DNA from: a virus
Reading direction: 5' to 3' (one strand)
IMG/VR virus record: IMGVR_UViG_3300034104_000496
Location: 1-34,872 of that record
DNA: 34,872 nucleotides
How positions within the stretch are numbered: position 1 is the first letter of the stretch; every line of letters begins with the position of its first letter. Position numbers and translations under genes: made by a program. This document shows positions 1 to 34,872 of this stretch, in pieces. Below the pieces are notes generated by a model. The model made no database searches, was not told the DNA's origin, and worked only from the letters and a program-made list of their open reading frames with translations.

Positions 1-637
1 TGATAGACTGAGACATGTTGATCTCGTCAAAGCCCAACACGCCAGTGCCCATCATGCCGTTCTTGAATTGCTTGCTGATAGTGTCTGTAGGATTGAACAG
101 ACCTTTCATGCCTTCAACCAAGCCAGCGTTAGCAGCAGGGTTCACGGTAGCGTAACGTGGGGACATCACGGCTGCGTTCTCGTTCAGCTTCTGCTGGGCT
201 TGGAGCAAGACCAAAGAAGTAGAAGGAGTGGTGCCAGGTGTACCAACGGTGTTACCGATGGTTTTGTACGCATTGGCCACGTCTGCATCAATAGAAGATG
301 CCAACTGGCTGATACGAGGCTTCAACACACGCTCTGCGAAGTCATCCAATTGCATGGTCAATTCAGCAGATGTGAAGTTGACACCGATGTGCTTTTGGCT
401 GGCAACGGTCAAAGTGGTGAACTGCTCGTTGTCGTCTTGCACTTGCAAGGCGGCGCCGTCAGTTACCAAAGCGCGGTCAGGTAAACGGATACGGAGGGTA
501 GAACCGATCTTAGCACCTTCAACAGCGAAGCTGTCGTCATACTGGCGGTTCACGTTACGGGTAAGCACAAGGTTGTTCTCGAGGATTTCGAGAGCTTTTC
601 TTGTGATCATATCAATCGTCAGAATACTGTTTGACAT
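1..637 (-). CDS. Major capsid (coat) protein, P22 gp5-like, N-terminal part
   Basis: This gene runs off the left edge, so only the first 212 residues are present. The start ATG follows a good ribosome site (AAGGAC) about 6 bases upstream. The protein opens MSNSILTIDMITRKALEILE and continues with NRQYDDSFAVEGAKIGSTLRI, the style of P22-type coat proteins, whose N-terminal arm is followed by an HK97-like fold. It lies directly downstream of the scaffold gene, which is the usual scaffold-coat order in P22-like phages. It would form the icosahedral shell. The call rests on sequence style plus position; the C-terminal half, including the residues best suited to confirm the fold, is outside the window. 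Confidence 0.85.
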   Translation of the reverse strand, partial: MSNSILTIDMITRKALEILENNLVLTRNVNRQYDDSFAVEGAKIGSTLRIRLPDRALVTDGAALQVQDDNEQFTTLTVASQKHIGVNFTSAELTMQLDDFAERVLKPRISQLASSIDADVANAYKTIGNTVGTPGTTPSTSLVLLQAQQKLNENAAVMSPRYATVNPAANAGLVEGMKGLFNPTDTISKQFKNGMMGTGVLGFDEINMSQSI

Positions 638-658
638 TTCAAAAGTCCTTTAAAAAAA

Positions 659-1450
659 TTAGCGGGTCTGTGCTTGTAGCTTCTTAATCTGCCTTGCACG
701 TTCAGCTTCGATCCACTGTGAGGCCGTCATGCTCTTGATAGAGCGAGGGTCTGTAGTGTCCAAAGTTGCTGCTCCAGCGGAGCGTGCAGTGACAGGAGAA
801 ATCGGCGCGGGCGCAGATGTTGTTTTCTTGATCGGGGGCGCTGATGCCAATTTGGCTTCAATTTTCCCAATCTCTTTCGCCTGACCGAGTGGCGTCATGC
901 GTGAGATGCGATCTGCTTCTTTTGGATTTGAGCCAAGGTAGTACGCTAACTCAGGCCCAATGTCCGAAGACTGGATCGTTTCGGCCATCACGTTTGTGAT
1001 CGGTAGCTTGGGGTTGTAGGCGACTTGTTCAAAGTCATCATACTTGTCCCGCGCTTGCTCTTCACGCTCTTGATAGCTTTCGAGAACGGCTGATTGCTGC
1101 TTGGCTGCTTCACGTTTGGCCAATAGTTCTTCAGCTTTCTGATAGGCCATTGCTTCCGCATAGGCTTCAGGGCTTTCAAACTGGTCAACGGACGCAGTTG
1201 GTGCAGCTTTCACGATTTGCGATTCCGCAGACCGATTTGCTTGCTCTCTTTCCCACTTACGTTGCTCTCTTGCGAGGCGTTTGCCGATCATCGCATCAAT
1301 TTCAGCCTGGGAGTACTTCTTTTCCTCTGTGGCCTGATCAACTTGGTTCTCAGCGACTTCCGGCGTACTTTCAGCAACTTCAGGTGTGGCCGTCACATCC
1401 GTGGTTGGCGCGGAGTCTACTTCCGCTAGGGCTTGGACTTCTTCAGTCAT
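659..1450 (-). CDS. Scaffolding protein
   Basis: This 263-residue protein is highly charged and alanine/glutamate rich. The first 45 residues are an acidic, repetitive tail (repeated TPEVAE). A long predicted helical and coiled-coil stretch follows (about 45-150, with IDAMIGKRLAREQRKWERE). The C-terminus is basic (ARQIKKLQAQTR), as expected for a scaffold that binds the inner coat surface through a positive C-terminal helix. Position supports the role: it is immediately upstream of the coat gene with a 21-base gap. Scaffolds direct procapsid assembly and leave before or during packaging. There is no enzymatic motif and no protease domain. Scaffold sequences diverge fast, so the call depends mainly on composition and location. 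Confidence 0.8.
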   Translation of the reverse strand: MTEEVQALAEVDSAPTTDVTATPEVAESTPEVAENQVDQATEEKKYSQAEIDAMIGKRLAREQRKWEREQANRSAESQIVKAAPTASVDQFESPEAYAEAMAYQKAEELLAKREAAKQQSAVLESYQEREEQARDKYDDFEQVAYNPKLPITNVMAETIQSSDIGPELAYYLGSNPKEADRISRMTPLGQAKEIGKIEAKLASAPPIKKTTSAPAPISPVTARSAGAATLDTTDPRSIKSMTASQWIEAERARQIKKLQAQTR

Positions 1451-1454
1451 TTAT

Positions 1455-1468
1455 GAATCCTAAGATTC
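1455..1468 (-). promoter_or_regulatory. Small hairpin over the scaffold ribosome site
   Basis: On the minus strand GAATC, a four-base TTAG loop and GATTC form a 5-bp stem directly before the scaffold start codon. The only plausible Shine-Dalgarno bases (AGGA, 7 bases before the ATG) lie in the loop and 3' arm. The stem is short, so the effect may be weak. Regulation of scaffold translation is an inference. Confidence 0.25.
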
Positions 1469-1512
1469 CTCGGTCTACTGGGCCGATACAGTTGTTTTAA
1501 TCTTACACCAGA

Positions 1513-1764
1513 TTACTCTGGCTGTGCAACTACTTGAGCAGCTTGATAAGCAGCAATAACTTCAGGTGTGTGAATAGATGCGGCAATTGCTTGCACTTTG
1601 GCATCTTCAGCGCTGTAGTCAGCACCGGGCACAACAACGTGGCGGTGGAATTTGCTACTGATTTCCACGCCATCTTCTTTGATAGCGGTTTTGGTGCGAA
1701 CTTGAATTGAGCCGTTTTCAACAACTTCAATCAGATCGACAGAGATAACTTTTTCGAGGGTCAT
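1513..1764 (-). CDS. Conserved small phage protein of unknown function
   Basis: The product has 83 residues. The start ATG has a clear ribosome site (AAGGAAATATT before ATG). The sequence MTLEKVISVDLIEVVENGSI followed by alternating hydrophobic residues and FHRHVVVPGAD suggests a small beta-rich fold; the last 25 residues look helical (EVIAAYQAAQVVAQPE). It lies between the spike genes and the scaffold gene with short gaps, so it is probably co-transcribed with the late genes. Small proteins of this type are common beside tail fibre genes, where some act as accessory or chaperone factors. I see no motif that assigns a function here. Confidence 0.75.
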   Translation of the reverse strand: MTLEKVISVDLIEVVENGSIQVRTKTAIKEDGVEISSKFHRHVVVPGADYSAEDAKVQAIAASIHTPEVIAAYQAAQVVAQPE

Positions 1765-1776
1765 AATATTTCCTTT

Positions 1777-2040
1777 TTAGCAGTCAATTGCGCCAGCAAA
1801 CGCTGGCAGGGTTTTCAAATGCGCGTAGGCTTGGGCAATAAAGTTGCCGCCAGACAAATCGGGCACAAACGAATGTTCTGTGATTTTTACAAATTCACCA
1901 TCGCTTGAATCTTTGGTGTACAAAACTTGTGCAACCAAACCATCTTTGCCGCCTGAAATTGAATTTACTTTAATGTAGCAGCTAAGGTTTAAGTTGCCCA
2001 CCAATGCTAAATTGACAACCTCTGATTTTTTCAATGCCAT
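1777..2040 (-). CDS. Small protein of unknown function next to the tailspikes
   Basis: The product has 87 residues when started at the ATG (MALKKSEVVNLALVGNLNLS), which has GGAG 7 bases upstream. A TTG-started version 12 bases longer would place its start inside that ribosome site, so the shorter form is preferred. The sequence alternates hydrophobic and polar residues (CYIKVNSISGGKDGLVAQVL), suggesting beta structure. It resembles the small proteins that follow fibre genes in many phages. It sits 12 bases before the next late gene and 23 bases after the second spike. The function is not known; a virion or fibre accessory role is an inference from position only. Confidence 0.7.
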   Translation of the reverse strand: MALKKSEVVNLALVGNLNLSCYIKVNSISGGKDGLVAQVLYTKDSSDGEFVKITEHSFVPDLSGGNFIAQAYAHLKTLPAFAGAIDC

Positions 2041-2063
2041 TTTTATCTCCAATCAAAAATTTA

Positions 2064-3338
2064 TTACATCACTTGAGCAACAGCTTTGACCAAGATAGAA
2101 GCGCCCGAAGTTTGCGTTATTTGGATGTTTAATCCCGACAAAGAGATAGACATTCCAGAACCATTTTGCTGTGTGTAAATATGCGCTGTTCCATCATTGG
2201 CTTTGTTAATTACTGCCCATGCACCGTAAGCTGAAGCAGGGCCACCATTGACGTAATAAGCGTAAACATTGTAGAAAAAATTGCCTGTTGATGGCAAAGT
2301 GATCAATGTTGTTGCAACACCAGAAGCAACTGACAATTGTTTTTCTAACGAATTGATTTTTAGGTCAGTGTCAAAAGTTGCGCCAGTCTGGTAATAAACA
2401 TTCTGTTTGGCAATCTTTCCAGTGTTAGTTATGGTTCCGTCATAACTTACGTTGTTGAGATACAGCGTGCCGGAGTTAGTAAGTGTGCCAAATTCAACAC
2501 CAATCATACTGATGGAGCCGCCAGCGATTTCAGTCGGATTAGCGTAAAGCCCTGCAATATAGTTGTTTAAAACACCCTCATCATACAAGCTCTTAAAGTT
2601 GGCTTCCAAATCAATACTGTAGAACGTATTGCTTCGTGATCCACTCAACACATAAATACCGTACCCACCGTTACCCTCTGAAGTGCCACCAATAAAAGTG
2701 TTGAACACAGCGGCAGATAACAGGATGCCGTGGGAACCCACACCTTCAATGATGGGGTTATAGAATGTGCAAGCAGAAGTCGTTTCACCAACGTCGCGGC
2801 GGTGCAAGTAATAGCCGTACAAAGGTCTGTTTGTAATAAACTCATGCTCGTTGTAAGAAACAACAACATTAAACTCACTGCAAACAGCAAACTCAACAAG
2901 AAGCCCTGCTGCAGTTGTACCACAACCCGCAACACGGCAATCAATTTTCGAGTGGTGTACAGAGCGCCAGTAAATACCGTTAGCAGCCGCAGACGTACCC
3001 TCAACAGTAAAGTTGCCAGTAAATCTCATGTTGTAAACCAAAGCGGGGGCAACGCCAGCGTCAAAAATCAAACAGTTGCCTGTGCCTGTGTAGTTTAATA
3101 AAACCTCGCCTTGGGCTTCCACGCACATATTTGTAACCCCAAAATTAGGGCTTACAGAATATTTGTAAGTGCCAGCGGGGAATACAAGTTTGTATTTATC
3201 AGTTGCAGCGGCAACAAAATTTCGCGCTGCTGTAATGGCCGATGTGCTATCTGCAACACCTGTGGGGTCTGCCCCAAAATCAAGGACGCTAACTGGAGCG
3301 CCATTGATCATTGAGTAGGATGCTTTAGTTAAAGACAT
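2064..3338 (-). CDS. Beta-helix tailspike-like protein (pectate-lyase fold), no head-binding domain
   Basis: The product has 424 residues when started at the ATG with GGAG 6 bases upstream; an upstream in-frame TTG is rejected. Residues about 15-60 carry the pectate-lyase-superfamily opening VSVLDFGADPTGVADSTSAI, followed by KLVFPAGTYKYSV. This is the usual entry to a right-handed parallel beta-helix in tailspikes and depolymerases. Repeated short strands fill residues 90-290, with glycine- and asparagine-rich turns. The C-terminal 100 residues look like a trimerisation or capping domain. Unlike the larger spike upstream it has no N-terminal head-binding domain, so it must attach through another protein. 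Polysaccharide binding or cleavage is likely from the fold, but catalytic residues cannot be placed by eye. Confidence 0.75.
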   Translation of the reverse strand: MSLTKASYSMINGAPVSVLDFGADPTGVADSTSAITAARNFVAAATDKYKLVFPAGTYKYSVSPNFGVTNMCVEAQGEVLLNYTGTGNCLIFDAGVAPALVYNMRFTGNFTVEGTSAAANGIYWRSVHHSKIDCRVAGCGTTAAGLLVEFAVCSEFNVVVSYNEHEFITNRPLYGYYLHRRDVGETTSACTFYNPIIEGVGSHGILLSAAVFNTFIGGTSEGNGGYGIYVLSGSRSNTFYSIDLEANFKSLYDEGVLNNYIAGLYANPTEIAGGSISMIGVEFGTLTNSGTLYLNNVSYDGTITNTGKIAKQNVYYQTGATFDTDLKINSLEKQLSVASGVATTLITLPSTGNFFYNVYAYYVNGGPASAYGAWAVINKANDGTAHIYTQQNGSGMSISLSGLNIQITQTSGASILVKAVAQVM

Positions 3339-3348
3339 TTTTTCTCCA

Positions 3349-4170
3349 TTACGCAAAGTATTGAATAGAAAAGCGTAAAGCCGTTGTATTCGTTATGTTG
3401 GTGTCATCCAATTGCGTTAATGATGCCGCACCTGAACTGATTGCCCCATAAATAAGCAATGTATCTCCGTTATTTAAAACAACTGTCATACCATAAACGC
3501 TACTGGTTGCTGTGTACAACCCAACAGAACCACTGCCTTCAATGCTCGTGCTTGGAAGATAATTTCCACCATTAAAAGGAAGATTTGTAATTGCTATTGC
3601 GCCTGTACTTGAGCCTTTGCTTGTCAAAGTTACTTGAGCAATTAAAGTAACAAGCCTTCCTACTTTGGTGTAAGAGCCTTCAAATGTTCCTGTAATACCA
3701 GTAGAACCACCAGCAAAAGCAAATGTTGGTGTCCAAGTACCTTCTTCATAGTCACTCAGCAACTCGCTTGTGCCTGTGCCTGGTGTGGCAGAAAAGTCGA
3801 TGCCTTTGCCAGATGTGCTGACAACAAGATTGCCAGTGGCAATCTCTATGTTGCCAGCATCGGTGAAGTTGACCTTGTTGACACGGCCAGCGCCGCCCGA
3901 TGATGTTTGAGTTCCAAACGCCAACGGCTGTCCACTGGCCCAGTCAAAATAGTTAGTGCCTGCTGAACGGAACAGCGAAATACGAGCATCGTTAGTTGTT
4001 GAAATCAACTGGCCTGACGCCGTAACATCAGTAGCTGCGATTGCTCGACCTGCGGTCAAGTTTGCCACAGACACTTGCTTAGTCGTGCCGCTTTGAACAA
4101 TTGGCAATACTTCCGTACCCGCAAGCGGGGTAGTTGAAGCGGTAAGTTGCGAGATTTTTAAGTCTGCCAT
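3349..4170 (-). CDS. Tail fibre protein
   Basis: The product has 273 residues with ribosome site AAGGA before the ATG. The N-terminus (MADLKISQLTASTTPLAGTE, then VLPIVQSGTTKQVSVANLTA) is the short repeat-like module seen at the start of many phage fibre proteins. The middle (about 45-135) is glycine- and threonine-rich and contains FDWASGQPLAFGTQ and LLSDYEEGTWTPTF. Similar segments occur in phage tail structural proteins. The C-terminal 130 residues are beta-rich and could be the receptor-binding tip. It lies between two beta-helix spike genes; its stop codon lies 11 bases before the start of the smaller spike gene. Attachment point and receptor are not visible. Confidence 0.75.
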   Translation of the reverse strand: MADLKISQLTASTTPLAGTEVLPIVQSGTTKQVSVANLTAGRAIAATDVTASGQLISTTNDARISLFRSAGTNYFDWASGQPLAFGTQTSSGGAGRVNKVNFTDAGNIEIATGNLVVSTSGKGIDFSATPGTGTSELLSDYEEGTWTPTFAFAGGSTGITGTFEGSYTKVGRLVTLIAQVTLTSKGSSTGAIAITNLPFNGGNYLPSTSIEGSGSVGLYTATSSVYGMTVVLNNGDTLLIYGAISSGAASLTQLDDTNITNTTALRFSIQYFA

Positions 4171-4180
4171 GATTTAATCC

Positions 4181-6256
4181 TTAATTTGGCACATCAACAG
4201 ATATGCGTGAATACTCAATCCAATTTGTACCATCGTAGAAGAAGCTGATTGAACGGCTAAAACCATTTGCGGGGCTTGTCCATGCGGCTAACTTGTACTC
4301 AGCGCCCCATGTGACACCTAAAAGTGCGCCACCTGATGTGTTCTTGACACAGATCGTAAGCAATTGCCCCGCAGCACCATCATTAGTTGGGCTGTTGATT
4401 TGGAATGCGGTGGTGCTAGTGACGTTAATGTTGACAAGAGTTCCAGCAGCCACATCAACAGGCACATTAGGTGCAACAGTCTGCGCGTTGTAGTTGCGAT
4501 ATTGAACCAAAATACCTTTGCTATTTACACTCAAGGCTTTAGCAATAGTGTCGCCATCACGCTTTGTATAAAGTTCCCAAACGCCTCCACTTGTGCCTTC
4601 TTGGAGAGCACGCATACCAGCAACATTGTTTTGACCAGTATCAGCGTAAAAATCATAAACCGCCGCGCCGCCAGCAGAAGGATTTAAAACAGATATTCGG
4701 TTGTTAAAAGCATATTGCCCAATGGCGGCGTTCCATTGCCAAATCATGCTGCCAGTGCTGTTATCAACAATGCGCGAATTGACGGCGACAGAACGGTTTC
4801 CATAAATCTTGTTGTAAAGACCTGGGCCTGACACTGGCAATGTTGCCGCATCAATCTGGATGTCATTACCAGTATTGGCTTCTGAATCATTGCTCAAGAT
4901 CGTATTGCAACGAGGGCCAGAGTTTGTACCATCGGTCTTAAAGTGAATACCGATACCGCCACTAAACTGTGCGCCAACATTTGCAAACACATTGTCGTTA
5001 CAGTTGCCAAGTTGCAATCCATCTTCACCATTTGATCGTGCGTCAACTAAACCACAATAGCCAGCGTTGCAATCGCTCAACCCTAACGGATAACTGGTTG
5101 TTGTAGAGGTGTTGGTCTGGTCAATGCGAAAACCGTTTTTGGTGTTGCCGCATGTGATGATGTAGTCAACCTTCCAAAAATTGCAGTTTACTGTGCTTGG
5201 GCCAGCTTCTGTTTTGCCAATACGCAAACCATCGCCACCATTGTTTCGAGTGCTGAGTGTTCCAATATGAACGCGAGTACCCCAAACTTGAACGCCGTCA
5301 CCAGTGCCTTGCAAATTGCCATCGACATCAAGCATGTCCATGCCACTGCCGTAACCATTCAAAGCAACTGTAGCATCTGAGCCAGTAAAGCCACGCAAAA
5401 TACAAGATGCGCCTCGATTAGCCGCACCAGTGCCGCTTTCAGTAGCATAGCCAGTACCTTCCAAGCTGACTTTATCCGCAACAACAATTTGACTTGTTAC
5501 AAGATAAGTTCCTGCGGGGAAAAACACTGTGCCGCCGCTAGTCAGTGAATTGATGGCTGCTTGAATGGCAACAGCATCGTTTGTTGTGCCATCACCCACA
5601 GCGCCAAAATCTTGAACGCTGACAGTCTGACGCAATTTGGCTTGAACATTGGTTGGCACAGCACCAGTGCCAGCGGGGACATATGTAATTTGCGAGGCGT
5701 TTGTAACGCCTGATCCTTGTTGTTGGCTTGTGGTGAATTTAACTTGTGCGCCAACATGAAGCCCCGACACAAAGGTTACAGTGTCGCTGTCAGTCTCGGT
5801 GTACGCATACTGAGCGCCTGGGCCGTATTGATTTACGCCATCAACAAACACAGACAAGCTGTTAGTGCCTGGCTGATAACTGATAGACAAGTTAAACACT
5901 GTCTGGTTAGCTGTAGCCGTGATAATTTGTTGTTGGTTTGTATACGCAACAAAGTTTGAATTGATACCGCTGATGTTGTCGTAAGTAGCAATCAACACAT
6001 CGTTGCTGTCTTTCAGCACAAACTTGTAGTTAATGCCATCAGTCAGCCAAATTTCACCACTGCCAGACACACGGCCAGCGGCATCTAAAACGATGGGGTT
6101 TGTCCAAGCAGTTGTGCCTTGGGAAGAAGTAAAAGTTGTTGCAGGCGTAGTTGTGCCAGCCGCATAAGTGTAAATCTTACCGCCAGTCAAGACTGCGCCG
6201 GTATTTGTAAAGAACTGGGCCGCAACGCCGCCCACGGGGGAAAGATTGACGGCCAT
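4181..6256 (-). CDS. Tailspike with P22-type head-binding domain and beta-helix
   Basis: The product has 691 residues. Residues 1-100 (GKIYTYAAGTTTPATTF, IVLDAAGRVSGSGEIWL, YKFVLKDSNDVLIATYDN) match the pattern of the P22 tailspike head-binding domain. Residues about 105-175 form a linker module of the type found in phage fibres (SLSVFVDGVNQYGPG). From about 212, VQDFGAVGDGTTNDAVAIQA and VFFPAGTYLVTSQI mark the start of a pectate-lyase-superfamily beta-helix running to roughly 560. The C-terminal 120 residues are a beta-rich cap. It should bind and probably cut surface polysaccharide. The start has GGAG lying across the end of the preceding small gene, so its translation is probably coupled. 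This is the anchor spike; the two genes downstream may build on it. Confidence 0.88.
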   Translation of the reverse strand: MAVNLSPVGGVAAQFFTNTGAVLTGGKIYTYAAGTTTPATTFTSSQGTTAWTNPIVLDAAGRVSGSGEIWLTDGINYKFVLKDSNDVLIATYDNISGINSNFVAYTNQQQIITATANQTVFNLSISYQPGTNSLSVFVDGVNQYGPGAQYAYTETDSDTVTFVSGLHVGAQVKFTTSQQQGSGVTNASQITYVPAGTGAVPTNVQAKLRQTVSVQDFGAVGDGTTNDAVAIQAAINSLTSGGTVFFPAGTYLVTSQIVVADKVSLEGTGYATESGTGAANRGASCILRGFTGSDATVALNGYGSGMDMLDVDGNLQGTGDGVQVWGTRVHIGTLSTRNNGGDGLRIGKTEAGPSTVNCNFWKVDYIITCGNTKNGFRIDQTNTSTTTSYPLGLSDCNAGYCGLVDARSNGEDGLQLGNCNDNVFANVGAQFSGGIGIHFKTDGTNSGPRCNTILSNDSEANTGNDIQIDAATLPVSGPGLYNKIYGNRSVAVNSRIVDNSTGSMIWQWNAAIGQYAFNNRISVLNPSAGGAAVYDFYADTGQNNVAGMRALQEGTSGGVWELYTKRDGDTIAKALSVNSKGILVQYRNYNAQTVAPNVPVDVAAGTLVNINVTSTTAFQINSPTNDGAAGQLLTICVKNTSGGALLGVTWGAEYKLAAWTSPANGFSRSISFFYDGTNWIEYSRISVDVPN

Positions 6257-6261
6257 TTAGG

Positions 6262-6426
6262 TCACTCCAAAAGAATTTGTCCACCGTCCTCTTGGACGAG
6301 GTTGTCGCCAGATTCGGTGAGAAGGTTGCCCACTGAAGCACCGCTGTCGCGTGTGCCTGAAAACAGCGTGACAATACCAGCTAGGCCAATGGCCACCGAA
6401 TTGCGAAGGGCGACACCAAAGCTCAT
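6262..6426 (-). CDS. Small protein before the tailspike
   Basis: This 54-residue gene starts with ATG overlapping the stop of the upstream gene by 4 bases (ATGA), a sign of coupled translation. The protein opens MSFGVALRNSVAIGLAGIVT. Residues 8-23 are hydrophobic, and the rest is polar, ending GDNLVQEDGGQILLE. Its stop lies 5 bases before the tailspike ATG and its last codons carry the tailspike ribosome site. A hydrophobic helix followed by a polar tail fits a small membrane-associated or virion protein. The family is not one I can name. The open frame, overlaps and spacing make it a real gene despite its size. Confidence 0.7.
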   Translation of the reverse strand: MSFGVALRNSVAIGLAGIVTLFSGTRDSGASVGNLLTESGDNLVQEDGGQILLE

Positions 6427-6731
6427 TGCTTATTGATCGGTTTGCAGTATGCAGTGCCATCTGTGCTACCAATACGCAGCACACTGACGCGCCAAGGGGA
6501 GCCGTTTGAGCTGAGTGTCAGAACAAACGGGATAGGTGTAAATGCAGGGATTGGTGTGCTGGCGCTAGTGGCAACAGCACCAACACCCACTTCAACGTAG
6601 CAAGGCACATCAGCCCAGACCAGCACACCTTGTGGGCCAGCGCTCCATGCGGTTGTGTTGCCTGCACTTGCGCCAGCAGTTGCGGTAAAAGCGGGGAAAT
6701 CCGCTTTGCTCATTGGGTTGAGAAGTTCCAA
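6423..6731 (-). CDS. Small structural-type protein of unknown function
   Basis: The product has 102 residues, read from a TTG start that has AGGAG at the right distance. An ATG 18 bases downstream (MSKADFPAFTATAGASAGNT) is the alternative but has only a poor ribosome site. The sequence is alanine, threonine and proline rich with beta-type alternation (VLVWADVPCYVEVGVGAV, IPFVLTLSSNGSPWRVSVL). It has no charged clusters, which suits a small beta-sandwich virion protein. It overlaps the following small gene by 4 bases and follows the HNH endonuclease gene by 11 bases. A head or tail accessory role is inferred from the neighbourhood. Confidence 0.7.
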   Translation of the reverse strand: MELLNPMSKADFPAFTATAGASAGNTTAWSAGPQGVLVWADVPCYVEVGVGAVATSASTPIPAFTPIPFVLTLSSNGSPWRVSVLRIGSTDGTAYCKPINKQ

Positions 6732-6742
6732 AATGCTCTCCT

Positions 6743-7207
6743 TTAGAGATGTCTGGCGAATGCGCCATGATACTTAATACGGGCTTCAGTTGCAACAAGA
6801 TCGGCTAACTCTAAGTCATCAAACCGCCCTAGATTTTTTTGTCGCCCGTTAATGCTCAATTGTACTGCCCACTTACGTTTGGTATTACACCAACTTACGT
6901 TTTTGCAACCAGACTTATTTGTTGGTCTAAGTTGCATGTTTTGTAAGTTTTGACGCCATGAAGCAGGACGCAAATTTTCAATCTTATTGTTTGCGCGGTT
7001 GCCGTCAATATGGTCAATTACTTCTGGCAACCAGCCATGGTGCATCAAAAATATCATGCGATGCGCGTTGTGGCTAGTTCGTTGATGGCTTATTTGAATG
7101 TACCCTGTATGGTGCAAAGTCCCTGCTTTTTTACCATTTTTGCGGCGATACAACACTCCGTCCTTGTATTCAAAGACCGATAAGAGTGTTGCTTGGTCAA
7201 GTGTCAT
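6743..7207 (-). CDS. HNH homing endonuclease with AP2 DNA-binding domain
   Basis: The product has 154 residues. Residues 1-45 hold the N-terminal NUMOD-like part (YKDGVLYRRKNGKKAGTLHH, GYIQISHQ). Residues about 48-90 hold the HNH core: AHRMIFLMHHG, then IDHIDGNRANNKIENLR with the metal-binding H66 and N78, then NLQN. Residues about 98-145 (GCKNVSWCNTKRKWAVQLSI, LGRFDDLELADLVATEARI) are an AP2-type DNA-binding domain. Together they are the standard layout of a free-standing phage homing endonuclease, which nicks or cuts DNA lacking the gene and copies itself in by repair. It starts 4 bases inside the end of the upstream gene (ATGA) without a strong ribosome site, so it appears to be translated by coupling. 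No intron is visible. Confidence 0.9.
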   Translation of the reverse strand: MTLDQATLLSVFEYKDGVLYRRKNGKKAGTLHHTGYIQISHQRTSHNAHRMIFLMHHGWLPEVIDHIDGNRANNKIENLRPASWRQNLQNMQLRPTNKSGCKNVSWCNTKRKWAVQLSINGRQKNLGRFDDLELADLVATEARIKYHGAFARHL

Positions 7208-7566
7208 GCAAGGAACTTTAACTTATAGAGGGTTCTTAGATATATCTCAACGATATTATCTATCAATTGTTGGAGCGATGAGTCAGATTTATCACACACA
7301 TCGTATCTTGCGGCTTCAATTTCGGCAAGCGAATCTTGCAAAAACTCGATGATATTGGCTGTCTTTTTGGCCGAATGCAGGGTAATTGGGCCAATTAGAC
7401 CATGACGGCCTTGATAGGCTTCGGCAAAGTCGTCAGCTGCGCCAATGATACGCTCGTAGAAAATGTTGAGCGCCACATGCTTGCTGTAACTGCGAGTGTT
7501 CAAATGCACCGAGTGAGTTACATCACGGGCTAGGAATAAGATTCCGATAAAGTCTGCGGCTTTCAT
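7204..7566 (-). CDS. Conserved phage protein, DUF5856-like
   Basis: The product has 120 residues, all-helical in appearance. The motifs KAADFIGILFLARDVTHSVH and FAEAYQGRHGLIGPIT recall a family widespread in phages, which I believe is DUF5856. Regularly placed histidines and acidic residues (H18, H21, E38, E49, H54) give a ferritin-like or four-helix impression, but this is not proof of metal binding. It overlaps the portal gene end by 4 bases (ATGA), so it is translated with the head genes. Its place between portal and fibre genes is common for this family. The function is unknown. Confidence 0.8.
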   Translation of the reverse strand: MKAADFIGILFLARDVTHSVHLNTRSYSKHVALNIFYERIIGAADDFAEAYQGRHGLIGPITLHSAKKTANIIEFLQDSLAEIEAARYDVCDKSDSSLQQLIDNIVEIYLRTLYKLKFLA

Positions 7567-9752
7567 TGTGGCATTCCCATTTGTTGTTGTGGGGGAGGCA
7601 TTTGTTGTTCTTCCATGGGCATGGATTCCTCACGCATCTCAGGCATCTGGTTCATCATGCTCTGCGACTCCATGGCCGCAGCAACAACACCCATGGCGAT
7701 GTCTTGAATCTGTTCTTCAGTCATACCGGCCTGAACAGCGGCAATGCGCTTGGTTTCGGCATCATACGCTTTGATCTGAGCCTCAAAGTCCTTGCGCTCC
7801 AAGTCTTGCATCTCGATTGATTTGCCGACATTCTGGATCATCTGGTACATCTGCTCCATCTCAGCGCCCATGGCCTGAATCTGTTGCTGCGCTGCCTGCA
7901 AGGCTGGATCGTCCTCGCCATCTGACAAGAACTTGGGGTCAATGGTTTTGGCAAAGCGCTTAGACATTTCCTGTGCGCCAGGCCAGTCCATGTTCTTGAC
8001 AAACAAGTCACCAGCCACAGACCACAATTGTGGGTTGCCTTGCAGCAGTTGAGCCATGGCTTCCAAAGCCTCTTGGCGCTTGGTTGCGTAGCCTGGGCCA
8101 GTCGTGGCCACCACATCGTACTTGCCAACGCCTGGGTTGTAGATTTTTTCGATCACAATACCCTGCTCGTTGACAATCTTGTTGACGGGTTGCGGCTGGT
8201 CAGGGTTGATCTTGACCATCTTAGTCTCGCCGTCCTCACCAATGATGCGGGCAATGCGCTGAGTGTCGTAAATCTTGGGGATCAAGTCCACCAACTGACG
8301 GGCCACATGGCGCACGGCACGGGTCAGATTATCCCCGTAATGGAAAGTACCTACGTCACCCTCACGCTGGCGAGCCAAAATGGCTTTGCCAGAGCGCTCG
8401 TTGCTTCCCATGCCCAAAGAGGCATTGTATTGACCGGTTGTGGACTTAATGTCCTCAGATGCGCCTGCCTTGGCCTGCAATAGCCCGCTGGAGGCCATTG
8501 GCGGCTGTGCCCGCTGGGGTAGTGGCAAGACTGCACCTTGGCCGTCTGTAACGTCTGGATTGACCTCAAGGTACGGCCAGTTGTTTGTGTTGGCTGTCTT
8601 CCACTTGTCCTCGTAGCCCTCGAACTGGCCACCGTAGCCAATAAACGGAGCTTTGGGAGCCAGAGCCAGCATTTCGGCCTCTTGACTGACCCAGTAGTTG
8701 TACATGCGCTGGGCATCTTTGGCGTTTCTGACAAGGCCAGAGATGTAAATACGGCCATCAACCTCGAATTCGTTGCCAATCACACGGATCACAGGAATCC
8801 ATTTGCCAGCCCACTCTTTTTGCTCAAGGATTTCATAGCCGTTGATCTTGCAGTACATCACCCGTGGGCGCTCAGATATGCGGCTTTTGATTGGTTTGCC
8901 AAACATGTCCTTGAGCATCTTGTCTTCAGGCGTGCCTTCAAAGGCCGACTGGTTGCCAGGGTACAAATTCAGCTTGGTTTTGTCGTAGTCAATGTAGTAG
9001 TAACTCGCGATACGCACCGTGTCTTCATTGAGCCAGTTGCTGATTGACTGATCACCCACGCCAAGGGACTGGAGTGTCGAGATAGGCGCAGCATCTGGGT
9101 ACTGGCGCTCATATTCTGCTTTTGTCAGGTCTTCGGTAATGAAGCAATACTTGGCGTCTGCGCCCGTTGGGTCTTGAATCAGCGGATCCATGTACACCGA
9201 GAAGCTGTTGCGGATGCGGCCAATCTTGATGTCTTGATCGAATGTGTTTTCGTCACAATATTCGGTCATCAGGGTGATGTAGCCCTCGCCGTAGGACACC
9301 TGATTCTCGCAGGCCGTGTCGTATGCCACATCAGCGTCAGAAATGTACTCAATGTGGCGAATCATGCCGTTAAAAATCTCGGCCACTTCCACATCAGCGT
9401 TGTCATCGACTGGGATGACCTTAGCGCCTGGGCGGTTCTGACGCATGTCATTCGTCACTTGACGAACGTGCTGCGGCAGTTTGTTGATTGTGAGCGTTGG
9501 GCGTGCGTTGATCGTCTGACCCTGCACCGCACCGCGAGTGGCCAAAACGTCAGCAGGCCACTGCCAGTGGTTGTCGGGTGAGCCTGCGTAGAAGCGCAGA
9601 TCGTCAATTTCGTCTTCGCGTGATTCTGCTAGTGCGGAGACTGCCATGTCCAACCGAGCGCGGGCGGTTGTCAGAATGTCTGAGTCAGACTTTGGTGGTT
9701 TGCCGCCAGCGGCTACATTAGCCGCCGCGACCATTCCGGTTGGATCAGCCAT
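7563..9752 (-). CDS. Portal protein, P22 gp1-like
   Basis: The product has 729 residues, close to the 725 of P22 gp1. It forms the dodecameric DNA-entry ring at one capsid vertex and docks the terminase. Early features match large P22-type portals: LRFYAGSPDNHWQWPADVLA, LTINKLPQHVRQVTNDMRQN and YGEGYITLMTEYCDEN. Later come YYYIDYDKTKLN, SGLVRNAKDAQRMYNYW and the wing/crown segment GMGSNERSGKAILARQREGD. The C-terminal 130 residues are glutamine- and methionine-rich coiled coil, corresponding to the barrel of P22 portal, and end in a proline/glutamine tail. Its start overlaps the preceding small gene by one base (TAATG). It lies downstream of the terminase and upstream of the scaffold and coat, with the spike cassette in between. 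Confidence 0.93.
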   Translation of the reverse strand: MADPTGMVAAANVAAGGKPPKSDSDILTTARARLDMAVSALAESREDEIDDLRFYAGSPDNHWQWPADVLATRGAVQGQTINARPTLTINKLPQHVRQVTNDMRQNRPGAKVIPVDDNADVEVAEIFNGMIRHIEYISDADVAYDTACENQVSYGEGYITLMTEYCDENTFDQDIKIGRIRNSFSVYMDPLIQDPTGADAKYCFITEDLTKAEYERQYPDAAPISTLQSLGVGDQSISNWLNEDTVRIASYYYIDYDKTKLNLYPGNQSAFEGTPEDKMLKDMFGKPIKSRISERPRVMYCKINGYEILEQKEWAGKWIPVIRVIGNEFEVDGRIYISGLVRNAKDAQRMYNYWVSQEAEMLALAPKAPFIGYGGQFEGYEDKWKTANTNNWPYLEVNPDVTDGQGAVLPLPQRAQPPMASSGLLQAKAGASEDIKSTTGQYNASLGMGSNERSGKAILARQREGDVGTFHYGDNLTRAVRHVARQLVDLIPKIYDTQRIARIIGEDGETKMVKINPDQPQPVNKIVNEQGIVIEKIYNPGVGKYDVVATTGPGYATKRQEALEAMAQLLQGNPQLWSVAGDLFVKNMDWPGAQEMSKRFAKTIDPKFLSDGEDDPALQAAQQQIQAMGAEMEQMYQMIQNVGKSIEMQDLERKDFEAQIKAYDAETKRIAAVQAGMTEEQIQDIAMGVVAAAMESQSMMNQMPEMREESMPMEEQQMPPPQQQMGMPQ

Positions 9753-9892
9753 TATTTTTTCTTCTTTTCTGCAACACTTCTTTTGACCGAGTACGCGATG
9801 GCCACGGCCTGCTTGACGGGCTTGCCAGCTTTGACTTCAGCTTTGACGTTCTTGCGAAAGGCTTCGGGTGATTTTGATTTAACCAGTGGCAT
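9752..9892 (-). CDS. Small basic protein upstream of portal
   Basis: The product has 46 residues, opening [20 protein letters not shown] and containing [20 protein letters not shown] before a lysine tail. This helical, lysine-rich peptide pattern recurs in phage genomes near terminase and portal genes. Net charge is strongly positive, which suits DNA or nucleoprotein contact. The gene lies in the 140-base interval between the portal start and the preceding gene, shares one base with the portal ATG, and reads cleanly to its stop. No function is established; a packaged or DNA-associated protein is a guess. Confidence 0.75.
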
Positions 9893-9894
9893 GA

Positions 9895-10047
9895 TTATTT
9901 CTTCTTCGCTGTTTTGGCAGATTCTTTAAACGCTTTGGCAGTTGGCGCGCCCTTGTCGCCTGGCTGGCGCATCTTTTCTTTGCTGCCAGCGGCTATGCGC
10001 TCACGTTTTGCATGGATATTGGCATATAAGCCGGGTTTGGTAGCCAT
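9895..10047 (-). CDS. Small basic protein in the terminase-portal interval
   Basis: The product has 50 residues, [20 protein letters not shown] then [20 protein letters not shown], ending in KKK. The preferred ATG has GGAAG 7 bases upstream. A longer frame beginning 45 bases earlier would overlap the upstream gene and is rejected. The motif [35 protein letters not shown] is one I recall as a recurrent phage small protein beside head genes. It is strongly basic and probably unfolded alone. It is separated by 2 bases from both neighbours. The role is unknown. Confidence 0.8.
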
Positions 10048-10048
10048 A

Positions 10049-10306
10049 TCAACACTTCCATCGTTTAAGAGCTGCTTTAGCGCGTTCGCCATCTTTGGCG
10101 TTGGCCGCTACTGCGCCCATTCTTGCACAAAATGAATCCTTGCGCCCCTGATCTGCCTTGGTCTTGGGGTTAGGCGCTGGCGCCTTCAAGTTAGAACCCG
10201 TTGCGGCATTGTACTTAGCGCGGCCCTTCTCGGTCAAGCCAGCACCTTTGCTGACTGGCAACTTCTCACCGCGACCAACGCTTAGAGACACACTCTTTTT
10301 AGCCAT
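10049..10306 (-). CDS. Small conserved phage protein, DUF6321-like
   Basis: The product has 85 residues, opening MAKKSVSLSVGRGEKLPVSK. It contains GAGLTEKGRAKYNAATGSNL, KAPAPNPKTKADQGRKDSFC and a C-terminal ALKRWKC. This glycine/lysine-rich pattern with two conserved cysteines near the end is a frequent phage family, which I believe is DUF6321. The ATG overlaps the terminase stop (TAATG). The in-frame TTG 15 bases upstream is unlikely because the ATG sits exactly at the coupling junction. It is basic and likely binds nucleic acid or a virion partner, but this is inferred. Confidence 0.8.
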   Translation of the reverse strand: MAKKSVSLSVGRGEKLPVSKGAGLTEKGRAKYNAATGSNLKAPAPNPKTKADQGRKDSFCARMGAVAANAKDGERAKAALKRWKC

Positions 10307-11832
10307 TACGATCCCATCCAAGAAGTTGCAACCACGCCTCTGCCATTGTACGCTCGGCGCTGCGTGGATTCACGCGCCTCACGGTGGGCTACTGGGAAGG
10401 CAAAAGTGACGCAAATAGCGTCAGCCGCGTCAGGCGAGGCCAATCCGCGTGCCTTCATGTCCTTTTTCGACTCTAAAAAAATAGTCCCTTTGGAGTCGGG
10501 CTTCATCATAGGCGAAATTAAATCAGTTTTAAGAAACCTGTCAAGCGGGATTGAAGCAGTTTTCAGCCAATCCTTCATTTTGCCCCACATTTCGGCTCTT
10601 TTATTGCCATACATGATGGGGTTCATGGACTTATTACCAAAATTGATGCCCTTGACCTTGTACCTTTGCTCTTTCAAACGGTCAACAATACCAGCCCCAA
10701 GCCCGCCTTCGTCGATCACGACCAATGCTGGCTTGTATTCTTCAATTGCCTCAATGACATGACCCACGACAGTCATAGTGTCGTCGCCCCTGTGCCGCTG
10801 AATAGCAATAATGTCCCGTCCCTGCCTGATAGCAATGACTGTTGCATCCGCGCCAAAGCGGGCTGGGTCTACACCGATCACAATGGGTGCGCTGGCGTCG
10901 CGATAAGGACTACGCTTCATCGCCTCGTCTACCAAACTTGCCGATATAAACTGATCGTCGCCCTCGGACGGGAACTGACCGTACACCTCGACGTGCGCTT
11001 GTGATGAGTCAGCGCCGTATTCGTCAATAATCTGCTGGTAGACTTGCTTGTCCGTCCCTTCGACCGTGCGGGCGTCTACTACTTTTGTAGTCCAGAACTC
11101 CCGCTTGCTGTTAAACGCTTCGTAGAAATACCCAGTGTTGCGCCGTGGGTTGGAGAACGCCATCCAGAAACGGTTAGGCGTGTTCTCTGTGAAGAATCCA
11201 GATGTCACCGCCCAGATGCTGTCGTCAATACCAGACGCCTCGTCGAACACGACCAGCACACCGTCGAAGTTGTGGACACCCGCGTAAGCGTCGGGATTCT
11301 CTGCTGACCACAGCCGCCCCTCGACGCCCCAGTAGCGTGTGCCCTTCTTAAGATCACGCTCAACCAATTCCGTGAGCCATTTGGCAGGCATCAGTCTGGT
11401 GGCCGACACCTCAAACCAGTGGCTGTTAAGCGCCATTGCCAGCCACTTGGTAATCTCGGCCCATGTGACACTTCTGAGCTGCGATTCTGAGTTAGCCGAG
11501 ATAATGGTCGTTGAACCAATGCGGGTTGAGAGCATCCAGATCGTGATCCATGAGACTAGGGCTGACTTACCAATACCACGGCCAGATGACACAGCGTGGC
11601 GTAGGGTGTTGAAGTCTAGCTTGCCTTGGTTATCTTTTATGTGGTCGGCAATATGCGTGAGGACTTCACGCTGCCATTTGCGTGGGCCTTTGAAATGCTC
11701 CAGCGGTGTGCCAGGCTGACCCCAAGGAAACGCGAACATGACGAACGCCAGTGGGTTGTCCTTGATCGCTGGCGCCCACAGACGCGCCATAAGTTCCTGT
11801 TCGTCTTCAGCGCTGTATATGGTCGATTGCAT
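10306..11832 (-). CDS. Terminase large subunit (packaging ATPase/nuclease)
   Basis: The product has 508 residues. It pumps DNA into the procapsid and cuts the concatemer. The ATPase half has a Walker A at 82-90 (SSGRGIGKS) and a Walker B at 191-198 (GVLVVFDE), followed by a coupling region around 220-230 (RFWMAFSNPR). The RNase H-like nuclease half has its acidic residues at D322 (VIGVDPARFGAD), D374 (VVIDEGG) and D468/D471 (SPDAADAICV). All key residues are present, so it should be active. The gene overlaps the small subunit by 26 bases, which is unusually deep. It is followed by three small genes and the portal. Confidence 0.95.
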   Translation of the reverse strand: MQSTIYSAEDEQELMARLWAPAIKDNPLAFVMFAFPWGQPGTPLEHFKGPRKWQREVLTHIADHIKDNQGKLDFNTLRHAVSSGRGIGKSALVSWITIWMLSTRIGSTTIISANSESQLRSVTWAEITKWLAMALNSHWFEVSATRLMPAKWLTELVERDLKKGTRYWGVEGRLWSAENPDAYAGVHNFDGVLVVFDEASGIDDSIWAVTSGFFTENTPNRFWMAFSNPRRNTGYFYEAFNSKREFWTTKVVDARTVEGTDKQVYQQIIDEYGADSSQAHVEVYGQFPSEGDDQFISASLVDEAMKRSPYRDASAPIVIGVDPARFGADATVIAIRQGRDIIAIQRHRGDDTMTVVGHVIEAIEEYKPALVVIDEGGLGAGIVDRLKEQRYKVKGINFGNKSMNPIMYGNKRAEMWGKMKDWLKTASIPLDRFLKTDLISPMMKPDSKGTIFLESKKDMKARGLASPDAADAICVTFAFPVAHREARESTQRRAYNGRGVVATSWMGS

Positions 11833-12244
11833 TGACTTGGGCTTCTATGATGTTGGCGTCTTCGACTGTCAGCGCTCGCTTAGTCGCCTCAGCCAGCGCG
11901 CCAGTGATTGATATGCGCTGATCTACTTCGACAGATATAGCCTGCTTGGCCACCCAGCCGTGTTGATGTTTGAGAATTTCTAACGCTGCCTTAGCGTCGC
12001 CGTTAAGGGCGGCTTGGTGCATGACTTTGGACAGTTCGATCTCGCCATCCGCTTTGCCTTTTTGCGCGGCGAGTTCCACCACGGGGTCAAGTTGCGTGAG
12101 TTGTCTGTATTCAATAGGCAGCATGCCTGCGGCGAGCGCTAGTGCGTCGCCTTTGAGGCCCAGCTTGGCCGCGTCATATACCGCCTTCAAGCGCGATTCT
12201 GTCGCTTCGACCTTGCGCGGTGTAAATGGAATCGAATGGAACAT
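11807..12244 (-). CDS. Terminase small subunit
   Basis: The product has 145 residues. The first 50 residues (VEATESRLKAVYDAAKLGLK, GDALALAAGMLPIEYRQLTQ) look like a helix-turn-helix that would recognise the packaging site. Residues 55-100 form the helical oligomerisation region, including GDAKAALEILKHQHGWVAKQ, a sequence style I associate with phage small terminases. The start has GGAG 5 bases upstream. It is the first gene of the leftward late block, facing the repeat array. Its position directly before the large subunit with a 26-base overlap confirms the role. Confidence 0.88.
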   Translation of the reverse strand: MFHSIPFTPRKVEATESRLKAVYDAAKLGLKGDALALAAGMLPIEYRQLTQLDPVVELAAQKGKADGEIELSKVMHQAALNGDAKAALEILKHQHGWVAKQAISVEVDQRISITGALAEATKRALTVEDANIIEAQVNAIDHIQR

Positions 12245-12275
12245 GTGTTCTCCATGCTTTTTGCACGTGGTGCGA

Positions 12276-12309
12276 GTTTACAACAAAAAATAAAAAATTG
12301 TTCGTGAAC
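12276..12309. repeat. A-rich tract framed by an imperfect inverted repeat
   Basis: GTTTACAACAA is followed by 11 bases that are nearly all A and then TTGTTCGTGAAC, giving an imperfect inverted repeat around an easily melted tract. It lies between the small terminase start and the 9-bp repeat array. It could be an unwinding element, a leftward promoter or an operator for the late block. I could not place a convincing -35/-10 pair. The stretch from here to about 12400 shows no gene. Confidence 0.4.
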
Positions 12310-12400
12310 GCTACGTTTTTGCTGGCCCTTTGCGCTCGGCCCTACCCCCTCCCCCTTGGCCAAAAATGCCCTTGTTGCCAGTAGGGTTTTACCTGGTAGC

Positions 12401-12792
12401 CGTGGGTCGTGTGGGTCATGTGGACAATGTGGACCATCAGTTACAAGTCGCACGGCCACGCAATGTGTGGACAATGTGGACAATCATTTTTCTTTTGTCC
12501 ACATTGTCCACATTTTTCTTTCGCGCCAGTTCTTTCTTTTTGCGTGGGAATTCCCTGCGCGTGGATTTGTGGACAATGTGGACCATTTGGACCACCGTTT
12601 TAAATCGGCGCCGGATGAGACGTCAACCTAGCGTTACACACACCCATACATATATCTCTACTTCAAACTTTTATCTTTTTTTTATTATCCACATTGTCCA
12701 CAACCCTTCACAGACCGCGCCGTTGCTGGCTTTGCGTGTGGACAATCGTCAACCCTCACTAAGTCCACATTCTTATCCACGCATGGTCCACA
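12401..12792. repeat. Array of 9-bp DnaA-box-like iterons; candidate replication origin
   Basis: The 650-base gap between divergent blocks carries about 17 copies of a 9-bp unit, TGTGGACAA on the plus strand or TTGTCCACA when inverted. Exact plus copies start at 12419, 12466, 12475, 12568 and 12737; exact inverted copies start at 12495, 12504 and 12694. TGTGGACCA variants start at 12428, 12577 and (inverted) 12784. Other variants start at 12401, 12410, 12586, 12685 (TTATCCACA, the classical strong DnaA box), 12761 and 12773. Several are joined head to tail with an exact 9-bp period. TTGTCCACA is the DnaA-box form known from GC-rich bacteria such as Streptomyces. Origin function is inferred. 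Operators for a phage repressor are the alternative. No credible gene lies here. Confidence 0.7.
12466..12512. repeat. Perfect 18-bp inverted repeat built from four iterons
   Basis: Two direct units (12466-12483) are followed by an 11-base T-rich spacer (12484-12494) and two inverted units (12495-12512). The arms are exact complements over 18 bases. The right arm is followed by TTTTTC, so the RNA could also act as a rightward terminator. As DNA it could extrude as a cruciform or hold a protein dimer. Confidence 0.75.
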
Positions 12793-12823
12793 AACTTAGG
12801 GAAAGTCCTATGTAAAATATTTA

Positions 12824-12862
12824 TTGACAAATTGTGTAGCGTGCAAAGAAATGCTTTACAAT
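12824..12862 (+). promoter_or_regulatory. Candidate early promoter region
   Basis: A perfect TTGACA lies at 12824-12829 and a good -10 (TACAAT) at 12857-12862, but they are 27 bases apart and cannot pair. TACAAT could use TTGTGT at 12832 with a long 19-base spacer. TTGACA would need the poor hexamer AGAAAT at 12847. One of these probably drives the rightward small-gene block, whose first start codon is at 12895 after an AAGGGAG ribosome site. Which pair is used is unresolved. Confidence 0.35.
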
Positions 12863-12894
12863 CTCCACATCAGCAACACAAAAGGGAGATTTTT

Positions 12895-13032
12895 ATGAAT
12901 TGGTACACATTGACGTTTTGGTCTGCTCAGAATCAATACGTAATTTGGAACAACGGCGCAATCGTCGAACGTTTCCGCGCTAAAACTTTGGCCGCCGCTA
13001 AAGCTCGCCTTAACAAATATTTGGAGATCTGA
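12895..13032 (+). CDS. Small early protein, unknown function
   Basis: This is the first gene of the rightward small-gene block, giving 45 residues. The ATG has a strong ribosome site (AAGGGAG, 6 bases before). The protein starts MNWYTLTFWSAQNQYVIWNN and ends with a basic helix (RAKTLAAAKARLNKYLEI). Four tryptophans or tyrosines in the first 18 residues suggest a compact beta-hairpin followed by a helix. The family is not known to me. As the promoter-proximal gene it should be made early and in quantity, which fits a host-takeover factor, but this is inference. Confidence 0.7.
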   Translation: MNWYTLTFWSAQNQYVIWNNGAIVERFRAKTLAAAKARLNKYLEI

Positions 13033-13034
13033 TC

Positions 13035-13310
13035 ATGTACACCGTAGAGCAATTAAAAGCCAAAAACTTTGGCGCTTGGGATTTTTACGTTGGCGCGGCC
13101 GACGTTTGCGACACAACAACAATCGGTTCGTTTTGTTGTGACGGCGACGGCATTGTGTCTGTCAAATTGTCAACCGACGGTTTCATCCGTTTGTACGATC
13201 AAGGCACATATGTGCGTCGCCTCAAGTCTGACATTGACGCGGCCATGGTGCAGGCGACGCGCTACTTGAAAAGACATTACGCAGGCATTTATGAGGAGTA
13301 CTTAGCATGA
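13035..13310 (+). CDS. Small early protein, unknown function
   Basis: The product has 91 residues, with GGAG 8 bases before the ATG. It begins MYTVEQLKAKNFGAWDFYVG and has three cysteines (C25 and a CC pair at 33-34) plus SVKLSTDGFIRLYDQGTYVR in the middle. The C-terminal third is helical with basic patches (ATRYLKRHYAGIYEEYLA). No known domain is recognised. It sits 2 bases after the first early gene and its stop overlaps the next start by 4 bases (ATGA), so it belongs to the same transcript. Confidence 0.7.
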   Translation: MYTVEQLKAKNFGAWDFYVGAADVCDTTTIGSFCCDGDGIVSVKLSTDGFIRLYDQGTYVRRLKSDIDAAMVQATRYLKRHYAGIYEEYLA

Positions 13311-13453
13311 AAACCGCCTCATGGGTCATTGTCGACAAGCAAACAGGCGCGGCCTTGTTTGAAACATTCCAAGCCTCAATCATTCCAAAGATCAACACCG
13401 CGCGCTATGAGGCGGTGCCTATCCTCACTTACTTGCAAGGACTAAACAAATGA
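13307..13453 (+). CDS. Small early protein, unknown function
   Basis: The product has 48 residues, with GAGGAG upstream and an ATGA overlap with the previous gene. The sequence begins MKTASWVIVDKQTGAALFET, and the pattern of a short beta strand, a turn with KQTG, a second strand and a helix ending AVPILTYLQGLNK recalls the small two-strand-plus-helix protein encoded at 14796. The two may be distant copies of one small fold. The function is not known. Confidence 0.65.
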   Translation: MKTASWVIVDKQTGAALFETFQASIIPKINTARYEAVPILTYLQGLNK

Positions 13454-13545
13454 AACACACCATTCTTGACATTCTCGCCGCCGTGGCCATTGGCCTTCTT
13501 TTAACTGTAGGCGCCTTGGCCTACTTTGACATTCTTTGGAGTTAA
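13450..13545 (+). CDS. 31-residue membrane peptide
   Basis: The start overlaps the previous stop by 4 bases (ATGA) and AAGGA lies upstream. The peptide opens MKHTILDILAAVAIGLLLTV and ends GALAYFDILWS, giving one clear transmembrane helix (about residues 5-25). There is no signal-cleavage site. Small single-helix peptides in early phage blocks can affect the host membrane or exclude other phages. Nothing more specific can be said. Confidence 0.6.
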   Translation: MKHTILDILAAVAIGLLLTVGALAYFDILWS

Positions 13546-13548
13546 ACC

Positions 13549-13701
13549 ATGACTTATGAACAACTAATGCAAGCATACGAAAAAGCCGCCATGGCTTTTC
13601 ATAAAACTAAGCCCATGACGCAAGCCGCAAACAAAGCAGGCAAACGCATGGAAAAAGCCATTGAGGCCTTGGAACAATACCGCGCAAATAAAAAGGACTA
13701 A
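13549..13701 (+). CDS. 50-residue helical basic protein
   Basis: GGAG lies 8 bases before the ATG, within the end of the previous gene. The protein, MTYEQLMQAYEKAAMAFHKT then KPMTQAANKAGKRMEKAIEA, is almost entirely helical and lysine rich, with a heptad-like spacing of hydrophobic residues that suggests a helical hairpin or coiled-coil dimer. It ends NKKD. The family and function are unknown. Confidence 0.65.
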   Translation: MTYEQLMQAYEKAAMAFHKTKPMTQAANKAGKRMEKAIEALEQYRANKKD

Positions 13702-13705
13702 TGAA

Positions 13706-13900
13706 ATGACCATTCAACTACCTAACGACGCCGTGGCCGTTGGTTACAAAGAAACGCGCCCATTCCATCATGAGCAGGTGTTTCAAAGCCAGTCTGCCCA
13801 ATTTACCGGTACTGAACGCGAGTTTGTCAAAGCAGGCCACGCATACCAATTTGTTCAAGTTGATCAATTCACACGCCGCATAACTGGCGTCAATTTTTAA
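13706..13900 (+). CDS. Small early protein, unknown function
   Basis: The product has 64 residues. The ATG at this position has AAGGA 8 bases upstream; a frame extending 45 bases further would overlap the preceding gene and is rejected. The sequence MTIQLPNDAVAVGYKETRPF continues with glutamine- and phenylalanine-rich strands (QVFQSQSAQFTGTEREFV, HAYQFVQVDQFTRRITGVNF) and looks like a small beta-barrel or sheet. The family is not recognised. It is followed 11 bases later by the acidic gene. Confidence 0.7.
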   Translation: MTIQLPNDAVAVGYKETRPFHHEQVFQSQSAQFTGTEREFVKAGHAYQFVQVDQFTRRITGVNF

Positions 13901-13911
13901 GGAGACACACT

Positions 13912-14205
13912 ATGTATCAGACTATTGGACTTTCAGACTTCCGCGCAGGTTTTAAATACCGCCCAGACAACTTCTCTTATGAGGGACTGGGCGCGTTGTT
14001 TGACCATCTCGAATCCATGGGAGACGTTGAATTCGACCCCATCGCTATCTGCTGCGATTATTGCGAAGACACAGTTGAGGCCATCGCGCGCGACTATGAC
14101 GTAGAAGGCGACGACTTGCGTATCGCGGTCATTCGCAAACTAGAAGACGAGGGGGTCTTTATCCATGAGACCGAAGACGGAAAAATTCTTTATAGGAACT
14201 TTTGA
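13912..14205 (+). CDS. Acidic 97-residue early protein
   Basis: AAGGAG precedes the ATG. The protein has about 23 acidic and 9 basic residues, a net charge near -14. The core reads FSYEGLGALFDHLESMGDVE then FDPIAICCDYCEDTVEAIAR, followed by YDVEGDDLRIAVIRKLEDEG. I recall FSYExLxxLFDxLE...AICC as a recurrent pattern in phage small proteins, always without a firm function. Strong acidity in a small early phage protein is a property of DNA mimics that block restriction or other DNA-binding host factors. That role is a hypothesis. Three cysteines cluster at 47-51. Confidence 0.75.
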   Translation: MYQTIGLSDFRAGFKYRPDNFSYEGLGALFDHLESMGDVEFDPIAICCDYCEDTVEAIARDYDVEGDDLRIAVIRKLEDEGVFIHETEDGKILYRNF

Positions 14206-14207
14206 CC

Positions 14208-14366
14208 ATGAAATTTAATTACGTAAGCAGAGACGGGTATGCACTTAACGAACACGGGCGCGAAGTGTTAGACGCAAGTGGCGCGCCCATCATTGTCCCA
14301 GTCGACGAACGCGCCGACTATGACTTGGGCTACCGCCCCCATGAAACCCCAACGGATGATGAATGA
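14208..14366 (+). CDS. 52-residue acidic early protein
   Basis: AGGA lies 9 bases before the ATG, 2 bases after the previous stop. The protein MKFNYVSRDGYALNEHGREV then LDASGAPIIVPVDERADYDL has beta-strand character and an acidic C-terminus (TPTDDE). No family is recognised. It is too short to carry a catalytic domain and most likely acts by binding a partner. Confidence 0.6.
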   Translation: MKFNYVSRDGYALNEHGREVLDASGAPIIVPVDERADYDLGYRPHETPTDDE

Positions 14367-14375
14367 GGCCACACC

Positions 14376-14600
14376 ATGACCGACGTCAAACACTATGACC
14401 GCACGACGGTCACCTTTCACCGTGGCAACGCCTTCACGCCGGAAGGCGTAGAGGCCGCGCCCTTTGCCACATTCACCATGAACGACTTGGTGGACCGCGA
14501 CTTAATCGACGCTATTTGTGCCTTGGTGCGCGAACACACGAATAAGGCGCATGCCGACTTTTGCAACATTAAATTAACAACCGAAGATTGGGATGTTTAA
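14376..14600 (+). CDS. Small early protein, unknown function
   Basis: The product has 74 residues. The ATG is preceded by GAGG about 7 bases upstream. The N-terminus MTDVKHYDRTTVTFHRGNAF is followed by PFATFTMNDLVDRDLIDAIC and HADFCNIKLTTEDWDV. It is a mixed alpha/beta acidic protein with two cysteines. It overlaps the next frame by 8 bases if that gene uses its first ATG. The function is not known. Confidence 0.65.
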   Translation: MTDVKHYDRTTVTFHRGNAFTPEGVEAAPFATFTMNDLVDRDLIDAICALVREHTNKAHADFCNIKLTTEDWDV

Positions 14601-14799
14601 CATGATTGACTTGACAAAATTGACGCCAGACGAAGCAGAGGCCATCGCACACGCTGAGGGCTTTACGGGTATTGCTGCCATGTTCGCGCAGATTGCGGAT
14701 CTGCAACACGCCGTCTATGCCCTCTTAGACGCCATCGAAGACGGCGACACAGAGAAGTTGGCCAAGGTTACCGCAGACGCTAGGGAATTATTGCCATGA
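14593..14799 (+). CDS. 68-residue acidic helical early protein
   Basis: The start is uncertain: the first ATG overlaps the previous gene by 8 bases, and a second ATG three codons on (MIDLTKLTPDEAEAIAHAEG) is equally possible because neither has a strong ribosome site. The protein is helical and acidic, with a repeated helix pattern (IAAMFAQIADLQHAVYALLD, AIEDGDTEKLAKVTADAREL). It may form a small helical bundle. Its stop overlaps the next start (ATGA). The family is unknown. Confidence 0.6.
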   Translation: MFNMIDLTKLTPDEAEAIAHAEGFTGIAAMFAQIADLQHAVYALLDAIEDGDTEKLAKVTADARELLP

Positions 14800-14972
14800 T
14801 TTACGAAATTATCAATAAAGAAACCGGCGAAACAATTGGCACATATGCCACTTATGAAGACGCCATGAAGGCTTATGAAAAACTGGGTTGGGCTATGACT
14901 GACCACGCCATTGGCCCCGTTATGGTTTACGACAAAACTACCCGCACTTATGTACCGAAGGAGACAGCATGA
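14796..14972 (+). CDS. Small early protein, unknown function
   Basis: The product has 58 residues, starting in an ATGA overlap with AGGGAA upstream. The sequence MIYEIINKETGETIGTYATY then EDAMKAYEKLGWAMTDHAIG has a strand, turn (NKETGE), strand, helix arrangement like the 48-residue protein at 13307. A C-terminal strand (VMVYDKTTRTYVPK) follows. The next gene's ribosome site (GGAG) lies in its last codons. The function is not known. Confidence 0.65.
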   Translation: MIYEIINKETGETIGTYATYEDAMKAYEKLGWAMTDHAIGPVMVYDKTTRTYVPKETA

Positions 14973-15166
14973 ATCAGACCATTGCTGAGGCGCTCGCGCC
15001 CTTCAGACCCCTCACCTATACCGAACACTATTACATCGACCTTGGTTATCGGCATGAGCAGGGAAAGGCCGAAGAATACGAATACAAGGCGGCCATGGCC
15101 GAAGGGCCAGAGGCGCGCCGCCTTATGAATCGAGGCGCGTTAGAGGCCATGCAAAGGGCCTACTAG
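14969..15166 (+). CDS. 65-residue helical early protein
   Basis: The start lies in an ATGA overlap with a strong AAGGAG site. The protein MNQTIAEALAPFRPLTYTEH then YYIDLGYRHEQGKAEEYEYK is helical with balanced charge and many tyrosines. It ends ALEAMQRAY. No domain is recognised. Confidence 0.65.
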   Translation: MNQTIAEALAPFRPLTYTEHYYIDLGYRHEQGKAEEYEYKAAMAEGPEARRLMNRGALEAMQRAY

Positions 15167-15167
15167 C

Positions 15168-15227
15168 ATGGTTCTACTAATCGCGGTTATACTGGCCGCG
15201 CTACTGGCCATTCTCCTTGATCTGTAG
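15168..15227 (+). CDS. 19-residue hydrophobic peptide
   Basis: A tiny frame begins one base after the previous stop with AAGGG upstream and encodes MVLLIAVILAALLAILLDL, entirely a membrane helix. It is the last gene before the terminator. The size makes it uncertain, but the ribosome site, uninterrupted hydrophobic composition and the parallel with the 31-residue membrane peptide earlier in the block favour a real product. Confidence 0.4.
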   Translation: MVLLIAVILAALLAILLDL

Positions 15228-15243
15228 CGTTGCCACACCTCAC

Positions 15244-15271
15244 AAGCCCCTAGCAATAGGGGCTTTTTTTT
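15244..15271 (+). terminator. Rho-independent terminator of the early block
   Basis: AAGCCCCTA, a GCAA tetraloop and TAGGGGCTT form a perfect 9-bp stem, followed by a run of T to 15271. It ends the rightward small-gene transcript. The T run is on the plus strand only, and it overlaps the last codons of the converging primase gene. Confidence 0.92.
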
Positions 15272-17558
15272 ACTTCACAAGCCTGACAGACATTGGCGAC
15301 GGCACATCTTCAACAAGGCGGCGCAGTTCAGACTTGGACACATCGACCATATCTGGCGCGCAGAAAATATGCTTCTTAGAGTCAAACTCCCGCGATTTCA
15401 ATCTGCCCATGTCAACCCATCCGGCCTCTTTCAGGGCATGCAATAAGGCAGGCTGCGGAACTTTTACGCCAGACGGCGCTGCGCCTGCAAGGCGGTCACA
15501 CAGCGCGTGGAATGGCGACGCCACCACACCCTTGGAAAACTCACCCATGCGGGTACGCATCAACTCGACAAGATACGATTCGGCCATGCTCATGCCATGC
15601 TCAACCAAGTTCATCTTAAACTCGGTCAACATGGGGGCCGCACCAGGATTAAATGCGGCCACATCACGCGAAGCAAGCCAACCGCTAATGGCCGCAAAGC
15701 CCCCCGCCTTGTACCACTTCCACATCTTCTCAGCGGCCTGCGCGGTCATGCGCGGCGCGTGTGACCACACGCAAAACCAACGGCGGTCTTGCGAGTCCAG
15801 ACTAATTGGCACAGGGTCATTAGAAAACGCCAACACAAACACGCGATTGGCCATCTGGTAGGGGTGTAGGCCCTTGCGGTTAACTGTCAGCATTTCGGGA
15901 GGCGCTGCAATGATTGGTTTCAATTTGTTGGCCAAGGCCCTGCGCTCTTTGGCGTCTGGTTCTTTCAACTCGTTCAGGATGAGGATCTCAGACTCAAGGG
16001 CATAACCAAATTGGCTGCTCATGGTGTCGTTGTCCAAGAGGCCACGATTCTTAAGGTGTGGGCCACACACGGCCCAGATGAACGGCGCCCACATGGTGTC
16101 CTTGCCAGACCCTTGGTCACCACCATGCAGAACGGCGTGGTTGATCTTGGTCTCAGGGTGCTGCACTTTGAAGGCCATCACATCAAAGATATGCTCCAAC
16201 TCGTCAGCGTTAGGCACTAGCGCCCTGCAATGCTCAAGCCATGGGGTCACATCACCAGACCCGACCGCAGGGCGCGCATCACGCCAACGATTGCCATACA
16301 GATCACCATCACGGGCCACAATGACCGACTCGCCTGCGGCGTATGTAATGCCGACAAGCGCCTTTGCGCCCATGGTCTGGCGATTCTCGTCAAACGACAC
16401 AGACGCCTCAACCTTAGGGTTTTTACCATGTATGGACTTGCAAGGGATGTGGCGGAACAAGGCGTTAAAAGTCTGGCGTGAAATCTCACGGCGGTCTTGC
16501 ATGTCAAAATAAGACTCGTCGTCTTGGATGTACGCAAAGCGCTCATACCATTGCGACTTCTCGACACGGCCCAGCTCCTTGCGCTCAACTTCAGCAATCA
16601 CGGCTGCGGCGTCGTCTGTGAACATATCGGATGGCGTCAACTTGGACAATGCCTGATCCATGGCCATGGTCAGCAGTTCTTCACGCAAACCAGGCGCATG
16701 CTTTGGGCCGCCATTGTCTGACACCCACTTAAGGAACGCGCTAGAGTCGACTTCAAGGCAATGGCTATGCAGACAGCAATATGCACGATTAGCCGGCATG
16801 TAACGGCCCTCTGGATTGCCGTCAGTATGTTCGGCTGAGTTGGGGCAGATCACGCCTGCCCAGCCCTCAGCGTTGGGTTTAGACAAGAGCAGACCTTGGC
16901 CAGACAACCAAGCCATCACATCGTCTGCGCCATCGTCTGTCAATCGGATCGGGCGCACACCTACTGAGTCAGCAGGCGCGGGAACAACGTCAAGCGCTGC
17001 ACAAATCTGCTCAAGCGTAAATTCGCGCTCTGGGTGAAACTCAACCAGCTTCGACGCAAAGTTGTTGCGGTCTGGCTTCAAGTTGATCGAGCCAGGCAAG
17101 CGGAAGTTACGCACGGCATTGATCGCGCCAGAGTCGGTGTAGCCTGCGTCTGCAATGGCTTTGATGGCCGCGCTGAAGTCAGCCTTTGTAGGTTGTTCTG
17201 AGAAGGCATAACCCCATTGAAAAGAACCTTCAGACGTCTCCATCTTCCAAGTCGGCTCAAGCGGCGGGATCTTGGCCTTTGTGCCTACATCGTCAAGCAC
17301 CATGACAAGCACATACTCGCAGTTAACGGCAGACGCTGAGACGTGGCCATCCTTGAAACGGTCAATGATGAAGCTGGCCGTGTTGCCGTAAATCGCCCAG
17401 TCAGGCTTGGTGCGTGCGGTAGGCAACATAGCAGGCCATGTGCATTTGATCGCGCCGTCAGGGAAAAATTGCAGTTCTTTGCCGATTGGCTTTTGACGCA
17501 CGATCAATGCTGTTTCGCCCTCAGGGGCCAAAGAAATTAAAAAATCAAGAAAGTTCAT
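15270..17558 (-). CDS. Primase/helicase: RepB-like primase plus superfamily 3 helicase
   Basis: The product has 762 residues. Residues 1-190 look like an archaeo-eukaryotic-type (RepB-like) primase: the acidic pair D89-D90 in YVLVMVLDDVGTK, then AVRNFRLPGSINLKP at about 148-162. Residues 238-267 hold a zinc-finger-like cluster (ICPNSAEH, then YCCLHSHC). Residues about 440-600 are a superfamily 3 helicase: Walker A GGDQGSGKD at 479-487, Walker B ILILNE near 525, sensor FVLAFSND near 574 and DRRW at 591-594. The C-terminal 150 residues may be a DNA-binding or winged-helix part. The same protein can therefore prime and unwind DNA. The start overlaps the polymerase stop by 4 bases (ATGA), so it is the last gene of the replication operon. 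Confidence 0.88.
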   Translation of the reverse strand: MNFLDFLISLAPEGETALIVRQKPIGKELQFFPDGAIKCTWPAMLPTARTKPDWAIYGNTASFIIDRFKDGHVSASAVNCEYVLVMVLDDVGTKAKIPPLEPTWKMETSEGSFQWGYAFSEQPTKADFSAAIKAIADAGYTDSGAINAVRNFRLPGSINLKPDRNNFASKLVEFHPEREFTLEQICAALDVVPAPADSVGVRPIRLTDDGADDVMAWLSGQGLLLSKPNAEGWAGVICPNSAEHTDGNPEGRYMPANRAYCCLHSHCLEVDSSAFLKWVSDNGGPKHAPGLREELLTMAMDQALSKLTPSDMFTDDAAAVIAEVERKELGRVEKSQWYERFAYIQDDESYFDMQDRREISRQTFNALFRHIPCKSIHGKNPKVEASVSFDENRQTMGAKALVGITYAAGESVIVARDGDLYGNRWRDARPAVGSGDVTPWLEHCRALVPNADELEHIFDVMAFKVQHPETKINHAVLHGGDQGSGKDTMWAPFIWAVCGPHLKNRGLLDNDTMSSQFGYALESEILILNELKEPDAKERRALANKLKPIIAAPPEMLTVNRKGLHPYQMANRVFVLAFSNDPVPISLDSQDRRWFCVWSHAPRMTAQAAEKMWKWYKAGGFAAISGWLASRDVAAFNPGAAPMLTEFKMNLVEHGMSMAESYLVELMRTRMGEFSKGVVASPFHALCDRLAGAAPSGVKVPQPALLHALKEAGWVDMGRLKSREFDSKKHIFCAPDMVDVSKSELRRLVEDVPSPMSVRLVK

Positions 17559-19459
17559 TTGCCATACCTTTTCATAGTTTCAACTTCAGCGGCCAAGGGC
17601 AAGCCATCTGCCCACGCTGGCGCTGTACACATCACACGTTTTAAATTCTCTGCCGCTTCTGGGTCGGCTGTTTCGACGACGATTTCGTCATGCACATGAA
17701 GCACGACGTCATCGAGTTGTCTAAGGGAATGTCGAAGTAGATCATTGGCGACCGCCTGCGTCACATTTTCACATGCCAAGCCTTTCCAAAGGCGGGCGCG
17801 CGGCCATTCTTTTGCATCTTGCGCGGGCTTCCATGCCGCCTTGGCATAACTGACGCCCTCCGATTCCAATTTGGCATAGGGGTAGCACAAGATTCGGCCA
17901 GATGGTAGGGCATACCATAGGTGCAAGCCGTCAAACAAATATGTTATACGGCCAGCCTTAAATTCACGCCCCTTGTTTCTCATTGCACGGGTATAGGATT
18001 CCTCAAGCGCCGCCCAATAAGGTACGCTCCAAGGATTAGCACGCCGCCAGCCATCAACCATGCGTTTGGCAACTGGCTCAGGAAGACTGATCCCATAAGC
18101 CCGACCCATAGCAGCAAAAGCGCCCACACCGCCAGCAAATCCGCAGGCAAGCTCTTGAACCTTTCCAATCTGGCGTTGGTCTTTGGTAACGTCTGCCACG
18201 CGAACATTAAATGTTGCGGCGGCGTTGACTTTATAGACGTCTTCCCCAGTTCGGAATAGTTCCAATTTATCGGCGCCTCGCCCTGAGAGCCACGGGTTGA
18301 CACGAGCTTCGATGGCCGCCCAGTCTGCCACGACAAAGTGCTTGCCTGTTGCAGGGATGAGCGCTGGTCTAAGCATTCCCTTAAGTACATCGGTAACGCG
18401 CTTTCCATACCGAGGCACGATTGCGTGTCCTCTGACCATGGCTTGCCTGACGTCTTCTGGCTCGTCAGCGCACTTGCGTGTGAAGTTGTGGACTTGGGCG
18501 CCGTAGGATGATGCGCGGCCTGTTGCTGAACCGCCAGCAAATACGAACGCTCCTCGTACCCTCTGATCCTCCTCATCCGCCAGACAGCTAAGTCGGTTGA
18601 ACTTTGCCACAGACGACGCCCAGAGGTCGTCGGCGCATTGGATAACTTCTTGGACATCGGCAGGGACTTCATCGGGGTTCTCCATGAGTAAAAGGTTGGC
18701 TCGTACAGTCTTGTCAATAGAGTACTTGCCATCCTTCTCCATCAACTTCTTTGCTTCATCACCCACGCGCTCAAGCACCCACTCACGCATGCGTGGCGAC
18801 CTGACGCTAGTGATTGCGCCGCCAGTGACTTCCTTGACGATCTGTTCGATCTCAATGAGTTCATCGGAGGCAAACTTCACGGCTGCTTGGCACAGCGGCA
18901 CATCGACCAACACGCCGCGATCATTGATGCGCTCGTTGACGTGGTAGTCTTGTAGTTCTTCAGCGCTTAAATCACGCATGGCCTTGCTGATTGCACGCAT
19001 GGCGCGCACGTCTTGCTCACAGTACTGGATCATTTCGGCCATGAGTTCAGGCGAGTCTTTGAATGGCGGCACGCACATCAAGCGAATTAATTGCGCGCCC
19101 CTGTGATCTTTTTTCATAGACGCGCCAGCAAAACGGCCAACGTCCTCAAGACTGCCAGGCGCGCAGTTGGCGCGGGCTTGTGTTGCAGTGCAATAAAACT
19201 GCTCCAACTTAAAATTTATCTGCAACACATACCAAAAGATTAAGCGCTCAAACGCAGCGTTATGCGCCCTGATCTGGCCGGTGTAATTGCGAACTCGCTC
19301 AGGGAAGGGCTGGGACGGCACCCACGTCACCACTTCCTCATCGTCAAACGCATACGACATGCACAGCACGTCGGTGCTTGCATCCTGCGCGTAGTTGTAC
19401 ACGCCCTTAGAGCGTAGGTCGCATGTACTGCGTGTCTCAAAGTCAACCCACAAGGTCAT
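17555..19459 (-). CDS. DNA polymerase, family A, with 3'-5' exonuclease domain
   Basis: The product has 634 residues from the ATG that overlaps the previous stop (ATGA). The exonuclease domain has D6/E8 (WVDFETR), N67 (AHNAAFE) and D150 with Y146 (QYCEQDVRA). The polymerase domain has motif A at D379 (VVADWAAIEAR), motif B at about 429-445 (RQIGKVQELACGFAGG) and motif C at H590-D591-E592 (VHDEIV). The glycine-rich helix in motif B and the short length are typical of phage family A enzymes. All catalytic residues are present. It copies the phage genome and works with the primase/helicase made from the same transcript. Confidence 0.94.
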   Translation of the reverse strand: MTLWVDFETRSTCDLRSKGVYNYAQDASTDVLCMSYAFDDEEVVTWVPSQPFPERVRNYTGQIRAHNAAFERLIFWYVLQINFKLEQFYCTATQARANCAPGSLEDVGRFAGASMKKDHRGAQLIRLMCVPPFKDSPELMAEMIQYCEQDVRAMRAISKAMRDLSAEELQDYHVNERINDRGVLVDVPLCQAAVKFASDELIEIEQIVKEVTGGAITSVRSPRMREWVLERVGDEAKKLMEKDGKYSIDKTVRANLLLMENPDEVPADVQEVIQCADDLWASSVAKFNRLSCLADEEDQRVRGAFVFAGGSATGRASSYGAQVHNFTRKCADEPEDVRQAMVRGHAIVPRYGKRVTDVLKGMLRPALIPATGKHFVVADWAAIEARVNPWLSGRGADKLELFRTGEDVYKVNAAATFNVRVADVTKDQRQIGKVQELACGFAGGVGAFAAMGRAYGISLPEPVAKRMVDGWRRANPWSVPYWAALEESYTRAMRNKGREFKAGRITYLFDGLHLWYALPSGRILCYPYAKLESEGVSYAKAAWKPAQDAKEWPRARLWKGLACENVTQAVANDLLRHSLRQLDDVVLHVHDEIVVETADPEAAENLKRVMCTAPAWADGLPLAAEVETMKRYGK

Positions 19460-20157
19460 AGTGAGCAGACCCTGCAAGTAGGTGCATTACCATCACCGCG
19501 AATCTTGCGGCCTTTCTCAAACTCAACGGCCAAGTCTTTGAGCGCAGCAGGCCACGCATCACGCTGTGGTGATCTGAACGTGTGGCCCAGCTTCTCCTCG
19601 ATGGCCACGCCTCTCGCATATTCTTCAGGATAGTCACGCCAGAGGTCACGCCACTCACCCAGACGCTGATAGGGGCACACGGCGCAGTCGGTGCGACGCG
19701 GTATTGACACGCCGCGCTCACCTAAGTATTTCCAGACGTCTGCTTCTTTCCAACCCCACTCACGCATGGGAAAGCGAATCTTCATGTCTTCGCCGTAGAT
19801 GCCGCGCCTAGCTTCTTCGTCAGCGCGCAGGCCAACGTACAAGACAGACCCTTCGGGCAACGATTCAAAATATTTAATGGTCGGCTCGATCTTGAGGATG
19901 CGGGTACACCAGCGCGCCCTGAAGTTGGGCAACATCTGCATGTCGTCAATCAGGCCGTACAGATCGGTCGTGTGGCCAACCTTCTTAATAGGCAGGCCAA
20001 GCATGCGCTCTAACTTTGCCCAATGCTCAACCATCTCAGGCAACTCGTTGCCCGTGGCGTTGCAGATTAGTTCATACTCACGCGGCTCGACTTCCATAAG
20101 CCGAAGCGCAAGCGCCGTGGAATCTTTTCCACCACTCAGTCCAATAACATGCTTCAT
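19456..20157 (-). CDS. PAPS-reductase/DndC-like adenylyl-transferring protein
   Basis: The product has 233 residues from the ATG with AAAGGAG upstream. The P-loop SGGKDST (8-14) is the signature of the PAPS reductase/N-type ATP pyrophosphatase family. FRARWCTRILKIEPT carries C84, and CAVC (158-161) plus CRVC (228-231) add four cysteines, enough for an iron-sulfur cluster. GLRADEEARRG matches the substrate loop. The family includes sulfate-assimilation reductases and DndC, which acts in DNA phosphorothioation. Phage copies lie in replication operons and usually have no proven substrate. No DndA, DndD or DndE homologue is present in this window. A role in base or backbone modification, or in sulfur metabolism, remains open. 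Confidence 0.85.
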   Translation of the reverse strand: MKHVIGLSGGKDSTALALRLMEVEPREYELICNATGNELPEMVEHWAKLERMLGLPIKKVGHTTDLYGLIDDMQMLPNFRARWCTRILKIEPTIKYFESLPEGSVLYVGLRADEEARRGIYGEDMKIRFPMREWGWKEADVWKYLGERGVSIPRRTDCAVCPYQRLGEWRDLWRDYPEEYARGVAIEEKLGHTFRSPQRDAWPAALKDLAVEFEKGRKIRGDGNAPTCRVCSL

Positions 20158-20201
20158 AAGCGTCTCCTTTCCAAAGCCCCCTGTCACGGGGCTTCAGAAA
20201 G

Positions 20202-20834
20202 TTAAGCGCTACGGCGGCGGCGTGTAGGCGCTGCTTCTGGCTCTGGTTTAACTTCAGGCGACTCGCCATCCATGCTGACCCACTCGACAATCTCAAAGAC
20301 TGGCGTGTAAATCTTGCCGTAGGACTTGTGAGCGTAATGGTCTTTCTTCAGACGCACGACTGGCACTGGCTTGCTTTGGTCTTTCTCGACCTGCTCGGCC
20401 AGAGCCACAGCCAAGGTTTGTACTGCGCGCTTGCCGCCCACTGACGTGGTGGTGAAGCGTGCTTCCATTCCCTTGTCTTCGCCGCTGATGCACTTCAGAG
20501 ACATACCAACTTGGCTCTCCCAGCCCTTCTTGGCTTGAGGGGGCGCCTCATCCAAAGCAGGCAGGGGGTTACTGACGCTGGTCATTTTCTCGCCCAACAC
20601 TTCGCCATCGCCCCAAGCAATAAAGCCGTGGACGAAAGAGAAAGGATTGACAGCCCAAACAGCGTCGTCTTCGACTTCGGTTTGATCTGCACCAAAGACC
20701 CAGTGACCAGTTTTGTCCATCTTGAGGATGACAACACCGGCTGGGCCGACTTCGGCTTGGATCGAACGCAAAGCGCTAGACAAGGTTGAAACGGCGGGGA
20801 GGTTTGCTTGAGAGAAGGTTACTAGACTAGACAT
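20202..20834 (-). CDS. Conserved replication-operon protein, possible ssDNA-binding role
   Basis: The product has 210 residues, with AAAGGA before the ATG. The protein begins MSSLVTFSQANLPAVSTLSS, has conserved-looking central segments (WAVNPFSFVHGFIAWGDGEV and GWESQVGMSLKCISGEDKGM) and ends in a basic tail after an acidic stretch (RRRRSA). It lies between the Cas4-like nuclease and the PAPS-type gene. Phages with similar operons often have a protein of this type in the place where a single-strand binding protein would be expected. That role is inferred from position and the beta-rich sequence; no OB-fold motif can be proven by eye. Confidence 0.7.
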   Translation of the reverse strand: MSSLVTFSQANLPAVSTLSSALRSIQAEVGPAGVVILKMDKTGHWVFGADQTEVEDDAVWAVNPFSFVHGFIAWGDGEVLGEKMTSVSNPLPALDEAPPQAKKGWESQVGMSLKCISGEDKGMEARFTTTSVGGKRAVQTLAVALAEQVEKDQSKPVPVVRLKKDHYAHKSYGKIYTPVFEIVEWVSMDGESPEVKPEPEAAPTRRRRSA

Positions 20835-20843
20835 GATTTTCCT

Positions 20844-21971
20844 TTACTGGATTTTAGAAAGGGCAGCAGATAACTGTTTGCCCAAGAGCATCACTTCGGG
20901 TCGTGGATCATCCACGCTTGCCAAAGTGTTACCTGACGAGATGGCGACCACGAGGTCTTCTGGTAGGCCGATCTTGCGTTTCTTCAACGCCTTCTCGGCC
21001 TTCGCAGGGGAGACGACAGAAGTCTCCATCACTTCAGATTCTGTAAGGCCGTATGCGAACAAAGCGACTTTCGCTTTCTCCTCATCCGACCATGATCTGA
21101 TGGCACGCTTGGCCACCAGTTTGTATTCGGGCAACTTAGCGCCAGACTCAAGCATCTGCAATGCAAGGGCGCGTAGGTCTTTGATCCAATCTTCAAGCAT
21201 GTCAGCGTTCTTAAGATAAGCGCTGATCTTGGGTGCGTCTAGATTATTAAGTTGCACCTTGAGGGCGCGGTCTACTGCGCCAGTCATCTTGGGGCAGATA
21301 GGCTTGGCCGCACACCAACGGCAATGGTCGCCCACGGTCAGCTTTGCGTCAGGCTTTTCTGCTTGCTTAACTGCTTGCACTAATTCCAATTCAAACTTAG
21401 CAATGCGCTCTGGCGTTGTCACCCAGCGACGCACTTCAGGCGGTTGCACGATGACGCATTCAATCTCAGTCACGCCTTCAAACGCCCACTGCGCTTCTTT
21501 GGTACGCATGGCGGCTGCGGCGTAGAACATCAACTGTGGGTTTTCTTCCACCTCGACCATGACACCATCACCGAATTTCCAATCCAGAACGACGGCGCGA
21601 TTACCAAGGCGGCCAATGAGATCAGTAGAACCAAACACGCCAGGAAGCAGATCACCAAAACCAACTCTAGTCTCTGCTTCAATCTCCATCTTATGCTCGG
21701 GGTCGATGACGTCGAGGGCGCGTAGGGCTGGCAAGATCTTTTCTTCCACCAGTTCAAACGTAAGAATTTGATCTTCATAGCGTGTGCCAATGTAATATTC
21801 TGGCGGCTCCTCGCTCATTATGAGTTCGGCCATGACGTTGTGTAGGAGTGTACCTTCGTCAGCGTATTTGCTTGAGGGCTTCGGGGGCATCTTCTGCACC
21901 AGCGCCACACTGCCTGGGCAGTTGATGACGCGCTTGGCTGTTGAGCCGCCTACGATGTTTGAGTGTTGCAT
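20844..21971 (-). CDS. Cas4/RecB-like exonuclease (DUF2800 type)
   Basis: The product has 375 residues. It shows the full pattern of PD-(D/E)xK nucleases with an iron-sulfur cluster. H44 lies in LLHNVMAE, D117 in FGSTDLIG, and D130-x-K132 in VVLDWKFG. The QxxxY motif is at Q146 (NPQLMFYA). Four cysteines at C18, C217, C220 and C226 (CRWCAAKPIC) match the Cas4/AddB-type 4Fe-4S ligands. The length and the C-terminal helical part fit DUF2800 phage proteins. It probably processes DNA ends during recombination or replication. It follows the secreted-protein gene by 2 bases, so both share a promoter. Confidence 0.88.
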   Translation of the reverse strand: MQHSNIVGGSTAKRVINCPGSVALVQKMPPKPSSKYADEGTLLHNVMAELIMSEEPPEYYIGTRYEDQILTFELVEEKILPALRALDVIDPEHKMEIEAETRVGFGDLLPGVFGSTDLIGRLGNRAVVLDWKFGDGVMVEVEENPQLMFYAAAAMRTKEAQWAFEGVTEIECVIVQPPEVRRWVTTPERIAKFELELVQAVKQAEKPDAKLTVGDHCRWCAAKPICPKMTGAVDRALKVQLNNLDAPKISAYLKNADMLEDWIKDLRALALQMLESGAKLPEYKLVAKRAIRSWSDEEKAKVALFAYGLTESEVMETSVVSPAKAEKALKKRKIGLPEDLVVAISSGNTLASVDDPRPEVMLLGKQLSAALSKIQ

Positions 21972-21973
21972 GA

Positions 21974-22267
21974 TTAGAACGCCTTAAATTTGCGGTAAGC
22001 GCCAAGCAATGTAAAGTGGCTGATTGGGTAGCGGCGCTTGCCTTCTTTTTCCCAAACAATGACAACTGTCTCGGCGTCATATTTCCAGCAACCGTCTTCA
22101 GTCAAGTTGTCTTTGGTGTAGTAGTACGCACGCGACTGAGATTTATCTGTTTCGCAAGCGGTAGTCATCAAGACAATTTTTCCACCCGCGTGGTTGTCCA
22201 CTTCAGCAAAGTTGCTTGCATGAGAGATGGATGTGGCGGCCAATAATGGTAAGAGCATGTACTTCAT
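21974..22267 (-). CDS. Secreted (signal peptide) small protein
   Basis: The product has 97 residues. The N-terminus MKYMLLPLLAATSISHA is a signal peptide, with cleavage expected after SHA. The mature part has two cysteines (C38, C59), able to form one disulfide, and beta-type segments (GGKIVLMTTACETDKSQSRA, CWKYDAETVVIVWEKEGKRR). It should act in the periplasm or at the outer membrane. It is the promoter-proximal gene of the replication operon, so it is made early, which suits interference with later phages or host envelope functions. The family is not one I can name. AAAGGA precedes the ATG. Confidence 0.75.
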   Translation of the reverse strand: MKYMLLPLLAATSISHASNFAEVDNHAGGKIVLMTTACETDKSQSRAYYYTKDNLTEDGCWKYDAETVVIVWEKEGKRRYPISHFTLLGAYRKFKAF

Positions 22268-22295
22268 TTCAGAGTCCTTTAGTTAATGAGCTTTG

Positions 22296-22324
22296 AATGT
22301 AGCACAAAAATAATTGTTGTGCAA
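22296..22324 (-). promoter_or_regulatory. Promoter of the replication operon
   Basis: On the minus strand TTGCAC (22324-22319), a 17-base spacer and TACATT (22301-22296) form a good sigma70 promoter. Transcription would begin near 22289 and read the secreted-protein gene, then the Cas4-like nuclease and downstream replication genes. Confidence 0.72.
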
Positions 22325-22344
22325 ATCTTTTTTACATGTATACT
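22317..22344 (+). promoter_or_regulatory. Promoter of the nuclease/helicase operon
   Basis: TTGTGC (22317-22322), a 16-base spacer and TATACT (22339-22344) form a promoter whose -35 overlaps that of the opposite promoter. Its expected start site is at or next to the ATG at 22352, so the first gene would be read from an mRNA without a leader. Confidence 0.68.
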
Positions 22345-22351
22345 TTGCGGC

Positions 22352-22639
22352 ATGCGTGAAAAAGAAATTGAAATTTATTTTGACTGGGCGGTGCAGCGCA
22401 TCGGCGGCAGGACTTGGAAGTTTACTTCGCCTGGACGCAAAGGTGTAGCAGATCGCATTGCGTGTTTACCCGATGGGCAGACATGGTTTGTGGAAGTCAA
22501 AACCAAGGGCGGCAGACTGTCTGCGCTCCAGAAATTATTTGAAACCGACATGATGCTGTTGCGTCAAAACTACGCATGTCTTTGGACTAAGGAACAAGTT
22601 GATGCTTTCATTGCGTCCGTATCAAGAGACAGCCGCTGA
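22352..22639 (+). CDS. VRR-NUC family nuclease
   Basis: The product has 95 residues. It has the VRR-NUC core: GRKGVADRIACLPDGQTWFV with D34, then E48-x-K50 (FVEVKTKGG). This PD-(D/E)xK family includes Holliday-junction or structure-specific nucleases found in phages as minimal, single-domain versions. It probably resolves branched DNA before packaging. The upstream in-frame extension is rejected because it would start upstream of the promoter. No ribosome site is seen before the ATG, consistent with a leaderless mRNA. It overlaps the helicase gene by 38 bases. Confidence 0.88.
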   Translation: MREKEIEIYFDWAVQRIGGRTWKFTSPGRKGVADRIACLPDGQTWFVEVKTKGGRLSALQKLFETDMMLLRQNYACLWTKEQVDAFIASVSRDSR

Positions 22640-23924
22640 CTTTCTCTACGAGCATGACCGCGCCATGATCTTGGCGCCAGTCGGTGCTGGTAAGACTGCC
22701 ATCACGCTGACCGCCATGTGGGAGATGATCCGCGACGGCCACGTCAAGCGCTGGCTGGTGCTGGCGCCCAAGCGCGTCTGCACAGACGTGTGGCCAGTCG
22801 AGCGCCCTAAGTGGGCAGACCGCATCAGCATGGCTCTGTGCGTTGGCACACCTAAGCAGCGCCTAGACGCCCTCAAGACCAACGCCCAAGTGGTTGTCAC
22901 CAACTACGACAACTTGCAGTGGCTGGCCGAACAAAAATTAAATTTTGACGGGGTTGTGTTTGACGAGTTGACACGCCTTAAAAACCCTTCCGGCACACGT
23001 TTCAAAGCGTTCCTGAAAGTGGTTGACCCCATGACGACGCGCTGGGGCTTGACTGGTTCGTTCACTAGCAACGGCCTTGAAGATGTGTTTGGCCAGTGCA
23101 AGATTGTTGACCAGTCTTTGCTTGGCCGTTCCAAAGGCGCGTTCATGCAGCAATACTTCGTGCTGATCAACAAAGACTTTGGCGAATGGTCGCCTCGCGT
23201 TGGCTCGCTTGAGAAGGTTATGAACGTGATTAAGCCTGCCACATTTGTCTTGGAGGCAGGTGAGTATAAGGACAAGTTACCGCCTTTGCATACTGTCGAA
23301 GTCAAGTGCGATATGGATCTGACGCCCTACAACAAGATGAAAAAGGACTTCGTACTAGACGGCATCACGGCAGTCAACGCGGCTGTGGTCACGGGCAAGT
23401 TGCAACAACTGGCGTCAGGTTTTGTGTACGACACGATCACCACGCCGTCGCATGTACCAGGCAAATTTAACTCTACCCAGCGCCCGATCTGGTATGGCCT
23501 GCACAAGTTTGAACGCCTTGAAGAATTACTAGACGAGAACCAGCATGCCAACACCATCATTGTGTACAACTACCAAGAAGAACTTGCCGAACTCACAAGG
23601 CGCTTCGGACGTTTGCAAACCCTTGACAGCCCAGACGCCATCGAGCGATGGAATAAAGGCGGAATACAACTGCTCGCTGTACATCCAAAGTCAGCAGGCC
23701 ACGGCCTCAACCTCCAACACGGCGGCTGTCACATGGTGTTTCTGTCACTGCCGTGGAGTCTGGAACTATACGAGCAGACCATTGGCCGTTTGCATCGCAG
23801 CGGGCAAAAACACCCTGTGTGGTGCTATGTGATGCTGACCAACAAAACGGTTGACGAACGCATCTGGGCGGCGCTTCACGACAAGCGCGCCATATCTGAT
23901 ATTGCTATGGAGGAACTTAAATGA
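22602..23924 (+). CDS. SNF2/superfamily 2 helicase
   Basis: The product has 440 residues from the ATG with AAGGAA 7 bases upstream. Motif I is LAPVGAGKT (24-32), motif II is D121-E122-L-T, motif III is LTGSFTSN (about 150), and motifs V/VI are SAGHGLNLQHGG and TIGRLHRSGQKH. This is the SNF2-like layout of phage helicases usually paired with VRR-NUC. It would move on double-stranded DNA or remodel branched DNA for the nuclease. It overlaps the nuclease gene by 38 bases, so the two are translated together. Confidence 0.9.
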   Translation: MLSLRPYQETAADFLYEHDRAMILAPVGAGKTAITLTAMWEMIRDGHVKRWLVLAPKRVCTDVWPVERPKWADRISMALCVGTPKQRLDALKTNAQVVVTNYDNLQWLAEQKLNFDGVVFDELTRLKNPSGTRFKAFLKVVDPMTTRWGLTGSFTSNGLEDVFGQCKIVDQSLLGRSKGAFMQQYFVLINKDFGEWSPRVGSLEKVMNVIKPATFVLEAGEYKDKLPPLHTVEVKCDMDLTPYNKMKKDFVLDGITAVNAAVVTGKLQQLASGFVYDTITTPSHVPGKFNSTQRPIWYGLHKFERLEELLDENQHANTIIVYNYQEELAELTRRFGRLQTLDSPDAIERWNKGGIQLLAVHPKSAGHGLNLQHGGCHMVFLSLPWSLELYEQTIGRLHRSGQKHPVWCYVMLTNKTVDERIWAALHDKRAISDIAMEELK

Positions 23925-24016
23925 ACTGGCCATTCCCACCATTCCCAAACCCCAAGGACAAGGGCGCTAAACAACCCAAGTTTAACCCTGACAACTACGA
24001 GGACGCGCCCATATGA
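23921..24016 (+). CDS. 31-residue proline-rich peptide
   Basis: This gene begins in an ATGA overlap with the helicase stop and ends in an ATGA overlap with the next gene. The peptide, MNWPFPPFPNPKDKGAKQPK and then FNPDNYEDAPI, is proline rich and unstructured. GGAGG lies 9 bases before the ATG. It is too small to name, but the double overlap makes it likely real. Confidence 0.55.
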   Translation: MNWPFPPFPNPKDKGAKQPKFNPDNYEDAPI

Positions 24017-24276
24017 ATAACACAGATTGGACACCCGAAGAAGACGAAGCCTTCAACGACGTCGAGAAGCACAGCAACCTTGGCAAGCAAATCTTGCGTG
24101 AGATTGGCCAGCCGTACCACTTTCAAAAGCGTAAACAATTGACAGGGGAAATGCTTGTGCGTGCCGCGCAAGCAAGCCTATCCCCAGAGCAGTACGATCA
24201 TTTTGAAGCCATGTCCAAGCACCAGCCTGACATTTATGACCGGCTTGCGTATGCGATAGGAATTCAAGATGAATGA
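24013..24276 (+). CDS. Small helical acidic protein, unknown function
   Basis: The product has 87 residues, starting in an ATGA overlap. It opens MNNTDWTPEEDEAFNDVEKH and continues with a helical region (GEMLVRAAQASLSPEQYDHF and DIYDRLAYAIGIQDE). The WTPEEDEAF start echoes Myb/SANT-like first helices but no second motif follows, so I do not call that domain. It overlaps the next gene by 8 bases. The function is unknown. Confidence 0.65.
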   Translation: MNNTDWTPEEDEAFNDVEKHSNLGKQILREIGQPYHFQKRKQLTGEMLVRAAQASLSPEQYDHFEAMSKHQPDIYDRLAYAIGIQDE

Positions 24277-24496
24277 CACAAAACTTGACGGGTACATGTA
24301 CTCGTACATCGGGGTGGATGGCAAAGAGCGAATACTTAGCTCATCATTTGGTGCAACACGCACCAAAGCCAAACGGTACTTCAATGCGCAAAACAATTTT
24401 CAGAGACTACAACCAGTTAAGCCCCATAAGCTGTACGAGGTAAGCATTGTTGTGGGGGCAGAAGCCAAATTGAAAGAGAAAAATGAAAAGACTTGA
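24269..24496 (+). CDS. Small basic protein, unknown function
   Basis: The product has 75 residues, overlapping its neighbours by 8 and 14 bases. The protein MNDTKLDGYMYSYIGVDGKE is followed by SFGATRTKAKRYFNAQNNFQ and a lysine-rich C-terminus (AEAKLKEKNEKT). Short strands, then a basic helix, suggest nucleic acid binding. No family is recognised. Confidence 0.65.
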   Translation: MNDTKLDGYMYSYIGVDGKERILSSSFGATRTKAKRYFNAQNNFQRLQPVKPHKLYEVSIVVGAEAKLKEKNEKT

Positions 24497-24650
24497 CTTA
24501 TGGAAGGCCAAACTCAAAGCGGCCAAAGCCGAGAGGCGCATTAGGTATCGCAACTTTAACGCTGCCGCCCGCGCTTACGCCAACTGCAAAAGAGAAATTA
24601 TTGAACTGGAGAACAAAATTGAACGACACCTGGCGAAGCCTCAACAATAA
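24483..24650 (+). CDS. 55-residue basic coiled-coil protein
   Basis: The ATG has AAAGAGAAAA before it, a weak purine-rich site, and lies 14 bases inside the end of the previous gene. The protein MKRLDLWKAKLKAAKAERRI then RYRNFNAAARAYANCKREII and ELENKIERHLAKPQQ is helical and strongly basic. Its 3' end overlaps the following gene by 32 bases in another frame. The function is unknown. Confidence 0.6.
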   Translation: MKRLDLWKAKLKAAKAERRIRYRNFNAAARAYANCKREIIELENKIERHLAKPQQ

Positions 24651-24810
24651 ATTAAGCGGCCTGAGCGAAGAAGAAGTCCTCAGACTGCTGACCGAAGAAC
24701 GTGAAGGCGCCAAGCGCGTCTCCATGCTTCAGCGCCTTCACCAGCGCTACAACACCCTGCGCGTTGCGCGGGAGAGACTAGAACTACTCAAAGGAGCAAT
24801 ACAACCATGA
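24619..24810 (+). CDS. 63-residue helical protein with TTG start
   Basis: The chosen start is a TTG with GGAG 7 bases upstream. Earlier in-frame starts would need to read through most of the preceding gene in another frame and lack a ribosome site. The protein reads MNDTWRSLNNKLSGLSEEEV then LRLLTEEREGAKRVSMLQRL, with a continuous amphipathic helix to the end. Together with the 55-residue gene it overlaps, it may form a two-protein coiled coil. The function is unknown. Confidence 0.6.
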   Translation: MNDTWRSLNNKLSGLSEEEVLRLLTEEREGAKRVSMLQRLHQRYNTLRVARERLELLKGAIQP

Positions 24811-24971
24811 CACTGCCACCCCACTCTAAAATCAGTTACCCTTCTGTCCCCTTGAAAGACTTCAAGTGGACAACAGGTTCTGACGTGCAAGCCATCTGGC
24901 GCAAGTACGGCTGGACACCGCCGTCTGAGTTGCTACCCTCACCACCCCCAGAGAAAGCCCGTGCTTTTTAA
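24807..24971 (+). CDS. 54-residue proline-rich protein
   Basis: The start lies in an ATGA overlap with AAGGAG upstream. The protein MTLPPHSKISYPSVPLKDFK contains WTTGSDVQAIWRKYGWTPPS. A tryptophan-rich segment ending in YGWTPPSE resembles small proteins I recall from other phages, where it has no assigned role. It ends 11 bases inside the next gene. Confidence 0.62.
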   Translation: MTLPPHSKISYPSVPLKDFKWTTGSDVQAIWRKYGWTPPSELLPSPPPEKARAF

Positions 24972-25107
24972 CTACCTCAAGTGCGCGCCCGTTAAGCCTT
25001 GTGCCAAGTGCATGAACTGCAAACGGCGCGCGCTAGCCGCCCCTCTTGTTGTGCAGAACAGCAAGTCCAAGGCGTGCATCTACATGCCCATTTCACTTCA
25101 AAAATAA
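24961..25107 (+). CDS. 48-residue cysteine-cluster protein (zinc-binding?)
   Basis: The gene uses a GTG start that overlaps the previous gene by 11 bases. The protein contains C8, C14, C17, C20 and C39, including CAKCMNC, a spacing able to bind zinc. It starts MLFNYLKCAPVKPCAKCMNC and continues with KRRALAAPLVVQNSKSKACI. Its stop overlaps the next ATG by one base (TAATG). No family is recognised; a small zinc-ribbon binding nucleic acid or a host protein is an inference. Confidence 0.5.
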   Translation: MLFNYLKCAPVKPCAKCMNCKRRALAAPLVVQNSKSKACIYMPISLQK

Positions 25108-25298
25108 TGCCACGCCCAAAACCACCCGAACCCCTTAAAGGCCGCCAGATCAGGCTCACGGATCGTCACATGATGATCTTCCAAGAACTTGGCGGCATTG
25201 ACTGGCTGCGTAAGCACTTGGACAAGAGCGCCAAGATGCCCGCCAAGTATTACCGTCTTGAACTAGACGCGCCGTCAAAGAAAGAAATCAATGACTAA
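25107..25298 (+). CDS. 63-residue protein, unknown function
   Basis: The start overlaps the previous stop (TAATG); there is no strong ribosome site, so translation is coupled. The protein opens MPRPKPPEPLKGRQIRLTDR and has HMMIFQELGGIDWLRKHLDK. This looks like a short DNA-binding helix-turn-helix or ribbon-helix segment (KGRQIRLTDRHMMIFQELGG), conserved-looking but without a firm family. A longer reading that begins in the cysteine-cluster gene is rejected. Confidence 0.65.
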   Translation: MPRPKPPEPLKGRQIRLTDRHMMIFQELGGIDWLRKHLDKSAKMPAKYYRLELDAPSKKEIND

Positions 25299-25452
25299 CA
25301 GACCAGACTTTTCTACATGGAGCCAGGCTAACTTGGCCAAGTTTGCCGAAGAAGCCTACGCCAAGCTGTGCGAACAGGACGACCGCATACAGCAGTTGCA
25401 ATGCGATTTAAAGACCGCTATTGAGGCGTATCGCGCCTTAACTAAGGAATAG
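25291..25452 (+). CDS. 53-residue helical protein, end of rightward block
   Basis: AAGAAA lies just before the ATG, which overlaps the end of the previous gene by 8 bases. The protein MTNRPDFSTWSQANLAKFAE then EAYAKLCEQDDRIQQLQCDL is a single amphipathic helix. Its last 15 bases overlap the end of the lysozyme gene on the opposite strand, with no terminator between them. The function is unknown. Confidence 0.6.
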   Translation: MTNRPDFSTWSQANLAKFAEEAYAKLCEQDDRIQQLQCDLKTAIEAYRALTKE

Positions 25453-25914
25453 CGCCCGTTCGTCAATCCGACGCGTCTGAAGGCCTCTTAAGACCTTGCC
25501 GCCAGCCATGCAGTACTTCAGCAGCTCCTCGGCAGCGCCCTCCATGTCACCACGCAGCACCTTTTGCCGCATGGTTGACCTCTGGAGTGTGCCAAGCCCT
25601 ACATTGAATGAAAATGAAACCAGCGCGTCAAACTGTCCTTGAGTAAGAGGCACAGGACAATAAGTAGCCACGCCTTTCTCAAAGCGAGCAAGATCGGCCC
25701 TAAGTATTGCATCGACTTCCTCCATTGAGTGTTTACGCATGGCCTCTGGCGGGGGTACAAAGGCGTCGCGCTGGTCTATCTTAAGCTTGCCCTGCTCTGG
25801 GAACATAACGTGCCCAACTCCCACAGTCCACAGCTTTGCAGGGCATTTATATGGATTCTGCCTCACGCCCTCGTGATGGCGAATCATGTGCAGGCACTTG
25901 GCTGATATTTTCAT
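25438..25914 (-). CDS. Endolysin, T4-type lysozyme (glycoside hydrolase family 24)
   Basis: The product has 158 residues. The catalytic pattern E-x8-C-x5-T is met by E15 (HHEGVRQNPY), C24 and T30 (LWTVGVGH). In many family members the middle residue is aspartate; here it is cysteine, a known alternative. It cuts the glycan strands of peptidoglycan at the end of infection. There is no signal peptide or anchor, so it needs a holin to reach the cell wall. Later segments FDALVSFSFNVGLGTLQRST and LRGLQTRRIDERALFL are typical of the family. It starts 4 bases inside the end of the holin-like gene (ATGA). Confidence 0.92.
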   Translation of the reverse strand: MKISAKCLHMIRHHEGVRQNPYKCPAKLWTVGVGHVMFPEQGKLKIDQRDAFVPPPEAMRKHSMEEVDAILRADLARFEKGVATYCPVPLTQGQFDALVSFSFNVGLGTLQRSTMRQKVLRGDMEGAAEELLKYCMAGGKVLRGLQTRRIDERALFLS

Positions 25915-26426
25915 TTGCCAAACGCTCTGCCGCCGAAGTGGAACGCGATGATGCTGGCAAACAACGCTTGGGTGTCAGAGTCCCACAGCATCTCGGCCAG
26001 CTCAGTGAACGACACGCCGCTGTTCCAGCCATAAGCAAACAAGCCAACGTCCACAAACAGCAACAAGAAGAAGAAACCGTAAGTGATCACGGGGCGCACG
26101 CTGGCGCGCAGATTCTTCATCCACTCGCTAGTGCCTTCGTTAAGCGCAGTGTCGTGGGTGTAGACGGCTTGCATCTCCGCTTGCTGCGCGCCGATCAAAG
26201 CCTGCTTGGTGCTGGCCGCGCTCTCTGTTTCCAACTGCTCTGACTTGATGTGTTCAATGCGCTCTTGCGCTTCAAAGCCTGCTTTACGCAGTTCTAGTTC
26301 GCGAGTGATCTGCATTTGCGCTAGCGCCAACTCGTGCTTCTTATCCGAACGATCTTGGAAAAAGTCAAGAATCTTGGGCAAGCCGCCCATCAAGAAGCTA
26401 ATAAGGGTAGAGAGTAAGGTTAGCAT
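25911..26426 (-). CDS. Holin-like three-helix membrane protein
   Basis: The product has 171 residues. A hydrophobic helix at about 2-20 (LLSTLISFLMGGLPKIL) is followed by a long charged coiled coil (25-90). A strong transmembrane helix lies at 112-131 (PVITYGFFFLLLFVDVGLFA) and another hydrophobic stretch lies near 152-166 (ALFASIIAFHFGGRAFG). This architecture matches the three-helix holins seen in gene-transfer agents and phages. It sits directly upstream of the endolysin. It would permeabilise the inner membrane and release the lysozyme. No start-codon dual motif is seen. Confidence 0.75.
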   Translation of the reverse strand: MLTLLSTLISFLMGGLPKILDFFQDRSDKKHELALAQMQITRELELRKAGFEAQERIEHIKSEQLETESAASTKQALIGAQQAEMQAVYTHDTALNEGTSEWMKNLRASVRPVITYGFFFLLLFVDVGLFAYGWNSGVSFTELAEMLWDSDTQALFASIIAFHFGGRAFGK

Positions 26427-26576
26427 TTAAAGTCCAATCATTCCAAGAAGTTTATTTACAATTTTGCCTGCAAGCTCGTCAGGCAGATACTGGAGCAGGC
26501 CAAGCACCCACCACGCAACGCACAGCCTGACAAAGACTTTAAGGAATAGGTCAAACTGTTTCTGGTACTCATTCAC
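26427..26576 (-). CDS. 49-residue membrane peptide with GTG start in the lysis block
   Basis: The gene fills the gap between two lysis-region genes and starts with GTG in a GTGA overlap with the upstream stop. The protein MNEYQKQFDLFLKVFVRLCV then AWWVLGLLQYLPDELAGKIV has one hydrophobic helix at about 11-30. Its stop is immediately before the holin-like ATG. It could be a second holin, an antiholin or a spanin fragment. The frame, overlap and composition argue that it is real. Confidence 0.65.
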   Translation of the reverse strand: MNEYQKQFDLFLKVFVRLCVAWWVLGLLQYLPDELAGKIVNKLLGMIGL

Positions 26577-27070
26577 CGACCACACCTTGTCTTGGCACAG
26601 AAATCCTGTATCTCAGCAATGCCCCAGCCAACTGCGCCCAAAAGCATCACGATCACGACAGTACCAACTGCCCACGCCATTTGCTCTTGTTCGTCTTCTT
26701 TTTGTTTCTTTTCTGCCGCTTTCAACGCTGCCATTTCCTTGGCGTCATCTCTGTCCATCTCGGCCTGACGAGCCTTGGTCGCATTCCACACGTCTATTCG
26801 GCCAGCTTGCATGAACAGCATCTTGAGCTGCTCCTCAAACCGCTTGGCCTCATCCAAGGCCATCTCGATCTGTAGCGCCGCGCCAAGGTTGGACTTACCG
26901 CCAGTACGCTTGGCTTGAAGCATCGCCTTGGTGGCGGTGCTTTTGGCATCAAAGAGCCGCGCAATGGACGGAGCCAAGCCTGCTAGGTCACTTGCGACCT
27001 TGCTTGCCTTTTTGACTACACTAATCGCGCTTTGTAATCCTTCGAGCGCGGTGATGGGGTCGATGATCAT
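26573..27070 (-). CDS. Membrane protein of the lysis region
   Basis: The product has 165 residues. The N-terminal 50 residues are helical (ALEGLQSAISVVKKASKVAS), a charged coiled coil follows (80-125), and one transmembrane helix lies at about 132-152 (WAVGTVVIVMLLGAVGWGI). The short C-terminus carries two cysteines. Helix then membrane anchor then tail suggests an inner-membrane protein with a cytoplasmic coiled coil, as in some spanin or antiholin systems. The family is not identified. It overlaps the 73-residue protein by 4 bases. Confidence 0.7.
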   Translation of the reverse strand: MIIDPITALEGLQSAISVVKKASKVASDLAGLAPSIARLFDAKSTATKAMLQAKRTGGKSNLGAALQIEMALDEAKRFEEQLKMLFMQAGRIDVWNATKARQAEMDRDDAKEMAALKAAEKKQKEDEQEQMAWAVGTVVIVMLLGAVGWGIAEIQDFCAKTRCGR

Positions 27071-27288
27071 TTGTCAACTTTAGAATCCAGTTTGTCAAAT
27101 ATCTTGCCGAGCATGTCTTTGATGTCGCGCATGTCGGCGCGGTAGTCATCGCGTGTGACGTAGTTCAAAGGCATGGCCCGCACGTCCGTGTCGAGGCGCT
27201 CCAAGGATCGGTAGATGTTGTTCAGCACCCAGCCACCTAAGAACCCCGCCAGACTGACTGCGATGTTGAATAAAACTTGAGTGTCCAT
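27067..27288 (-). CDS. 73-residue membrane-anchored coiled-coil protein
   Basis: Residues 5-25 (VLFNIAVSLAGFLGGWVLNN) are a transmembrane helix and the rest (LERLDTDVRAMPLNYVTRDD, DIKDMLGKIFDKLDSKVDK) is a coiled coil. This layout is common in small phage proteins between ejection and lysis genes. The ATG shares one base with the previous stop (TAATG) and has no strong ribosome site. The role is probably virion or lysis related. Confidence 0.72.
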   Translation of the reverse strand: MDTQVLFNIAVSLAGFLGGWVLNNIYRSLERLDTDVRAMPLNYVTRDDYRADMRDIKDMLGKIFDKLDSKVDK

Positions 27289-29240
27289 TATCGAGCCAAT
27301 GCGTTTTGGTTTTCTTCAGGCGCAAGCGCGTTCTTAACTGCAACACCAGCCGCCGCAGCAGTGCCTGGCTTCCAAGTTTGCGGTTTAGTCATCAAGTTAA
27401 ACACACGATTACGTTCAGCGGCAGGCAGCGTCTCTAGTAAATCGGCAGCGCCTTGCGGCGTTTTCATGGCTTGCGTTAGCTGGGCCATGGTTTTAGCGCC
27501 AATGCGCTGTTCCAATTCGCTAAGTGTTTTATTACCAGCAGACGCCCAAAAGTTTAAAAGCGAAGGGAAGCGGAACCGTGAAGTCTCTTGCTTAAGCAAT
27601 TGCGCCAACGCCGCGCCGCCTTCGGTTACTTGTTCTTTAATCGCAAGTTCAGTTAATCTTTTCTCAGCTTGCTTTTGCAAGACCGACATAGTGTTGTCGC
27701 TTAGTTCCTTAGCAATGTTGTAACTGCCAGTGCCGAGGACTTTTTCAACAGCGTCTGGCGATTCATTTTGCACCAAACGAACAAACGCGTCTTTGTCGGT
27801 TTTCCACAACTGCGCGGCTTCGCCAGTCAACTTCTTCTCGGCAATGTTACGCATGCCCTTGGCATGTGTTGTCAGATAGTCGCGCCAACCAGCACCACCC
27901 GCACCTTCAATTGCGTCGTCGATGGCGGGCTTGATCTTGGCCAACACGCCAGAGGCCAGATTGCGCTGGGCTGTTGCGTCTGCACCTGGGCGCAGTTGGG
28001 CAATAGCGGCGTTGACAGAATTCTTACGGATAGCTTCTAAAGCGTTGGCGTCAATGACGCCGCCTTGGCCAGTCCACTTGGCGATGTCGTCAGCCACGTT
28101 CTTAACCGCGCCGCTGATCAGATCGTTACCAGCAAACGAGGGGTTGTCTGCTGTTGCAGAAATACGCTGGATAAGCGATGTGCTTTCCAAAGGCTTGATG
28201 CCAACAGAGCGCAAGGCTTTCTCTGCGCCAGTCGCCTGAGCAACAAATTGCGCGGGGTCAATCTTAGCGCCTGAGCCAGCCAACACGGCCAAGTCATTGG
28301 CTGCACGGGCGCCTGCCTCATCAGCAACGTACTGACCCAAGTTAGCGCGCTTAAGCGACGATTCGCGCATGGGCGTTGTGATTGTGCTTAAGTTTGCCTT
28401 AGCCAGTTCATTGGTTGCGCGCACATCCGCCGCAGTTGCGCCGCCCGCTAATTCGGCTAAAGCGTTGCGTGACTCACGCTCGCCTAACAGTCGTGCCTTA
28501 CGAACAAACTGTGGATCTTTTTCTAGCGCGTTTTTAACCAGCGCTTGCCACGCTGGGTTATCAATTTTTGCGGTTAGCTCGGCAACGCTAGCGTTAGCAG
28601 GCGCGTTTCGCAGAGCATTAACGACTTGAGGTAAGTCCTCGCCCATTGCTTTTTGAGCAATAGACGCTGCCTTTTGTTTAGGAATCTGACGCAAGTCTGC
28701 AACTTTACCGGCTACATAACCTACTGCTGGGCCAATAAGACGACCGCCAGCTTCGTAGGTAGCGCCTTCAAGCACATTACGAACTGGCTCAACTACTTGC
28801 GCTGCGCCTTGGCGTGGGGCTTTACCGCCGATATAAATGTCGGCTAGGTTAAGCGCTTCTTTGGCCATGCCGTAGCCAAGGCCTGCACCGCCTACTGCAC
28901 CTGTCGCTGTACCAACACCAGGCGCTACAAGAGTGCCCGCGCCAGCACCCAACAAACCGCCGCCTGCCGCGCCCAACATCTCAACTGTAGGCGTGATGAA
29001 CTCACGAACGCGCTCGTATGTTGTAGGCGGTTTACGCTCGGCGGGGATACCCGTGTCGCTACTGAGTTTAGGTACGGCAACGGCTACACCAAATCGTTGG
29101 CGTATAGCGTTTTGCGTTTCTGCGTTTGCGCCGGTAAAGTTTGTGTCCTGAGCAGAAAATTTGTTAAAGATTGCCTGCTTAGTAGCTTCGTTGGCGTTGA
29201 CGTAATTTGGGTCTGTAAGGATAGAAGACAGGTTTGCCAT
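27288..29240 (-). CDS. Ejection (internal virion) protein, gp16/gp20-type
   Basis: The product has 650 residues with AAAGG before the ATG. Residues 1-50 contain a motif repeated in ejection proteins (LSSILTDPNYVNANEATKQA, TGANAETQNAIRQRFG). Residues 88-124 are a glycine zipper (AAGGGLLGAGAGTLVAPGVG), a membrane-inserting feature. Residues 130-640 are alanine-rich helices. It is the third of three large ejection-type genes in the order seen in P22 (gp7, gp20, gp16). It should travel inside the capsid and help form the channel for DNA entry. The exact P22 equivalent is not certain. Confidence 0.78.
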   Translation of the reverse strand: MANLSSILTDPNYVNANEATKQAIFNKFSAQDTNFTGANAETQNAIRQRFGVAVAVPKLSSDTGIPAERKPPTTYERVREFITPTVEMLGAAGGGLLGAGAGTLVAPGVGTATGAVGGAGLGYGMAKEALNLADIYIGGKAPRQGAAQVVEPVRNVLEGATYEAGGRLIGPAVGYVAGKVADLRQIPKQKAASIAQKAMGEDLPQVVNALRNAPANASVAELTAKIDNPAWQALVKNALEKDPQFVRKARLLGERESRNALAELAGGATAADVRATNELAKANLSTITTPMRESSLKRANLGQYVADEAGARAANDLAVLAGSGAKIDPAQFVAQATGAEKALRSVGIKPLESTSLIQRISATADNPSFAGNDLISGAVKNVADDIAKWTGQGGVIDANALEAIRKNSVNAAIAQLRPGADATAQRNLASGVLAKIKPAIDDAIEGAGGAGWRDYLTTHAKGMRNIAEKKLTGEAAQLWKTDKDAFVRLVQNESPDAVEKVLGTGSYNIAKELSDNTMSVLQKQAEKRLTELAIKEQVTEGGAALAQLLKQETSRFRFPSLLNFWASAGNKTLSELEQRIGAKTMAQLTQAMKTPQGAADLLETLPAAERNRVFNLMTKPQTWKPGTAAAAGVAVKNALAPEENQNALAR

Positions 29241-29249
29241 GTCGAACCT

Positions 29250-30515
29250 TTACTTTAACAAAGGATTTGACGTATCCACACCACCACCGCCGCCCGCGCC
29301 TTCAGCAGCCATATCGCCAGTTGCAAACTGGTTTTTGCGCTCTTGCATTAGACGAAGAACAGTTTTTCCAGCTTCTTTTCTGATTGCTGTTGGCAACGTA
29401 GGGTCTGCTAATTGACCAGCGGCTTGTTTGTAAGAGGCTGTGTCTTTGTCAGATTGCGGGCCTTCAAATCGAGGAACCATTTTCAGCACTAAATCTGCAA
29501 TCGGTGCAATCTTTCCGATGGCAATTGCGCCAGGCGTTGCTTGACCAAAAAATCCTGCGCCAACATCAGCAAGTCGGCCAGCGCCGCTGCCGGTAGATTG
29601 GTCAATCAAACCACCGTCTTTTGTGATGTCACTTAACTGTGTAATCGCAAAGCCAAGGTCTTTACCCATTTGCACTTTTTGCGCCGCAGTTTTTTCTGCA
29701 AACGCTGACGGCTTACCTTTGACAGGCGCGCCAGCCATGGTACTGGGTGTAATCACGCCGGTATCCATGTTCACAATGCCAAGGCTGCCATCGCTAAGAG
29801 TTATTTGTTGCGTGCGAGGTGCTGCCTCGGCGCGCGGTGGTCGGCTTTGCCGTGCAATGTCAATCCTTTGCGCTTGTACGTTGGCAGGCAAAGGCACATC
29901 GGCGTAAGAACCAAGCGTAGCAGGCGCGCCACCAAAGGCAGGCACTTGCACAAGTTCCGTAGCACCGCCACGGTTAATTGTTTGCGTTGAGGGTTTTAAT
30001 TCACTAGCGCTAGCGCCTGCTCGCGACAATATGCTTGCGCGTTGCTGAGGAGGAATTGTCAATAATTGCTGGACAGTAGCCGCAACTTGATCTTCAGTGT
30101 AAATGCCCTGAAGCACCGCATCTTGACCCCAAGCAACCACATTTTCATCCGATGGGTTGGCCGACAGATTACGTTTTAGATCGTCGCCAAACTTACGTCT
30201 TGCGGCTGTTAAATCAAACTCAGACTTTTTACGCGCCGCTTCTTGAGCTTCAGTAGTGGCTCGTTCTTTGCGATAGTTAATACCCAGTTGAGGGCTAACT
30301 TTAAAAAGTTGCTCTTCGTAATCTGGCGCAGAAGGGTTCAAACGGCGCAATGCGTTACGTTCTTCCATCGCCGATTGTGCTTCTTGCATTTTAAGGGCGT
30401 TCAATTGTTGCGCGTCGCGCGCGGCCATAAGTTGTTGAACTTGGCCATACTGCGCCAATTGATTAGGAACCTCAAGTGGCCTAACGCCAAGAGCGATGTT
30501 TGGGTTAAGTGCCAT
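29250..30515 (-). CDS. Ejection (internal virion) protein, gp20-type position
   Basis: The product has 421 residues. The ATG with GGAGG 9 bases upstream is preferred to the upstream TTG. The first 60 residues are glutamine-rich helix (YGQVQQLMAARDAQQLNALK), typical of ejection proteins. The middle is low-complexity with prolines and alanines. Near 325 to 360 a short helical segment (GAIAIGKIAPIADLVLKMVP) could contact membrane. The C-terminus has a glycine run. It lies between the gp7-like and the glycine-zipper proteins, which is the gp20 position in P22. The function is inferred from place and composition. Confidence 0.75.
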   Translation of the reverse strand: MALNPNIALGVRPLEVPNQLAQYGQVQQLMAARDAQQLNALKMQEAQSAMEERNALRRLNPSAPDYEEQLFKVSPQLGINYRKERATTEAQEAARKKSEFDLTAARRKFGDDLKRNLSANPSDENVVAWGQDAVLQGIYTEDQVAATVQQLLTIPPQQRASILSRAGASASELKPSTQTINRGGATELVQVPAFGGAPATLGSYADVPLPANVQAQRIDIARQSRPPRAEAAPRTQQITLSDGSLGIVNMDTGVITPSTMAGAPVKGKPSAFAEKTAAQKVQMGKDLGFAITQLSDITKDGGLIDQSTGSGAGRLADVGAGFFGQATPGAIAIGKIAPIADLVLKMVPRFEGPQSDKDTASYKQAAGQLADPTLPTAIRKEAGKTVLRLMQERKNQFATGDMAAEGAGGGGGVDTSNPLLK

Positions 30516-30517
30516 AA

Positions 30518-31324
30518 TCAAATTCCTCCAGGTGGTTGAACCATATACGATGGCACATTAGAATAACCACCAGTATTTACCATTTGCATATTTTGATTTC
30601 TTAATGCGTTAAGCAACGCATTGCCTTGGCTGTAATTTAAGTACGTACCTAAACCGCCAGTAAGTGCATTGGCCATGCCAACTTGTCCAGCCGCTTGAGC
30701 TGCCCCAGCACCAGTCATTAAGTTGCCCACATTTGTGCCGTAGGAGCCTAGCGCGTTACCAGCGCTAGTTGCGTAGTTCTGACCAGCTTGGCCAACTAAA
30801 TTAGTGGCAGTTTGACCGATACCAGACAAAGCTGCTTGACGGTTGTACAACTGGTTCTCACGCGCCACATCAGTGTTGTAGCCAGTCAATGCACGGTTGT
30901 ATGCGTTGCCAAACTCTTGCGATCCCATCTCTTGACCGTAGCGTTGCGCTGCTCTTAATGCGCCGCCAGAGATCAAGCCGCCACGAGCCGCTGCTTGACG
31001 ATCAAGCGCCTTCTGGCCTTCAGCTAAACGGAAAGCATAGCCTGGGTCTGCTTGATAATCGCCTGCACCAAACTTAAACGCGGCAGGCACGTTGCCAGCG
31101 GTGCGTTGCATCTCAGCTAATGCGTTATAACCAGCCGTGCGATAAGGCGCTTGGTCTTCGCGGGTTTTCTCAAACATTTCGCGTTGCAACGCAACTTGCT
31201 GATCAACAACGTCTTTTTGCGTTTCTGCGGCTCTTTCGGCTGCACCGGCTTGTGTTTTAGCTGCGCTTCTTGACGAAGCTGCACCTAATATGGCGCTACC
31301 AATAATTGCTGTTTCAATACCCAT
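30518..31324 (-). CDS. DNA transfer protein, gp7-like
   Basis: The product has 268 residues with AAGGAG before the ATG. It starts with a short hydrophobic, small-residue segment (AIIGSAILGAASSRSAAKTQ). The central motif DYQADPGYAFRLAEGQKALD followed by RQAAARGGLISGGALRAAQR is one I recognise from DNA-transfer proteins in many podoviruses. The rest is alanine-, glycine- and asparagine-rich. It is ejected into the host with the DNA. Its stop lies close to the next ribosome site. P22 gp7 loses about 20 N-terminal residues on maturation; a similar cut may happen here but is not shown. Confidence 0.85.
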   Translation of the reverse strand: MGIETAIIGSAILGAASSRSAAKTQAGAAERAAETQKDVVDQQVALQREMFEKTREDQAPYRTAGYNALAEMQRTAGNVPAAFKFGAGDYQADPGYAFRLAEGQKALDRQAAARGGLISGGALRAAQRYGQEMGSQEFGNAYNRALTGYNTDVARENQLYNRQAALSGIGQTATNLVGQAGQNYATSAGNALGSYGTNVGNLMTGAGAAQAAGQVGMANALTGGLGTYLNYSQGNALLNALRNQNMQMVNTGGYSNVPSYMVQPPGGI

Positions 31325-31325
31325 T

Positions 31326-31685
31326 TCAGTTCTCCTTGACTAGCATACCGCCATCAGATTCTTTAAACCCAAGCCGTTTCAATATATCGTACATGTAATC
31401 ATGCCCATGCGTAACTTTTGTAGTTACTTTTGGCCCGCTAAAAAGTTGTCTTAGCAAACCTTTTGTAACCCAAACGCGCCGCCATTCAGGGAGAATGGAA
31501 ACATGTAACTCATCATCTTTTCGATACACCGCGCCGATAACGCTATCGTCACGTTTAATGGCCTTAACTGTCCAATCTTTTACCGCCGCACAATAATCTT
31601 CAAAAACCATTGGTGCGTTCCAATCGGTAGCTTCGTAACCAACGCGAAGCGCTGTCTCACGATCATCTACCAATTGAGTTGTCAT
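31326..31685 (-). CDS. Head assembly protein, gp14-like (GNAT-type fold)
   Basis: The product has 119 residues with GAGGTGAC before the ATG. The sequence has a GNAT-like order of strands and helices (VIGAVYRKDDELHVSILPEW and RRVWVTKGLLRQLF, then MYDILKRLGFKE). Proteins in this position in P22-like phages (gp14) belong to DUF2824 and are needed for head maturation. The acetyl-CoA binding loop is not evident, so enzymatic activity is unlikely. The gp14 identity is inferred from order: it lies next to the gp7-like gene on one side and the small structural gene on the other. Confidence 0.6.
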   Translation of the reverse strand: MTTQLVDDRETALRVGYEATDWNAPMVFEDYCAAVKDWTVKAIKRDDSVIGAVYRKDDELHVSILPEWRRVWVTKGLLRQLFSGPKVTTKVTHGHDYMYDILKRLGFKESDGGMLVKEN

Positions 31686-32020
31686 TAGGTCACCTCACGC
31701 CCAGAAACGCGAATGTTGATTGCGCTGGCTGTGCCTGCAATTGTACTGATAAAGTCGCCCACGCCAAGCACTTGACCAACCAGTTCAGGGAACGTATAGA
31801 CCTCAGACGCTTGCAAGGTCTTGGTCTTGGTGATCAAGTTGGTGTTACCCGCAGAGCCAGCAACAGTAACTAAGTTTACGCTGATCGTAGCGGCAGATGC
31901 GCTGATGTTAGTCGCTGTGAACTTGTCAATGATGGCTGTAACGCCAGTCGCTGTGTACTGGGTTGTTTGAGCATTTTCGGCAAATTTAGCCGGTACGAGG
32001 ACTTTGACGGTGACTGTCAT
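31685..32020 (-). CDS. Small beta-sandwich structural protein
   Basis: The product has 111 residues with GGAG before the ATG. It is threonine-, alanine- and valine-rich with even strand alternation (TATGVTAIIDKFTATNISAS, ATISVNLVTVAGSAG, VYTFPELVGQVLGVGDFIST). This suggests an all-beta decoration or tail accessory protein. The stop overlaps the gp14-like ATG by one base. It lies between the needle-position and gp14-position genes, where P22 has no equivalent. The function is not assigned. Confidence 0.7.
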   Translation of the reverse strand: MTVTVKVLVPAKFAENAQTTQYTATGVTAIIDKFTATNISASAATISVNLVTVAGSAGNTNLITKTKTLQASEVYTFPELVGQVLGVGDFISTIAGTASAINIRVSGREVT

Positions 32021-32023
32021 GGT

Positions 32024-32719
32024 TTACTCCAATAAGAGGCAATTGTTAGCGGCTTGTTGCATGATGACCCAATTAGTGCCGTCAGACACCATTGTCGCCC
32101 AATTTCCTACAACTGCCAAGAGGATTGCTGTGCCAGCGACTGTGCCGTCAATCAACACAACATTGCTAGATGCAGACACCAAGGTCTGAGCCTGCAAATT
32201 CTTAAAAGTAAGTTCTCGGCCCGTCCATGCGCTTGCTGTGGGCAAAGTTACCGTACAAGTCGAGCCTGACTTATTGTTAATAATCCAAGTCTCATTGTCA
32301 GCTACCGTAAAGTCAGCGGTCTTGGTAACAGGCGCTGATGATGCGGCGTTAATAGCGGCAGTGATAGCCGCAGTGTCAACAATGGGCTGAACTTGCAACG
32401 CCTCGATCTGCTTTTGCATCTCGGCCACTTGAGACTCTAAGGCAGAGCAACAGTCAGTTAATACGTCAGGAACTGGTAAGGTGACTACTGGCGGCAGGGT
32501 CTGCAACTCTTGATTGACCAAAAGCAAAGCCGCATCGTAAGACGCGAGCAGGGATATGGAATCAGTGGCCAGATCAACATCTTCAACCACGGAAGTCGCT
32601 ATGTCTTGTAACGATAGAAAGAACAAATACCACGCACGGTCAATCAAACCCGTGCGAGGGTCAATCAGCGGCACTCGCGGTGGCGTGATCGGCGTTGGCG
32701 TAGCGTTAGGGCTAGGCAT
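32024..32719 (-). CDS. Tail needle-position virion protein
   Basis: The product has 231 residues. The N-terminus is proline rich (ATPTPITPPRVPLIDPRTGL), then a helical region with a coiled coil (about 50-115, with CCSALESQVAEMQKQIEALQ). A C-terminal beta domain follows (FTVADNETWIINNKSGSTCT, VSDGTNWVIMQQA). A proline-rich plug, coiled-coil shaft and beta tip is the general layout of the P22 tail needle gp26, and the gene lies between gp10- and gp14-like genes as gp26 does. Identity is inferred from layout and order, not sequence match. It overlaps gp10-like by 8 bases. Confidence 0.55.
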   Translation of the reverse strand: MPSPNATPTPITPPRVPLIDPRTGLIDRAWYLFFLSLQDIATSVVEDVDLATDSISLLASYDAALLLVNQELQTLPPVVTLPVPDVLTDCCSALESQVAEMQKQIEALQVQPIVDTAAITAAINAASSAPVTKTADFTVADNETWIINNKSGSTCTVTLPTASAWTGRELTFKNLQAQTLVSASSNVVLIDGTVAGTAILLAVVGNWATMVSDGTNWVIMQQAANNCLLLE

Positions 32720-34151
32720 TCGTTGGACTCAGAATTAGTTCTGCGCCCATGATTGCAATTTTCACAGGGTCAGTGCCAGACACTTCATAAACACGGTCAC
32801 GCAACTTAGTTGTCATGCCAAGCCTACGCCACATCACGCGCTTGTAATACTCGCCAATCTTGCCCATGGACTTCCAATGTTCGTTAGACCACGTATGACC
32901 GCCATCGTCTGAGAAGCGCAGCATGACTTGAGGGTCACTGCCTTGGCCAAGGTTCAGGCCAACGCCAGATTCGCAATCAAGTTGCAGTGTGTGCTGGGCT
33001 GTACGGCGCAGATTGTTCTGGCCAGTTGGTAGCGCGCGCCATGTGCGTAACCACTTTTGAATGCCTCCGTTGTCGCTGAAGTCATCCAGATCAAAGGCGT
33101 AGATGTTGCCGTTTTCAAAGTCGCCAATGACAACCTTGTTGTTGAACGCCATTTGGCAATTGCCACGGTGGCGTGTAAAGTTGCCGTCAGTAAACCCTGC
33201 ACGCTCATGCCAGGCTTGTGTGGCCGCATCATAGACCCAAGTGGTGTTAGCACTAGGGAAAACCAGTACATAAAAGCTGTGGCCGTCTTGCTGATATGTG
33301 TACGCAATAGCGTCCGATATATCATCGTATTGTTGGATTTGCCACTCAACAGCGTGTGTAGAAATGCGAACGCCGGTGTAGCCGTTGGCGCGGTAGACAA
33401 TACCCTCACCACGGCGGTCACGGCCAAGCCAGAACAGGCCGTTGTCCATCTTGGCTACAGAGTAAGGGGCAGCGCAGCCCAACTCGTTAAAAGCGCCTTG
33501 GATGCGTTGTAAGGGGAAGTCTGTCGCGCCAGAGTCATACCAAACTTCAATCGAGTTAGTGCCAAAGGCCCAGACCTCGCGGAAGTTGGCTGCTACGGCC
33601 ACCAAGCCGTCAGGCGAGCCTTCAGTGCTGGCAAACTCAAGTGGGTCAATGGATGTGCCGTCTAGCAGTGCAGTGATCCACAGCTTTTGGCTGTTTGGCT
33701 CGTTGAACACAAAGTAGCCGTCCAGATAGCAGACAGTCACAGCGCCTGGGAAGTCAGGATCGGTGATCTGGCCAAAGGCGTTTGTCGTGTTGTTATAGAT
33801 GTAGCTGGGGCCATTGGCCGCAATGAACAACTGCGTGCCGTTGTCAGCCAAACTGACAGGGCCAGTACCGGCCACCGTGCCAATTAGCGTGGCGACATAC
33901 GATGTGGTGATCTTGTAAAGCTGTGTGCCAGAAACAACAAAAGCCGTGCTGTCGCTGGACGAGAACGCCCACAGGCCACGGACAGGGCCGTTGCCAATGG
34001 TGTTGAGTAGTTTGAGGCCAGGCGCGCGGTTCAGGAACGCAGGCTCTTTACCGGCCTCTGGGACGATCTCTGGAAAAAGATTGACCATCCGAGCGTCTGC
34101 CGCATTGACAGACCGCGCTACATAAGTAGAGCCAAGAATCGGCGTCTTCAT
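32712..34151 (-). CDS. Tail hub/packaged DNA stabilisation protein, gp10-like
   Basis: The product has 479 residues, close to the 472 of P22 gp10. The opening (SVNAADARMVNLFPEIVPEA) and FLNRAPGLKLLNTIGNGPVR are typical of P22 gp10-type proteins. Repeated strand pairs with AFVVSGTQLYKI, LFIAANGPSYIYNN and EVWAFGTNSIEVWYDSG suggest a beta-propeller. It forms the tail hub below gp4 and carries the spikes and needle. It follows the gp4-like gene with a TAATG overlap. The confidence comes from both sequence and gene order. Confidence 0.9.
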   Translation of the reverse strand: MKTPILGSTYVARSVNAADARMVNLFPEIVPEAGKEPAFLNRAPGLKLLNTIGNGPVRGLWAFSSSDSTAFVVSGTQLYKITTSYVATLIGTVAGTGPVSLADNGTQLFIAANGPSYIYNNTTNAFGQITDPDFPGAVTVCYLDGYFVFNEPNSQKLWITALLDGTSIDPLEFASTEGSPDGLVAVAANFREVWAFGTNSIEVWYDSGATDFPLQRIQGAFNELGCAAPYSVAKMDNGLFWLGRDRRGEGIVYRANGYTGVRISTHAVEWQIQQYDDISDAIAYTYQQDGHSFYVLVFPSANTTWVYDAATQAWHERAGFTDGNFTRHRGNCQMAFNNKVVIGDFENGNIYAFDLDDFSDNGGIQKWLRTWRALPTGQNNLRRTAQHTLQLDCESGVGLNLGQGSDPQVMLRFSDDGGHTWSNEHWKSMGKIGEYYKRVMWRRLGMTTKLRDRVYEVSGTDPVKIAIMGAELILSPTNA

Positions 34152-34864
34152 TAGTAGTTACCGGCATAGATGTTGAAACGCTGGCGGTTGGCCACCAATG
34201 CGTAAGGCAGTGCCATCACATCATCAGGGTTGTTGATGCGCTTCAAGTCACGCTTAGAAGTCATCGCAATGCGCTGCACTTGTGGGCTTGGCTCAACGCC
34301 AAACTCAGGAGCAAACTCCATGGCCAAGTTGTATGTAAACGCACGCAGATAGCCTGGTGGGTAATACAAAATCGTGGACAGCGTGGCGGGGCGGTTTAGT
34401 TCTTCAACCGATACAAAGTGAAATTCCAAGTCTTGCGTTGGCCTTGGATAGAGATATATCTCAATATCAGGAAACGTCATGTTGACCCACATAACTTGTG
34501 GGTAGGTGGACGTTACGGTCTTAACAGCAATACCGTTGTACTGCTGTTGGTTAATCATTTTGATGCCATAAGACACGCCGTTGTTTGCTTTAAAGTATGT
34601 AGCATCGTCAAGCAAAATGGGGCGAAGGCCAACAAAGTCACCAGTTGGGCCAAGGGTGCGGCTAATTAAGCCTGCGGGCCATGTGAAGACTTGATCTTGT
34701 GTGCAAAACACGGCTAAGCGCTCTGTGTTCCACGAATCAATCATCTGATTGAACGCCATCAAGGCGTCTTGTGACGTAGCCGCAGAGGGCGTCTCACCTT
34801 CAGCAAGCACACCGAGAAGTCTAAGCGCCCGTTCGATTTGTTGGCCAGCGGTGTACGTTGTCAT
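34151..34864 (-). CDS. Tail accessory factor (head-tail adaptor), gp4-like
   Basis: The product has 237 residues; P22 gp4 has 166, so this version is longer. The start is 8 bases from the window edge. Motifs include QIERALRLLGVLAEGETPSA then ALMAFNQMIDSWNTERLAVF, followed by PDIEIYLYPRPTQDLEFHFV and YYPPGYLRAFTYNLAMEFAP, a recognised gp4 arrangement. It binds below the portal and receives the hub. In P22 it lies just downstream of the coat gene, whose end is missing beyond the edges of this window. Confidence 0.88.
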   Translation of the reverse strand: MTTYTAGQQIERALRLLGVLAEGETPSAATSQDALMAFNQMIDSWNTERLAVFCTQDQVFTWPAGLISRTLGPTGDFVGLRPILLDDATYFKANNGVSYGIKMINQQQYNGIAVKTVTSTYPQVMWVNMTFPDIEIYLYPRPTQDLEFHFVSVEELNRPATLSTILYYPPGYLRAFTYNLAMEFAPEFGVEPSPQVQRIAMTSKRDLKRINNPDDVMALPYALVANRQRFNIYAGNY

Positions 34865-34872
34865 TTTTAAAC

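Follow-up and report, generated by a model that had tools for sequence, protein, structure and literature searches.

Analysis of the window, i.e. the whole stretch of 34,872 bp considered here, a virus contig without terminal repeats, reveals a dense array of short repeats in the gap between the TerS gene, starting at 12244 on the minus strand, and the early open reading frames that run from 12832 on the plus strand. Twelve units with at most one mismatch from TTGTCCACA, eight of them exact, lie within 374 bp (12419–12792); dinucleotide shuffles of the same 500 bp yielded 0.31 units on average and at most 3. Three further sites (12586, 12761 and 12773) carry two mismatches and are compatible with the layout, which brings the array to about 15 units; the dense array reported in an earlier note, made from the sequence alone, is therefore present, whereas its number of about 17 copies in 400 bases is not reproduced. 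Units are joined at exactly 9 bp at 12419/12428, 12466/12475, 12495/12504, 12568/12577/12586 and 12685/12694, and the strand order of the clusters is ++, ++, --, +++, then 90 bp free of units, --, +, and finally degenerate units. These positions agree with the exact 9-bp period and the clusters on alternating strands described previously, as do the orientation of TerS and the early frames, which point apart, and the presence of TTATCCACA at 12685, where a classical box had been noted. No second cluster of TTGTCCACA-like units was found in the 34.9 kb window, in line with the claim that the array has no counterpart there. The note had further listed a primase with an SF3 helicase and a family A polymerase; the primase-helicase indeed matches DUF5906 above the cut-off and contains an SF3-type helicase. 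All features are collected in Table 1.

Table 1. Position and strand of the array units, the spacer and the replication genes discussed in the text.
Feature	Position	Strand	Source
Tandem unit pair TGTGGACAA TGTGGACCA, 9-bp period	12419..12436	+	
Tandem unit pair TGTGGACAA TGTGGACAA, facing the pair at 12495..12512	12466..12483	+	
Tandem unit pair TTGTCCACA TTGTCCACA (plus-strand reading), opposite strand	12495..12512	-	
Units TGTGGACAA TGTGGACCA TTTGGACCA (TTTGGACCA with two mismatches), left border of the spacer	12568..12594	+	
Unit-free spacer, 90 bp	12595..12684	.	
AT-rich core, at least 80% AT, candidate melting region	12645-12691		
Tandem unit pair TTATCCACA TTGTCCACA (plus-strand reading), right border of the spacer	12685..12702	-	
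Lone unit TGTGGACAA	12737..12745	+	
Degenerate units at 12761 and 12773, plus TGGTCCACA at 12784	12761..12792	-	
Primase-helicase, 762 aa, DUF5906, SF3-type helicase; proposed initiator, covaries with the unit	15270..17558	-	
Predicted C-terminal winged-helix domain, about residues 646-750	15309..15623	-	AlphaFold2
Strand and wing, residues 717-739; R719, K721, R723 and D726 track the unit	15342..15410	-	
Family A DNA polymerase, upstream neighbour of the primase-helicase	17555..19477	-	

One 60-bp stretch of the spacer ranks 12th in ease of melting among the 34,813 of the whole window. The anatomy of an iteron origin, short repeats at one place beside an AT-rich region, is thus present, and the candidate replication origin proposed earlier is upheld as regards place, layout and AT-rich spacer; its DnaA part is not, as discussed below. 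The cumulative GC skew over the window, which had been suggested as a check, shows no turning point at the array.

About 240 related loci were fetched by the C-terminal half of three different primases; as they were chosen by this part of the protein, the array motif had no role in their selection. A search of related phages had been recommended in the note; an array of at least five units occupies the same position in 195 of the 213 related loci with enough upstream sequence, and in 153 of the 213 an AT-rich spacer (median 101 bp) separates facing units. Relatives whose TerL is 94–98% identical to that of the window have the array in the same place, several of them with other units, such as ATGACCCAA at a 9-bp period or TGAC[CT]CACA at a 10-bp period. 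A single pattern, T-N-R-Y-C-N-A-N-A, fits these units in one register with few departures. The unit varies among phages that are otherwise 92–100% identical, being TTGTCCACA, TGACCCAAA, TGAC[CT]CACA, TAGCCAACA, TTGCCCACA or others, and across the fetched loci it includes TTGTCCACA, TGACCCAAA, TGACCCACA, TGACTCACA and TTGCCCACA, with TTGCCTACA, TTGTCCATA, TAGCCAACA and TGACTTACA as further types.

Some relatives carry additional repeats in this region. Upstream of TerS, locus L625 has 10-bp class C units around an AT-rich part and a cluster of TAGCCAACA/TAGCCAACATTGCCCACA nearer to TerS, and this two-unit control region may be a transitional array; L625 was discarded as an exception in spacing, because the units beside its AT-rich part belong to the 10-bp class. 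In many phages of a G007-like clade (L450, L352, L353, L430–L501) a second series of repeats separates the array from TerS; it is unrelated to the 9-bp units and made of imperfect palindromes, AAGTTAGT..GCACTCACTAACTT (CACTAACTT inverted at about 11 bp), which are possibly operators. In L011, L075, L082, L086 and G018 a 12-bp tandem repeat lies near TerS (with a CTGGTGCGC core in G018).

We further compared unit classes with the genes of these phages. The genome G001, the array of which is of class C, is 92–100% identical to the window in eight genes (TerS, TerL, portal, polymerase, single-strand-binding-like protein, exonuclease, helicase and head closure) and 70% identical in the primase-helicase. 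Class C primases retain the N-terminal part and diverge in the C-terminal half, and class B primases diverge mainly at about residues 421–460, 601–620 and 701–762. In a permutation test on close genomes, identity of the primase C-terminal half was 0.935 within and 0.703 between classes, and the nearest neighbour was of the same class in 18 of 18 cases; the same test revealed no class structure in TerS, TerL, portal, polymerase, ssb-like protein, exonuclease, helicase, Hc3 or scaffold. TerS or another gene as the reader of the units was consequently rejected, there being no class structure beyond the primase except in e65 and e74, small early genes between the array and the primase, the class signal of which is like that of the primase. 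Across 180 loci, the tree of the primase C-terminal half requires 31 changes of unit class and the TerL tree 65; the tree of the primase N-terminal part requires 55 (171 rows). This covariation suggests that the specificity of the initiator matches its repeats. In locus L361 a class C primase is joined to a class B array at a junction around 1450–1690, which is either an assembly chimera or a true recombinant.

The class signal of e65 and e74 is also what linkage to the primase predicts, and the covariation might then reflect linkage alone, with the array, the early genes and the end of the primase gene moving as one exchange block and no recognition involved. We consider this most improbable, as linkage would not single out the wing of the C-terminal domain, where the residue-to-base associations reside and hold in independent contrasts, and as a given wing segment reappears with its unit in primase lineages about 62–79% identical. 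Indeed, the class B segment LGRVASGD.[QP]SKKH accompanies TGACCCAAA in different primase backgrounds, of which the most divergent is 62% identical to its nearest reference; for the class A wing segment three backgrounds were found. When all 762 positions are ranked by association with unit differences at matched divergence, D726, K721 and R723 come out on top. Arg723 occurs with C at unit position 8 in 169 of 221 loci and Gly, Ser, Ala or Lys with A8 or T8 in the other 52, none crossing; independent pairs, counted on a tree built without the wing, support the link between position 723 and base 8 in 7 of 7 cases (p 0.016). For K721 together with D/E726 against T4 about 12 of 13 independent pairs agree and none is reversed (p 0.0005), T4 being always accompanied by K721 and D/E726. 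Leu719 is found with 10-bp spacing in 22 of the 25 loci concerned, an association resting on one tree event.

The rules were fixed before the analysis of a held-out set of 51 loci from other clades, fetched by the polymerase and sharing at most half of their array 15-mers with the earlier loci. Of the 47 with at least three units, 40 combine Arg723 with C8 and 7 another residue with A8 or T8 (27 and 3, respectively, under a stricter limit of five units plus a tandem pair), and K721 and D726 are present in all 14 held-out loci with T4. The residue-to-base code is incomplete: K721 and D/E726 occur without T4 at 14 loci, and a clade with A721/Q726 has mixed units. The distant relative MW202483 (primase 55%) departs from the rules and carries a different wing. 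L450 and L451 were rejected as exceptions to the code, since their arrays read TTGTCCACA.

These results bear on the nature of the units. TTATCCACA is the classical DnaA box and TTGTCCACA is a known form of it; both fit TTWTNCACA or its close variants, to which TGACCCAAA and other units of the relatives do not conform. The array might accordingly be a DnaA-dependent origin, at which host DnaA would bind the TTGTCCACA/TTATCCACA boxes and open the AT-rich region, and bacterial genomes offer some parallel: the 18-mer TGTGGACAATGTGGACAA has 61 sites in 257 Gb of bacterial and archaeal genomes, including a few that look like arrays, so that tandem TTGTCCACA is not exclusive to phages. Such an origin is nonetheless hardly credible here, as the arrays of close relatives, alike in place and layout, consist of units that are not DnaA boxes, e.g. 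TGACCCAAA, a change that is not expected of a DnaA box between near-identical phages, and as the unit follows a phage protein. Both observations argue that the array is not a DnaA feature, and the DnaA-box reading of the note is not supported; that the unit of this phage looks like a DnaA box is, as part of the explanation preferred below, very probably a coincidence. A protein with PF08299 (DnaA domain IV) was moreover found neither in the window nor in 40 related virus records, and a phage-encoded DnaA-like reader was rejected because PF08299 is found only in MW202483. The latter phage (MW202483.1; W01, L275) encodes a DnaA domain IV-like protein of 98 residues (PF08299, E 3e-19). Near its TerS there are two arrays of repeats, one of ATGTAAAC/GTTTACAT and one of CACTACCAA in 9-bp tandem; these features lie at about 28,000–28,800 and 31,423–31,719 of the record. 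A phage that combines a DnaA-type reader with a second array deserves a study of its own.

The AlphaFold2 model of the primase-helicase predicts the C-terminal winged helix with a pLDDT mostly above 90; it comprises helices 683–693 and 702–711, strands 715–720 and 729–733 and a wing at 721–728, and would place the tracking residues in and beside this wing, outside the recognition helix. With the whole protein, Foldseek ranks the C-terminal region of NrS-1 first (E 1e-12), followed by poxvirus and ASFV helicase-primases, SaPI5 PriRep1 with dsDNA (1e-5) and SV40 T antigen (8e-5); among solved proteins NrS-1 is the only match at the sequence level. The C-terminal domain alone gave nothing at E ≤ 0.001 in Foldseek, and VIA-align returned middling winged-helix matches only, the P4 origin-binding domain not being among them. 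Fold and anatomy support placing the protein in the wide class of SF3 primase-helicase initiators.

Taken together, we propose, with a probability of about 0.8, that the array serves as an iteron-type origin, which the SF3 primase-helicase of the phage itself binds and opens; the binding, the melting and the start of replication at the array are inferred. The note had offered a phage protein using the units as iterons as its alternative, and this idea is strongly supported, the units tracking the primase-helicase, which can now be named as that protein. In the proposed mechanism the primase-helicase would recognise the 9-bp units via the wing of its C-terminal winged helix, molecules on facing unit pairs would form helicase rings at either end of the spacer, and the rings would melt the AT-rich spacer and then prime synthesis for the phage polymerase. 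The SV40 origin also has short sites in facing pairs. The phage itself is, under the same explanation, most probably a freshwater, podovirus-like virus.

The location between divergent transcription units would equally suit transcription operators, bound by the primase-helicase or another phage protein, with the origin elsewhere, and Rep-type initiators may repress promoters close by. The easily melted spacer flanked by facing units speaks against operators, and a promoter scan found no more than chance; the tracking protein, furthermore, belongs to a primase-helicase family with known self-loading initiators among its members (PMC7581432). We therefore regard operators as unlikely and retain the iteron-type origin.

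By analogy, its mode of action would resemble those of P4 alpha, SaPI Rep and PLE RepA. P4 alpha is a primase-helicase, with a Toprim-type primase, whose winged-helix domain binds short origin repeats and which unwinds and primes (PMC4234260), activities that are predicted for the present protein; no direct link in sequence or fold from the window protein to the P4 domain was found. In contrast to P4, the array lies here about 2.5 kb from the primase gene, with the early operon in between; its units follow one another at 9 bp without a gap, and the specificity switches between phages that are otherwise almost identical. In SaPI Rep it is the C-terminal domain that recognises iterons, and Cch2 of SCCmec also uses its C-terminal domain to bind its putative origin (PMC7581432). 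These are self-loading helicase initiators, as is SaPI5 PriRep1, which turned up in the fold search with the window protein, and SV40 large T antigen is similarly an SF3 helicase that recognises its own origin (PMC7581432). The SaPI and SCCmec origins lie, unlike the present one, directly downstream of the initiator gene, and a residue-level code over hundreds of natural pairs was not found for them in the literature searched. PLE satellites show covariation, as in the present array, between the origin and the DNA-binding domain of RepA; this domain has been exchanged more than once, and the origin is attacked by a phage nuclease resembling it (PMC8263062). RepA differs in belonging to the RepA_N family, in using an N-terminal domain and iterons of about 30 bp, and in serving a satellite and not a phage; its specificity swap is experimental, that of the present phage inferred. 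NrS-1 primase-polymerase, the closest solved relative of the helicase part, has an 8-nt recognition sequence that occurs only twice in its genome, with no dense array (PMC7102993). No paper on the array or on the covariation was found in the open-access literature searched. What is new here is how many unit types there are, how fast specificity switches, and that single residues can be linked to single bases.

As the units track a few primase-helicase residues among near-identical phages, natural variation makes it possible to follow the joint change of origin and reader. Whereas initiator-origin pairs are usually studied singly, the roughly ten unit types seen in hundreds of close relatives constitute a natural experiment; they give base-by-base predictions for the wing of a winged helix, and the origin unit may become predictable from the primase sequence. 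That these near-identical phages, members of a widespread freshwater group, form several origin-specificity groups, switching repeatedly via the wing segment and the whole array under a residue-to-base code, is in our view an even bet. If so, each initiator would be blind to the origins of other groups, the wing segment would be switched by exchange or mutation, and selection could come from competition between co-infecting phages or from satellites that borrow replication; the code would relate R723 to the G opposite C8, K721 and D/E726 to T4, and R719 to unit spacing. A caution also follows, namely that dense perfect DnaA boxes in a phage need not mean DnaA.

As to other genes, the window contains at 19456–20187 (minus strand) a phosphoadenosine phosphosulfate reductase-like gene, inserted after the polymerase gene and present in few relatives. 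Phage relatives with the array and terminase genes were also found in bacterial bins, on contigs of a Rhodoferax MAG (L669) and a Burkholderiales MAG (L655), which hints at hosts among Burkholderiales.
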